Origin: Terriglobia bacterium
Lineage (GTDB): Bacteria > Acidobacteriota > Terriglobia > Bryobacterales > Bryobacteraceae
Assembly: GCA_025350105.1 (NCBI GenBank)
Contig: JANXYJ010000051.1
Location: forward strand, 1 to 47,331
Reading direction: 5' to 3'
Length of the DNA: 47,331 nucleotides
A model generated the notes under the pieces. It saw only the letters and a program-made list of their open reading frames with translations, had not been told where the DNA came from and did not search any database. The translations under genes were made by a program, and so were the position numbers. Positions 1 through 47,331 of the stretch are shown piece after piece (positions within the stretch are counted from its first letter, which is position 1; every line of letters starts with the position of its first letter).

Positions 1-818
1 AGGCCGTGGCCGCGCGCGGCCCATTCGGCTCCGGCTAAGACGATTAAGGAGGAGATGAAGCTTAAGAAAATGAGCGTGACGGAATACTGAAACACGCCGT
101 ATTCATTGGCGATTTTGCGTTGAAAACTAGGCCACACCCAGCTATTGATGTACTTGAAGGCCTCCGGCACCAGGCCCACGCCGACGGCCGCGGGCAGGAT
201 GCGTTCAATCGGCGGCCGTCCGTTGGGCAAATATCGATAGACGATGAGCAGCACCAGAACCGTGATGGAGACCGCTGCGAATTTGAAGAAGAGAGCGGAA
301 AAACGCGCGGCCCAGCTGATGGCGAAACTCTGCAGCGGAGCGGGCAGGGAGATATTGGCTTGCATCGAATACGGACTGAACGCGGTGAACGCCAGCGACA
401 TCAAGGCCAGCACGCCGCAGACGAAAATCAGGCCCAAGCTGACCAGTTGATTGCGGAAGAAGCTGCGGTTTTCGCGAATGCCCCAGATACGGTTCAGCGC
501 GACTTCCAGCGGCTCGAAAACGCCGTTGGCGGTGAATAGCAGCAGGAAAATCGAAACCAATTGAATGGGTCCGGTACGCGGCAGATTGTGAACCAGAAAA
601 TTTTCCAGGGCGTCGGGAAAGTAATCGCGCAGAGCCATACCGACGGCGTTGCCGGCAAGCTGGGCTCCAAAGAAGGCGCGCGACAGCGCCATGGTGACGA
701 TCATGAAGGGATAAAACGACAACAAAACGTTAGCGGCAATGGAGAACGCGTAGACGTGCACCTCTGTCCGCATCAGGTAGCGGAAGGAGAGGCCCAGATT
801 GGAAGCAGCGCGGCGCAT
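1..818 (-). CDS. YihY/BrkB (UPF0761) family inner-membrane protein, C-terminus cut by window edge
   Basis: The reverse strand reads open from an ATG at 818 to the window start (272 codons, no stop), so the 3' end lies outside. The product is very hydrophobic, with about five or six membrane segments. It carries features typical of the YihY/BrkB family: an early FSIAANVLLSFYPF segment, a central GPIQLVSIFLLLFTANGVF segment, then FEPLEVALNRIWGIRENR and a late EYGVFQYSVTLIFL helix. The family was once called ribonuclease BN, but that activity belongs to RNase Z, and the true role of these integral membrane proteins is unsettled. Start choice: ATG 818 gives a normal N-terminus. The frame stays open upstream without a better start. 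It is divergent from the GAF-like membrane protein, with only 73 bp between starts. Family call is firm; function is unknown. Confidence 0.85.
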   Translation of the reverse strand, partial: MRRAASNLGLSFRYLMRTEVHVYAFSIAANVLLSFYPFMIVTMALSRAFFGAQLAGNAVGMALRDYFPDALENFLVHNLPRTGPIQLVSIFLLLFTANGVFEPLEVALNRIWGIRENRSFFRNQLVSLGLIFVCGVLALMSLAFTAFSPYSMQANISLPAPLQSFAISWAARFSALFFKFAAVSITVLVLLIVYRYLPNGRPPIERILPAAVGVGLVPEAFKYINSWVWPSFQRKIANEYGVFQYSVTLIFLSFISSLIVLAGAEWAARGHG

Positions 819-879
819 GTACGCTTCAAGGGTAGCTTCATTTCTGCCAAGTTGTCTGCCAGAGCAAAGTAAAGCTCCC

Positions 880-885
880 TATAAT
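880..885 (+). promoter_or_regulatory. Perfect TATAAT box 6 nt before the start codon at 892
   Basis: A consensus -10 hexamer at 880-885 is followed by exactly six bases and then ATG at 892. Transcription from such a box would begin at or next to the start codon, giving a leaderless mRNA. No Shine-Dalgarno lies in the short gap. No good -35 sits at 17 bp; a TTGTCT at 852-857 is too far away (22 bp). Confidence 0.5.
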
Positions 886-891
886 ACGGAC

Positions 892-2142
892 ATGAATCCA
901 CAAATGAACCAGGCTGTAGCGCCCCATCGGGGTGCGGGCAAAAGCCTGGGAGCGATCTTCATTGTTGTTCTCGCGATAGCGGTATTTGTCGTCGCCGTGC
1001 TTCGGCAATTACCGAGCCATGCTGAAGACGCAAGGGGCGAGGTTGACGCTATGCAGGGCTTGGTGACTGCATTGAAAGACTCGTTGCTGCCAACTGAACA
1101 GATCATTCAGGCTCGCGAGCGAGTAGAAGCCTGGGCCGCCCAAAAGCCAGCAGATGGAAAAGTGCTTGTCAGCCAGACCGAAATGACAAAAGTGCTGGAG
1201 CAGCTTGAGAGCGCTCAGATCGCCACCACCAAGGCTCGAACGTCCTGGACGGCAGCGGAACAGGAAACCAAAAACCGGGCGGAGAAACTCAAGTCGTTGT
1301 TAGGCGATTCCGTTTGGCCCGACCAGCTAAAAGGCATGCTTCGCAGCGTTCGGGATCTATCGCTGGTTCTGGGCTGGCCGTTGGCTCTTGCGTTGGCGCT
1401 CGCCTATGTTCTGCATTCCGACAGAGCAAAAGATCGGTTGGTGATCCTCGCCTCGTCCATTCAAAAAGTCGCCTTTCCCGGAGGATTTGAACTCACTCTT
1501 TGGGGAGAGAAGTCAGGCATTGATCAATCAGCAACTTTTCAGAAATTTAGAGTTGACGTGAAATCGGAATACGACAAACTGGCTGAGCAGCGCACTATTA
1601 AGGAGACCGTTTCTCGCATGTTGAAAGATACCGTGGAGCCGGAGTTGACGCGAATTAGGAAAACCAAAACGGTAGAGTACCGCGCCACGGTTCACGTGCA
1701 TGACGCGCTGTTTTCGCAAGCTTATTACCAACTAATTGACTACCTTCCGACCGGGGGAAATAGAGGACGGGCATGGTCCATCCGGTTCGGCATGGTGGGT
1801 AGAGCTTGGAGGTTACGAGAAGACAGCTGGAATGGTAAGATTCCAGACTTGCCTAAGAGCCTGATTACCGATTGGGGGATGACGCAAGAAGAAACGAAGG
1901 TAAAGGGTCGACAGAGCATGCTGTGTTGTATTCTGAAAGCACCGGACGGCATACCGGTCGGAGCTTTTTACCTGGACGCGACAGGCCCCGACGGTTTTGG
2001 CACCGAAGCTGAAATGAGTTCGCTGGCAGATAAGATTCACAGGGCGGCGGAAGATTCAGGCCTGACTAAGAGCTTAGAAGAAATCTGGGCCGAAATACAG
2101 AAAAAGGCGCCTTTGGTTGAAATTTATGGCAATCGCACCTAG
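892..2142 (+). CDS. Two-TM membrane protein with coiled coil and C-terminal GAF-like domain
   Basis: A 416-residue protein not assigned to a named family. Visible parts: a membrane segment near residues 20-37 (GAIFIVVLAIAVFVVAVL), an extracytoplasmic helical stretch rich in E, K and Q (about 45-150), a second membrane segment around 165-182 (VLGWPLALALALAYVL), a cytoplasmic helical linker, and a C-terminal region (about 300-400) with a GAF-like pattern: FGMVGRAWRLRE, QSMLCCILKAP, then IPVGAFYLDATGPDGFG. This layout resembles a membrane sensor lacking an output domain. Start is ATG 892, next to a TATAAT box; an upstream in-frame ATG (799) would read through that promoter. The end overlaps the methyltransferase by 17 nt, so the two are probably co-translated. 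Base composition is lower in GC than neighbours (29 of 60 at 1561-1620), suggesting transfer. Confidence 0.7.
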   Translation: MNPQMNQAVAPHRGAGKSLGAIFIVVLAIAVFVVAVLRQLPSHAEDARGEVDAMQGLVTALKDSLLPTEQIIQARERVEAWAAQKPADGKVLVSQTEMTKVLEQLESAQIATTKARTSWTAAEQETKNRAEKLKSLLGDSVWPDQLKGMLRSVRDLSLVLGWPLALALALAYVLHSDRAKDRLVILASSIQKVAFPGGFELTLWGEKSGIDQSATFQKFRVDVKSEYDKLAEQRTIKETVSRMLKDTVEPELTRIRKTKTVEYRATVHVHDALFSQAYYQLIDYLPTGGNRGRAWSIRFGMVGRAWRLREDSWNGKIPDLPKSLITDWGMTQEETKVKGRQSMLCCILKAPDGIPVGAFYLDATGPDGFGTEAEMSSLADKIHRAAEDSGLTKSLEEIWAEIQKKAPLVEIYGNRT

Positions 2143-2833
2143 CGCTCTAGCATCCTATGCCCAACTGGCGTTGGAGTATTATGATCCGCAGCGGCATCCG
2201 ACCTGCGCGAACCTTCGGGAGGCAAGTGCGGCCCTTCTCCGTGAATGGATTTCAGTACACGCCGAGTCCGGCGCAGCGGTTCTTGAAACTGGCGCGGGTC
2301 GCTCCCTTGCCACTGACCTAGCGAACCAGTTGGGGTTGCGCGTAGCCCTTACTGTGTCTGATAAGTCACCAGAGATGTTGGCCAAAACGCCCCTCAGTTT
2401 TGGGGAAGGCAGAATCATTCTTGATGCCGAGTGCATGGCGGTTCAGAATTCGTCCTTCGACGTGATTGTGTCTTCACTGGGGGACCCCTATAACACTGAG
2501 GCTTTTTGGCGTGAGTGCGCGCGAATTCTTAGGCCCAATGGGTACGTATTTTTCACGACACCATCTTTCGCGTGGGCTAGCCGATTCCGGACGGAAACCG
2601 GCGCCCCAGCAATGGCCGCAGAATTTTGGCTGGCCGAAGGCCGTACTCTGTTCGTGCCTTCCTTCGTATTTTCCCATGCAGCGCAAAAACGCATGATCCA
2701 TGCAACGGGATTAAGAGTGGAGGCAGTCGAAGAAGTTCACGCGTCGGAAATCCGAAACACCACACGATCCTCGAAACTTCGCGATTGCGCCCTCGTGACC
2801 GGTTACTGCGTTAGGTTATCCAGCCGGGTTTAG
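2126..2833 (+). CDS. Class I SAM-dependent methyltransferase
   Basis: A 235-residue protein with a Rossmann methyltransferase core. Motif I is VLETGAGRSLA (about residue 50-60, the SAM-binding glycine loop). An acidic residue ends the next strand (LTVSDKSPEML). Motif III/IV is SSFDVIVSSLGDP, followed by the usual FWRECARILRPNGYVFFTTPS post-loop strand. It resembles methyltransferase domain 11/25 proteins; the substrate cannot be read. The ATG at 2126 lies inside the end of the preceding membrane GAF-like gene, in another frame, so translational coupling is likely. A TTG at 2117 would add three residues. Composition matches its upstream partner rather than the GC-rich ugd downstream, so the two probably arrived together. 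Fold call is firm, role unknown. Confidence 0.8.
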   Translation: MAIAPSALASYAQLALEYYDPQRHPTCANLREASAALLREWISVHAESGAAVLETGAGRSLATDLANQLGLRVALTVSDKSPEMLAKTPLSFGEGRIILDAECMAVQNSSFDVIVSSLGDPYNTEAFWRECARILRPNGYVFFTTPSFAWASRFRTETGAPAMAAEFWLAEGRTLFVPSFVFSHAAQKRMIHATGLRVEAVEEVHASEIRNTTRSSKLRDCALVTGYCVRLSSRV

Positions 2834-2917
2834 AATTCTTCCGGGACTCAATGGCCGGGCGGCTTGCTAAACTGGAAGAACTTTTTCATCGAATTTTTTC
2901 GCACTCCATAAATCACA

Positions 2918-4312
2918 ATGAAGGTTTCTATTGTTGGAACGGGCTACGTGGGGTTGACCACGGGCGCCTGTTTGGCTTATCTGGGCCATTCCGTTACTTG
3001 CATTGACGCCGACAGCGCGAAGGTCGCTGAACTGAAAGCGGGCCGGGCGCCCTTTCACGAACCGTTTCTGAATGAACTGCTGGCAGACGCGCAGCGCAAT
3101 CTGACGTTTACGACGGATTACGCGGCGGCGATTCCGCAGTCGCAGGTGATCTTCATCGCCGTGGGAACGCCCACGGGTGTGAACGGGGCGCCGGACCTGA
3201 AGTATTTGGAAAGCGCCGCGCGCAGTATTGGGCAGTGCCTTGCAGGCGATTTCACGGTGGTGGTGAATAAGTCCACCGTGCCCATCGGTAGCGGGAATTG
3301 GGTGGAATCGCTGGTGCGTGAGGCTTATGAAAAGCATGCCGCAGAAAAACATGCCGGCGAAAAGCATGCGGGCCGAAAGGCGGAGGACGTTTTCGCCATC
3401 GCATCGAATCCGGAGTTTTTGCGTGAAGGCTCGGCTATTTTCGATACATTGTATCCAGACCGCGTAGTGGTGGGCACAGATCAGCAGCGCACGCGTGAGG
3501 TTTTGTATTCGCTGTACAGGCCGCTATTGGAGCAGGATTTCCGCGCGCCGGTGTATTTGGCGCGGCCCGCCAGCATGGGTGCGGTGCCGTTGATTTCAAC
3601 CGACATTGCGTCGGCGGAGTTGATTAAATATGCCGCCAATGCGTTCCTGGCGCTGAAGATCAGCTATATAAACGAGATTGGCCAGTTGGCCGAAAAAGTG
3701 GGCGCGGACATTGAGCAAGTGGCCAAGGGCATTGGCCTGGATGCGCGCATTGGACGCCGCTTTCTGCAGGCGGGCGTGGGCTGGGGCGGGTCCTGCTTTG
3801 GAAAAGACACGGCCGCGCTGATTTCCACGGCCAGCGAATACGGCTTGGATTCGCCCATCGTAAAAGCCGCGCGCGCGGTGAATGCGCGCCAGCGCGAACG
3901 CGTGGTGGAGAAACTTTTGGACGAACTGAAAATCCTGAAGGGCCGCACGATTGGGATTTTGGGTTTGGCATTCAAACCGGATACCGACGATCTGCGCGAG
4001 TCGCCGGCGCTGGATATCGCCAGGAAGTTGATCGAACGCGGAGCCCGCGTGCGGGCGCACGATCCGGTGGCCATGGAACGTTTTCGCAAAGAGAACCCGG
4101 ACTTAAAAGTGACGTGCTGTGAGAGCGCGGAAGAAGCCGCGCGCGGCTGCGACGCCGTGGTATTGATGACCGAGTGGGTGGAGTACCGCGAACTGGATTG
4201 GGAAGCGATTAGGCCCACCATGCGGACGCCGGTAGTGCTGGACGGGCGCAATCATCTGGACCGGGCGCGGTTAGTGACCGCGGAGTACCGGTATTTGGGG
4301 TTGGCGGGGTGA
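2918..4312 (+). CDS. ugd: UDP-glucose 6-dehydrogenase
   Basis: NAD-dependent oxidation of UDP-glucose to UDP-glucuronate, the precursor of uronic-acid polysaccharides. At 464 residues it is slightly long for the family. N-terminal Rossmann motif is GTGYVGLTTGACLAYLGH (residues 7-24). The middle has FIAVGTPTG and VNKSTVPIGSG. The substrate region has NPEFLREGSAIFD and the catalytic loop GVGWGGSCFGKD, with catalytic Cys293. The C-terminal domain has LGLAFKPDTDDLRESPA. An unusual EKHAx repeat (three 15-bp units, residues 138-152) sits where most homologues have a short surface loop. The start ATG has no clear Shine-Dalgarno and follows CATAAA by five bases. No other polysaccharide gene is adjacent, so the end use of the glucuronate is not visible here. 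Confidence 0.95.
   Translation: MKVSIVGTGYVGLTTGACLAYLGHSVTCIDADSAKVAELKAGRAPFHEPFLNELLADAQRNLTFTTDYAAAIPQSQVIFIAVGTPTGVNGAPDLKYLESAARSIGQCLAGDFTVVVNKSTVPIGSGNWVESLVREAYEKHAAEKHAGEKHAGRKAEDVFAIASNPEFLREGSAIFDTLYPDRVVVGTDQQRTREVLYSLYRPLLEQDFRAPVYLARPASMGAVPLISTDIASAELIKYAANAFLALKISYINEIGQLAEKVGADIEQVAKGIGLDARIGRRFLQAGVGWGGSCFGKDTAALISTASEYGLDSPIVKAARAVNARQRERVVEKLLDELKILKGRTIGILGLAFKPDTDDLRESPALDIARKLIERGARVRAHDPVAMERFRKENPDLKVTCCESAEEAARGCDAVVLMTEWVEYRELDWEAIRPTMRTPVVLDGRNHLDRARLVTAEYRYLGLAG
3329..3373 (+). repeat. Three in-frame 15-bp repeats inside ugd
   Basis: Three consecutive 15-bp units encode EKHAA, EKHAG and EKHAG (residues 138-152). The frame is preserved, and the insert lies in a loop between the VNKSTVPIGSG and NPEFLREG motifs. 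Confidence 0.8.
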
Positions 4313-4348
4313 GCCGGAACGATCCCCCAACCCCTTTGCCGGCGGGCC

Positions 4349-5530
4349 TTAAAGATGGTTGGGAATGTATTGGTTCTTCTTCCAATCGAATTCGAAGTAG
4401 TCCACCAATTGATTCCCCTTCCCGAAAGGCTCCTGCGGACGCGGCACGGTGTAGTATCTTCCCGTGATCAGCTTGTCGGTAACTTCCAGACGAAGGAACC
4501 CGTGATGGTCATCCGAGTACTTCTCTAAGGTTACGGTTTCGCCATCCTTGTCTTTGAACCGCACCGGCGGAACCATTTTTTGGTTGTTCACCTTCATGAT
4601 GTTGTGTAGATTGTGGTAGCCACCCGCCCCGGTAACTAGATGCGGAATGATGGTTCCATCGTTCTGGAGATGGCTTAAGCGCTGGTAGTCGTGCACATGT
4701 CCGGCCAGCACCATGTCCGGGTTTCGCCCGGCTAGTGCCGTGGCGTTCGCCAGCACTTTTTTCATTTGCGTGCTTCCAGAGTGATGATCATCCGCCGAAT
4801 ACACCGGATGGTGCAGCGCCACCAACAAGGGAACATTCTTTGGAAGCGTTTTCAATTCTTTCGCCAGCCAGGCAGTCTGCGGGTCCCGGATGTCGCCGCC
4901 CGCAGGCACGTTGCTATACAGTCCGATAATGTTTACCAGCGGAGTGAGCAGGGTCCAGTACACGTTTGGCTGCACCATCGCCGTGCGATGCGAATCCCCG
5001 GCCTCAGGCATCTTGACGGGAGCTTCGGCGCAGAAGTTTCTGATGAAGCCCTCAAGCGAATTCTGCCCAGGCAGGTTTTCTCCGTCGTGGTTTCCGGGAA
5101 CCGCAAAAATGGGACCGTTGTAGAATTCGTACGGCTGGTAGAACTGCTTGTAATATTCCGTCACTTCGCCGTTAAAATAGACGCAGTCACCGGTGATGTA
5201 AAGGAACGACGGGGTCTCACTGGCGTCCTTTTGCGGATCGAAATCCGCCTCCATCCCCTTGGCCACCAGTTCTTGCGGCACGGCATACTGGATGCCGCCC
5301 ATATCTCCGTTCAGATGAAAAGTGAGTTTCTTCTTCGCGGCGATCTTGCTGTAAGCATCGGCGGCAAGAATCGCTTTCAGGTCCAGGCGGAAAGGCTCCT
5401 TTCCAGTTGGCGGCGGCAGTTCGCGAAAATGGGTGTCGCGCGGCGGTGTCACTTGAATGGGGTGCTGTCCGGCGTGAGACGGGCGGAATCGGCCAAAAAC
5501 GTGCGGGCTTCGGCCCTTTACTAAAGACAT
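4349..5530 (-). CDS. Purple-acid-phosphatase-like metallophosphoesterase
   Basis: A 393-residue calcineurin-fold hydrolase with the five metal-ligand blocks in the order of purple acid phosphatases: GDMGG (DxG block), TGDCVYF (GDxxY), VPGNHDGE (GNHD/E), LLVALHHPVY (VxxH) and VLAGHVHDYQRL (GHxH). The tyrosine of GDxxY, ligand to ferric iron in that family, is present. There is no signal peptide and no TM segment, unusual because most relatives are exported. The substrate is unknown; phosphomonoesters are usual for the family. Start ATG 5530 has a GAGG element about eight bases upstream. It is convergent with ugd, and the PepSY protein lies upstream on the same strand after 146 bp in which no gene was seen. 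Confidence 0.85.
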   Translation of the reverse strand: MSLVKGRSPHVFGRFRPSHAGQHPIQVTPPRDTHFRELPPPTGKEPFRLDLKAILAADAYSKIAAKKKLTFHLNGDMGGIQYAVPQELVAKGMEADFDPQKDASETPSFLYITGDCVYFNGEVTEYYKQFYQPYEFYNGPIFAVPGNHDGENLPGQNSLEGFIRNFCAEAPVKMPEAGDSHRTAMVQPNVYWTLLTPLVNIIGLYSNVPAGGDIRDPQTAWLAKELKTLPKNVPLLVALHHPVYSADDHHSGSTQMKKVLANATALAGRNPDMVLAGHVHDYQRLSHLQNDGTIIPHLVTGAGGYHNLHNIMKVNNQKMVPPVRFKDKDGETVTLEKYSDDHHGFLRLEVTDKLITGRYYTVPRPQEPFGKGNQLVDYFEFDWKKNQYIPNHL

Positions 5531-5676
5531 GAGTTCAACCTCGCTTTCTTAGTTGTCGTGCACACGAAAATTGGGCGTGAATGTTATGGGGCCCCTGCAT
5601 CCTCTAAAGGACAGAGCGCGCAGGAGGGAATAAATCCGCCAGATATCTTTTGTGCTGCCCGAGTTTGGGAGGTTTC

Positions 5677-6732
5677 TTAGGAAGTGGTTGCCTCCACCGC
5701 CTCCGGCTCCCCCTGTGCCCGCACCAAACGTTTTCTGAACGGATTCAAAACGCGGTTCCACCACATCACCAGCGCCGACCCGAACAAAATCACGGGAAGA
5801 AAACCCAGAATCACCCACAGCAGCTTTACCGGCCATCCGCCGAAGTTGCCGTAATGGGCGTAGGAAAAGTCGCGCAGAATCTTTCCGCCCAGCGTTAATG
5901 GCCTTCTGCGGCGCGGGCGCGGAGGTTGCGGAAATGGCACCGGGGCGTTACTTTGCGCGCCGCTGGCCGCTTGCTGCTGCGCAGGTAGCGGCGGCGGCAG
6001 AATTGGCGTGAAATAGTTCACCACTGCGCGCACCGGATCGGGAAACACGAAATACGCGCCGGTGAAGCCCCACATGAACAAGATGCCGAACAGCCAAAAG
6101 CCGGTTACGCCGTGCAGGTCCCAGATAAAACGCTTCCAGCCCACGCCGCGGCGCAACACCAAGCGGCGCAACACCAACGCGCGGCGCCAGGTGCTGACTC
6201 CAGTGCGCAGTCCAGGCCACCAGATCACCAGCCCGGTCACGCACACGGCCATCAGCAGGATGCCGCCGATGGCGTTGGCGGTCATGCCCTCCGCGCCCAG
6301 CAAAAGACGGCCGTGCAGGTCACTGCTCCAGTTCAGGATTTTGAACCAGCGTTGCACGCCAGGCCCCAAGTCGCGGCCGGTGTAGGGGTCCATGATACGG
6401 TGGTCGTCCACCAGAGTTCCCGCCAGTGTGACTTCCGCCGCTTCCTGTTCGTCGCGGCCGGGGCGAATCGCGCCGACGCGCCGGCCCGGATAGGTGCGTT
6501 CGGCTTGCTGACGAAGAGCGTCCTTCTTCAACAAAATGCCGTTTGGCTTCACTTGCAGCTTGGCCAGCAGAATGTCGTAGAAATCGTTGCGAAAAACGAT
6601 CACGCTGCCGCTGGCGCACACGACAACGATGTAGATTCCCAGAATGATGCCGGACCACAAATGGATCTGGAAGGTTGCTTTACGCAACCAAGTGGCCTGC
6701 GGTTTGCGCAACCATGTTCGCCAAAAACTCAC
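5677..6732 (-). CDS. PepSY-associated transmembrane protein (PiuB/FoxB-like)
   Basis: A 351-residue membrane protein with the PepSY_TM layout: a conserved first helix (FQIHLWSGIILGIYIVVVCASGSVIVF), an extracytoplasmic PepSY-like part, a helix in HGRLLLGAEGMTANAIGGILLMAVCVTGLVIWWPG, an arginine-rich loop, RFIWDLHGVTGFWLFGILFMW, and a last helix before a basic tail. Conserved His residues in the helices could bind heme. Relatives such as FoxB and PiuB act in reductive iron release from siderophores; that role here is inference. A Pro- and Arg-rich loop (PFPQPPRPRRRRP) precedes the last helix. Start is GTG 6732. Two 11-bp direct repeats lie just upstream, between it and the response regulator on the same strand. 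Confidence 0.8.
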   Translation of the reverse strand: MSFWRTWLRKPQATWLRKATFQIHLWSGIILGIYIVVVCASGSVIVFRNDFYDILLAKLQVKPNGILLKKDALRQQAERTYPGRRVGAIRPGRDEQEAAEVTLAGTLVDDHRIMDPYTGRDLGPGVQRWFKILNWSSDLHGRLLLGAEGMTANAIGGILLMAVCVTGLVIWWPGLRTGVSTWRRALVLRRLVLRRGVGWKRFIWDLHGVTGFWLFGILFMWGFTGAYFVFPDPVRAVVNYFTPILPPPLPAQQQAASGAQSNAPVPFPQPPRPRRRRPLTLGGKILRDFSYAHYGNFGGWPVKLLWVILGFLPVILFGSALVMWWNRVLNPFRKRLVRAQGEPEAVEATTS

Positions 6733-6739
6733 GCACCTA

Positions 6740-6766
6740 TTTTACAGAAAACTGGTTTTACAGAAA
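6740..6766. promoter_or_regulatory. Two 11-bp direct repeats upstream of the PepSY gene
   Basis: TTTTACAGAAA occurs at 6740-6750 and again at 6756-6766, a period of 16 bp, in the 56-bp gap between the response-regulator stop and the PepSY start. It is a candidate operator for the PepSY gene. No known binding consensus was matched. Confidence 0.45.
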
Positions 6767-6788
6767 GACCGGCGTTTACGAATTTTAC

Positions 6789-8165
6789 TCAGCGCAGATC
6801 ATACTTGGCCATTTTGTAGCGCATGCGGTCGCGGCTGATCTTCAGGATCCGTGCGGCTTCGGACTGATTGCCAGCGGCGCGTTCCAGCGCATCGGCAATC
6901 AACGCACGTTCGTGATCGGCGAAGGAGCCGGCGGCCTCAGCGTCATCTCCCACCGCGGCAGTGCGCGCGAGTTCACCGGTCTTTTCACGGCCACAAACGG
7001 CAGGCGGCAGATCCTCCACATCGATGGTATCGCCCATGGTCATCATGGCGGCGTGGCCCACCGCGTTTTCCAGTTCGCGAATGTTGCCGGGCCAGGAGTG
7101 CCGCGCCAGCGCGATTTGGGCGCGCCGCGTGATCCCCTTCAAGTCTTTATTGAACTGCCGGGAAAAACGGGCCAGGAAGAATTTTTCGAGCAACGGAAGA
7201 TCTTCCTTGCGTTCGGCGAGGGAAGGCGTTTTCAGCTCCACCATGGCCAGGCGATAGTACAGATCCTCGCGAAAAAGTTTTTCGGCGATCAGCGCGTTCA
7301 CGTCACGATTGGTTGCGGCCACCACGCGCACGTCCACTTTTTTGGGTGTGACCGAACCCACGCGCGTCACCTCCTGATTTTGCAACACGCGTAACAGCTT
7401 GGCTTGGGTGGTGAGGGGCATGTCGCCAATCTCGTCCAGGAACAGCGTCCCGCCGTGGGCGAATTCCACCAGACCCATTTTGTCGTTGTTGGCGCCGGTG
7501 AAGGCCCCGCGCACGTAGCCGAACAGTTCACTTTCAAACAGTGTCTCCACCACCGCCGAACAATTGCAGGTGACGAAGCGGCCGGTGTTGGCCGGGCTTA
7601 GATTATGCAACGCTTTCGCCACCAGATCTTTTCCGGTGCCCGTGGGACCGGTGATCAAGGCGGAACGATAGTGGGGCGCGACACGTTGAATGCGCGCGAA
7701 AAGTTCCCACATCAAGGGGCTGCGGCCAATCATCCCTTCAAAGCTGGAGGTTTCCAGCAACTCGCTATCTAAGGCATAGGCGCGTTGCCGGCGGCGCGAT
7801 TCGGCGAGCAATCCCTCCACGCGAGCGCGCAAAGCCGGAATAGAAATGGGCTTGTTCAAATAATCGCAAGCGCCTTTTTGAATGGCTTCGACGGCGGTTT
7901 CGGTGGTGTAATGCGCGGTCATCAGGATGACGTCGATGGCGGGGTCGAATTCCATCACCCGATCCAGCACTTGCAGTCCGTTCAACTTCGGCATCACTAA
8001 ATCGAGCAATACGATTTGCGGATGCTCACGGTAGATCAGATCCAGGCCATCTTCTGGATCGGTGGCCGTGAAGATTTCCACGCCGTCCTGCTGCAACGAT
8101 TCCGCCACCAGCTCTAAGCTGGCAGGTGTATCATCCACGACGACAATTTTCAGGGCTGGGGACAT
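6789..8165 (-). CDS. NtrC-type sigma-54-dependent response regulator
   Basis: A 458-residue activator with full NtrC architecture. The receiver domain (1-120) has the acidic pair D11-D12, phospho-acceptor Asp55 in [10 protein letters not shown], and the conserved Thr and Lys (LMTAHYT, YLNKPIS). The AAA+ domain has Walker A GPTGTGKD (near 170), the sigma-54 contact loop GAFTGA in [11 protein letters not shown], Walker [13 protein letters not shown], and R-finger region [10 protein letters not shown] Fis-type helix-turn-helix ends the protein ([23 protein letters not shown]). It should activate RpoN promoters when phosphorylated, presumably by the divergent PAS kinase, whose start is only 27 bp away. 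Targets are unknown; the PepSY gene follows directly on the same strand. Confidence 0.95.
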
Positions 8166-8192
8166 TCACGCATATTGTGGCATAGTGGCACT

Positions 8193-9419
8193 GTGGATCG
8201 CTCTGGAAATAATTCAAACGCTCGCGAGCAAACCAGAGACGCACTGCGTTTTACGCATTTGTTTGAGGAAGCCCCCGACGCCATTCTGGAAGTGGACCGG
8301 CGCGGACGGATTGTTTTGGCCAACAGCGAAGCCGAGCAGCTGTTCGGATGGACCCGCGAGGAATTAGCCGGCCAGCCGGTGGAGGTGTTGATCCCGGACC
8401 GGTTCCGCTATTCCCATGCGGACCGGCGCAATGGATATCAAGCGAGTCCCGTGCGGCGGCCCATGGGCGCGGGCTTGAGCCTGTATGCGCTGCGCAAGGA
8501 CGGCACAGTGGTGGCGGTGGATATTAAGCTGACTCCGCTGGGAGAAAGCGCGGGGTTTGAGCAATCCGGCCACGTGATGTGCGTGATCCGCGACGTGACA
8601 GAGCGCCGCGCGGTGGAACAGCAAATCAACTTATTGAACCAGAGCTTGGAACGCCGATCGATGGAACTGACCCAGTTGAATGAAGAGTTGACCTTACGCA
8701 ATGGCGAGATTGAGCGGGCCAACCGGCTGAAGAGCGAATTCCTGGCCAGCATGAGTCACGAGCTGCGCACGCCGCTGAATACCATCCTGGGGTTTTCCGG
8801 ATTGTTAATGGAACAAAGTGCCGGTGGGTTGAATGAAAAGCAGAAGCGCTTTGTGAACCACATCCAACGCGATGCCACGCATCTGCTGGCCCTGATCAAT
8901 GACATTCTGGACCTGTCGAAAATCGAGGCCGGGCGGTTGGAGCTGCACCCGGAATGGTTCGCCATGGCGGAGGCCGCCGGCGAAGTGTTGTCCAGTATGC
9001 GGCCTTTGGCGGTGAGCAAAAATATCACGCTGGAAGGCGATTTAAGCCCCCAATTGACACTGCGCGCAGACCGGCTGCGTTACAAGGAGATCCTTTACAA
9101 CCTGCTGGGCAATGCCATCAAGTTCACGCCAGAGGGTGGGCGCATCTGGCTTTCAGCCGGCCTGCACAAAAACGACGCTGGAACAAACGAGATCCGGTTT
9201 GTTGTGGGGGATACGGGCATGGGGATTGCCCCGGCGGACCAGGAAATCATTTTCGAAAGCTTCCGCCAAGCCAGCTCCACCACCAAAGGTGTGCGCGAAG
9301 GAACGGGGCTGGGCTTGGCCATCACCAAACGGCTGGTGGAACAGCACGGCGGGCGCATTTGGGTGGAGAGCGAATTGGGGAAAGGCAGCCGGTTCTACTT
9401 TCAACTGCCCGTGGAGTAA
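8193..9419 (+). CDS. PAS-domain sensor histidine kinase
   Basis: A soluble kinase of 408 residues from GTG 8193 (a TTG at 8175 would add six). Order: PAS domain (about 20-135; [20 protein letters not shown], then [14 protein letters not shown]), a coiled coil of about 45 residues, HisKA with the H-box [12 protein letters not shown] (phosphorylated His189), and HATPase_c with N-box [15 protein letters not shown]1 [10 protein letters not shown]-box IFESFRQ and G2 GTGLGLAI. There is no transmembrane segment, so it senses a cytoplasmic cue. It is divergent from the NtrC-type regulator, presumably its partner, though split across strands instead of forming an operon. It ends 13 bp from the convergent MFS gene. 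Confidence 0.93.
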
Positions 9420-9432
9420 GCGGCGTGTGCGG

Positions 9433-10659
9433 TTAGGCGTTGCGGCTCTTTTCGCCCATTTGCGGTAAGAATACCGCCAATAAACCAATCAACGGCAGGA
9501 ACGAGCACACATGGTAGACGAAGCCGATGCTGGTGTGATCCGCCAGTTGGCCCAACAGTGCGGCGCCGATTCCAGCAACGCCGAACGCCAGGCCGAAGAA
9601 CAAGCCAGAGATCATTCCCACCCGGCCCGGCAGCAGCTCTTGCGCATAAACCACGATGGCCGGAAACGCGGAAGACAGAACCATGCCGATGATGGCGCTG
9701 AACACAGTGGTCCAGAACAGATTCGCGTAGGGCATTATTAGGGTGAACGGCAGCACGCCCAGGATGGAACCCCAGATGACGTATTTGCGGCCAACGCGGT
9801 CACCAATGGGCCCGCCCAGGATGGTGCCCACCGCCACCGCGCCCAGAAATACGAACAGATACAGCTGGGCGCTTTTCACAGGGAGGTGGAATTTGTCGAT
9901 CAGGTAAAACGTGTAATAGCTGGTGAGGCTGGCCATGTACACGAACTTGGAAAAAATCAGCGCGATCAAAATGCCAATCGATATCGTCACCTTTTTCGAT
10001 GACAACGCGTTCGGGTCCGCTACGGCTTTTGTTTTCGATTTGACTTTGCGGTGAAGTTTGGCCCACGCTCCGATTTTCGCCAATAGAATCGCTCCCAGCA
10101 GAGCTACCGCGGAAAACCAGGCAATACTCGATTGCCCGTGCGGTAGAACAATAAAGGCAGCCAGCAGCGGCCCCATGGCGGAGCCTGCGTTGCCGCCCAC
10201 TTGAAAAACCGATTGCGCCAAACCGTGCTGGCCGCCCGATGCCATACGCGCCACCCGCGACGACTCCGGATGAAACACGCTGGAACCTATCCCCACCATC
10301 GCTACCGCCAACAAGATGAACGGGAACGACCCAGCCATGGACAACATCACCAAACCAATCAGCGTAAAGCCCATGCCGGCGGAAAGCGAATAGGGCTGCG
10401 GATGCTTATCGGTATACGATCCAATCAACGGCTGCAGCAGCGATGCCAGTACCTGATTGGTAAAGGTAATCATCCCCACTTGCGCGAAATCCAAGTGAAA
10501 CGACTGCTTCAGTAACGGATAGATCGCCGGCATCAGGCTCTGCATCATGTCGTTTAAGAAATGGCAGAAGCTGATAATGCCCAAAATCGGATAGGCGGTT
10601 TTCAGTCCGGGGGTTGACGGAGCGGAAACGCCCGGCGCTGTTAGAGGGGTAGAACTCAC
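9433..10659 (-). CDS. MFS exporter, fosmidomycin-resistance (Fsr) type
   Basis: A 12-helix major-facilitator protein of about 408 residues. The first helix motif ILGIISFCHFLNDMMQSLMPAIYPLL and the stretch GIGSSVFHPESSRVARMASGG are characteristic of Fsr-like drug exporters. The second half has the MFS loop GDRVGRKYVIWGS. Fsr exports fosmidomycin in E. coli; the natural substrate here is unknown. The start is uncertain: GTG 10659 gives a short hydrophilic leader, ATG 10710 and 10737 would extend it, and 10737 would overlap the HupE-like gene on the other strand. A strong nested dyad lies in the divergent gap. Confidence 0.88.
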   Translation of the reverse strand: MSSTPLTAPGVSAPSTPGLKTAYPILGIISFCHFLNDMMQSLMPAIYPLLKQSFHLDFAQVGMITFTNQVLASLLQPLIGSYTDKHPQPYSLSAGMGFTLIGLVMLSMAGSFPFILLAVAMVGIGSSVFHPESSRVARMASGGQHGLAQSVFQVGGNAGSAMGPLLAAFIVLPHGQSSIAWFSAVALLGAILLAKIGAWAKLHRKVKSKTKAVADPNALSSKKVTISIGILIALIFSKFVYMASLTSYYTFYLIDKFHLPVKSAQLYLFVFLGAVAVGTILGGPIGDRVGRKYVIWGSILGVLPFTLIMPYANLFWTTVFSAIIGMVLSSAFPAIVVYAQELLPGRVGMISGLFFGLAFGVAGIGAALLGQLADHTSIGFVYHVCSFLPLIGLLAVFLPQMGEKSRNA

Positions 10660-10674
10660 GATCTTTTTAGCATA

Positions 10675-10713
10675 GCAATGGCGCGGGGCCCCGCGAATGC
10701 CTGAGCCCATTGC
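10675..10713. promoter_or_regulatory. Nested dyad between the divergent MFS and HupE-like genes
   Basis: A perfect 14-bp palindrome CGCGGGGCCCCGCG (10682-10695) lies inside wider inverted arms GCAATGG (10675-10681) and CCATTGC (10707-10713). It occupies the divergent gap, so it could be an operator shared by both genes or form a strong RNA hairpin. No T-run follows on either strand, which argues against a terminator. Confidence 0.45.
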
Positions 10714-10746
10714 TGTGCGCCGTTCATGTGCGACCATGTTCAGATT

Positions 10747-11799
10747 ATGTCCGCACGCCGGCTGGGTCTGTTGTTTGCGGTGTTGAGCTTGAAAGTGGTG
10801 AGCCTGAATCTATTCGCTCACGACCTTTATCGCAGCGAATCGAAATTGGTGATTCAGGGCCGCGTGGTGAAGGATACGCTTACTTTCAACCTGTTGGACT
10901 TCCCCGGCGTCGATCAGAACGCCGACAAGAGCATTTCGCAAAAAGAATTCGAACAGGCTTTCGATCGCGTTTACGCGCAGATTATGGCGCATTATGCGTT
11001 GAGCAGCAACGGGCCACCGGTGCGCATGACGCGCGAAAAGTATAAATTGTTCGACGACCACGTGCTGCTGCTGGATCTGGAATTTACCTTTCCGCAACAG
11101 GTGTTGGCGCTGGAATTGACGTCGACTTTGCCGGACCTACTGGGTGCGGGTCACGTGCACTTGGTCAGTGTGGCGCTAGGCGGCCGCCTGCAGCAACAAA
11201 TTCTGGACGGGCGCAATGGCAGGGCCTTTTTTACCGAAACCAGCGGCCGCTGGTGGCAAACCATGGGGCGGTTTATTTGGCTGGGCATCCAGCACATCGC
11301 CACCGGTTACGATCACCTCGCGTTCTTGCTGGGATTGTTGATTGCAACCGCGTCGCTGCGGTCATTGGTCAAAGTGATTACGTCCTTCACGGTTGCCCAC
11401 AGCATTACGTTGGCGCTGGCGACGTTCGGAGTTGTGGTTTTGCCGTCGCGCTTCACCGAAAGCATGATCGCCGCCAGCATCATTTATGTGGCGGTGGAAA
11501 ATCTGCTGCGCAAGTCGACCATTGACCGTTGGAAACTCACCTTCCTGTTCGGCCTGGTGCACGGCTTTGGCTTTTCTAACGTACTGCGCGAAATGCAATT
11601 GCCGCGCGCGGATCTGGCGCTGTCGCTATTTTCGTTCAACGCCGGCGTGGAGATTGGCCAGATCGTATTCGTGGTCCTGCTGTTCCCGGCAATTGAAGAC
11701 TTGATCAAATCCGGCTGGACCAAACTGCGGCCCGCGGTCTCCATTGCGATTGGACTGCTGGCGGCTTATTGGTTCATTCAACGGGCGTTTTTCGGATAG
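10747..11799 (+). CDS. HupE/UreJ-family membrane protein with an extracytoplasmic EF-hand
   Basis: A 350-residue protein: signal sequence or first helix (LGLLFAVLSLKVVSLNLFAH), an extracytoplasmic part to about residue 180, then a six-helix HupE/UreJ_2 domain with histidine-bearing motifs GIQHIATGYDHLAF, SFTVAHSITLALA and LFGLVHGFGFSN. HupE/UreJ relatives are tied to nickel or cobalt uptake; this subgroup, common in environmental bacteria, is uncharacterised. The exported part holds a textbook EF-hand loop, DQNADKSISQKE (D56, N58, D60, S62, S64, E67), so calcium or another divalent cation probably binds there. ATG 10747 is chosen because the signal sequence follows at once. The 3' end overlaps the convergent EEP-fold gene by 26 bp. 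Confidence 0.85.
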   Translation: MSARRLGLLFAVLSLKVVSLNLFAHDLYRSESKLVIQGRVVKDTLTFNLLDFPGVDQNADKSISQKEFEQAFDRVYAQIMAHYALSSNGPPVRMTREKYKLFDDHVLLLDLEFTFPQQVLALELTSTLPDLLGAGHVHLVSVALGGRLQQQILDGRNGRAFFTETSGRWWQTMGRFIWLGIQHIATGYDHLAFLLGLLIATASLRSLVKVITSFTVAHSITLALATFGVVVLPSRFTESMIAASIIYVAVENLLRKSTIDRWKLTFLFGLVHGFGFSNVLREMQLPRADLALSLFSFNAGVEIGQIVFVVLLFPAIEDLIKSGWTKLRPAVSIAIGLLAAYWFIQRAFFG

Positions 11800-12526
11800 C
11801 GGCCCGTGCGCGCCTTGCAGGATACAGATCGTGAATCGCGTTGTCATCCAGTTCGACCAGAAGCGGCCGGTGATCGCTATGCTGCTTCCACGCCTGGTAG
11901 GATCCAACCGCTACTCGGCTAACCGTAGGTGCCCACAGCTGAGGAATGAAGCAATAATCCAGGTGGTATGGATGCTGCTGGTTCCACCGCAAGTAGAATG
12001 TGGGGCGCGTTTCCCGGCCGTGCGCTTCGTTATAGAAATGATGGTAACCGCTGACCAGGCCGAGTTCCGAGAGTAGTTTCACCAGCGCACCATGGCTGTA
12101 CCCGGCGCGATGAGACGAGTCCCAAATTGAGTTTGAGTTAAAGTCGCCAATGATGACGGTTTGGTGTTGAGTAAACAAACTGCGATATATTTCCACCGCA
12201 CGGAGAACTCCTTCCACGTAACGGTAACCCGGATTAGGCATCGCCCATACGGCGATGAGCAGAAAGTGGGTTGGGCCGAGCACTTCCACTGGAATTACAT
12301 ATCTAGGCACGTCAGCAGAGGCGGGAAAGGCGCGCAGTCTGTATTGGCCGTAGGCCTTGATCGCTACACCCTGCCGCGGGTTGTCGCCAAACCACAAGCA
12401 TTGCTCGGTCTCGGTCAACGGCTTCGCGCACTCTTGCATCACAACGACATCCGGCGCAAATTCATCTAGTAACGGTATCTTCCTGAGAAGAGATCCGCGA
12501 CAGCAATTCCAAGTTACCAAGCGCAT
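11774..12526 (-). CDS. Endonuclease/exonuclease/phosphatase (EEP) fold hydrolase
   Basis: A 250-residue Mg-dependent phosphodiesterase-fold protein. Visible catalytic blocks: LVTWNCCRGS (Asn of the first metal site), VVVMQECAKP (Glu ligand), VIIGDFNSNS (the GDFN motif with catalytic Asp and Asn), the second-half HLDYCFI block, and the terminal SDHRPLLVEL (catalytic Asp-His pair). All active-site residues appear intact. No signal peptide or TM segment, so it should act in the cytoplasm. The family covers DNases, sphingomyelinases and phosphoinositide phosphatases; the substrate cannot be assigned. It overlaps the HupE-like gene tail to tail. Confidence 0.88.
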   Translation of the reverse strand: MRLVTWNCCRGSLLRKIPLLDEFAPDVVVMQECAKPLTETEQCLWFGDNPRQGVAIKAYGQYRLRAFPASADVPRYVIPVEVLGPTHFLLIAVWAMPNPGYRYVEGVLRAVEIYRSLFTQHQTVIIGDFNSNSIWDSSHRAGYSHGALVKLLSELGLVSGYHHFYNEAHGRETRPTFYLRWNQQHPYHLDYCFIPQLWAPTVSRVAVGSYQAWKQHSDHRPLLVELDDNAIHDLYPARRARAAIRKTPVE

Positions 12527-12572
12527 AGACGGCTCAACCAGTTGGCATTCGCGTCCTCGATTGTAGCTGCTT

Positions 12573-12599
12573 TGGTAGCTCCCGTCCCCAAGACCGGAG
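12573..12599. repeat. Dispersed palindromic repeat, degenerate copy
   Basis: The sequence here matches a repeat at 38084-38109 over its whole length with a few changes (TGGTAGCTCC..., ending AGACCGGAG). The stem CTCCCGTC/GACCGGAG has one mismatch. Both copies lie between genes, the mark of a REP-like element. Confidence 0.55.
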
Positions 12600-12606
12600 A
12601 ACGTCG

Positions 12607-13239
12607 CTATTTCGCGTACGGAACCAACGGCGGCACCGCCGGACTGGTGGGAGAAGGCGTGTGGGCCATGCTCATCACCATGGCAAGAGTGGTGTAGTAA
12701 CCGTTGACGCCGGCCAGCTCCACGGCGCCTTGCTCACCGAACTTTTTAACCAGGCGAGCATACGTTCCGTCGCTGACACTCTTGTTGGTGGCCAATTCCG
12801 TGTTGAAGTCCCACACTATTTCTTCTTCATCGGTCATCCCGCTCGGCCGCCGGCCTTCGGCGATCGCCGTGGCCACTTCCAGTTTCAAACCCTGTTTCAG
12901 TGCCAGCGGATAGTGCGTGAACCACTCGTATTGTTGGGTCCATTGCCGACCGATCATCAGGATGGTCATCTCCACGAGTTTTTGCGGCAGGGAACTCTTA
13001 AAACGTAAATACTCGCCTACGTTTTGCAGCCGGTCCATGAATTCGGGGCTGCGCAGCAGCGGCACGAACGGTCCGCCAACACCCGCGACGCCGCGCGGGG
13101 TGGCCGAAAGCAATTCCAGCGATTTCTTTTGCGCCGGCGTCATTTTATCCGGAGCCAAAGGAGGCATGCGGTCCTGGGCAAAAAGCATCGAGGTAAGGAA
13201 GCAGAAGGCGATCAAGAAGAAAGTACAAGCGAGCTTCAT
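12607..13239 (-). CDS. Exported carboxymuconolactone decarboxylase-like (AhpD-fold) protein
   Basis: A 210-residue protein with a clear signal peptide (ACTFFLIAFCFLTSMLFAQ) followed by an AhpD/CMD fold: LLRSPEFMDRLQNVGEYLRF, LPQKLVEMTILMIGRQWTQQYEWFTHYPLALKQGL and AIAEGRRP. The QYEWFTH stretch is typical of carboxymuconolactone decarboxylase-family members without the CxxC redox pair, and no such pair exists here. So peroxidase-partner activity like AhpD is unlikely; a lactone or ring-cleavage substrate is possible. Export is unusual for the family as first described but common in Acidobacteriota. Its start codon lies six bases from an extended -10 box, so the mRNA may be leaderless. Confidence 0.8.
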   Translation of the reverse strand: MKLACTFFLIAFCFLTSMLFAQDRMPPLAPDKMTPAQKKSLELLSATPRGVAGVGGPFVPLLRSPEFMDRLQNVGEYLRFKSSLPQKLVEMTILMIGRQWTQQYEWFTHYPLALKQGLKLEVATAIAEGRRPSGMTDEEEIVWDFNTELATNKSVSDGTYARLVKKFGEQGAVELAGVNGYYTTLAMVMSMAHTPSPTSPAVPPLVPYAK

Positions 13240-13245
13240 GGGCGG

Positions 13246-13251
13246 AGTATA
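13246..13251 (-). promoter_or_regulatory. Extended -10 (TGATATACT) 6 nt from the start of the CMD-like gene
   Basis: On the reverse strand TATACT (13246-13251) is preceded by TG one base upstream, forming an extended -10. It is followed by six bases and the ATG at 13239. No Shine-Dalgarno fits between. The geometry equals that at 880-892. Confidence 0.5.
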
Positions 13252-13326
13252 TCACGCGCCCCTGCCTCTATTTCAGGCTTGGGGAAGGCAATGGCGGCCA
13301 GGAAAAAATAGCACCATCACACCTGC

Positions 13327-13536
13327 TCACCCCAACAATTCCTGCGCACGGGCTGGCAGCAGGCGTCGCGGCCGGACAGTAAGTTGCAGAAAACTTACCG
13401 TCCATCCGCGGGCGCGGCAATCCCGGCACCGGATGGGGCGAACCAGCATCAGACGGAGTGGCCACTCCCAGAAACGAATCGAAGACCATCGCAGGTCGGT
13501 CGACCGACAACGCGAACACTTCACGACTACTGTCAA
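13327..13536 (-). CDS. Small zinc-ribbon-like protein
   Basis: A short protein of about 69 residues with two CxxC knuckles, CSRC (Cys7, Cys10) and CRDC (Cys37, Cys40), 26 residues apart, separated by an aromatic and basic segment (RWSSIRFWEWPLRLMLVRP). This spacing fits a structural zinc ribbon. I recall similar short 'RPxRCRDC' proteins in Acidobacteriota, but the family has no named function. The start is uncertain: TTG 13536 or GTG 13524 lie just downstream of a good promoter, while the distant ATG 13638 would place the promoter inside the gene. The reverse strand is open for 103 codons in all. About 90 bp on its downstream side, before the CMD-like gene, hold nothing recognisable. Confidence 0.55.
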   Translation of the reverse strand: MTVVVKCSRCRSTDLRWSSIRFWEWPLRLMLVRPIRCRDCRARGWTVSFLQLTVRPRRLLPARAQELLG

Positions 13537-13545
13537 GTTATCAGT

Positions 13546-13574
13546 AGTATAAACAGGCACCAACACAAATCCAA
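13546..13574 (-). promoter_or_regulatory. Sigma-70-type promoter for the zinc-ribbon gene
   Basis: Reverse strand: -35 TTGGAT (13569-13574), a 17-bp spacer, -10 TATACT (13546-13551). The predicted start of transcription is within a few bases of the TTG 13536 candidate start codon, so the leader is very short or absent. Confidence 0.5.
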
Positions 13575-13718
13575 GACAAAACCGCAAAGCGAGCAGGTTT
13601 TTTTTGCGAGGACAATGCGTGATCGCGCAGAGGGGCAAGTAAACGGCGAAACTGCGGGGCTATTTATGTTGGTGAAGCGATTTCGTGTTGGTGCGAAAGT
13701 TACGGCGCCTGTACCAGA

Positions 13719-14498
13719 TTATGGAACAGGCGCAGGAATGATGTGCTGCGGATCCTGATTGTTTTCTGCACAATCGGTTTCCATAATGCGTTCGTCGCGC
13801 GGAGTGTGGCGCAGAATCAGGCGGTAACTCCAAGGTTTGGTGAGAACTTTGGGGTCTTCCATAATCGCTTCGTAGTAGATTGTGTTGTCGGGTTGCAGCG
13901 TATAACGCTCGGTCACATGCAAATCCTCGCTGTGAAAATGACCGGGGCCGGGCAGCCATGTAACATCATTGAACGAGGTCACGTCCACCACGAACGTGTC
14001 GCCCTCCCAGCGGCCAACCGAATCGCCCATGTATGCCGGATACATATCGGTGGGATGCGGCTTGTCGATAGGAATGATGCGAAAGGTGTGATTGGATTCG
14101 TACAGAATCGCGATTTTCTTCGGCGTTTGAATAATCTCAAACGGAACCACGCTGCCGGTGATGCGCGGCACTCCGGCCATCTTGCATTGCACCTGCGGAT
14201 TCAAGCGGTCGTCGGAGGCCAGCGCTTTTACCTTCGCCGCCAAGTCCGCGCGGTAAGGCGCTGGCCCAACCGGTGGACCCCACACGCTTTTCGTGCCTTC
14301 GCCCGGACGCAGTTCGCCGGTTTCGCCAAACAACGCCACCCCGAACGCTTGCCAGATGCCGGTAAGATCCGGCTTACCGTCGGCTGCGCGCGGAAGTTTC
14401 GCTGGAGCATTTTTCAACGGTGCGGCGGGAGCCGGCTGGCCCCAGGCCGTCAGCTTGAACAAATACGCGAATAGAAACACCGTAAGCAGTTTTTTCAT
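13719..14498 (-). CDS. Exported 'PDLTGIW' protein, paired with DUF6152
   Basis: A 259-residue secreted protein of unknown function, signal peptide LTVFLFAYLFKLTAWGQ. After a Pro/Ala linker it has the hallmark AADGKPDLTGIW, then QCKMAGVPRITG, IIQTPKKIAILYESNHTFRIIPID, YMGDSVGRWEGDTFVVDVTSFND, HVTERYTLQPDNTIYYEAIMEDPKVLTKPW, and a terminal MET-DCAENN segment. The same blocks recur in the protein at 35073-36032, so these are paralogues. They are abundant in Acidobacteriota and some Proteobacteria, usually beside DUF6152 genes. Here the DUF6152 gene lies 11 bp upstream on the same strand. An AAGGA element sits nine bases before ATG. No enzymatic motif is recognised. Confidence 0.8.
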   Translation of the reverse strand: MKKLLTVFLFAYLFKLTAWGQPAPAAPLKNAPAKLPRAADGKPDLTGIWQAFGVALFGETGELRPGEGTKSVWGPPVGPAPYRADLAAKVKALASDDRLNPQVQCKMAGVPRITGSVVPFEIIQTPKKIAILYESNHTFRIIPIDKPHPTDMYPAYMGDSVGRWEGDTFVVDVTSFNDVTWLPGPGHFHSEDLHVTERYTLQPDNTIYYEAIMEDPKVLTKPWSYRLILRHTPRDERIMETDCAENNQDPQHIIPAPVP

Positions 14499-14509
14499 GA
14501 GCAGTGTCC

Positions 14510-14890
14510 TTATTGCGACGGCGGGCCCCAGTACAATTTGTTCCCGCCGGGCAGCGTTACCTGCCGGCCCGCCATCCGGTTACTGCCGTCTTTTGACGCC
14601 CAGCCCTCTACGGTGATGGACTCCCCCACCTTGATGATGTCCTTCCCCCAACCGGTGCGCCGCAAAATATTGGGCGGATGGCCTTCGACGATCACGCTTT
14701 TCACCGCGCCAGATTCGTTTTTGACATCCAGGTAGATGTAGGCGTGCGGGTTGCGCCAATCAAGCTGCGCGACGGTGCCGGTTACGGTGACCGGTTTCAG
14801 TCCGTCGTACTCCGCAGCGAAAGAATGATGCGCCGAAAGCCGAAGGCCGGCGGAGGAAAGCAGCAAACTCAAAAGCAAAATGTGACGCAT
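14510..14890 (-). CDS. DUF6152 family exported protein (copy 1)
   Basis: A 126-residue protein. Signal peptide HILLLSLLLSSAGLRLSAHH, cleaved near the AHH motif that begins the mature domain (HHSFAAEYDGLKPVTVTG). The small beta-rich domain has WRNPHAYIYLDVKN and GKDIIKVGESITVEGWASKDGSN and ends LPGGNKLYWG. This is the DUF6152 pattern, with its conserved histidines (HH near the N-terminus, NPHA); metal binding is a plausible but untested inference. Start ATG 14890 has a strong AAGGAGG seven bases upstream. An upstream in-frame extension lacks a signal peptide and is rejected. It is first gene of a pair with the PDLTGIW protein. A second pair lies at 34617-36032 in reversed order. Confidence 0.85.
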   Translation of the reverse strand: MRHILLLSLLLSSAGLRLSAHHSFAAEYDGLKPVTVTGTVAQLDWRNPHAYIYLDVKNESGAVKSVIVEGHPPNILRRTGWGKDIIKVGESITVEGWASKDGSNRMAGRQVTLPGGNKLYWGPPSQ

Positions 14891-15014
14891 CGGCGGCCTC
14901 CTTAAGAAAGCGGTGGAAAAGCGGACTCTAGCCATTCCATCACAAAGCGCGGGCCCGATCAACAGAGGCCCAATGGGTAGTCTTATCGCCTGAGCATATA
15001 ACGAAGCTGTTTGC

Positions 15015-15020
15015 TATACT
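15015..15020 (+). promoter_or_regulatory. Probable -10 of the rpmH-rnpA operon
   Basis: TATACT at 15015-15020, with a weak TGAGCA 18 bp upstream (14991-14996). It would give a leader of about 160 bases before rpmH. The leader holds a small dyad (CGCAC/GTGCG near 15045) but no recognised RNA motif. The gap 14891-15185 holds no gene. Confidence 0.4.
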
Positions 15021-15185
15021 GAACGGAGTTGATCTCTCGCCTTGGCGCACGTGTGCGTTATCCCTGGAAAATGGTGATGGCTAGCACCCCGGTTGGCCGG
15101 TTTGAGATTGCAAGAGTTTAGCGGGTTCAGGATTGCCCGCCGCCGGTCTGGGCCGGCATAGAGAGAAACGCAGGATTAGAAGAAA

Positions 15186-15359
15186 ATGCCGAAACGTACA
15201 TTTCAGCCGAACAATCGCAAGCGCGCCAAGACGCACGGGTTCCGTAAGCGCATGAAGACCAGTGATGGGCGGGCAGTGCTGGCACGCCGGCGGGCTCGCG
15301 GCCGTCACAAGTTGACGGTGAGTGATGAAAGAGCCGTTCGCGCCGCGCACTCGGTCTAA
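15186..15359 (+). CDS. rpmH: 50S ribosomal protein L34
   Basis: A very basic 57-residue protein beginning [19 protein letters not shown], with the L34 core [25 protein letters not shown] near-identical to the family. It is a component of the large ribosomal subunit. Most L34 proteins are 44-50 residues; this one carries about 11 extra C-terminal residues ([13 protein letters not shown]), in the part that overlaps the start of rnpA in another frame. It is first gene of the conserved rpmH-rnpA-yidD-yidC-jag-mnmE block. Too short for many gene finders. Confidence 0.97.
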
Positions 15360-15816
15360 TGCTGTAACGGCCGGCGCTGTAACGGCCGGAGTGCCGGAAG
15401 CTGCAACCAGGCCCGCCGTAGCGGACTTCAGCCGGCCCAAAGCCTCGCGAGTGCTGCGCAACGCCGAATTCCGCACCATATATGACCAGGGAATCCGTTT
15501 TTCCGGCCCGTTGTTCGCTGCCTTTTGCCTGGCGCGAACCGGAGCCCAAGCCTACGGAACCGGGACGTACGGAACTGGGACAGCCGAAAACATCCGCACG
15601 ACAGCCCGCCTGGGCCTTACGGTCCCGCGCGCGGTGGGCAATGCGGTGGTTCGCAATCGCATCAAACGCCGATTCCGCGAAGTGTTTCGGCTGCATCGCG
15701 CCCAATTGGGCGTGCAGTGGGACATCGTTCTCAACCCGCGCAAAAACGCCGGAGAGGTTGCTTGGGCTGAAATCGAGCGGGCTTTCCGCAAGGTGATTGA
15801 AAAATGCGGAGCGTGA
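15325..15816 (+). CDS. rnpA: Ribonuclease P protein component, with extensions
   Basis: The protein cofactor of RNase P, which matures tRNA 5' ends with the M1 RNA. The 163-residue product is longer than usual (about 110-125). Core motifs: [44 protein letters not shown] (the RNR motif that binds RNA) and [16 protein letters not shown]. An N-terminal extension of about 40 residues contains a 15-bp repeat (AVTAG twice) and a second insert repeats TYGTGT. ATG 15325 lies within rpmH, overlapping it by 35 bases in another frame, with a GGTGAG element upstream; a start at GTG near 15391 cannot be excluded. The end overlaps yidD by 13 bases. Confidence 0.92.
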
Positions 15817-16052
15817 TTTCCCCTTTCATGACTTTTTGTCACCCGCGGAACCTCGTGGTGTTGGTGCTTCGTATGTATAAGCGATGGGTTTCGCCGTGCC
15901 TTCCGTCCGCCTGCCGTTTTCATCCCACTTGTTCGGAGTACATGTTAGAAGCGGTACAGCGCCACGGCGTGCTGCGCGGAGTATGGATGGGCACCCGGCG
16001 GCTGGCTCGTTGCCATCCGTTTCATCAGGGAGGATTTGACCCGGTCCGGTAA
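15804..16052 (+). CDS. yidD: Membrane protein insertion efficiency factor
   Basis: An 82-residue UPF0161 protein. Diagnostic motifs are MYKRWVSPCLPSACRFHPTCSEYMLEA and RHGVLRGVWMGTRRLARCHPFHQGGFDPV, with the invariant cysteines (CxxxCxxxPTCSEY and RCHP). YidD aids membrane protein insertion together with YidC, whose gene follows after 46 bp. The start overlaps the rnpA stop, as in many genomes, so the two are likely coupled. Confidence 0.95.
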   Translation: MRSVISPFMTFCHPRNLVVLVLRMYKRWVSPCLPSACRFHPTCSEYMLEAVQRHGVLRGVWMGTRRLARCHPFHQGGFDPVR

Positions 16053-16098
16053 CCCGGATTGAGGTCTGAAGTATTCGCCGTATGAGAAAACAAACATC

Positions 16099-17829
16099 AT
16101 GAAAAAAGAAGAAATGTCGATGGAAGTGAGGCTGCTGCTGGCGTTCGGGCTGATGGGCCTGGTGCTATTGGCGAGCAATTTTTTCATGAAGCCGGTGCCG
16201 CCCGCGAATAAGCCCGCGGCTGTGGCCGCAGCCGATGGAAAGACGGGGGCCAGCGCAGCGGCCACCATTACTTCAGCCGCGACGACTGCGGCCGCCACTA
16301 CTGCGAAGGAAGCCGCCGCCACCAAAACCACCCCGCGCGCCGCTGGGGCCGCGAAACCAGTGGCCGGCGAAATCAAAGCAGCAAGCGAAGAAGCAATCAC
16401 GGTGGACACCAAATTTTTCCACGTGACGTTTTCCAATAAAGGCGCCGTGGCGCGGCAATGGATTCTGAAGGATTACACGGATCACAACGGGAAGCAGCTG
16501 GACGTCATCTACCAACCGGCGCTGGGGAAAGTTCCCGCGCCGTTCAGTTTAAATTTTCGCGAACGCGGCCCAACTGCGGATCCGAACGCGGTGTTGTACA
16601 AAACCACGCAGAGCGAGGACGGTTTGCAGTTGGCGTTTGAATACAGCGACGGCCACGCGGACATCAAAAAGACCTTTCAGTTTGGCCCGCAGAGCTACCT
16701 GGTAAAGATAACCAGCGAAGTAACGCAGGATGGCGCGCCGTTGGTGCACTCCCTGATGTGGCGCGGAGGTTTCGGCGATCCGTCGATTCAAAATCCTACG
16801 TCGCTGCAGCACGCCACCTATTACGACCAACCCAACAACAAGCTGCAGGCCAAAGTGGCCAAGGACGCCAAGGACGGTGCGCTGAACGCACGCGGCCAGT
16901 TCACTTTCGCGGGCATTGAGGACAGCTATTTCGCCGCGGCGTTGCTGCCCGAGGGCAAAACGGAACTGGACCAAACTACTTACGGCGACACGGTCCCCGA
17001 CAAGGACGGCAAAGATGAATTGCGGGTGGGCGCCGGCGTCAGCAGTGGAACCAGCAATGCGTTCTCCCTGTTCGTGGGCCCCAAAGACAACGACCTTTTG
17101 CGCAGAATTGACCCCAAACTGGAACAATTGGTGGACTGGGGATTTTTTGGCGTGATCGCCAAACCGCTATTTAACTGGTTGAACTGGACCAACGACCGTA
17201 TTTCCCACAACTACGGCTGGGCGATTGTGCTGGTGACGTTGGCTATCAACATGGTGCTGATGCCGCTGAAAATCAGCAGCATGAAGTCGTCCAAGAAGAT
17301 GCAGGCGTTGCAGCCGCAGATTAAGGTCATCAACGATAAATACAAAAACCTGTCGTTGAAGGACCCCAAAAAGGCCGATCAAAACCAGGAATTGATGGAC
17401 CTGTATAAGAAGAACGACGTCAACGTGGCAGGCGGCTGCGTACCCTTGCTGATTCAGTTGCCGTTCTTGTGGGCATTCTACAAAGTGTTGAGCGTGGCCA
17501 TTGAGATGCGCGGCGCGCACTGGCTGTGGGTAACGGATCTTTCGCAGCCGGAAACTCTGGCCATTCACATTTTGCCGCTGGTGATGACTGGCACCACCTT
17601 TATCTCGCAAAAAATGACGCCCAGCCCGGGCATGGACCCCAGCCAGCAAAAGATGATGATGTTCATGCCGCTGATGATGGGGTATATGTTCTATTTCGCT
17701 TCCTCTGGGCTCGTACTATATTGGTTAACTGGAAACGTGGTGGCGATTGCGCAGCAATGGGCTTTGAACAAATTCATGCCGAACGTGGAAGTGATTCCGG
17801 CGCCCAAGACCAACAAGAAGGGTAAGTAG
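16099..17829 (+). CDS. yidC: Membrane protein insertase
   Basis: A 576-residue YidC of the Gram-negative type. N-terminal membrane anchor (VRLLLAFGLMGLVLLASNFFM), an Ala/Thr-rich linker (about 35-95), the large periplasmic beta domain (about 100-330), then the conserved core with helices FGVIAKPLFNWLNWTND, NYGWAIVLVTLAINMVLMPL, the CPLLxQ-type helix GGCVPLLIQLPFLWAFYKVLSV, and MMMFMPLMMGYMFYFASSGLVLYWL. The conserved hydrophilic-groove Arg is not obvious in the short motif seen. It inserts proteins alone or with Sec. The presence of the periplasmic domain supports a diderm cell. It lies between yidD and khpB/jag. Confidence 0.97.
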   Translation: MKKEEMSMEVRLLLAFGLMGLVLLASNFFMKPVPPANKPAAVAAADGKTGASAAATITSAATTAAATTAKEAAATKTTPRAAGAAKPVAGEIKAASEEAITVDTKFFHVTFSNKGAVARQWILKDYTDHNGKQLDVIYQPALGKVPAPFSLNFRERGPTADPNAVLYKTTQSEDGLQLAFEYSDGHADIKKTFQFGPQSYLVKITSEVTQDGAPLVHSLMWRGGFGDPSIQNPTSLQHATYYDQPNNKLQAKVAKDAKDGALNARGQFTFAGIEDSYFAAALLPEGKTELDQTTYGDTVPDKDGKDELRVGAGVSSGTSNAFSLFVGPKDNDLLRRIDPKLEQLVDWGFFGVIAKPLFNWLNWTNDRISHNYGWAIVLVTLAINMVLMPLKISSMKSSKKMQALQPQIKVINDKYKNLSLKDPKKADQNQELMDLYKKNDVNVAGGCVPLLIQLPFLWAFYKVLSVAIEMRGAHWLWVTDLSQPETLAIHILPLVMTGTTFISQKMTPSPGMDPSQQKMMMFMPLMMGYMFYFASSGLVLYWLTGNVVAIAQQWALNKFMPNVEVIPAPKTNKKGK

Positions 17830-17866
17830 CTGCCGCTTCCGAAATGGAAGCGCTGGCAAGAAAAGA

Positions 17867-18550
17867 ATGGCCGTTAAAAAATACACAGTGGCCGAAACCG
17901 GCCCGCGCATTGAGCAGTTTCTGAAAATGGTGTTGGAACACGCCAAATTCTCTCTGGGCTACAAAGTCAGTGAAGGCGAAACGCCGCATCCGGATTTCGA
18001 AAACCCCGATATCTTGGTGCGCTTCAGCGGAACCGACGTGGATTTGCTGTTGGCCAATAAAGCCGAACTGCTGTTGGCGCTGGAACAGTTGACCATGGAA
18101 GCCATTGGCATGGCCAGCGAGGAACACTCGCGGATTTGTTTCGATGCCAACGACTATCGCATTCTGCGCATAGAAGAGTTGCGGGTGAGTGCGCTTACCG
18201 CCGCCGAACGCGTGAAGAAAACCCGGCAACCGTTTCACTTCAGCCCCATGAACAGCCGCGAACGGCGCATTCTGCACTTGTCGCTGCGCAATGAAACCGA
18301 TGTGCGCAGCGAAAGCGTGGGCGAAGGGCCGATCCGCCAAGTTGTGATTGTCCCGTCCGAAATGACGACGCTGCCCGAGCCGGTGCGCCCGCCGCGCCCC
18401 CGGCCGGAAGATGATGGCGGACGTCATGGTTCCAGAGGCGGTCCCGGCGGTTTTCGTGGACGTGACGATCGCGGACGCGGACCTGGCGGACCCCGGCGAG
18501 ACGGCCCTGGTGGTCCCCGACGTGATGGACCTGGCGGACGGCGGCCCTAA
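17867..18550 (+). CDS. KhpB/Jag-like RNA-binding protein (KH-R3H) with RG-rich tail
   Basis: A 227-residue protein in the normal Jag position between yidC and mnmE. The N-terminal Jag_N domain is missing; it begins near the KH-II region (TGPRIEQFLKMVLEHAKFSL, FSGTDVDLLLANKAELLLALEQLTMEAI), followed by an R3H-type segment (FSPMNSRERRILHLSLRNETDVRSESVGEGPIRQVVI). After about residue 168 comes a tail rich in Pro, Gly, Arg and Asp containing 24-bp repeats (GPGGPRRD units). Such RGG-like tails bind RNA and may promote condensates in eukaryotes; in Jag it is unusual. KhpB is a global RNA chaperone linked to cell wall control in Firmicutes; a role here is inferred from position. A 7-bp hairpin (18556-18573) follows the stop. 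Confidence 0.85.
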   Translation: MAVKKYTVAETGPRIEQFLKMVLEHAKFSLGYKVSEGETPHPDFENPDILVRFSGTDVDLLLANKAELLLALEQLTMEAIGMASEEHSRICFDANDYRILRIEELRVSALTAAERVKKTRQPFHFSPMNSRERRILHLSLRNETDVRSESVGEGPIRQVVIVPSEMTTLPEPVRPPRPRPEDDGGRHGSRGGPGGFRGRDDRGRGPGGPRRDGPGGPRRDGPGGRRP

Positions 18551-18555
18551 GTTGG

Positions 18556-18573
18556 CACCGGCGTTAGCCGGTG
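18556..18573. repeat. Hairpin CACCGGC-gtta-GCCGGTG between jag and mnmE
   Basis: A perfect 7-bp stem with a GTTA loop. It includes a GTG that could start mnmE upstream of the preferred ATG 18586. No T-run follows, so it is not a standard terminator. Confidence 0.5.
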
Positions 18574-18585
18574 AAAAGGCCGCTC

Positions 18586-20025
18586 ATGAAGACCCGCGAG
18601 ACCCCGATCCGCCGAACCATCGCCGCCATCTCCACTCCTCCGGGACGCGGCGGCATTGGCGTGCTGCGCCTATCGGGTGAAAACGCGCGCGGCATTTCCG
18701 AGGCAATCCTGCGCTTCCCCAGGAACTTTGTCTGGCAGACTTGGAACGCAGGCTTAGCCGAACTGAGCGACGCGCAAGGAATCGTTGATCACGTGATCGT
18801 CACCTACTTTGCCGCGCCGCGATCTTATACTGCTGAAGATGTCGTCGAAATTGCCTGCCACGGGGCACCCGTCGTTCTGCGCTTTGCGCTGGAAAAGGCC
18901 TGCGCCGCCGGTGCGCGTCTGGCCGAGCCCGGCGAGTTTACTCTGCGTGCGTACCTGAACGGCCGCATCGATTTGCCGCGCGCCGAGGCGGTTCGCGATT
19001 TGATCGAAGCCACCACGCTGTATCAGGCCCGCATCGCCGCGCAGCAAGTGGAAGGCTCCGTTTCAAGGCGCTTGCAGCCGGTGAAGGATCAGTTGGTGGA
19101 ATTGATCGCTTTGCTGGAAGCCGGTATTGATTTTGCCGAAGATGACATCAGTGTGGCGCCGCTCGAAGAAATTTTGCGCCGCGTGCAGCCGATACAATCA
19201 GCGATACAAACGCTGATCGCCAGCTTCGCTTACGGAAAACTGGTGCACGATGGTTTCACGCTGGCCATCGTTGGGAAACCGAACGTGGGCAAGAGCAGTT
19301 TGTTCAACCGGTTGCTGGGCCAAGACCGCGCAATTGTAACCGATGTCCCCGGCACCACGCGCGACCTGGTTTCCGAAACCGCTGACATCGAGGGCATTCC
19401 CGTGCGATTTGTGGATACCGCCGGCATCCGCCACAGCCGCGAGATGGTAGAAAAGTTGGGCATTGAACGCAGCCATCAAGCCATGGCGGACGCCGATCTG
19501 ACATTGCTGGTCATCGACGCTTCACAATTAGACGCCGCGTCACAATCAGAAGACGCGTCACAATCAGAAAACGCATCGCAGTCACAAGATGATGAGGACC
19601 ACGAACTTCTGCGCAAAGTCAGCCGGCAAGGGCGCCATCTGGTGATTGCGAATAAGAGCGATTTGATTGGGCAAATCGCTAATGAGACCGATTGGGGTTC
19701 GGCAGGCATGAACGCCCTGCCCGTTTCCGCGCTCACCGGCGCTGGCATCGATCAACTGAAACGCGCCATCATTGCCGCCATTGCACCAGAGGGGAGCATG
19801 GAACAAGCCGGCGGCTTCATCACCAGCTTGCGACACGAACAACTCTTGCGCGAAGCAAATGAAGCGCTGGCGCAAGCCGAACGCGCGGCCAACGTGGGCA
19901 TTCCGCACGAGATGTTGCTGCTGGATTTATACGCCGCACTGCGGCCCATCGACGCCATCACAGGTGCCACTACGGCCGACGATATTCTGAATCGCATTTT
20001 CTCCACCTTCTGCATTGGAAAATAG
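18586..20025 (+). CDS. mnmE: tRNA modification GTPase MnmE
   Basis: A 479-residue GTPase that, with MnmG, makes the cmnm5 group on wobble uridine 34. The N-terminal formyl-THF-binding domain begins [21 protein letters not shown] and has [20 protein letters not shown]. The G domain has G1 [14 protein letters not shown] (near residue 230), G3 DTAGIR and G4 NKSD. The protein ends with the invariant FCIGK (C-[IVL]-G-K), whose Cys is needed for activity. An insertion in the G domain (about 310-335) holds a run of 18-bp repeats (ASQSE units), absent from most homologues. ATG 18586 is chosen over a GTG at 18571, which lies in a hairpin. Last gene of the rpmH block; mnmG is not in the window. Confidence 0.96.
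19516..19588 (+). repeat. In-frame 18-bp repeats inside mnmE
   Basis: Repeated GACGCGTCACAATCAGAA-like units encode DASQ-, [12 protein letters not shown]. They keep the reading frame and lie within a G-domain loop just after LLVIDASQ. Confidence 0.75.
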
Positions 20026-20032
20026 ATTCCCA

Positions 20033-20064
20033 AAGAATAGCCAGAGAAAAGAATAGCCAGAGAA
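20033..20064 (+). repeat. 16-bp tandem duplication between mnmE and the MATE gene
   Basis: AAGAATAGCCAGAGAA occurs twice in a row, starting about 20033 and 20049, with a third partial unit (AGAATAG) next to the start codon. It occupies most of the 46-bp gap and contains the AGAGAA that could serve as a weak ribosome-binding site. Confidence 0.6.
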
Positions 20065-20071
20065 TAGATTG

Positions 20072-21403
20072 ATGACCAGCCGAACCGAGCTGCGCGCCAT
20101 GTTCACGTTGGCCACCCCGCTGGTTTTATCGGAGTTGGGCTGGATGGCCATGGGTGTGGTGGACAGCATGTTTGTAGGCCGCCTGGGAGCCGAATCGCTG
20201 GGCGCCATCAGCCTGGGCACAACGGTTTTCTACACCGTTGCGATCATCGCCAGCGGCCTGTTGTTGGGCTTGGACACGCTGGTGGCGCAATCCTGGGGCG
20301 CGGGCGATCGCGCCGATGCGCGGCATTCGCTGGTGAATGGCATCTGGCTGGCGTTGCTGCTGGTCCCACTGGTGATGGGAGCAGTGTGGCTGAGTGTGCC
20401 GCTGCTGGCTACGTTTGGCGAAAACCCAGCGGTGCTGGGCGAAGGTGTGCGCTACATTCACGCGCTGATTTGGAGCGCCCCACCGCTGATGATCTTTTTC
20501 GCGCTGCGCCGCTATTTGCAATCCACCGACGCGGCCCGCGCCATTCTGTTTACGTTGGTAAGCGCGAATATCTTGAACGCCATCGGCAACTGGATTTTCG
20601 TCTACGGCAATTTCGGTGCCCCGCGCCTAGGCGCCGAAGGTGCCGGCTGGGCCACCTGCATTTCGCGCATCTATATGGCGGCCGCATTGGCGTTCGTCAT
20701 CTGGCAGGGCGATCATTCGGTGGCCCGCGTGCACTGGAACGCAGATGCGGCGCGCATTAAACAATTGCTGAAACTGGGACTGCCGGCGGCAGGGCAACTA
20801 GGCCTGGAAACGCTGGTGTTTGCGGCGGTTACCATGCTGGTGGGCAAGCTCAGCGCGGCTTCGTTGGCCGGGCACCAGATCGCACTCACCACCGTTTCGA
20901 TGACCTTCATGATGCCGTTGGGCATCAGTTCGGCGGCCGCGGTTTTGGTGGGACAAGCAGTGGGTAGACACGACCCACGCGGCGCGGCGCATTCTGGTTG
21001 GGCTGCGCTGGGCTTCGGTGCTATCGCGATGTCCGCCGCGGCGCTGGCGCTGTTGATTTTTCCGCGCGCGATCGCACGGCTGTTTACGCCCGATGCAGCG
21101 GTGATTGACGCGGCGATTCCATTGCTGCGCGTCGCCGCGTTCTTTCAACTTTTCGACGGCCTGCAAATTACGGCCACCGGTGCCCTGCGCGGCGCAGGCG
21201 ATACGCGCACACCGATGCTTTGCCATTTTGTTGGCTACTGGGTGATCGGACTGCCGTTCGGCGCTCTGTTGTGTTTCTATTTCGCGCAGGGCGCCGCCGG
21301 ACTTTGGATCGGGCTTTCCGCAGGCCTGGTGATCATAGGGACGGCTCTGTTGCTATTCTGGCGGCACGCGGCGCAAAAGCTGCAGATGCTTGTGCCACAC
21401 TGA
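20072..21403 (+). CDS. MATE family efflux transporter
   Basis: A 443-residue, 12-helix multidrug and toxin extrusion protein. First half has LATPLVLSELGWMAMGVVDSMFVGRLGAESLGAISLG, the family's N-terminal signature, then LLLGLDTLVAQSWGAGDR. The second half has AGQLGLETLVFAAVTMLVGKLSAASLAGHQIA and ISSAAAVLVGQAVGRHD. An FQLFDGLQITATGALRGAGDTRTPM block is typical of the NorM/DinF-like branch. It should export cationic drugs or metabolites in exchange for Na+ or H+. Start ATG 20072 (TTG 20069 adds one residue). It follows mnmE on the same strand and may share its transcript; a 34-bp gap separates it from the RlmI-like gene. Confidence 0.92.
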   Translation: MTSRTELRAMFTLATPLVLSELGWMAMGVVDSMFVGRLGAESLGAISLGTTVFYTVAIIASGLLLGLDTLVAQSWGAGDRADARHSLVNGIWLALLLVPLVMGAVWLSVPLLATFGENPAVLGEGVRYIHALIWSAPPLMIFFALRRYLQSTDAARAILFTLVSANILNAIGNWIFVYGNFGAPRLGAEGAGWATCISRIYMAAALAFVIWQGDHSVARVHWNADAARIKQLLKLGLPAAGQLGLETLVFAAVTMLVGKLSAASLAGHQIALTTVSMTFMMPLGISSAAAVLVGQAVGRHDPRGAAHSGWAALGFGAIAMSAAALALLIFPRAIARLFTPDAAVIDAAIPLLRVAAFFQLFDGLQITATGALRGAGDTRTPMLCHFVGYWVIGLPFGALLCFYFAQGAAGLWIGLSAGLVIIGTALLLFWRHAAQKLQMLVPH

Positions 21404-21437
21404 AGTCTTGCCCTCCCCTGCCTTCTCCGTCGCCGCA

Positions 21438-22589
21438 ATGAGTGTGATTCGCGTTAATCGGAAGGCCGCGGACCGTGCAGCGAGCGGCCATCCGTGGTTG
21501 TTTGCAAGTGACGTGGTGGATCGCGGAGAGGCCCAGCCCGGCGATGCCGTTCGTGTGCTCGATCACCGCGGCAAGTTGTTGGGAATTGCGCACTACAGCT
21601 CCACTTCGCAGATCACGCTGCGTTTACTCGCCATGCAAGCCCTGGAAATCGACAGGGCTTTCTACTGGCACCGCTTGAGTGCTGCGATCGCTCATCGCAA
21701 AATGGTGGCGCAAAATACAGACGCGTGCCGCATCGTATTTTCCGAAGCGGACTTACTGCCTGGTCTCATCGTCGATCGCTACGGTGACCATCTGGTGATC
21801 CAAACGCTGACCCAAGGGATGGACAAAGCGCGTGACGTGATTGTGGATTGTCTGCAGGAGTTGCTGACGCCCGCGGGCATCCTCGCCAGAAATGATGCCA
21901 GCGTTCGCCGCCTGGAAGGTTTGCCGCTCGAGACGCTGACGTTATCGGGCGAAATTCCAGAACGCGTTCACATCACCATGAATGGCCTGAAGCTGGAAGC
22001 CGATCTGCTGCACGGCCAAAAGACCGGCGTCTATTTAGACCAACGCGAGAACTATCTGGCGGCGCAGAGGTGGGCGAAGGGGCGTGTTCTTGATTGCTTT
22101 ACGTCCACGGGCGGATTCGCGTTGCACACCGCTGCCAACGCCGAATCGGTGGAGGCTATAGACTCTTCCGCTCCCGCATTGGCAACGGCGGAGGCCAATG
22201 CGCGCAACAACAGCATCGGCAACATTCAATTTCGCCAGGCCGACGTGTTTGAATTTCTTTCGGGAATCTCGCGCACGTATTCGATGGTCATCTTAGATCC
22301 ACCCGCTTTCGCCAAATCGCGCCGCGCGGTGGAAGACGCCGCGCGTGGCTACAAAGACATCAACCTGCGTGCGCTACGTCTGCTGGATCGCGGAGGAATT
22401 CTGGTGACATGTTCCTGTTCCCATCACATGAGTGAGGCAGCGCTGTTTGAGGTGATCGCCGAAGCCTCGCTGGACGCAGGTAAAACTCTGCGTGTGCTGG
22501 AACGCCGCACGCAAGCGGCCGACCATCCCATCTTGCTCACCGTGCCCGAAACGCTGTATCTGAAGTGTTTGATTTTGGAAGTTCTCTAA
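21438..22589 (+). CDS. rlmI: Class I SAM methyltransferase of the RlmI (PUA-type 23S rRNA m5C) family
   Basis: A 383-residue protein with N-terminal PUA domain (VIRVNRKAADRAASGHPWLFASDVVD; GDAVRVLDHRGKLLGIAHY) and the linking EEHE-like domain (GLIVDRYGDHLVIQTL). The catalytic domain has TGVYLDQRENY, motif I VLDCFTSTGGFALHTA, motif IV VILDPPAFAKSR, and the cysteine motif TCSCSHHM. E. coli RlmI methylates C1962 of 23S rRNA. The exact target here is inferred. The frame is open upstream to 21390, but ATG 21438 gives the normal N-terminus. It follows the MATE gene by 34 bp. Confidence 0.9.
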   Translation: MSVIRVNRKAADRAASGHPWLFASDVVDRGEAQPGDAVRVLDHRGKLLGIAHYSSTSQITLRLLAMQALEIDRAFYWHRLSAAIAHRKMVAQNTDACRIVFSEADLLPGLIVDRYGDHLVIQTLTQGMDKARDVIVDCLQELLTPAGILARNDASVRRLEGLPLETLTLSGEIPERVHITMNGLKLEADLLHGQKTGVYLDQRENYLAAQRWAKGRVLDCFTSTGGFALHTAANAESVEAIDSSAPALATAEANARNNSIGNIQFRQADVFEFLSGISRTYSMVILDPPAFAKSRRAVEDAARGYKDINLRALRLLDRGGILVTCSCSHHMSEAALFEVIAEASLDAGKTLRVLERRTQAADHPILLTVPETLYLKCLILEVL

Positions 22590-22590
22590 C

Positions 22591-22707
22591 CTGCGCCTTT
22601 TGCTTCCGCTGCTACTTCTGTTGCCCGCTTCATGCTTCGGACAAAAAGATCTGGGCCGCATTCGGTATTTCGTGGAGCGGAGTACGGCTTCCTGGATTTG
22701 GTTGTAG
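22591..22707 (+). pseudogene. Possible remnant of an exported protein (signal peptide fragment)
   Basis: Starting directly after rlmI, 38 codons read a signal-peptide-like run (LLLPLLLLLPASCFGQ), with an apparent lipobox-like cysteine, then KDLGRIRYFVERSTASWIWL and a stop. No ATG starts it; only CTG or TTG codons are available. The rest of the 318-bp gap to 22908 has no coding signal. It looks like the 5' stump of a lost secreted or lipoprotein gene; chance is the alternative. Confidence 0.3.
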
Positions 22708-22907
22708 ATGACGGACACATCACAGCCTAGTTTCTGAATGTGAACCTAAAGTCCCTGGAATCACCTGCGCTACGCAAAACGCGGTAATCAAAAACTTTTT
22801 TCACGTTCTTCGGAACCAAACGTCCGCCAGCCCGTATAGCTATTTGTAACCGGCGGAAGGGGATTGAAGCCGGTTCCAAAAATTCAAACACAGCGAGGAT
22901 TATGGTT

Positions 22908-23231
22908 ATGAAAATTGCAAAGCTATTGGTGTGTCTGGGCACCGTCGCGTTGGCGGTGGCCACGGCCGGCCCGCGTTATTTCGTGCATCTGTCGCAAACC
23001 GTGATGGTTTCCGGAACCGAACTGCAGCCGGGCGATTATCGCATGGAACTGACTGGCGATAAGGCGATGATTAAGGGCGGGAAGGCCTCCGTGGAAGCGC
23101 CGGTGAAGATGGAAGAAAACGGCAGCAAATTCTCCGACACCACCGTGCGTTACACCAACGCCGATGGCAAATATAAGTTGAGCGAAATTCGCCTGGGCGG
23201 GACCAAAACCAAAGTGGTTTTCGACAACTAA
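22908..23231 (+). CDS. Small exported protein of unknown function
   Basis: A 107-residue protein with signal peptide (IAKLLVCLGTVALAVATAGP) and a mature, beta-rich domain beginning RYFVHLSQTVMVSGTELQPGDYRMEL. The TELQPGDYRMELTGDKAMIKGGK pattern resembles the small secreted Acidobacteriota proteins with an '(L)PAGDYxvxvxg..v.f..g.k' motif. It has no cysteine in the mature part. Start is ATG 22908; a second ATG at 22902 lies two codons upstream, with a GAGGA element close by. Function unknown; it stands alone, followed by a hairpin. Confidence 0.7.
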   Translation: MKIAKLLVCLGTVALAVATAGPRYFVHLSQTVMVSGTELQPGDYRMELTGDKAMIKGGKASVEAPVKMEENGSKFSDTTVRYTNADGKYKLSEIRLGGTKTKVVFDN

Positions 23232-23274
23232 GCACCGGCGCTTCCGGAAACACCGTCAACCTGAATACTTTTCT

Positions 23275-23314
23275 GCGGCAAGCCCGGGCCCTTTGCGCTT
23301 CCAGGGCTTGCCGC
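23275..23314 (+). terminator. Hairpin with 11-bp perfect stem, probable terminator
   Basis: GCGGCAAGCCC (23275-23285) pairs with GGGCTTGCCGC (23304-23314) across an 18-base loop. A run of five T (23326-23330) follows 11 bases later, so it may be a terminator for the small exported-protein gene, though the T-run is not adjacent. About 185 bp more to 23515 hold no supported gene. Confidence 0.5.
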
Positions 23315-23515
23315 GATCACCGCCGTTTTTATGGCTGTGTGAAACTAAATCTGCTCTGATTCCCGCCAGTTAACCCGCTATCGCCGTTCCGCCCGCATCG
23401 CTTCGCGCCTTTCGAATCACAACTTAAGTAGATATCCATTTAATGGTGTACTGGTGCGTGCAAGGAGGTGCATCAAAAGAAGTTCAGCTTCACCGACAAA
23501 GGCCGCTGCCCGCTG

Positions 23516-25186
23516 CTACATCACCTTCAAGATGATTCCCAGCACCACCAGCACAATCGCCGTGGCCAGCCAGGCCTGATACAACCCCAGCGCGACCACC
23601 AACACAAGAAGGGCCGCCACAATCGGCATCATCCGGGAAACCAGCGCCATGGCTCCGGGAGCCGCATCCTTTGATACCGAATACGCCTGGGCTTCGCCGG
23701 TAAGTGTGTAGTGAATCAGGCGCGCCAGATTGTCGTCGGTCTTGATAGCGGCGTTGTGTCCGCCGGCGTAATAATAGACTTCCTGGCCGTCGTCGCTTTG
23801 CAGAAATCCTCCGAAACCACCGGTTCCAATATCACGCATCAGTAAACCGCGCAGCATGTTGCACAGCAACCCCACCGGCATATCCCTCGCCGAACGGTGG
23901 TTTTGATATTCCCCTACTTGCCGGCCGATAAGGTTCTTCCAGGCGAAATCTTCCGGCAAAACGGAACCGGCCAACGTTACGCGCTCGAAGTGGGCACTGG
24001 GCACGCGGCTAACCATGCGGCCCAGCAGGTAGGTTCCGTTGCTGTGGCCCAGAAAGTAGAACCGCGCGTTGGGATACTTGGCGAAGCGGTCTGAATATTC
24101 GTCTTGCATCCACCGGATCTGCATGCGGCGCATAAACGGCAAGGCGAAATTCAGCGCCGAAAAATAGCGATAGCCGGCCGACACGGGAATCACGCCGGGA
24201 TGGTCCCGCTTGACGATGGCCGCCGCGCGCGCGGGCCAACCACTGCTGCAAGCCCGTATGCCGTGCACCAGAAACACAATGTCCCGCGGCCTGGGGTCTG
24301 TGTGCGGTGAATCCGGCGTGCCTTCCGCCGTCAAAATCAAGTGCCGCAGGGAAGCATAGCGCTCCTCTTCCGCACCCTTGGGCAGACGGTAGGTGTCTTT
24401 GCGCCCCACCCCCTGTAAACGCACCTGCTTGGCCCGCGGGAATTGATCGATGTCCGCATTGTCTTCTTCATCCAGATACGTATCGTGCACTCCGTTCACC
24501 TGAATTACCGTGGGTTGCTGGCAGATCTGCGGTTCCACGCGCCAACTTTGGGCGGTTTGTGCTACGGGCGAGCCGGCCCCCGACTCTACTGCCGACGCCG
24601 CCAACGATCCGGCAGCAGCTCCCACCGCTGCTTCCTGCTGTTGGAATTGCCGAAAATACTTGATCCACGAGATTCGCAGCTCGGCGATCGGGCTGGACCC
24701 TTTCATGTAGCTGCGCGCGGTGCGGAACCAGGGGATCAGCAACAGTCCACGCAGGGGGCCGCTGAACCAACCCCAACGTTTGGGATCGAAACCGCGGTTC
24801 AAGGTGGCGAACAAGATGATGCGGTCCACCTTCCTGGTCCACTCCTGGCCGCCTTGGTCCTGCAGCCCGATCAGATACGCCATGCGAACCAGCAAACCGC
24901 CCACGCCGTGGCCGATCAGCGTAATGCCCTTGTAAGGCTCAATATTGTCGTGCATTTCCTGAATCTTGGCCGCCAGGCCCCACGCCACATCGTGCAGGCG
25001 CCGGGTGCTGAAGAAATGCAGGTTATGCGTGTAGGTGACCCAATCCGCACCCGCTAGCTCAGGCTCCGCCTTCAACCGGTCCACCAGAGGGTTCCAGTCC
25101 AGTCTGTTTTGTCCCATGGCCGGAACAATCACGACCAGTCTGCCGGGCTGCTTCGTGACAACTTCGTACACATCCGTTTTAAACAT
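23516..25186 (-). CDS. Tandem alpha/beta-hydrolase protein with degenerate first domain and C-terminal TM hairpin
   Basis: A 556-residue protein with two alpha/beta-hydrolase domains. The first (about 15-290) has RLVVIVPAMG and the elbow LIGHGVGGLL, in which the nucleophile position of GxSxG is Gly94, not Ser, so this half is probably inactive. The second (about 310-500) has DIVFLVHGIRA and FLGHSNGTYL, with an intact Ser382. The C-terminus has two hydrophobic helices (MPIVAALLVLVVALGLYQAW, LATAIVLVVLGIILKVM). An Ala/Ser/Gln-rich linker follows the first domain. No signal peptide. It resembles neither a classic lipase nor a named esterase family; the substrate is unknown. Start ATG 25186 is favoured over TTG 25243. 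A 16-bp repeat array lies about 120 bp upstream. Confidence 0.7.
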   Translation of the reverse strand: MFKTDVYEVVTKQPGRLVVIVPAMGQNRLDWNPLVDRLKAEPELAGADWVTYTHNLHFFSTRRLHDVAWGLAAKIQEMHDNIEPYKGITLIGHGVGGLLVRMAYLIGLQDQGGQEWTRKVDRIILFATLNRGFDPKRWGWFSGPLRGLLLIPWFRTARSYMKGSSPIAELRISWIKYFRQFQQQEAAVGAAAGSLAASAVESGAGSPVAQTAQSWRVEPQICQQPTVIQVNGVHDTYLDEEDNADIDQFPRAKQVRLQGVGRKDTYRLPKGAEEERYASLRHLILTAEGTPDSPHTDPRPRDIVFLVHGIRACSSGWPARAAAIVKRDHPGVIPVSAGYRYFSALNFALPFMRRMQIRWMQDEYSDRFAKYPNARFYFLGHSNGTYLLGRMVSRVPSAHFERVTLAGSVLPEDFAWKNLIGRQVGEYQNHRSARDMPVGLLCNMLRGLLMRDIGTGGFGGFLQSDDGQEVYYYAGGHNAAIKTDDNLARLIHYTLTGEAQAYSVSKDAAPGAMALVSRMMPIVAALLVLVVALGLYQAWLATAIVLVVLGIILKVM

Positions 25187-25303
25187 GAAGTATATAGAGT
25201 GTTCATTAAGACCAGCGTGGAAATCAAGAGTTTCCTGCCACAATTGTGATGTTTCTGCCGCACTACTGCAAGGGGCGTAGGGCGATGTCCTACGTGTGTC
25301 ACT

Positions 25304-25384
25304 GGTTGTCTTACAACCTGGTTGTCTTTACAACTGGGTTGTCTTACAAATTGGTGGTCCTACAACTTGGGTGCCCAACAAATT
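25304..25384. repeat. Five tandem 16-17-bp repeats, unit near GGTTGTCTTACAAATT
   Basis: Units at 25304-25319, 25320-25336 (17 bp), 25337-25352, 25353-25368 and 25369-25384. Each holds a small dyad (TTGT/ACAA), with copies decaying from left to right. A degenerate sixth unit (GATGTCCTACG) precedes them at about 25285. The array lies between the terminator of the giant gene and the hydrolase gene, both on the minus strand, so it is upstream of the hydrolase. It may be a set of operators or a minisatellite. Confidence 0.8.
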
Positions 25385-25400
25385 GGCTCTGGAGTGTTGC

Positions 25401-25447
25401 CAAAAAGAAAACGCCGCCGCAAGCCTTTTTGGGGCTTCGCGGCGGCG
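25401..25447 (-). terminator. Rho-independent terminator of the giant gene
   Basis: On the reverse strand, a CGCCGCCGC-type stem (arms 25439-25447 and 25412-25420, extended by AAGCC/GGCTT) is followed by the U-rich tail TTTTCTTTTT (25401-25410). It starts about 26 bp after the stop codon. Confidence 0.8.
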
Positions 25448-25472
25448 GGAGAGGAACAGCTTAGGAACTTGT

Positions 25473-28400
25473 CTACTGCGCCGCCAGCGCCTGAATTTCG
25501 GTCGAGGTGAGGATCCGGTTGTAGATCCTCAAGTCGTCCAGCGCGCCGTTGAAGGCATCCCATCCGGAATCGGGAGTGCCGCCAAACGACAGGTTGACGT
25601 CGTTATCGATTTGGATGGTGCCCACCGCTGCCGTTTGGGTGTTGTAGGCCACTTCAACACCGTTCTTATAGATGTGGATCTTGCGATCCCCGGCGTCGTC
25701 ATAGGTCATGGTCCAGTGGGTCCAAACGTTCAGAGCGTAGGTGCCAGGCAGGGCTTCGGAGTAGGCTGCCACTGTGCCAGCCGCCACCATTCCAAACAGG
25801 TTGAACGCGGCGCTGGAGGTGGTGGGACCGAAAGTGAAGGTCTTACGGACATCGCTGCCGCTGCCCTTCTCCATCGCCGGTCCGCCATCGTGCAGCATGG
25901 TGCCCTTGGCGTTGGCCCAGAAAGCCCAGGTGAGCGTCTTCATGTCATTCAGGACGGCCGGCTTACCGACGTTGACGATGCTGGTGGCAGTGCCCGCCAT
26001 GGCCACGGCGGAACCCAGATGGCCAGTGGTCCAGGTGGCGTTCACCAACGCGGCGGGAACGTTGTTTCCCGAGGTGTCGTTTGCCACCGTGCCCGTGCCT
26101 TCATTCATGGTCCACAGTCCGGCGGGCGGCGTTCCGCCCGCACCGGTTGTGAAGGTCCAGGTGAAGTTCGCGCCCAGTGCCGATCCGGCAAAGTTGGTTA
26201 CCGTACCCGCCACCGTAGCCGTGTAGACCGTATTCGCCGTCAGCGGAGCCGATGGCGTCATCGTTGCCGTCGCACCCGACACCGCAATATTGCCAGTAAC
26301 ATTCGTGGCCGATCCAGCAGCCGTCAGCGTAAACGTGGTGCTATTGAAGGCCGCCGCCGTCATGTTGGAGCTAAACGTCACCGACACCGGCGTATTTACC
26401 GAGAGCCCGGTGGCCGCTGCGGCTGGTGTTGTCGACAGCACCAGCGGAGCGCCCGCTGTGGTGAAGCTCCACGTATAGTTTACTCCCAGGGCAATTGCCG
26501 CAGTGCTCGACACTGTGTTCAGCACCGTTGCGGTATAGGTAGTGCCAGGGGCCAGCAGCGCCGCCGGCGTCAACGTCGCCGTCGCGCCAGCAGCGCTCAC
26601 CGTTGCCGGCACAGCCGTCGCCGTGCCCTGCGCGGTCAGCGTAAAAGTTGCGGTGGTGAACGTAGCCACGTTCATCGTGGTGCTGAAGTTGGCCACCACA
26701 GTTGTGTTGGTTGCTACTCCAGTCGCATTCGCCAGCGGCGAAACGCTGGTTACCGCCGGTGCCGCGGCCGTGGTGAAGGTCCACGTGTAGGCCGTGCCCA
26801 GAGGCACCAACGCCGTGTTGGTTACTGTAGCCGCTATGGTCGCAGTGTAGGTCGTGTTGGCTGCCAAGACCGCGTTAGGCGTGAGCGTTGCCGTCGAGCC
26901 GGAAAGCGCAACCGTCGCCGCTACATTGCTGCCTGCTCCCGCCGCCTTCAATGTAAAAGTGGACGTGGTGAAACTCGACGCGGTCATCGCCGCGCTGAAG
27001 TTGGCCACCACCGCTGTGTTGATTGCCACTCCCGTCGCCGCGTTCAGCGGAGTAACGGTGGTCACCGTAGGCGCCGGCGCCGTAGTGAAGCTCCACGAGT
27101 ACGCCGTGCCTAAAGCAGCGCCCGCCGTACTGGTCACTGTTCCGGCGATGTTTGCCGTGTACACCGTGTTCGGCGCCAGGGTGGCCGTGGGCGAAAGCGT
27201 AGCCGTTGCGCCGGAGACAGCAACCGTTGCCGCCACAGGTGTGGCCGACCCCGCTGCCGTCAGCGTGAACGTGGCCGTGGTGAACGTCGCCGCCGTCATG
27301 TTTGTATTGAAAGTCGCCGAGGGCTTGATGTTAATCGCTACTCCGGTCGAGTTTGCCAAGGGGTTAGTCGAGCTAACCGTTGGCGGCACTGCTGCGGTAG
27401 TAAACGTCCAGGTGAAGTTCGCGGCCAATGCCACACCGGCCGTACTGTTTGCGCCGGTGGTGATCGTCGCCGTGTAAACCGTGCTGGCCGTCAAGGCGGC
27501 GCTGGGCGTCAGCGTCACTGTAGAACCGCTGGTGCTGACCGTGGCCGCCGTGTTAGACCCAGCTCCGGCAGCCTTCAGCGTGAAGGTGGTGGTCGTCAGC
27601 GTCGCTGGATCCATCGCCACGCTGAAGTTCGCCACTACCGCGGACGTCGGCGCTACCCCCGTAGCCGATGCCGCCGGCACTACCGATGTCACTGTGGGCG
27701 CGGGCGCCGTGGTGAACGTCCAGGTGTAGTTTGCTCCCAACGGTACTGCGGATGCGCTGGTTACCGTGCTCAGAATCGTCGCCGTGTAAACCGTATTGGC
27801 CGCCAGTTTGGCCGACGGCGTCAGCGTTGCGGTACTGCCCGCTGCGGTTACCGTCGCCGTAACGTTGCTGCCCGCACCCGCGGCTTTCAACGTGAAGGTG
27901 GAGGTGGTGAAGGATGCCGCGTTCATCGCCATGCTGAAGTTTGCCACCACCGCGCCGTTTACAGCAACGCCCGTCGCCGCGTTCAAGGGCGTAACGGAGG
28001 TCACCGTCGGCGGCGTCGCCGTCGTGAAACTCCAGCTATAAGCCGTGCCCAGCGGAACCCCGGTTGCACTGGTCACCGTTCCCGCGATGTTCGCGGTGTA
28101 AACCGTATTGCCCGCCAAAGCAGCCGCCGGTGTCAGCGTTGCGGTGGATCCGGAAACGCTTACCGTGGCCGTCACCGGAGTTGCCGAACCCGCGGCCGTC
28201 AGTGTGTAAGTCGCCGTGGTGAACGACGAAGCTGTTATCGCGGCGCTGAAGGTGGCCGTCACCGTTGTGTTTAACGCCACGCCCGTCGCTGCGGCCAAGG
28301 GAGTTACCGCCGTCACCGTTGGCGGCGGGGCCGTAGTGAAGCTGAAGGTATAGGCCGTGCCCAACGGAACCCCGGCTGTGCTGGTCACCGTGGAGGCAAT

Positions 28401-31400
28401 CGTCGCTGTATAAACCGTGCCCCCCGCCAGCGGTGCCGTCGGTGTCAAGGTCGCATTGGCGCCGGAGGCGGTTACTGTCGCCGGTACAATTGTTGCCGAT
28501 CCCGCCGCGGTCAAGGTGTAGGTCGCCGTCGTGAATGTCGCCGCCGTCATCGAAGTGCTGAACGTCGCCACCACCGATGTATTCAGTGCCACGCTGGTCG
28601 CGGCATTCGCGGGTGCGGTTAAGCTCACCACGGGCGCCGCCGCAGTGGTGAAGTTCCACGTATAGTTTGCGCCCAGCGCAACCCCGCCGCCGCTGGCAAC
28701 CGTGCTGGCAATCGTCGCTGTATAAACCGTGTTGGGTGTGAGGGCGGCCGCCGGTGTCAGCGTCGCCGTAGATCCCGCAACCCCAACCGTCGCGGTAACC
28801 GGAGTGGCTGCTCCCGCCGCCTGCAAGGTGAAGGTAGCCGTGGTAAACGTGGCCGCGTTCATCGGCGTATTGAAAGTCGCTGTCACGGCCGTCGCAAGCG
28901 CCACACCGGTTGCGTTCGCCAGCGGCGTCACTGCCGTTACCGTTGGCATTCCATTGGTCGTGAAACTCCAGGTGAAATTACTACCCAGCGGTACCGCCGC
29001 TGCACTGGTCACCGTGCCTGCAATCGTCGCGGTGTAAATCGTCGCCGCCGCCAGTTGACTGGTCGGCGTCAACGTTGCCGTCGATCCCGTGACGCTAACG
29101 GTCGCGGGAATGGCAGTGGCTGAGCCTTGCGCCAGCAACGTAAACGTCGCCGTGGTAAACGAAGCCGCGTTCATCGGTACGCTGAAATTCGCTACCACTG
29201 TGCTCGCCACCGCAACGTTGGTCGCCGCCGCTGCAGGGGCCGTCGTCGTTACCGTCGGTGCTGGAGCCGTGGTAAAAGTCCAACTATAGTTTGCCGCCAA
29301 CGGAACCGCCGACGCGCTGGTGGCCGCCGTCGTAACCGTCGCAGTGTAAACCGTGTTTGGCGTCAGCACAGCAGATGGCGTCAGCGTTGCCGAGGTGCTG
29401 GTCGCATTCACCACTGCCGCCACGTTCGTCGCCGAGCCCGCCGCCGTCAGCGTAAAGCTGGCCGTTGAAAGCGAAGCCGTATTCATCGCCGTGCTGAAAT
29501 TAGCCGTCACGGCGGAATTCACCGCCACGCCCGTGGCCGTGTTCGCCGGAGTCACCGTCGTCACCGTCGGCACCACACCCGTCGTGAAGCTCCAGCTATA
29601 ATTCGCTGCCATTGCAGCGCCGCTGGTGTTGGTCACCGTGTTCAGGATCGTGGCCGTATAGGTGGTCGACGGAGCCAGCGGTGCCTGTGGCGTGAGTGTC
29701 GCAATTGCGCCGGAAACCGAAATATTCGCCGCCACTGGCGTAGCTGCGCCGTTGGCCAACAAGCTGAAACTGGTGGCAGTAAACGTAGACGCCTTCATCG
29801 TCGTATTGAAAGTAGCAGTCACTCCCGCATTCACAGCCACGTTCGTCGCGCCCGACAAGGGTGAAACGGAACTCACCACCGGCACCGGTTGCGACGATCC
29901 GTAATTCGCCTGGTAATTTCCGGTGGTCACATTAAAGAAAGCGTAGTTGACGCCCTTGATTGTCTGCGTCGTGAAGGCCACCGACTGGCCGCCCCGCAGG
30001 ATGGTGGACAACCCACCGTTGCTTGAATTGATGGGCAGCATCGCCTGCATGCCATTCGATCCCGTCGCCGCCGTTACCCCAAACGTAAGTTGTGAGCCAC
30101 TCCACGCCAGATTATTGAACGACGAATTGTTTCTGCCATCGGTCCAGGTCAGCGCCTGCTTCGCCGAAATGGTGGGAATGCCCAGCGATTGCGCGTACTG
30201 CACTAAGGGCACCGCGTAGGAATCCTCCCATGTGCCATCGGTATGAATCAACGCCGTGGCGAACCCGTAGTAGCCCTGTGAACCAACCGCCGCATTCAAT
30301 ATTGGATAACCGTCGCTCGGTAGATTCTGGCCCACCATATCGTTGATGGGCGTGGCGGCCTGGTAGATGTCCGCCATGGTTCCGTCCACATTCGCGAACC
30401 GCATGTTCAGCAGCGAACCCGTCATGGGCCCGGGATTGCCATTGTAATAACCATACGGCCCATTGAAGTACGAGGTGTCCATGCGGATGCCATACTTCGG
30501 ATCTTCGCTCGGTTGGGTGAACCAGTCATACCAGGCGCCGCAATGAGTGCGCGTGGTGGTTGAGGGATTTAGACCCGGATATCTGCTGGTCTGCGCCGCC
30601 AACTGCGTGGAAATAAATGAGTCCACTTGCGCCAGGTTGTAGGGACTGCAATTCACCTGCAGGTGCAAACCGATCTCAAACCCCGAGGTTTGATAGGCAA
30701 CCAACTGCGCATTGGTATAAGATACCTGCGACCCCTGCAGGTCGCTGCTCGAGAAAATATACGAGGTTGCCCGCACACATTGCCAATTGGCTACCACGCA
30801 GCCCACTGGATCCAATGCCTTAAAGTTATCGAAGCGATCCGGCGTGGCGCCCGGCTGACCGTGATCGTCGCCCGTCATGATTAACGCCATATTCTTGCCG
30901 AACGGAAGGTACCAGAAACGCGGCAGCGGAGTCTTGTTCTGATTCATCATCAGAATCATGTTGGACAGCAGCCGCATTTGTTCGTCCGCCTGCGGAATAT
31001 TCGTCTTGGTCAAATCCACCCAGTTTTTCTGGTTATCAAAACTCGCCGGTCCGTAAAACAGCGAATACGTCACCACACCTGATGTATACAATGTCGCCCG
31101 CGCCTGTCCCGCCCACGCAGGATTGCCCTGCCGGGTTAGCACCACCGACTTGGCCAAATCATAGGTGAACGCTCCCACCATCCCCGCGCCCACTGGCATC
31201 ATCACCACAGCTGGATTCGATGTCGAACTGGTGGCCGTACTATACAGCGTGGCCACTTGCGTCGCACCCGAAAGGGTATACCGGTCGGCGATTCCATGGA
31301 ACTGCATGGTTGCGCTGGTAATTCCCGAACCGGGTGGCGCAATCGTGTTCACTAACATGTAGCCTTCGCTCAGCGTGGTCGCAGCGTCGGTGATGCCCAG

Positions 31401-31769
31401 TAGAGTCGCCAATTGTTTATCGGGGCGCATCGCGATCAAATTGCCGCCCGCATTGACGTACGTGGAAAACATCGACACCTGTGCCGCCGTCACCGGCATT
31501 TGGCCTAAAATCACCACATCGTAGGAGGACAATGTGGCCGCCGTCACCGTGGATAAGTCCGCCGTCGTGAATTCGTTGAATCCTTCCGCGCGTAAGATCT
31601 CCGCATAATATTGCGAAAAGGGATTGCTGGAGGTTGTCACCACCAACACCGGCCCACCTGGGCCCTGTGTCAGCAACGACAGATCGACAGTGGCATCCCC
31701 TTGCGCTTGAAGCGTAGACGCTGAAAGGCACGCCAGTGCCAAAGCACAAATTACACGTATAGATTTCAC
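25473..31769 (-). CDS. Giant exported protein: deacetylase-like N-terminus, 12 Ig-like repeats, LamG domain
   Basis: A 2098-residue secreted protein. Order: signal peptide (VICALALACLSASTLQAQ); a flavodoxin-like region (25-210; VLVVTTSSNPFSQYY, YDVVILGQMPV, GGNLIAMRP) like DUF4350/ThuA-type folds; a NodB-like polysaccharide-deacetylase-type region (about 275-600) with MALIMTGDDHGQPG, GFEIGLHLQVNC and RTHCGAWYDWF, whose DDH and HLQ residues could bind metal; 12 Big_5-type Ig-like repeats of about 103 residues (628-1873); and a LamG/concanavalin-like domain (about 1885-2098; LWTMNEGTGTVANDTSGN, DDLRIYNRILTSTEIQAL). It probably acts on, or binds, polysaccharide at the surface. Start GTG 31769 follows GGAGGA by nine bases. 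A hairpin lies just upstream of that site. Confidence 0.9.
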   Translation of the reverse strand: MKSIRVICALALACLSASTLQAQGDATVDLSLLTQGPGGPVLVVTTSSNPFSQYYAEILRAEGFNEFTTADLSTVTAATLSSYDVVILGQMPVTAAQVSMFSTYVNAGGNLIAMRPDKQLATLLGITDAATTLSEGYMLVNTIAPPGSGITSATMQFHGIADRYTLSGATQVATLYSTATSSTSNPAVVMMPVGAGMVGAFTYDLAKSVVLTRQGNPAWAGQARATLYTSGVVTYSLFYGPASFDNQKNWVDLTKTNIPQADEQMRLLSNMILMMNQNKTPLPRFWYLPFGKNMALIMTGDDHGQPGATPDRFDNFKALDPVGCVVANWQCVRATSYIFSSSDLQGSQVSYTNAQLVAYQTSGFEIGLHLQVNCSPYNLAQVDSFISTQLAAQTSRYPGLNPSTTTRTHCGAWYDWFTQPSEDPKYGIRMDTSYFNGPYGYYNGNPGPMTGSLLNMRFANVDGTMADIYQAATPINDMVGQNLPSDGYPILNAAVGSQGYYGFATALIHTDGTWEDSYAVPLVQYAQSLGIPTISAKQALTWTDGRNNSSFNNLAWSGSQLTFGVTAATGSNGMQAMLPINSSNGGLSTILRGGQSVAFTTQTIKGVNYAFFNVTTGNYQANYGSSQPVPVVSSVSPLSGATNVAVNAGVTATFNTTMKASTFTATSFSLLANGAATPVAANISVSGAIATLTPQAPLAPSTTYTATILNTVTNTSGAAMAANYSWSFTTGVVPTVTTVTPANTATGVAVNSAVTANFSTAMNTASLSTASFTLTAAGSATNVAAVVNATSTSATLTPSAVLTPNTVYTATVTTAATSASAVPLAANYSWTFTTAPAPTVTTTAPAAAATNVAVASTVVANFSVPMNAASFTTATFTLLAQGSATAIPATVSVTGSTATLTPTSQLAAATIYTATIAGTVTSAAAVPLGSNFTWSFTTNGMPTVTAVTPLANATGVALATAVTATFNTPMNAATFTTATFTLQAAGAATPVTATVGVAGSTATLTPAAALTPNTVYTATIASTVASGGGVALGANYTWNFTTAAAPVVSLTAPANAATSVALNTSVVATFSTSMTAATFTTATYTLTAAGSATIVPATVTASGANATLTPTAPLAGGTVYTATIASTVTSTAGVPLGTAYTFSFTTAPPPTVTAVTPLAAATGVALNTTVTATFSAAITASSFTTATYTLTAAGSATPVTATVSVSGSTATLTPAAALAGNTVYTANIAGTVTSATGVPLGTAYSWSFTTATPPTVTSVTPLNAATGVAVNGAVVANFSMAMNAASFTTSTFTLKAAGAGSNVTATVTAAGSTATLTPSAKLAANTVYTATILSTVTSASAVPLGANYTWTFTTAPAPTVTSVVPAASATGVAPTSAVVANFSVAMDPATLTTTTFTLKAAGAGSNTAATVSTSGSTVTLTPSAALTASTVYTATITTGANSTAGVALAANFTWTFTTAAVPPTVSSTNPLANSTGVAINIKPSATFNTNMTAATFTTATFTLTAAGSATPVAATVAVSGATATLSPTATLAPNTVYTANIAGTVTSTAGAALGTAYSWSFTTAPAPTVTTVTPLNAATGVAINTAVVANFSAAMTASSFTTSTFTLKAAGAGSNVAATVALSGSTATLTPNAVLAANTTYTATIAATVTNTALVPLGTAYTWTFTTAAAPAVTSVSPLANATGVATNTTVVANFSTTMNVATFTTATFTLTAQGTATAVPATVSAAGATATLTPAALLAPGTTYTATVLNTVSSTAAIALGVNYTWSFTTAGAPLVLSTTPAAAATGLSVNTPVSVTFSSNMTAAAFNSTTFTLTAAGSATNVTGNIAVSGATATMTPSAPLTANTVYTATVAGTVTNFAGSALGANFTWTFTTGAGGTPPAGLWTMNEGTGTVANDTSGNNVPAALVNATWTTGHLGSAVAMAGTATSIVNVGKPAVLNDMKTLTWAFWANAKGTMLHDGGPAMEKGSGSDVRKTFTFGPTTSSAAFNLFGMVAAGTVAAYSEALPGTYALNVWTHWTMTYDDAGDRKIHIYKNGVEVAYNTQTAAVGTIQIDNDVNLSFGGTPDSGWDAFNGALDDLRIYNRILTSTEIQALAAQ
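26147..29893 (-). repeat. Twelve tandem ~312-bp repeats encoding Ig-like domains
   Basis: Each unit encodes P.VTSV.P...ATGVAVN at its start and TYTATI..TVTS..GVPLG..YTWSFTT at its end, with TFTL.AAG..T and STATLTP between. The units differ at the nucleotide level, so the array is old, but shared blocks remain. The repeats keep several antisense frames open. Confidence 0.9.
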
Positions 31770-31785
31770 AACGGGCTCCTCCGAG

Positions 31786-31810
31786 CTAGTTGAAAATTAT
31801 CATCAACTAG
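31786..31810 (-). promoter_or_regulatory. Hairpin directly before the ribosome-binding site of the giant gene
   Basis: CTAGTTGA (31786-31793) and TCAACTAG (31803-31810) form a perfect 8-bp stem with a 9-base A/T-rich loop. In the minus-strand mRNA it ends just before the GGAGGA Shine-Dalgarno. It could protect the 5' end or gate translation. A second dyad AAGGTTT/AAACCTT lies at 31821-31844. Confidence 0.5.
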
Positions 31811-31999
31811 GGGCTGGGTCAAGGTTTAATAGCAAAAAAACCTTACGCCTAGTACCAAATCAACCCTATGAGCTACGGTAGTTTACGGGGATTTTACAAT
31901 CGCGCTGCCCGGTGGGGTGGTTCGGCAATAACCGCAACTGGCGTGTTTTCTTTATTCTGTCGCTCAGATACTTTTAGGGGGTACTGAATTGGGTGGGCT

Positions 32000-32014
32000 G
32001 TTTGTCAGACAAAC
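32000..32014. promoter_or_regulatory. Perfect 15-bp palindrome GTTTGTC-A-GACAAAC
   Basis: A 7-1-7 palindrome, whose core TTGTCAGACAA fits the FadR-type GntR operator form TNGTNNNACNA. It lies 154 bp before the aldolase start and 230 bp before the giant gene start, in a 399-bp divergent gap holding no gene. Binding by a GntR regulator is inference. Confidence 0.5.
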
Positions 32015-32066
32015 GCTTACAGTAGCCAACTGCGTAGGTGAATTGGTTCAATCTGGGACTTAGGCA

Positions 32067-32088
32067 GTACGACAGTGGTACGACACTG
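32067..32088. promoter_or_regulatory. Two 11-bp helically phased direct repeats
   Basis: GTACGACAGTG (32067-32077) is followed immediately by GTACGACACTG (32078-32088), differing in one base. A period of 11 places both on one face of DNA. The repeats lie 80 bp upstream of the aldolase start. Confidence 0.4.
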
Positions 32089-32168
32089 CGTATGACATCG
32101 ACAGTCCTACTCCCCGCTACACTTTCCTCTGTCTATGTCATGGTGTACGATAAACCCGAGGTGAACCG

Positions 32169-32885
32169 ATGCCTGCCGCACAATTAATTGCCGATATTGT
32201 GGTCGCCAATCACATCCTGTTTGACCAGGGTGTGGTGGATGCCTTCGGCCACGTCAGCGTCCGCAGCGATGAAAACAAGCAGCACTATTTCCTGGCCCGC
32301 AACATGGCCCCGTCGCTGGTAGAGGCAGGCGACGTTCTGGAATACGACTTTGACTCCAACGCCATCAACCCTGGCGATCGGCGCGGTTATCTGGAACGCT
32401 TCATACATAGCGAAATCTACCGGATGCGCCCCGACGTCATGTCGGTGGTGCACAGCCATTCTCCCGCGGTGATCCCCTTCAGTGTTTCGCGGACCACGCT
32501 GCAGCCGGTCTATCACATGGCTGGATTCCTGCGCGACGTCAAGAAATACGACATCCGCACCGCCAGCGGCCAAATGACCGACATGTTGATTCGCAATCAC
32601 GACCTGGGCGTATCGCTGGCAGCCGCACTGGGCTCGGCTCCCGTGGCGTTAATGCGCGGACACGGCATCACCATCGTCGGTACCAGTATCAAGGAAGCCG
32701 TCTGCCGTTCCGTGTACGCCGAGATGAACGCGCGCATCCAAATTCAGGCAATGGGGCTGGGCACTCCTGTGGAATATCTTTCGCGGGAAGAGGCTGAACT
32801 GGCCGAAAAAGCTAACGCCGGACAATTCGACCGCCCCTGGGAACTGTGGCAAAAGCACGCGGAAGAAATCCGCCGCGGAAAATAA
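32169..32885 (+). CDS. Class II aldolase/adducin family protein
   Basis: A 238-residue zinc aldolase-fold protein of the fuculose/ribulose-phosphate family (FucA/AraD type). Zinc ligands His95 and His97 in VVHSHSPAV and His165 in MRGHGITIVG are in place. Other marks: DAFGHVSVRSD near the N-terminus (the substrate-loop motif, usually GNxS) and ERFIHSEIYRMRPDV. In this branch GH-VS replaces GNxS, as in several putative decarboxylases and non-phosphate aldolases, so the reaction (retro-aldol, or decarboxylation) is uncertain. ATG 32169 has a GAGGTG element six bases upstream. It lies downstream of a 399-bp gap with a palindrome and phased repeats. Confidence 0.88.
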   Translation: MPAAQLIADIVVANHILFDQGVVDAFGHVSVRSDENKQHYFLARNMAPSLVEAGDVLEYDFDSNAINPGDRRGYLERFIHSEIYRMRPDVMSVVHSHSPAVIPFSVSRTTLQPVYHMAGFLRDVKKYDIRTASGQMTDMLIRNHDLGVSLAAALGSAPVALMRGHGITIVGTSIKEAVCRSVYAEMNARIQIQAMGLGTPVEYLSREEAELAEKANAGQFDRPWELWQKHAEEIRRGK

Positions 32886-32926
32886 GACGCGAAAACAAGC
32901 GCACCCAAACAAGGTGCGCGCAAAAC

Positions 32927-34594
32927 TTAATTCAGCGTCTCCACCTTCACAATACTCGCCCCGTGATTATTGCCGATCCACAGCACCGGCCGCGCCCCAC
33001 GGTCGTCCACAAACACGCGGCGGATATTGGTGGAACGCGGCAGTAGATACTCGTCCATCTTGCCCGTTTTGGGATCCAGCCGTAGCACCCGGTCGGTGGT
33101 CATCGACCCGCTCCACACATGCCCGGTCTTGTCCATCGTGCCGTCGTAAGGCGCGCTCCACGGCGAAGGCGCTTCCCATTCCTTGAACTTTTCCGTCTTG
33201 GTATCGAACAACCCAATCCGATTGCCCTTGTACTCGCCAAACCAGATGCGCCCTTCCGCGTCCATCTGCCCGCGCCGCGGAGCCGAGCCCTTGGTCGGCG
33301 TCTCCCACAGCTTGATCGCGCCGGTCTTGGCGTCCACCCGCCCAATATGTTCGTTGGCGAAATCCGTGAAGTACGCATTGTTCTGGGCGTCGGGAATCAC
33401 ATCATAAATATTGTGATTCTCGCCCTCTTTCGCATCTTTGAAAGGAGCAAACGTCTCCGTCGCGCCCGTCGCCAGATCGTAGCGGTGCACCACCGCAAAT
33501 CCGTTATTCTGCGACCACACCTTACCGTCCACGTGAGCCGACTGCGGTGCCGCCATGTTGATCTGCGTCATGTCCTTGTTGTACTCAGCCGGTGGTTTCA
33601 TGATGGTGAACTCTTCGCTGTTGCGGTCAAACTTGGCTATCGCCGCTTGAAACGTCATGCCGAACCACAAGTTGCCGGCGCGATCCAGTTCCAACCCCAG
33701 CTCACCCGTCGGCCATCCCGGCTTCTGAATCGGAAGGTTGTACTCCGTCACCTTGCCGGTTTTGGGATCCATCTTGCCCATCGCCTGCTCGCCGAAGCTT
33801 GAATACCAAACCATGCCATCGGGGTCCAGCACCACGTCGTGCGGTTCAATCATCTTGCGCGGCAAATCATATTCGGTGATGATCACCTGCGTGTTGCTGC
33901 CCTTGGGCCGCGGCAGCGTTTTGAAATCGTAGGCCCAGGTGCCGCGCCCCGCGCTTAAGTTGTAAGCCGCCAAAAAATCCGCTTGCCGCAGACGCGTTTT
34001 GGCCAACTGGTCCCCGCGCTCTTCCAGCAACCGCGTCGCCATCCTCTTTTGAATATGCAGCGGGAAGGATTGGTTCGCATACGTCCCCATCCGCTCCATC
34101 ACCTTCATAAATTCTTCTGGCGTGTGCTTGGAGCGCAATATCCGCTCCACCGTATGACATTGCACGCAATTCAGCAAGAATGCTTTTTGCTTGTCGTCAG
34201 TGGGAATGCTGGACATCCATTCTGAGTTGGTGATCTGTCCCCCAAGATTCTGCGTCTTGTGGAGCTTGAGATCGGCCGTGGCCGATTTGCCCTCACCCAC
34301 GGACACCGCGCCCACATCATCCACCTCATAGCCCACGGCGCGAATCTTCAGCGCGTACTGCCCCGGCTCCAGCCGGTCCTGCGGAAAGCTGTAGCGGCCC
34401 TTGGCATCGCTCACCACCGTCACGCTGATGACGGAGCCCGCCTTCTTGGCGCTCACCAACACGCCTTCCATCGGACCCTCTTCCGCCGAGCTCACTTGCC
34501 CCGTCAGCGCCACCGCCGGTTCACTCCGCAAAATTGCGCTTCCGAAAAACCACACCACCGCCGCCACGCAAGCCGCTGCCCAAGCTTTCCGCAT
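32927..34594 (-). CDS. Secreted fusion: carboxypeptidase-regulatory domain, heme-c motif, Vgb-like propeller
   Basis: A 555-residue exported protein. N-terminal hydrophobic segment (WAAACVAAVVWFFGSAI); a CarboxypepD_reg-type beta domain (28-112; LTGQVSSAEEGPMEGVLVSA, GRYSFPQDRLEPGQYALKIRA); a c-type heme motif CVQCH (C143, C146, H147) in a short helical segment, with MERMG as possible distal ligand region; then a Vgb/streptogramin-lyase-like beta-propeller (about 215-550; repeated WYSSFGEQAMGKMDPKTGKVTE, GRIWFGEYKGNRIGLFDTKT and VWSGSMTTDRVLRLDPKTGK). It probably passes electrons in the periplasm, but the propeller substrate is unknown. ATG 34594, with AAGGCGG eight bases upstream, is preferred to TTG 34615. 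It is the third gene of an operon with DUF6152 and PDLQGVW genes. Confidence 0.85.
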   Translation of the reverse strand: MRKAWAAACVAAVVWFFGSAILRSEPAVALTGQVSSAEEGPMEGVLVSAKKAGSVISVTVVSDAKGRYSFPQDRLEPGQYALKIRAVGYEVDDVGAVSVGEGKSATADLKLHKTQNLGGQITNSEWMSSIPTDDKQKAFLLNCVQCHTVERILRSKHTPEEFMKVMERMGTYANQSFPLHIQKRMATRLLEERGDQLAKTRLRQADFLAAYNLSAGRGTWAYDFKTLPRPKGSNTQVIITEYDLPRKMIEPHDVVLDPDGMVWYSSFGEQAMGKMDPKTGKVTEYNLPIQKPGWPTGELGLELDRAGNLWFGMTFQAAIAKFDRNSEEFTIMKPPAEYNKDMTQINMAAPQSAHVDGKVWSQNNGFAVVHRYDLATGATETFAPFKDAKEGENHNIYDVIPDAQNNAYFTDFANEHIGRVDAKTGAIKLWETPTKGSAPRRGQMDAEGRIWFGEYKGNRIGLFDTKTEKFKEWEAPSPWSAPYDGTMDKTGHVWSGSMTTDRVLRLDPKTGKMDEYLLPRSTNIRRVFVDDRGARPVLWIGNNHGASIVKVETLN

Positions 34595-34616
34595 AGAGAA
34601 CCGCCTTAAATCCAAC

Positions 34617-35048
34617 TTACTTACTCTCTTTACTTTCTTCCGCCGCCGTATTCGACGTGCCCAGGAACAATTTCTTCCCGTCCAAAAACGTCACATCGCG
34701 CCCATTGGCCTTGTTCGATCCGTCCTTCGACTGATACCCGTCCACCATAATCTCCATCCCGGAAGTGACGGAGTTCTTGGTCACACCCCGGCGCAACAAC
34801 GTGTTCGGGCTGCCGCACTCCACCATCCAGTTGGTCATCGTGCCATCGGCGTTCTTTACGTCGATGTGAATCCAGGCATGCGGATTGATCCACTCCATCC
34901 GCGTCACGACGCCCTTCAGCTTCACCGGCTTGTTGCCGTCAAATTCCGCGGCAAAAGCATGGTGTGCAATCGCCGGCGCCGTCATGCTGATCAAACCAAT
35001 CAGCAAGCCTGTGGCTGCCAGCGCGGTCGCAAAAATGTTCCGTTTCAT
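34617..35048 (-). CDS. DUF6152 family exported protein (copy 2)
   Basis: A 143-residue paralogue of the protein at 14510-14890. Signal peptide (IFATALAATGLLIGLISMTAPAIA), then AHHAFAAEFDGNKPVKLKG, WINPHAWIHIDVKN, VECGSPNTLLRRGVTKNSV, VDGYQSKDGSNKANGRDVTF and KLFLGTSN. The blocks align almost one to one with copy 1, including HHxFAAE and NPHAxIxIDVKN. The tail is longer and rich in Glu, Ser and Lys. It sits between the PDLQGVW gene (24 bp upstream) and the heme-Vgb fusion (22 bp downstream), all on one strand. Start ATG 35048; GAGGAG is rather far upstream (about 14 bases). Role unknown. Confidence 0.85.
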   Translation of the reverse strand: MKRNIFATALAATGLLIGLISMTAPAIAHHAFAAEFDGNKPVKLKGVVTRMEWINPHAWIHIDVKNADGTMTNWMVECGSPNTLLRRGVTKNSVTSGMEIMVDGYQSKDGSNKANGRDVTFLDGKKLFLGTSNTAAEESKESK

Positions 35049-35072
35049 AATTAGGTTGGCTCCTCTCAAAAA

Positions 35073-36032
35073 CTATTTCGCATCCTTCTCAGCGGCCCTG
35101 GCCCCCGCCAGTATGCCTTCCATCCCGTAATTTCCCTCGTGACAAGCATACTCGTAAACCCTGGCGTTGGTCTTCCCCATCGTGAGTTGCGCCGTCCAAG
35201 ACTTCGTATAATTCTCCGGATCGTTCACCGTGAACTCATACAGGATAGTATCTGCATCGGTCCGTGTGAAGCGCTCGGTCAGATGCAGGTTCTCGCCCGT
35301 CCCCCGGAAGCGGCTCTTGCCGGTGAAATTGGTGGTATCGACCACCAGGGTCTCGCCCTCCCAATGCCCGCGCGAATCGCCCATCCATGATTTAACAGCG
35401 GAACTGAGATGCGGTGTTTTGGTGAGAGGGATGATCCGCACATCATGAATCATCTCGATAAGAATGATGAGGGAGTCTGCTGTTTGTAAAATTTGATAGT
35501 TGTTGTTATACGGACCCGGCACCATCGGCGGACCCGCCATCGGCCACAAAATACATCGTTCCGTCAGTGCCCTGCTCTCCGGACCGTCCGCCGGATGCAA
35601 TCGCCTCTGCTCGGCCAACTCCGCTACGCGCTTCTGCCCCAGCTCCGTCATCGCCGGCAACTTGCCATCGGCCGGATCCACAATCAGCGACGTGCGCAGC
35701 GTTTTGACGACGTGTGTTCCCCTGTCATACCAGCCATCGTTGTACGCCGCGGCCACATCCGCAGCCGCATCCTTCGGCCGCTTGTCCACGTTGTTCTTTT
35801 CGACGATGCTCCGCTCCCAGGCCACCGCCTCCGCCGGAGTGAAGAACGCTTTGCCCGCAAATTCCACCGGCCGCTCCATCGGGGTCACCGTCGCATTGGT
35901 CCAAACCCCCTGCAAATCCGGCTGGCCGTCAGCGGTGCGCGGAGCGCTGTATTTCTTGGTTGGCGTTTGCGCTTGACCCACCGCCGAAACCACCAACACC
36001 AAGCTAGAGAACACAAAAACTCGCACCATCAT
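35073..36032 (-). CDS. Exported 'PDLQGVW' protein, paired with DUF6152
   Basis: A 319-residue secreted paralogue of the 13719-14498 protein. Signal peptide (VRVFVFSSLVLVVSAVGQAQ), RTADGQPDLQGVW, then a region unique to this copy (about 40-170; FAGKAFFTPAEAVAWERSI), the shared CILWPMAGPPMVPGPYNNNY and LIILIEMIHDVRIIPL, SWMGDSRGHWEGETLVVDTTNF, HLTERFTRTDADTILYEFTVNDPENYTKSW, and the terminal YEYACHEGNYGMEGIL. WEGxTxVVD and LTER are common to both copies. Start ATG 36032 has AGGAG ten bases upstream and a TATAAT box near 36055-36060. It is first gene of the operon with DUF6152 and the heme-Vgb fusion, divergent from the PQQ-heme protein. Confidence 0.85.
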   Translation of the reverse strand: MMVRVFVFSSLVLVVSAVGQAQTPTKKYSAPRTADGQPDLQGVWTNATVTPMERPVEFAGKAFFTPAEAVAWERSIVEKNNVDKRPKDAAADVAAAYNDGWYDRGTHVVKTLRTSLIVDPADGKLPAMTELGQKRVAELAEQRRLHPADGPESRALTERCILWPMAGPPMVPGPYNNNYQILQTADSLIILIEMIHDVRIIPLTKTPHLSSAVKSWMGDSRGHWEGETLVVDTTNFTGKSRFRGTGENLHLTERFTRTDADTILYEFTVNDPENYTKSWTAQLTMGKTNARVYEYACHEGNYGMEGILAGARAAEKDAK

Positions 36033-36054
36033 GCGGCACACTCCTGCTGGGGTG

Positions 36055-36060
36055 ATTATA
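36055..36060 (-). promoter_or_regulatory. -10 box of the PDLQGVW-DUF6152-Vgb operon
   Basis: TATAAT on the reverse strand (36055-36060), 22 bp before ATG 36032. No good -35 sits at 17 bp. Confidence 0.4.
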
Positions 36061-36082
36061 TAACGTTCCCGTCCAAATTCCG

Positions 36083-36170
36083 GGGACAACCAGGACGTCC
36101 CTGTTTGTTCCCGTGTTACCAACATGTTGCCAGTTTGCCTTCCCGCCCCGACCGCCTTTCTGGTTGTCCC
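36083..36170. repeat. 11-bp inverted repeat in the divergent gap
   Basis: GGGACAACCAG (36083-36093) and CTGGTTGTCCC (36160-36170) are perfect inverted copies 66 bp apart. Between them lies the palindrome CAACATGTTG (36120-36129). They occupy the gap between divergent operons and could bind a looping regulator. Confidence 0.45.
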
Positions 36171-36235
36171 GCAGCAAATGCCAATTTTGGGAGTCGCGGA
36201 CTTCCTCTTTCCAATTCACTAAACTAGTACAGACC

Positions 36236-38068
36236 ATGAAATTTCTGCTGATCAGCCTAATCGCGCTCACCGCCTTCGCCGCCCCCTCCGGAGAAGACTT
36301 GTACAAAGCCCGCTGCGCCACGTGTCACGACCAGAACACACCGCGCATACCGCCGCGCGAGGCTTTGCAGAAACTGCCGGCTGCGCGCATTCTTCGGACG
36401 CTGGATTTCGGTTTGATGATGAACATCGCCTACACACTGAAGCGCGAAGACCGCGAAGCCATCGCCACTTTCCTGGGCACCAACGCGCCGGATGTTCCGT
36501 CGATCACCAATTCGTGCACATCTAGACCCATGGCCGGCTCCTCCACCGGCAACTGGAATGGCTGGAGCCCCAGCTTCGATAACGCCCGCTACCAAACCAC
36601 TGAAAAGGCCGGCATTACGCTGAATCAGGTGCGCGGGCTGAAGTTGAAATGGGCTTTCGGTTTCCCCGGCGACATCACTGCTTTCGGCGCGCCCACGGTG
36701 ATCAACGGCACCGTTTTCACGGGCAGCGCCAGCGGAGCCATCTACGCCCTGGACGCCAAAACCGGCTGCACGCATTGGGTTTTCCAAGCCAACGGCCCTG
36801 TGCGCATGGCACTGCTCGCTGCCGTCGTTAATCAAGAAAAGGTCGGAAAAGAAACCACGCTCATCTTCGGCGATCAAATCGGTTGGGTGTACTCGCTGGA
36901 CGCCGCTACCGGCAAACAGCTTTGGCGCAAAAGAATTGAAGATCACGAAGCCACCCGCCTTACCGGTTCGCCCGTTTCGCACAACGGAGTGGTGTACATC
37001 CCCGCCGCTTCGTGGGAGGAAACGCGTTCGCTCGATCCGCAATATCCATGTTGTACTTTCCGCGGCAGTTTGACGGCGCTGCGCATCAAAGACGGCACGC
37101 AAGTCTGGAAATCATTCATGATCGAGGTGCCCAAGAAAACCGGCGCCACCAAACTGGGCACCGCCACCTGGGGACCCTCGGGCGCCGGCATTTGGTCCGC
37201 GCCCACCATCGACGCCAAGCGCAACCTTATGTACGTCACCACCGGCGACAATTATTCGCATCCGTCATCGAAGACCAGCGACGCCATTGTGGCGTTGGAC
37301 ATCAAGTCCGGCAAAATTGTCTGGAGCCAACAGACCCTTCCTGAAGACGTTTACAACTCGGCGTGCGGAAACAAAGCGGCCCCCAACTGCCCGATCAACA
37401 GCGGCCCGGATTATGATTTCGGGTCCTCGGCGCTGTTAGTCAAAGCCGAAAACGGAAAAGAGATCGTGTTGGCTGGCCAAAAGTCCGGCGTGGTTTATGC
37501 GCTGGATCCAGAGCAAAAAGGCAAGGTGTTGTGGCAAACCCGCGTGGCCAAAGGCGGACTGAACGGCGGCGTGCAATGGGGCATGGCCAGCGATGGCCAG
37601 AAGGTTTACGCGGCTTCCGCCGATTCCGAAAAACTCACCGGCGGCGGTGACCGCGGGGCCGCGCTGGTGGGCAACGCCGCCTACAACCCCTCAGCCGGCG
37701 GAGGCCTCACAGCGCTGCGTTTGACCGACGGTTCCAAAGCCTGGTTCGCACCGCCGCAGGCATGCAATCCGCCGCGCCCCGGTTGCACTCCCGCGCAGGA
37801 AGCTGCGGTGACCATGATTCCCGGCGTGATTTTCTCCGGTGCGCTCGACGGCCACATGCGGGCTTATAACGCCGAAGACGGCAAAGTCATTTGGGACATG
37901 GACACCGTCCGCGATTTCACCACCGTGAATGGCGTCGCAGCGAAAGGCGGGTCACTAGATGGCGCCGGGCCGGTGGTGTCGGGCGGGATGATCTTCATCA
38001 ACTCCGGCTACCCGCGCAACGGAGGCATGGCGGGAAATGTGCTGCTGGCGTTTGAGCCGGAGGAATAG
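36236..38068 (+). CDS. Secreted PQQ-propeller quinoprotein with N-terminal cytochrome c motif
   Basis: A 610-residue exported protein. Signal peptide (FLLISLIALTAFAA), a c-type heme motif CATCH (C27, C30, H31), a small cytochrome domain to about 85, then a PQQ beta-propeller of the BamB/quinoprotein type with repeated W-motif blades: YALDAKTGCTHWVF, YSLDAATGKQLWR, IVALDIKSGKIVW and VYALDPEQKGKVLWQ, and a closing GGMAGNVLLAFEPEE. The order heme then propeller matches polyvinyl-alcohol dehydrogenase-like proteins. PQQ ligands cannot be fixed by eye. It probably oxidises an alcohol and hands electrons to the heme. ATG 36236 precedes the signal peptide; upstream codons do not resemble one. It is divergent from the PDLQGVW operon. 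Confidence 0.85.
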   Translation: MKFLLISLIALTAFAAPSGEDLYKARCATCHDQNTPRIPPREALQKLPAARILRTLDFGLMMNIAYTLKREDREAIATFLGTNAPDVPSITNSCTSRPMAGSSTGNWNGWSPSFDNARYQTTEKAGITLNQVRGLKLKWAFGFPGDITAFGAPTVINGTVFTGSASGAIYALDAKTGCTHWVFQANGPVRMALLAAVVNQEKVGKETTLIFGDQIGWVYSLDAATGKQLWRKRIEDHEATRLTGSPVSHNGVVYIPAASWEETRSLDPQYPCCTFRGSLTALRIKDGTQVWKSFMIEVPKKTGATKLGTATWGPSGAGIWSAPTIDAKRNLMYVTTGDNYSHPSSKTSDAIVALDIKSGKIVWSQQTLPEDVYNSACGNKAAPNCPINSGPDYDFGSSALLVKAENGKEIVLAGQKSGVVYALDPEQKGKVLWQTRVAKGGLNGGVQWGMASDGQKVYAASADSEKLTGGGDRGAALVGNAAYNPSAGGGLTALRLTDGSKAWFAPPQACNPPRPGCTPAQEAAVTMIPGVIFSGALDGHMRAYNAEDGKVIWDMDTVRDFTTVNGVAAKGGSLDGAGPVVSGGMIFINSGYPRNGGMAGNVLLAFEPEE

Positions 38069-38083
38069 GTAGCGCAAGCAGCC

Positions 38084-38109
38084 TGGTAGCTCCGGTCGCC
38101 AGACCGGAG
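38084..38109. repeat. Dispersed palindromic repeat, intact copy
   Basis: CTCCGGTC-gcca-GACCGGAG (38090-38109) forms a perfect 8-bp stem, preceded by TGGTAG. A degenerate copy lies at 12573-12599. It lies between convergent genes and could act as a transcript end or REP-like element. Confidence 0.6.
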
Positions 38110-38115
38110 AGCCCC

Positions 38116-38655
38116 TTACCGCAGCAGCATCGCCGCCGTATATCCCAGCGTGCCGCCGATCGCGGCGCCGACCACTACGTCGCTGAGGAAGTGCATGCCC
38201 AGGACTACCCGCGAAACCGCCACGCTGCAGGCGCAGAACAACAAGCCCGGCAACATCAACGGATAAAATGTGCCAAAGCAGATTGCCACCGAAAAAGCGG
38301 TGATGGTGTGGCCCGACGGAAAGGAAAACTGATCCGGCGGCAGTAGCGTGGTCCAGCAGTGCGGCTCCAGCGCGCACGGCCGTTTGCGCCCGCAGGCCCG
38401 TTTCACATTCACAAACAGAGCAATGCCCGCCGCCACGGCCAGCACGCCCGCCAAGAGTGCCCGAAAACGCTCGGGGCCGCCGGTGAACAGCACCAAAGCG
38501 CCGGTGATGAACCACAACCACCCGTCGCCGCCACGGGTGGCCGCCACCATCCACAACCGGATGAAAGGTGGGGGCGTCCAACGGTTTACGCGGCGCATCA
38601 GATGATGATCCCGCGCGCTTACCCACGTCAATACTGAGGAGACTGGGGCCGCCAT
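38116..38655 (-). CDS. PAP2 superfamily membrane phosphatase
   Basis: A 179-residue membrane protein with the three phosphatase motifs: KRACGRKRP (C1), FPSGHT (C2, with catalytic His) and SRVVLGMHFLSDVVVG (C3, with His and Asp). About five or six hydrophobic helices surround them. Family members dephosphorylate lipid phosphates such as undecaprenyl pyrophosphate or phosphatidic acid. ATG 38655 follows AAAAAGG. A neighbouring divergent gene encodes an MGDG-synthase-like glycosyltransferase, which uses diacylglycerol, the product of phosphatidate dephosphorylation. This suggests a shared lipid pathway, an inference from position only. A promoter and a dyad lie upstream. Confidence 0.9.
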   Translation of the reverse strand: MAAPVSSVLTWVSARDHHLMRRVNRWTPPPFIRLWMVAATRGGDGWLWFITGALVLFTGGPERFRALLAGVLAVAAGIALFVNVKRACGRKRPCALEPHCWTTLLPPDQFSFPSGHTITAFSVAICFGTFYPLMLPGLLFCACSVAVSRVVLGMHFLSDVVVGAAIGGTLGYTAAMLLR

Positions 38656-38689
38656 GCTACCTTTTTAGGCCCACTGGATGACACCCGTG

Positions 38690-38727
38690 TGACACTGGTA
38701 TAAATCAAGTGTCAACTTGGTTCGCAA
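38690..38727 (-). promoter_or_regulatory. Promoter of the PAP2 gene with overlapping dyad
   Basis: Reverse strand: -35 TTGCGA (38722-38727), a 17-bp spacer, -10 TTTATA (38699-38704). The dyad TGACAC-N13-GTGTCA (38690-38714) spans the -10, which suggests repression by a dimeric regulator. The same gap serves the divergent glycosyltransferase. Confidence 0.5.
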
Positions 38728-38778
38728 AGCACTAAAAAAAGGACTAGACGGAATGCCAAACCCCGGAATAGCGGCTTC

Positions 38779-39942
38779 ATGACGGTGGATTTCATCTATT
38801 TTGATGCCGGCGGAGGCCATCGCGCCGCCGCCTTGGCGCTCAAAGCAGTTATCGAAGAGAAGAGCGCTGGTGGCCTTATTGATGCCGAAATCCGTCTGGT
38901 TAATTTGCAGGTTTTGCTCGATCCGCTGGATGTTTTCAGGAAAATCACGGGCCTGAGACTGGAAGATATCTACAACCAGATGCTGGCCAAGGGCTGGACG
39001 CTGGGTTCCGCGCAAGGCTTGGTTTTCATGCACGCCGTAATCCGACTGTACCACGGCCCGGTGACGGGCTTGCTTGAAAAGCACTGGCAGTCCACGCGGC
39101 CCGACCTGGTGGTGTCGCTAGTTCCAAACTTCGACCGCGCCCTCTACGAAAGCTTACGCAGCGCGCTGCCGAAAGTTCCCTTCGTCACTGTGTTGACCGA
39201 TTTCGCCGATTTCCCGCCCCATTTTTGGATGGAACCCAAACAGCAACAGTACCTGGTGTGCGGCACCCAGCTGGCCGTCGAGCAAGCCCGCACCATGGGT
39301 TACCCAGACGAACGCATCTTCCGCACTTCAGGCATGATCATCAAGCCGAAATTCTACCAGCCGGTAACGGTGGACCGGGTGGCAGAAAGGCAGCGTTTAG
39401 GCCTGGACGCCACCCGTCCCACCGGCCTGGTTCTGTTTGGAGGGCAAGGGTCAAAAGTAATGTTGGAGATCGCCCAAAACCTGCCCGATACGCAACTGAT
39501 TTTCATATGCGGCAAGAACGCCAAGCTGGCGGACCGCTTGCGCAAACTGCCCACAAGCGCGCCACGTTTTGTGGAAGGGTTTACGCAAGAAGTGCCGTAT
39601 TATATGCATCTTGCGGACTTCTTCATCGGCAAACCTGGACCCGGCAGCATCAGCGAAGCGGTGGCGATGAAGCTTCCAGTGATCGTCGAACGCAATGCGT
39701 GGACCCTGCCCCAGGAACGGTACAACGCCGATTGGGTGCGCGAACAAAACGCCGGCATGGTGGTGAAGAACTTCCGCGGAATTAGGGAAGCCGTTCGCGA
39801 ATTATTGGCGTCACTCGACAGCTACCGCGGCAGCGTCAGCAAGATTCAAAATCGCGCTGTGTTTGAGATCCCGGAGATTCTCGATCGGATCTGCCAGCAG
39901 CACGCGCAAGCAATTCCCAACGCGAGCCATATTCGAAAGTAG
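38779..39942 (+). CDS. MGDG-synthase-like (GT28) glycosyltransferase
   Basis: A 387-residue GT-B enzyme. N-terminal DFIYFDAGGGHRAAALAL (glycine-rich GGGHR loop of the MGDG synthase/MurG clan), then VVSLVPNFDRALYESL. The C-terminal half has GLVLFGGQGSKVM, FICGKNAKLADRL, FVEGFTQEVPYYMHLADFFIGKPGPGSISEA, the nucleotide-sugar binding segment, and a following MKLPVIVERN. It should transfer a sugar from UDP-sugar to diacylglycerol or a similar lipid. No membrane segment is seen; association would be peripheral. ATG 38779 has no strong ribosome-binding site. Divergent from the PAP2 gene by 123 bp. Confidence 0.88.
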   Translation: MTVDFIYFDAGGGHRAAALALKAVIEEKSAGGLIDAEIRLVNLQVLLDPLDVFRKITGLRLEDIYNQMLAKGWTLGSAQGLVFMHAVIRLYHGPVTGLLEKHWQSTRPDLVVSLVPNFDRALYESLRSALPKVPFVTVLTDFADFPPHFWMEPKQQQYLVCGTQLAVEQARTMGYPDERIFRTSGMIIKPKFYQPVTVDRVAERQRLGLDATRPTGLVLFGGQGSKVMLEIAQNLPDTQLIFICGKNAKLADRLRKLPTSAPRFVEGFTQEVPYYMHLADFFIGKPGPGSISEAVAMKLPVIVERNAWTLPQERYNADWVREQNAGMVVKNFRGIREAVRELLASLDSYRGSVSKIQNRAVFEIPEILDRICQQHAQAIPNASHIRK

Positions 39943-39970
39943 CTTGACGAAGGCAAGCCCAGAAAGACGC

Positions 39971-40492
39971 CTACTTCTTCGCCGCGTCTGGCCGCGCGAT
40001 CAGGGCTTGTAGCTGGGCGGCGAATTCGGGTTTTGCAACTTCGTATTCATTCCAATCGCGGGCGATCATGCCCTGCGGATTGACCGCGAAGAGATGCGGC
40101 GCGTCAAATTGGGGGTGCTGCGGAGTGGCCTTGAAATACCACATGGCGGTTTGGCCGCTATCGAAGAGCATCGGCGTGGTGGTCTTCGTCGCCGCGGAGT
40201 ATTTGCTGGCGGTGGCTGTATTATCGGGCGGCATCAGAACCGACAAAATGGCGACGCGTGCGCCCAGTGCAGGTTTCAAGCCATCGAGCAGAAGCGTGAG
40301 CGGTGCCGACGATGGCCGATCGGTTCGCAGGAAGTTGATCAGCAGCCAACGTCCGCGGTAATCCAAAATATCGTACTGCTTCATGGCGGAATCGGGGAGC
40401 GAGAAACTGGGCGCACGCCGGCCGGCAAGGCCTTCGGCGAAGGAAAAAACGGCACCCAACAGAACGAAGCTCAAAAACAGAAATTTGCGCAT
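39971..40492 (-). CDS. Exported redoxin/peroxiredoxin-fold protein without cysteines
   Basis: A 173-residue protein with a signal peptide (FLFLSFVLLGAVFSFAE) and a thioredoxin-like domain of the TlpA/AhpC clan: GRRAPSFSLPDSAMKQYDILDYRGRWLLINFL, then a loop (RTDRPSSAPL) where the active-site CxxC or peroxidatic Cys would be, ARVAILSVLMP, MLFDSGQTAMWYF and PHLFAVNPQGMI. The whole protein has no cysteine, so it cannot act as a thiol redox enzyme; it may bind a partner or ligand. It lies four bases after the mtnA stop and is probably co-transcribed with mtnA. Family fold firm, activity unlikely. Confidence 0.8.
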   Translation of the reverse strand: MRKFLFLSFVLLGAVFSFAEGLAGRRAPSFSLPDSAMKQYDILDYRGRWLLINFLRTDRPSSAPLTLLLDGLKPALGARVAILSVLMPPDNTATASKYSAATKTTTPMLFDSGQTAMWYFKATPQHPQFDAPHLFAVNPQGMIARDWNEYEVAKPEFAAQLQALIARPDAAKK

Positions 40493-40496
40493 ATGT

Positions 40497-41567
40497 TTAG
40501 ACCTTAGCGAGCGAAGCTTTCAAGGCGAGAACCGCCAACGACTGTTTAAACGGAGCCCTGGCCACTCCGTTTTCGCAAATGATGGCCGAGATATAGCGCG
40601 CGGGCGTGACATCGAACGCCGGATTCTGCACGCCGATATTTTCCGGGGCAATAGGCACGCCGAAGACGTGCGTGACTTCCTCGCGCGGGCGCTGTTCGAT
40701 GGGAATCTGATCGCCGGAGTGGAGCGTTAAATCAAATGTTGAAACCGGTGCTGCGACGTAAAACGGCACGCCGTTTTCTTTCGCAAGCACCGCCACGGAG
40801 TAAGTTCCGATTTTGTTGGCCACGTCGCCGTTGGACGCAATGCGGTCCGCGCCTACCACGACGCAACCGATGCGGCCGGATTGCAAAAAGTGCCCCGCCA
40901 TGTTGTCGGTGATCACGGTGGTGGGAATGCCGTCCTGTTGCAGTTCCCAGGCCGTTAAGCGAGCGCCTTGCAGAAATGGCCGCGTTTCATCGGCGAAGAC
41001 ATCGATATTCTTCCCGGATTCAATGGCGGCGCGGATCACGCCCAGCGCGGTTCCATAACCTGCGGTGGCCAGCGCTCCGGCGTTGCAATGGGTGAGAACG
41101 GTTTTTCCGTCCGGCACCAACGCGGCGCCGTGGCGGCCGATGGCTTTGCAGATGTTGATGTCATCGAGGCGGATTTGTTGGGCTTCATTTACTAAGCGAG
41201 CACCCGTTGCGTGCTCTTGGTTGATTAGGCGAGCAGCCGTTGCGTGCTCTGCCGTCGTCAACAACGCATGCAATTTCCGCATGCGGTCAATGGCCCAAAA
41301 GAGATTCACCGCCGTGGGGCGGGTGGCGGCCAGGGTTTGGCAGACGGTTTCAAAATCGGCGTTGTGTTGCACGCCCAACGCAACGCCCATCGCGGCCGCA
41401 ACGCCAATGGCCGGTGCGCCGCGAATCACCATGGTTTTGATGGCATCCGCAACTTCCACATAGGTCCGGCAATCGACAAATACCTGCTGGGCGGGCAACA
41501 GGCGCTGGTCGATCATGCGGACAAAATCACCGCGCGAATCCGTCATCCACTCAATTGTTTCCAGCAT
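40497..41567 (-). CDS. mtnA: S-methyl-5-thioribose-1-phosphate isomerase
   Basis: A 356-residue enzyme of methionine salvage that converts methylthioribose-1-phosphate to methylthioribulose-1-phosphate. Motifs: [48 protein letters not shown] (catalytic Cys), [44 protein letters not shown] (catalytic Asp) and [11 protein letters not shown]. The usual family length is about 340-350. Residues near 105-127 contain an 11-residue tandem duplication ([11 protein letters not shown] / [11 protein letters not shown]). No other salvage gene is in the window. It is divergent from folP, whose start lies 79 bp away. No Shine-Dalgarno is obvious. Confidence 0.95.
41190..41252 (-). repeat. 33-bp in-frame tandem duplication inside mtnA
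   Basis: Two 33-bp copies (first bases of the plus-strand GCGAGCA block at 41196 and 41229) encode an 11-residue duplication, [11 protein letters not shown] and [11 protein letters not shown]. They differ at a few positions only. Confidence 0.8.
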
Positions 41568-41606
41568 GAAGTTCTATTGTGGCGCATGCGGAGCGGTGTT
41601 CGCACA

Positions 41607-41635
41607 TTGGCAAGGGCGGCAAAACCCGTTACGCT
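41607..41635 (+). promoter_or_regulatory. Sigma-70-type promoter of folP
   Basis: -35 TTGGCA (41607-41612), 17-bp spacer, -10 TACGCT (41630-41635). Only 11 bases separate the -10 from the ATG at 41647, so the transcript would have a leader of about four or five bases, too short for a Shine-Dalgarno. Confidence 0.5.
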
Positions 41636-41646
41636 TAAGACTACTC

Positions 41647-43290
41647 ATGCCCCGCAAGCACTTTGAATGGAAATTTCGCGACAAAACTTTGCAGCTTGGC
41701 GAACGCACACTGATTGTGGGCGTGCTGAACCTGACCCCGGATTCGTTTTCCGACGGAGGCCGGTACGACGACCCGGATCGCGCGTTCGCGCATGCGCTGA
41801 ATCTTGAAGAGCAGGGCGCCGACATCATCGATATTGGCGCGGAGTCCACCCGGCCAGGTGCCGCCCGAATTTCCGAAGCCGAAGAATTGCGGCGGCTGGT
41901 GCCGGTGCTGAAGCGCTTGAAAAACAAGCTGACGATTCCGCTTTCGATCGACACCTACAAATCCGGTGTGGCGCTGAAGGCGCTGGAGCTGGGCGCGGAC
42001 ATCATCAACGATCCCAGCGGCCTGACGTTCGATCCTGAAATAACGAAGGCTGTACTTCAACATGACGCGGGGCTGATTATCAATCATATGCGTGGCACGC
42101 CGGAGACGTGGGCCAAATTGCCGCCGTTGAAAAATGCGCTGGCGACGATTGCGCTGGAGCTTGAAGCGGCGGCGCATCGCGCCACCCGTGGAGGCGTGGA
42201 ACGGCGGCGCATTGTGATTGATCCGGGTTTGGGGTTCGGCAAAAGAAAAGAGCAGAACTCGGAAATTTTGGGACGTTTAGAGCAGTTGGCGTCGCTGGAG
42301 TATCCGATTCTGGTGGGGCCTTCGCGCAAACACTTTCTGGCGAAGGAGTCGCTGTCAGACACGGAATTTGCCACGGCGGGCGCGGTGGCGGCGGCGATTT
42401 TGTACGGCGCGCATTTGGTGCGGGTGCACGATGTGAAGGCAATGAAATCGGTAGCGGAAGTGGCGGACGAGATCGCTCGCGCGCGCAGCCAAGCGGTGAT
42501 TGAGACGACCGGCGTGGTGCGTGAACAGTTTGCAGTACGCAGCCTGCGACAAGATGCAGAGCCAGCGCGACCCAGCCGAGGACCGAACCGTCCGCCGCTG
42601 AATCGGCCGGCAATGGATCGCCCCGTATTGGACTCGCCAGCGCCAGATCATGCGGTATTGAATCGCCCGGGGGTTGATCGGCCCGTGATCGATCACGCTG
42701 TACTGAATAGGCCCGTAGTCGAGTCGCCAACCACAGATCACGCGGTGATGAACCGGCCCGCAATAGAAGGGCCTGCGATCGTCCGCACTCCGATCATGGA
42801 ACCGGCACTGGAGGGTCAGCTGGGAGAACATGCGGCGTTCGATCAGCCACGGAGTGTTGGTTCATTGACGGGTGGACGGGCTTCGACGAGTGAACGGTCT
42901 GCGGCAAAATCATTTTCAAAACCGGCGTCTTCAAAATCAGGGTTCGCGAAAGGCGGGCCTTCTAAATCGGGCTCGGGCAGACCCAGTTCTGGCAGACCAA
43001 GCTCGGGTAGACCCAGTTCGGGTAGACCAAGCTCGGATCGACCCAGCTACGGGAGATCAGACGCCGGAAGGCAGGACACCAGGAGACCCGAGTCGGGCAG
43101 AGCCGGTTCGGAAAGACCCAGTTCGGGACGTCCTAGCACAGGCAAACCTGGCTTCAGCAAACCTGGCTTCAGCAAAACCGGCATGGGGAATGCAACGTCA
43201 AAGCCCTACGATAAGCGCTCGGGTAAGCGTGATGGCGCGCCACCGGAACGGCGATCCTTTCGTCCACCACCGAAACCAAAGTCCAGCTAG
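41647..43290 (+). CDS. folP: Dihydropteroate synthase with long disordered C-terminal tail
   Basis: A 547-residue product; typical DHPS is about 270-290. The folded part (1 to about 280) has VGVLNLTPDSFSDGGRYDD (phosphate loop), IDIGAESTRPGAARI, PLSIDTYKSGVALKALELG, IINDPSGLTFD, LIINHMRGTPETW, IVIDPGLGFGKRKEQN and PILVGPSRKHFLA, so the enzyme of folate synthesis is intact. The remaining about 260 residues lack such motifs: first repeats around NRPAMDRPVLDSPAPDHAVL, then GRPSSGRPSS units and basic K/R/G-rich stretches, likely disordered. ATG 41647 is next to a promoter and gives the normal N-terminus; longer upstream reading is improbable. The end overlaps mutM by 4 bp. Confidence 0.92.
   Translation: MPRKHFEWKFRDKTLQLGERTLIVGVLNLTPDSFSDGGRYDDPDRAFAHALNLEEQGADIIDIGAESTRPGAARISEAEELRRLVPVLKRLKNKLTIPLSIDTYKSGVALKALELGADIINDPSGLTFDPEITKAVLQHDAGLIINHMRGTPETWAKLPPLKNALATIALELEAAAHRATRGGVERRRIVIDPGLGFGKRKEQNSEILGRLEQLASLEYPILVGPSRKHFLAKESLSDTEFATAGAVAAAILYGAHLVRVHDVKAMKSVAEVADEIARARSQAVIETTGVVREQFAVRSLRQDAEPARPSRGPNRPPLNRPAMDRPVLDSPAPDHAVLNRPGVDRPVIDHAVLNRPVVESPTTDHAVMNRPAIEGPAIVRTPIMEPALEGQLGEHAAFDQPRSVGSLTGGRASTSERSAAKSFSKPASSKSGFAKGGPSKSGSGRPSSGRPSSGRPSSGRPSSDRPSYGRSDAGRQDTRRPESGRAGSERPSSGRPSTGKPGFSKPGFSKTGMGNATSKPYDKRSGKRDGAPPERRSFRPPPKPKSS
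42540..43287 (+). repeat. Repetitive region encoding the folP tail
   Basis: In-frame short repeats: a DRPVxDxxxxDHAVLNRP type to about 42780, then RPSSG units (about 42979-43040) and KPGFS units near 43144-43170. The protein repeats resemble low-complexity, disordered linkers. Confidence 0.75.
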
Positions 43291-44072
43291 CGTTTTTGGC
43301 AATTGGGACAGAAGTGCGTGCCACGTTGAGCGACCAGGATCTTTTTGATGGGCGTGCCGCAGGCGTGGCAGGGTTCGCCTTCCCGGCCGTAGGCGTGGTG
43401 CTCCAATTGAAACCAGCCTTTTTCGCCGTTGGCGTCGACGTAATCGGAAATCGATGACCCGCCTTTTTCAATCGCCATCGCCAAGATTCGTTGCATGGAT
43501 TCGTGGATGGCCGCGAGTTGCGTCGGCTTCAGGCGCGACGTGAGAGCCAGCGGATGGACACCCGCGCTGATCAGCGTTTCGTCGGCGTAGATGTTACCTA
43601 CGCCGGCGACGAAGGCCTGATTTAGTAGCAGTGCTTTGATGCGGGTTTTGTGTTTCTTCAGGCGTGTGGCGAATTCATCGCGGGTGATCTCCAGGGGCTC
43701 CGGCCCAAGGTGCGAAAGGTCGGGCTGAAACAGAATGCGCCCAAATTGTCGCGGGTCATTGTAGATCAGAGTGCCGTGATCGAGGGTGAAATTGCCGTGG
43801 GTGTGTTTTTCGGGTTTTGCGTCCAAGAGTAAGCGGCCGGTCATGCCCAGGTGCACCACCAGCGTTTCATCGGTTTGATCGAGCAACATCACGATATATT
43901 TACCGCGGCGCTTGACGGACTGGATGGTGCGGCCGGTGAGTTTTTCGGCGAGTTTCTTGCGATTTCCTGGCGTGACAAATTTGGACGAAAATGTTGCGGC
44001 CAGAATTTTGCGGCCCGGTAGATGGGGTGCAAGGGTGCGGACGACGGATTCGACTTCGGGGAGCTCAGGCAA
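43287..44072 (-). CDS. mutM: Formamidopyrimidine-DNA glycosylase
   Basis: A 261-residue base-excision enzyme that removes 8-oxoguanine and formamidopyrimidines. Starts MPELPEVESVVRTLAPHL: catalytic Pro2 and Glu3. Also seen: HLGMTGRLLL (lysine-loop region), VAGVGNIYADE (H2TH motif), and the C-terminal zinc finger CHACGTPIKKILVAQRGTHFCPNC. All key residues are present. It is the last of three tightly packed minus-strand genes: it overlaps the Rieske gene by eight bases, and its 3' end overlaps folP by four bases. Confidence 0.97.
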   Translation of the reverse strand: MPELPEVESVVRTLAPHLPGRKILAATFSSKFVTPGNRKKLAEKLTGRTIQSVKRRGKYIVMLLDQTDETLVVHLGMTGRLLLDAKPEKHTHGNFTLDHGTLIYNDPRQFGRILFQPDLSHLGPEPLEITRDEFATRLKKHKTRIKALLLNQAFVAGVGNIYADETLISAGVHPLALTSRLKPTQLAAIHESMQRILAMAIEKGGSSISDYVDANGEKGWFQLEHHAYGREGEPCHACGTPIKKILVAQRGTHFCPNCQKR

Positions 44073-44376
44073 ACGGCACGTCCACGTAGATATTGTCTTC
44101 TTTTACTAGCACCGGATACGTCGCGAGTTTCAAGTACTCATCCACAGGACTGGTGCCGGTGCGGCAATCAAACTCCCAGCCGTGAAAGGGGCAGGCGATA
44201 AGATATCCTTCCAGCGCGCCGTGGCCCAAAGGCCCGCCGGAGTGTGGGCAAATGCCGTCGATCGCATACAACTCGCCGGCAACGTTGCAGACGGCGATGG
44301 CTTCCTCGCCCGCGAGAAAGTGGGTGGCAGCGCCAGGCGGGAGTTGCGCGAGGGGTCCGATTTTGATGAGGGGCAT
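44065..44376 (-). CDS. Rieske [2Fe-2S] ferredoxin-like protein
   Basis: A 103-residue protein with both Rieske ligand motifs: CPHSGG (Cys43, His45) and CPFHGW (Cys62, His65), 18 residues apart. Length and layout match the dioxygenase ferredoxin or NirD-like type. It should carry electrons to an oxygenase or other partner not seen nearby. Its 3' end overlaps mutM, and its start directly follows the stop of a small basic-protein gene, forming a three-gene operon. No clear ribosome-binding site was found, as expected for coupled genes. Confidence 0.93.
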   Translation of the reverse strand: MPLIKIGPLAQLPPGAATHFLAGEEAIAVCNVAGELYAIDGICPHSGGPLGHGALEGYLIACPFHGWEFDCRTGTSPVDEYLKLATYPVLVKEDNIYVDVPFA

Positions 44377-44559
44377 TTAGACGTCGTCGCTCCCAATCGG
44401 CTTTTTGTGCTTGGGCTTCTTGCGATCGGTTTTGGGCAAAATGGCCTGCGCGGGCTTTACGGCGCCTACGCGTTCGCGGGCGATGGCACGGACTTCGGTG
44501 TGCTGATCGAACTTGATTTTAGTGCCGTTTTTCGGTGGTTTTTTGCGTTTTGCGGGCAT
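44377..44559 (-). CDS. Small basic protein of unknown function
   Basis: A 60-residue protein rich in Lys, Arg and Pro ([20 protein letters not shown], ending [16 protein letters not shown]). The gene ends one base before the start codon of the Rieske gene, TAAATG, which supports translation coupling. Middle segment [11 protein letters not shown] suggests a small helix. No family is recognised. It is divergent from tatA by 79 bp. Confidence 0.6.
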
Positions 44560-44638
44560 GGCGCGCCTTCTGAAACGTCAGGATTCACAGCGAGTTGGAC
44601 TAAATGACTATGGTATCCTGAGTGAGGAAGGAGGTGCT

Positions 44639-44818
44639 ATGTTACGTTCCATTGGCTTACCCGAGCTGCTGGTGATTTTGCTGGTCGCAGTGGTTTTGTT
44701 TGGCGGCAAGAAAATTCCTGAGTTGGCGAAGGGCTTAGGCGAGGGCATCAAGAATTTCAAGACGGCCCTGAAAGACGACGATACCAACAAGCCCCCCGAC
44801 GATAAGAAGCAGTCGTAA
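44639..44818 (+). CDS. tatA: Sec-independent translocase TatA
   Basis: A 59-residue protein: a short N-terminal transmembrane helix with [33 protein letters not shown] (the FG-KK-P-E hinge and amphipathic helix), then a charged tail. This is the pore-forming TatA/E subunit of the twin-arginine export path. Many secreted cofactor proteins of a diderm cell use this route. TatB and TatC are not in the window. ATG 44639 has a perfect AAGGAGG five bases upstream; the frame continues upstream, but that start is not needed. It ends before a bidirectional terminator shared with the convergent HU gene. Confidence 0.95.
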
Positions 44819-44912
44819 GACTTCCTGGCGAGCTCGCAAAGGGTAATCCGTTTTGCGAGTTCTTAATACGGTCTTGCAGTGTAGACCGGCCTAATCGGAC
44901 TTGCAAAAATAG

Positions 44913-44948
44913 AACCCCGCGTTGGCGTTTCGGCCACGCGGGGTTTTT
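44913..44948. terminator. Bidirectional terminator between tatA and the HU gene
   Basis: AACCCCGCGT (44913-44922) pairs with ACGCGGGGTT (44936-44945), flanked by A-run before and T-run after (TTTTT), so it can work on both strands. It ends transcripts of tatA (plus) and the HU gene (minus). Confidence 0.85.
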
Positions 44949-44963
44949 GATGCTACTTCGCGC

Positions 44964-45269
44964 CTATTTCTTCACTTTGGGCGGAACAATGGCGTCTTTG
45001 ACGGCCTTGGCCACGCGGAACTTGACCACTTTTTTGGCGGGAATCTTGATCGATTCGCCAGTGGCGGGGTTGCGGCCCAGGCGGGCTTTGCGGTCCACGC
45101 GAACCAGCCGGCCAATGCCGGGCAGGATGCTGACGCCGTGCTTCTTGGTTTCGCTGACCGCGACTTCGGCATAGGCGACCGTGAAGGCCTTGGCGACTTT
45201 GTTCGGAACACCGACGGTCTCGGCCAGGTGCCGGATCATCTGCGATTGGGTCATTTTTGCTGCAGCCAT
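44964..45269 (-). CDS. HU/IHF-family DNA-binding protein
   Basis: A 101-residue histone-like protein. Signature: MTQSQMIRHLAETVGVPNKVAKAF, then VSILPGIGRLVRVDRKARLGRNPATGESIKIPAKKVVKFRVAKAVKDAI, including the beta-arm GRNPATGE and proline. It bends and compacts DNA. ATG 45269 has an AAAAGGAG element seven or eight bases upstream. Downstream a terminator closes the gene. Upstream is a region with repeated CGACTCG-like elements (about 45313-45332). Confidence 0.95.
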   Translation of the reverse strand: MAAAKMTQSQMIRHLAETVGVPNKVAKAFTVAYAEVAVSETKKHGVSILPGIGRLVRVDRKARLGRNPATGESIKIPAKKVVKFRVAKAVKDAIVPPKVKK

Positions 45270-45312
45270 AATACTCCTTTTTCTTGAGCCGTCATTTTTG
45301 ACTCATCTTTTT

Positions 45313-45332
45313 TCGACTCGTCGACGACTCGG
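45313..45332. repeat. CGACTCG-rich dyad upstream of the HU gene
   Basis: TTCGACTCGTCGACGACTCG contains two CGACTCG direct copies around a GTCGAC palindrome. It lies 44 to 63 bp upstream of the HU start and could be a regulatory site. The remaining HU-YprB gap to about 45460 holds an inverted repeat GCAAAAAAACC/GGGTTTTTGC and a TATATT (about 45446-45452). Confidence 0.35.
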
Positions 45333-45559
45333 ATCGAATTGTTGCTCCCGATGTAGGTTTCGCGGTGCGACGGTTTCTACCCGAGGCTAAAAGTCATCAT
45401 ACGGGATCATTCATGCTACTGTAAAGAGAAAAGTGCAAAAAAACCTATATTTTTAGCGGGTTTTTGCATCAAACATTCTCGAGTGGTAATGTTTTCAGCA
45501 GTTTTGGAGCGGGAGGGGTGCTGGAGAGCCTTCCCGCTCGCGGTGTGCCCGCCGATCTC

Positions 45560-46912
45560 ATGAGTGAACTGCAGGAACAGTTAGCCGCGTTGCGGGCTCG
45601 GATGGCCCGGGTGCTGGAGGACTGTGCTGAGAAGTATGAAGGGCCGCTCAGCCGGAAGCGGATCGAGGGTTTGGTTGACGAGGCCGCCGCCGCTGACGTG
45701 CTGCATGCGGACGATTTTTCGATGGAGAACGCGCCGGGAACGGCGCAATATACGGCGCGGGGGCCAGTAGTACCACGCGTTTCATCCGTGCATTCGCTCC
45801 CGCCGGGCGAGGAAATTGAGACGGATCAAGGTAAACATTATGAGACCGAAACGTTCTATCCCAGCCATCAGCGGCATGGGAGCGCGGATGTAGGCGCGCT
45901 GTGTGAATTGCCTGCTGATTTGCTACAGGCGATTTCCGGCGGGACGCTGTGTGATGTACCGGTGAATCAATGGGTGTTTCTGGACACGGAAACCACAGGA
46001 TTAGCGGGCGGTACTGGAACCTGCGCGTTTCTGGTGGGGGCGGGGCGCATCACTCCGGATGGGTTTCGTGTACGGCAATTTTTCATGCGGGATTTTGCAG
46101 AAGAGGCCAGCCTGCTGCACGGGTTGGCTCAGCATCTGGAGCAGTTCCGGGTGGTGATTACCTATAACGGCCGCACCTTCGATCAACCCTTACTGGAGAC
46201 GCGGTATCGCATGAATCGCAGGCGGCCTCCGTTTGCGAAGATGGAGCATTTGGATCTGCTGTACGGTGCGCGGCGGTTGTGGAAGCTGCGGTATGAGAGT
46301 TGCCGGCTGGTGGAGTTGGAGCAACGCGTTTTAGGATTCGAGCGCTACGGTGACATTCCGGGCGCGTTGATTCCGGCGATGTATTTTGAGTATTTGCAGT
46401 CGGGAGAGATGGGGCGTTTGGGGCCGGTGTTCTATCACAACGCGCTGGATATTTTGACGCTGGCGTGTTTGACGGGTATCGTACCGTACGCGTTTAGGAA
46501 TCCATCGCAAGCGCCTTTTCGGCATGGCGCGGAGATGGCTGGTATGGCCAGGTGGCTGCACCAGGCGGGGGAATTGCCACAGGCACGGGATCTGTTTCGC
46601 CGCGCGGTGGAGGCGGGCCTGCCGGACGCGCTTTTGTTCCGGACGCTGTGGGATATTGCAGCGCTTGAAAAGAAGTTGGGTTCGGCGGATGCGGCGCGCG
46701 ATGTATGGAATGATTTGGCGGGGTCACGAAATGGGTACCAGGCCAGGGCACTGGAGGAACTGGCGAAGCACCATGAGCACGGTTTAAAAGATTACGCGTT
46801 GGCGTTGGAAATGACGGAACGGGCGTTAAAGGTGGGGCGGTCCGATGGACTGTTGAAACGGCGAGAACGTTTAAAGAAACGGCTGGCGGACTCCGATAAG
46901 CACCATGAATGA
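45560..46912 (+). CDS. YprB-like RNase H-fold exonuclease with C-terminal helical repeats
   Basis: A protein of 450 residues from ATG 45560; the frame extends to a TTG at 45464, and the true start is unsure because neither has a good Shine-Dalgarno. The core is the RNase_H_2 (DEDD) domain: VFLDTETTGLAGG (Asp142, Glu144), VVITYNGRTFDQPLLETRYR, HLDLLYGARRLWK and HNALDILTL (final Asp). The C-terminal part has TPR-like helices (GELPQARDLFRRAVEAG, GYQARALEELAKHHEHGLKDY). The Bacillus relative YprB is of uncertain function. It overlaps the HDOD gene by four bases (ATGA). Confidence 0.85.
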   Translation: MSELQEQLAALRARMARVLEDCAEKYEGPLSRKRIEGLVDEAAAADVLHADDFSMENAPGTAQYTARGPVVPRVSSVHSLPPGEEIETDQGKHYETETFYPSHQRHGSADVGALCELPADLLQAISGGTLCDVPVNQWVFLDTETTGLAGGTGTCAFLVGAGRITPDGFRVRQFFMRDFAEEASLLHGLAQHLEQFRVVITYNGRTFDQPLLETRYRMNRRRPPFAKMEHLDLLYGARRLWKLRYESCRLVELEQRVLGFERYGDIPGALIPAMYFEYLQSGEMGRLGPVFYHNALDILTLACLTGIVPYAFRNPSQAPFRHGAEMAGMARWLHQAGELPQARDLFRRAVEAGLPDALLFRTLWDIAALEKKLGSADAARDVWNDLAGSRNGYQARALEELAKHHEHGLKDYALALEMTERALKVGRSDGLLKRRERLKKRLADSDKHHE

Positions 46913-47331
46913 CGTCCACAACAATTCGTAGTGAGAAAAGTCTTCGTGAGGCGGTGCTGCGGGACCTGCCCACGTTGTCGCCCATGGCGATGAAGCTGGT
47001 AGGCAGGTTATCGCATCCGAATGTTGATTATTCAGAGGTGGTAGGGATTGTCGAAAAAGATACGCTGCTGTGCGCGGAGCTTTTGCGGACGGTAAATTCA
47101 GCGCGCTATGCGCGGCGGGGCCGGGTGGATCGGATTGGCCAGGCGATGGGCTTGCTGGGTGTGAGCCGGGTGCGGCGTTTGGCGTTGGGGCTGACTGTGG
47201 CGAATTTGTTTGGCCGCAGCAAGATGGGCGCGCATTGGTCGCAGTTGCGCTTCAATTTACATTCGGCCGGTGTGGGCGTTTTGGCGGATATTCTGGCGCA
47301 GAAGTTGCCCGTGCTGCACGCTGACGCCGCG
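46909..47331 (+). CDS. HDOD domain protein, C-terminus cut by window edge
   Basis: The first 141 residues of a protein with the HDOD signature: REAVLRDLPTLSPMAMKLV, then HPNVDYSEVVGIVEKDTLLCAELLRTVNSARY and IGQAMGLLGVSRVRRLALGL. HDOD domains are HD-related but lack phosphodiesterase residues; they appear in signalling and motility regulation. The ATG shares four bases with the stop of the YprB-like gene. The rest is beyond the window. Confidence 0.85.
   Translation, partial: MTSTTIRSEKSLREAVLRDLPTLSPMAMKLVGRLSHPNVDYSEVVGIVEKDTLLCAELLRTVNSARYARRGRVDRIGQAMGLLGVSRVRRLALGLTVANLFGRSKMGAHWSQLRFNLHSAGVGVLADILAQKLPVLHADAA

Follow-up and report, generated by a model that had tools for sequence, protein, structure and literature searches.

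Several described systems resemble parts of the locus reported here. In Sphingopyxis sp. 113P3, the gene LH20_RS22175 is presumably the polyvinyl-alcohol (PVA) dehydrogenase (cytochrome) gene; we take its product to be PQQ-dependent, and we assume that an oxidised-PVA hydrolase gene adjoins it in the same operon. In the PQQ site of such enzymes, a catalytic Asp and Lys, a Ca-ligand Glu and a vicinal Cys pair have recognised roles. In virginiamycin B lyase (Vgb), H228 is the catalytic His, and a Glu also belongs to the catalytic set. The calycins include the fatty-acid-binding proteins (FABPs), and NanoLuc is FABP-like. For metal handling, CopC-CopD offers a comparison. Secreted metalloproteins with an N-terminal histidine, including DUF4198, DUF6702 and the anglerases, are described in PMC12537917.

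The locus and its gene families

The window, i.e. the whole stretch of 47,331 nucleotides analysed, contains three minus-strand genes, for PDLQGVW, DUF6152 and heme-Vgb, which face a cytochrome-c/PQQ quinohemoprotein gene across 203 bp. This layout, given in a preliminary description of the DNA, was confirmed from the gene coordinates. The features are as follows:

13722-14498, minus strand: second PDLQGVW-family gene of the window
14513-14962, minus strand: second DUF6152 gene of the window, with RLSA directly before HHSF at the cut and an NPH motif
32169-32885, plus strand: class II aldolase-like neighbour gene; among NCBIfam models it comes nearest to 3,4-dihydroxyphthalate decarboxylase
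32927-34594, minus strand: heme-Vgb gene, 555 aa, ATG start
34617-35048, minus strand: DUF6152 gene, ATG start; predicted signal peptide, predicted OB-fold and NPH motif
34956-34964, minus strand: His-His-Ala, with which mature DUF6152 is predicted to begin
35073-36032, minus strand: PDLQGVW gene, ATG start
36033-36235, no strand: shared divergent intergenic gap, 203 bp
36236-38068, plus strand: quinohemoprotein gene, ATG start

The minus-strand genes are separated by 22 bp (heme-Vgb/DUF6152) and 24 bp (DUF6152/PDLQGVW). A longer quinohemoprotein reading frame, from GTG 36113, overlaps the upstream region of PDLQGVW; the start is probably ATG 36236, where a signal-peptide-like beginning sits. 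No sigma-70-like promoter was found in the divergent gap, and no structured RNA reached the gathering score within the window. The aldolase-like neighbour scored 88 bits against its nearest NCBIfam model, under the cut-off of 200. All four proteins are predicted to be exported, which supports the earlier view of exported redox proteins at this locus. As also noted there, CxxCH occurs in both propellers, as CVQCH in heme-Vgb (73/73 sequences) and as CATCH in the quinohemoprotein (8/8).

The preliminary description had gone further and tentatively read the four genes as one periplasmic system. As a conserved electron-transfer system, it would have the quinohemoprotein oxidise a substrate and heme-Vgb relay the electrons, with the small proteins as fixed partners. 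The adjacency of four predicted exported proteins is in its favour. Moreover, a quinohemoprotein gene accompanies heme-Vgb in each of the 10 genomes that gave a heme-Vgb match (59/120 overall) and 9 of them have DUF6152, the 10 including a heme-less propeller protein (G117) and a fragment (G032). Three of 80 heme-Vgb loci (L065, L119, L135) hold all three minus-strand families, but only L065 has them in the order and strand of the window; a further probable case is split by a contig break. Heme-Vgb also adjoins a quinohemoprotein gene in G028:C8 and G072:C77, in arrangements that differ from the window. However, a quinohemoprotein of the window's type (>40% identity) is near only 5 of the 80 heme-Vgb loci, and two genomes (G006, G106) carry a DUF6152-PDLQGVW array without heme-Vgb. 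Furthermore, the 48 of the 80 loci that, by record title, lie outside Acidobacteriota yielded one PDLQGVW gene in the flanks (L125) and one distant PQQ-type gene (L085). A single four-gene system is thus not supported by the heme-Vgb loci and the arrays of other genomes. We regard it as improbable and rejected it as a conserved unit, since heme-Vgb loci rarely hold the other members.

The PDLQGVW-DUF6152 pair

In the genome of the window, a PDLQGVW match lies within 1.5 kb of 24 of the 33 DUF6152 matches, on the same strand in 23, and the null for this pairing had a mean of 1.9 and a maximum of 9 in 2000. In a phylum-wide draw, PDLQGVW stood beside DUF6152 in 29 of 30 DUF6152 loci, with both strands counted and two of the loci belonging to the same genome as the window. 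Among 120 genomes of the order (thresholds E<=1e-8 and 1e-20; tests that ignore shared ancestry), 48 have both families, 4 have DUF6152 alone and none has PDLQGVW alone; outside the genus, the same sample gave 35, 4 and 0, respectively. Sphingomonad plasmids also carry the pair. The conserved core of the locus is the PDLQGVW-DUF6152 pair, of which this soil bacterium carries dozens of copies. Co-occurrence of the four genes had been named as a check; what exceeds chance is this pairing, not the set of four. Pattern scans gave no viral relatives of PDLQGVW or DUF6152, and PADLOC gave no defence match for PDLQGVW, DUF6152 or heme-Vgb. Searches of the PMC literature found no mention of DUF6152 (nor does PMC12537917 name it), PF19649, PDLQGVW, DUF6644 or 'empty-quinoprotein'.

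The DUF6152 protein of the window scored 122.8 bits against PF19649 (gathering cut-off 27), and its predicted signal peptide ends in AIA, directly before HHAF. His-His at the predicted cut and Pro-His further on are present in 62/62 DUF6152 sequences. The AxA-type rule is satisfied exactly at the His-His cut in 60/61 sequences and 35/36 representatives, the totals of 62 and 61 reflecting different de-duplication of sequences from the sampled loci. A second signal-peptidase-like site, five residues downstream, fits the rule in 53/61. All nine sphingomonad sequences keep the same cut-site pattern and the Pro-His. An OB fold is predicted (pLDDT 81; Z 9.9 to PriB), in which residues 1-3 have a pLDDT <50, i.e. 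the geometry of the N-terminal His is of low confidence. With Foldseek this model had no match reaching E<=0.001; the weaker ones listed include SSB, PriB and tRNA-synthetase OB folds, and such matches show no function, nor does absence from the lists exclude a family. PDB sequence relatives were weak and unconvincing. Because the His-His at the cut and the Pro-His are found in 62/62 sequences, DUF6152 is best read as a putative, previously undescribed metal-binding protein that is secreted, has an OB fold and starts with histidine once mature. By prediction, this N-terminal His suits a histidine-brace-type metalloprotein, in which the Pro-His would be the candidate second His near the metal. 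As in the metalloproteins covered by PMC12537917, the His would be bared by signal-peptide cleavage and is accompanied by more conserved His; unlike those beta-sandwich proteins, DUF6152 has a predicted OB fold.

Neither Pfam nor NCBIfam gave a match to PDLQGVW at E<=0.01. The protein is predicted to be secreted, and W44, C160, R199, D271 and C297 are invariant in a 13-sequence alignment. Its model is a calycin (FABP-like) barrel of low confidence (pLDDT 62), for which 120 residues align with FABP5 at Z 9.3. The predicted barrel would be shared with fatty-acid-binding proteins and calycins, whose barrel is closed and antiparallel with eight to ten strands; PDLQGVW differs from them in being secreted, about 319 aa long, with insertions and with no PDB sequence relative at E<=1. 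Here too, no Foldseek match reached E<=0.001. The list contains FABPs, LolA, factor-H-binding protein and others.

The neighbours of the pair differ between loci and include a quinohemoprotein, heme-Vgb, a TonB-type receptor and aromatic-ring enzymes. The small secreted proteins recur next to a quinohemoprotein at several other loci, in line with the idea of them as partners. A quinohemoprotein gene lies within 2 kb of DUF6152 in at least 5 of 15 same-family genomes outside the genus, among the matches listed, compared with a null mean of 0.05 and maximum of 3; the corresponding count in the sister family, among the matches listed, was 0 of 9 genomes. This test omitted the own genus, the heavily expanded G048, G086, G090 and G110, and G100, which has no DUF6152 place among the matches listed; G047 was kept with 2 of its 22 DUF6152 matches. 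In the genome of the window, 2 of 7 quinohemoprotein places are near the pair.

The pair could be a metal-acquisition or metal-handling module with a CopC-CopD-like logic and no direct role in oxidation. The N-terminal His-His and conserved Pro-His of DUF6152 would suit such a module, as would two DUF6644 membrane proteins close to the pair in two sphingomonad species. Four long reading frames beside the pair were tested as receptors; three are outer-membrane receptor-type barrels adjoining the pair (L156, L159, L164), whereas the fourth, in L229, encodes a histidine kinase. TonB-dependent receptors are also near the pair in two sphingomonad plasmids. A search for cognate outer-membrane transporters in other genomes had been suggested; TonB-type receptors do occur beside the small proteins elsewhere. 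However, the pair is also found beside HgmA, LigB-type and quinohemoprotein genes, which suggests catabolism, dozens of copies seem too many for one metal, and DUF6644 has no CopD match in Pfam. We consider a pure metal module rather unlikely.

The two heme propellers

The quinohemoprotein has PQQ/PQQ_2 and Cytochrome_CBB3 domains, with an N-terminal cytochrome c (CATCH at residues 27-31) followed by a full-length PQQ propeller. A known relative, P0001 of Sphingopyxis sp. 113P3, is 37.5% identical over 96% of the query and shares the N-terminal cytochrome c, the PQQ propeller, the CC(T/K)FRG motif and the equivalents of Lys416 and Asp392. In contrast, for the hydrolase-like gene that adjoins it (P0002), nothing in the window scored better than E 0.58. 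LH20_RS22175 itself is annotated just as 'PQQ-binding-like beta-propeller repeat protein'. Against the PQQ-dependent methanol/ethanol dehydrogenase model TIGR03075, the quinohemoprotein scored 116.5 bits (cut-off 480). Judged by its sequence, it may work like a PVA dehydrogenase, and we do not file it as one.

The supply of PQQ bears on whether the protein is an 'empty' quinoprotein, which holds no PQQ and works by heme alone or another cofactor. All 13 genus genomes (own plus 12 relatives) carry the quinohemoprotein gene, yet in none does PqqC or PqqE exceed its cut-off; weak PqqC-like matches, at 41-52 bits (cut-off 240), occur in four of the genus members. PqqU at E<=1e-15 was likewise found in 0/13, among the 9 of at least 14 first-look candidates scored per genome, so a divergent PqqU might be overlooked. 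In the order, the same 7 of 120 genomes have both PqqC and PqqE over cut-off and 113 are without. These findings, the lack of the classical vicinal Cys pair and the existence of a related NCBIfam model, acido-empty-quinoprotein group A (TIGR04528), would fit an empty protein. However, the catalytic Asp392 and Lys416 are invariant in 8/8 aligned relatives. Position 261, which flanks an insertion, is the one aligned with the Ca-ligand Glu (E 5, D 2, N 1), and the neighbouring position 262 is Glu in 7/8. The 113P3 relative, taken to be PQQ-dependent, has the same changes. Moreover, the score against TIGR04528 was 77.4 bits, compared with a cut-off of 650; what does agree with that model is that PQQ synthesis genes were not found here. 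We hold an empty quinoprotein to be possible but doubtful.

PQQ synthesis occurs in 4 of 59 genomes with a quinohemoprotein gene and 3 of 61 without, i.e. there is no association, so PQQ-dependent oxidation is not secured. The model of electrons passing from a quinoprotein to heme carriers therefore stands in part: the exported redox proteins, the CxxCH motifs and the PQQ-site Asp and Lys hold, and a fixed four-gene unit and a secured PQQ dependence do not. Loss of the heme or PQQ ligands had been named as a point to look for in alignments; the catalytic Asp and Lys are kept, as is the CxxCH of heme-Vgb.

Heme-Vgb consists of a signal peptide, a CarboxypepD_reg domain (49.6 bits in Pfam), a mono-heme domain with CVQCH at residues 143-147, and a Vgb-like propeller (Vgb_lyase, 101.5 bits). 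C143, C146, H147 and M169 are present in 73/73 sequences, a set made of the window protein and 72 full-length homologs of >40% identity, which represent 69 of the 80 loci, from which cut or divergent copies were dropped. CxxCH with a conserved Met169, a possible axial ligand, is a putative c-type cytochrome signature. The Pfam score and PDB matches to Vgb raise the idea of a streptogramin-B-lyase-type antibiotic resistance enzyme, and the propeller does belong to the same sequence family as Vgb. However, Tyr stands in place of the catalytic His in 73/73, the position aligned with the Vgb Glu is mostly Gln (Q 38, E 22, S 11, M 1, one not printed), and the NCBIfam Vgb(A) score was 79.6 bits against a cut-off of 600. 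Heme-Vgb further differs from Vgb in its added CarboxypepD_reg and mono-heme domains. By residues and score a resistance lyase was rejected, being extremely improbable. No paper linking Vgb, PQQ and Acidobacteria was found in the PMC literature.

Three proposed exported modules

We give an even chance to the reading that three exported modules, each separable from the others, come together at this locus. Since the pair stands beside differing receptors and catabolic genes, each copy probably serves the substrate or cofactor of its own neighbour rather than a fixed four-protein chain. The first module would be the pair itself, which its distribution and linkage mark as conserved, secreted and strongly amplified. 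We infer its metal, ligand and function: DUF6152, with a mature chain starting at His-His, would bind a transition metal with the Pro-His, and the calycin-like barrel of PDLQGVW, a low-confidence model, may hold a small ligand. In the second, homology and the kept catalytic residues suggest a periplasmic oxidation of an alcohol-type substrate by the quinohemoprotein, which would hand the electrons to its own N-terminal heme. Its PQQ would need an extracellular source, because PQQ synthesis genes were not found. The third would be heme-Vgb, a separate and widespread mono-heme propeller family without the Vgb lyase residues, which may be a periplasmic redox enzyme or a binder of anionic compounds; the invariant Arg pairs, His and Tyr of its blades are consistent with this.

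A bolder proposal, which we think has little chance of being right, is that, in Acidobacteriota without PQQ synthesis or PqqU, an undescribed, lineage-amplified secreted pair picks up an extracellular redox cofactor or metal-cofactor complex and delivers it to the quinohemoproteins of the periplasm. According to PMC12124388, Acidobacteria without PqqU may depend on their own PQQ or on diffusion. With 113 of 120 order genomes lacking PqqC and PqqE over cut-off, the quinohemoprotein result makes this remark concretely testable. As for DUF6152, the secreted N-terminal-His metalloproteins would gain a new fold, one that a genus of soil acidobacteria encodes dozens of times per genome.

Gene content and co-occurrence of the four genes

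The source genome (4.74 Mb, 206 contigs, completeness 96.5%), of which the window is contig C2, carries the four genes that the preliminary description had tentatively assigned to one periplasmic oxidation system. The gene calls were borne out: all four have ATG starts, the gaps between them are 22, 24, and 203 bp in order, and the Pfam search agreed with the domains of heme-Vgb, DUF6152, and the quinohemoprotein, PDLQGVW having no model in the Pfam and NCBIfam searches.

Features of the four-gene region
32927-34594, minus strand: heme-Vgb (CarboxypepD_reg, CxxCH mono-heme, and Vgb-like propeller), ATG start
34617-35048, minus strand: DUF6152 (PF19649), ATG start
35073-36032, minus strand: PDLQGVW (predicted exported protein), ATG start
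36236-38068, plus strand: quinohemoprotein (N-terminal cytochrome c and PQQ propeller), ATG start

The CxxCH motif noticed in both propeller proteins was conserved. C143, C146, and H147 were invariant in 73/73 aligned heme-Vgb sequences, together with M169, H252, D253, Y397, R440, R441, Y483, R525, and R526, and the cytochrome domain kept C27, C30, H31, and M61 in all eight quinohemoprotein relatives. At what we take to be the catalytic His and Glu positions of Vgb, heme-Vgb has Tyr in 73/73 sequences and mostly Gln, respectively, and its identification as a Vgb lyase was therefore rejected. The repeated blade residues suggest that heme-Vgb may hold a site for an anionic compound.

Two further genes of the window were recorded. 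A class II aldolase-like gene (32169-32885, plus strand), whose nearest model is 3,4-dihydroxyphthalate decarboxylase with a score below the cut-off, may hint at aromatic catabolism. The minus strand at 25476-31769 encodes a 2098-aa protein that combines 12 Big_5 Ig-like repeats with a LamG-type domain at the C-terminus.

Matches to heme-Vgb (E<=1e-20) were found in 10/120 order genomes, a count that includes a heme-less propeller protein (G117) and a fragment (G032). The genome-contig scan returned 80 heme-Vgb loci (L065-L144), 32 labelled by record title as Acidobacteriota and the rest mostly from Alpha- and Betaproteobacteria, many of whose flanks end at contig ends. A quinohemoprotein of the window's type was present in 5/80 loci (L068, L069, L109, L113, L128), and heme-Vgb, DUF6152, and PDLQGVW occurred together in 3/80 (L065, L119, L135), L065 being the only one with the window's order and strand for this trio. 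When the proteins were clustered more loosely, the genes within 5 kb of heme-Vgb included a PQQ-type gene in 8/80 loci, PDLQGVW in 6/80, DUF6152 in 3/80, and a solute-binding receptor, presumably TctC, in 16/80. Among the order genomes, G075 probably carries the trio as in the window, split by a contig break; G006 and G106 have a DUF6152-PDLQGVW array without heme-Vgb; and in G028 (C8) and G072 (C77) the quinohemoprotein and heme-Vgb are convergent neighbours, with NHL-type and glyoxalase-fold genes. The four genes therefore do not make up one conserved unit, and the proposed four-gene system was not sustained.

At L119 (257-4190), one strand carries heme-Vgb, DUF6152, and two PDLQGVW genes in an order different from the window's. 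At L219 (4968-10019) and L220 (903-5957), an NHL-type gene and heme-Vgb recur convergent with a glyoxalase-fold gene and a quinohemoprotein.

The PDLQGVW-DUF6152 pair and its neighbours

The conserved real unit is the PDLQGVW-DUF6152 pair. We counted 33 DUF6152 and 72 PDLQGVW-family matches in the own genome, a few of the latter being two pieces of a single gene. A PDLQGVW match lay within 1.5 kb of 24/33 DUF6152 matches, on the same strand in 23, compared to a mean of 1.9 and a maximum of 9 in 2000 draws of random placement; a second pair lies inside the window (13722-14962, minus strand). In the phylum-wide search, DUF6152 was found in 22/199 genomes, and the 1.5-kb flanks of 29/30 returned loci held a PDLQGVW match, with either strand accepted (L189 is on the opposite strand) and two loci belonging to the own genome. 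Of the 120 order genomes, counted irrespective of shared ancestry, 48 had both families, 4 DUF6152 alone, and 0 PDLQGVW alone (35, 4, and 0 outside the own genus). The pair was also found on sphingomonad plasmids: the Novosphingobium humi copy has overlapping ORFs, a TonB-dependent receptor adjoins the pair in Croceibacterium atlanticum, and Sphingobium sp. TomTYG65 has two tandem pairs near a TonB-dependent receptor and two DUF6644 membrane proteins.

Among relatives, L214 (7058-11521) and L216 (1419-5992) are arrays of four tandem PDLQGVW genes and one DUF6152. Two DUF6644 membrane proteins lie near the sphingomonad-plasmid genes at L232 (4793-10748) and L206 (4888-8863), with the TonB-dependent receptor too in Sphingobium.

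The neighbours of the pair vary between copies. A quinohemoprotein lay within 2 kb of DUF6152 in 5/15 same-family genomes outside the genus (G045, G053, G085, G098, G101; null mean 0.05, maximum 3) and in 0/9 genomes of the sister family. This test placed genes among the matches listed, left out the own genus, the heavily expanded G048, G086, G090, and G110, and G100, and kept G047, with 2 of its 22 DUF6152 matches among those listed. Of the seven quinohemoprotein places in the own genome, two (C2 and C187) have the pair nearby; outside these seven, a more distant PQQ-type gene adjoins PDLQGVW genes on C130. Among other copies, the neighbour at L151 is a homogentisate dioxygenase; at L153 there are a LigB-type dioxygenase and an RraA-like aldolase, and at L156, L159, and L164 a CarboxypepD_reg outer-membrane barrel. 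The outer-membrane transporters sought in other genomes were thus present at several pairs; the domain search found none in the window's four-gene region or in the genes directly adjoining it. A fourth barrel candidate, at L229, was rejected as a histidine kinase.

Secreted proteins of the pair

All 62 distinct DUF6152 sequences in the retrieved loci have His-His directly after the predicted signal peptide, preceded by Ala in 60/62, and an (N/S)PH motif. The signal-peptidase rule was satisfied exactly before His-His in 60/61 sequences (a different de-duplication) and 35/36 representatives; of the offsets tested (-9 to +8), the next best were +5 (53/61), at which the invariant His-His would be lost, and -5 (31/61). 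The same predicted cut site was seen in 9/9 sphingomonad sequences, which keep Pro-His and not always Asn. According to PMC12537917, which does not mention DUF6152 by name, 2.6% of the mature proteins in the SignalP training set begin with His; the same paper describes four families of secreted metalloproteins with an N-terminal His. The AF2 model from six sequences is an OB fold (pLDDT 81) resembling PriB (Z 9.9 over 81 residues, 2.4 A), with pLDDT <50 for residues 1-3, the region of the putative metal site. The analysis establishes the distribution and the cleavage-site results, whereas we infer metal binding by DUF6152 and, likewise, the ligand and function of the pair.

For PDLQGVW, the invariant residues of 13 aligned sequences include W44, C160, R199, G218, S220, G222, E253, R254, D271, E294, and C297. 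Its structure model is weak (pLDDT 62, pTM 0.64), and Foldseek returned no match at E<=0.001. The 50 structures in a second-look alignment were FABP-type and NanoLuc, the latter counted by us as FABP-like, and this low-confidence model matched FABP5 with Z 9.3 over 120 residues. Our working reading is a predicted secreted ligand-binding barrel.

The quinohemoprotein and its possible PQQ cofactor

The window quinohemoprotein was 37.5% identical, over 96% of its length, to a Sphingopyxis sp. 113P3 plasmid protein, whose gene and the hydrolase-like gene preceding it we take to be the PVA-dehydrogenase operon. In a profile alignment with two annotated PQQ dehydrogenases, using residue roles that we presumed, the WD-motif Asp corresponded to invariant D392, the Lys to invariant K416, and the Ca-ligand Glu to position 261 (five E, two D, one N; n=8), beside an insertion; position 262 is Glu in 7/8 relatives. 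The classical Cys-Cys was not found in the alignment; an invariant pair, C272-C273, lies elsewhere, in a CC(T/K)FRG motif. Ligand loss, which the preliminary description held to count against its model, was therefore not seen on a wholesale scale.

PqqC and PqqE passed the cut-offs in the same 7/120 order genomes, and own PQQ synthesis is therefore unlikely in the other 113. Neither passed in any of the 13 genus members, though all carry quinohemoprotein genes; weak PqqC-like matches, far under the cut-off, occurred in 4/13. PQQ synthesis genes were present in 4/59 genomes with the quinohemoprotein versus 3/61 without it, and the two are unassociated. With E. coli PqqU as the query (E<=1e-15), 3/120 order genomes and none of the genus had a match. 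PMC12124388 reports PqqU in Acidobacteria for Vicinamibacteria only, and suggests that the others rely on own PQQ synthesis or diffusion.

The observation behind the preliminary description was true, and its one-system reading is to be re-centred: the secreted module of two genes, whose partners differ from copy to copy, moves to the centre, beside a quinohemoprotein that has no evident source of its cofactor.
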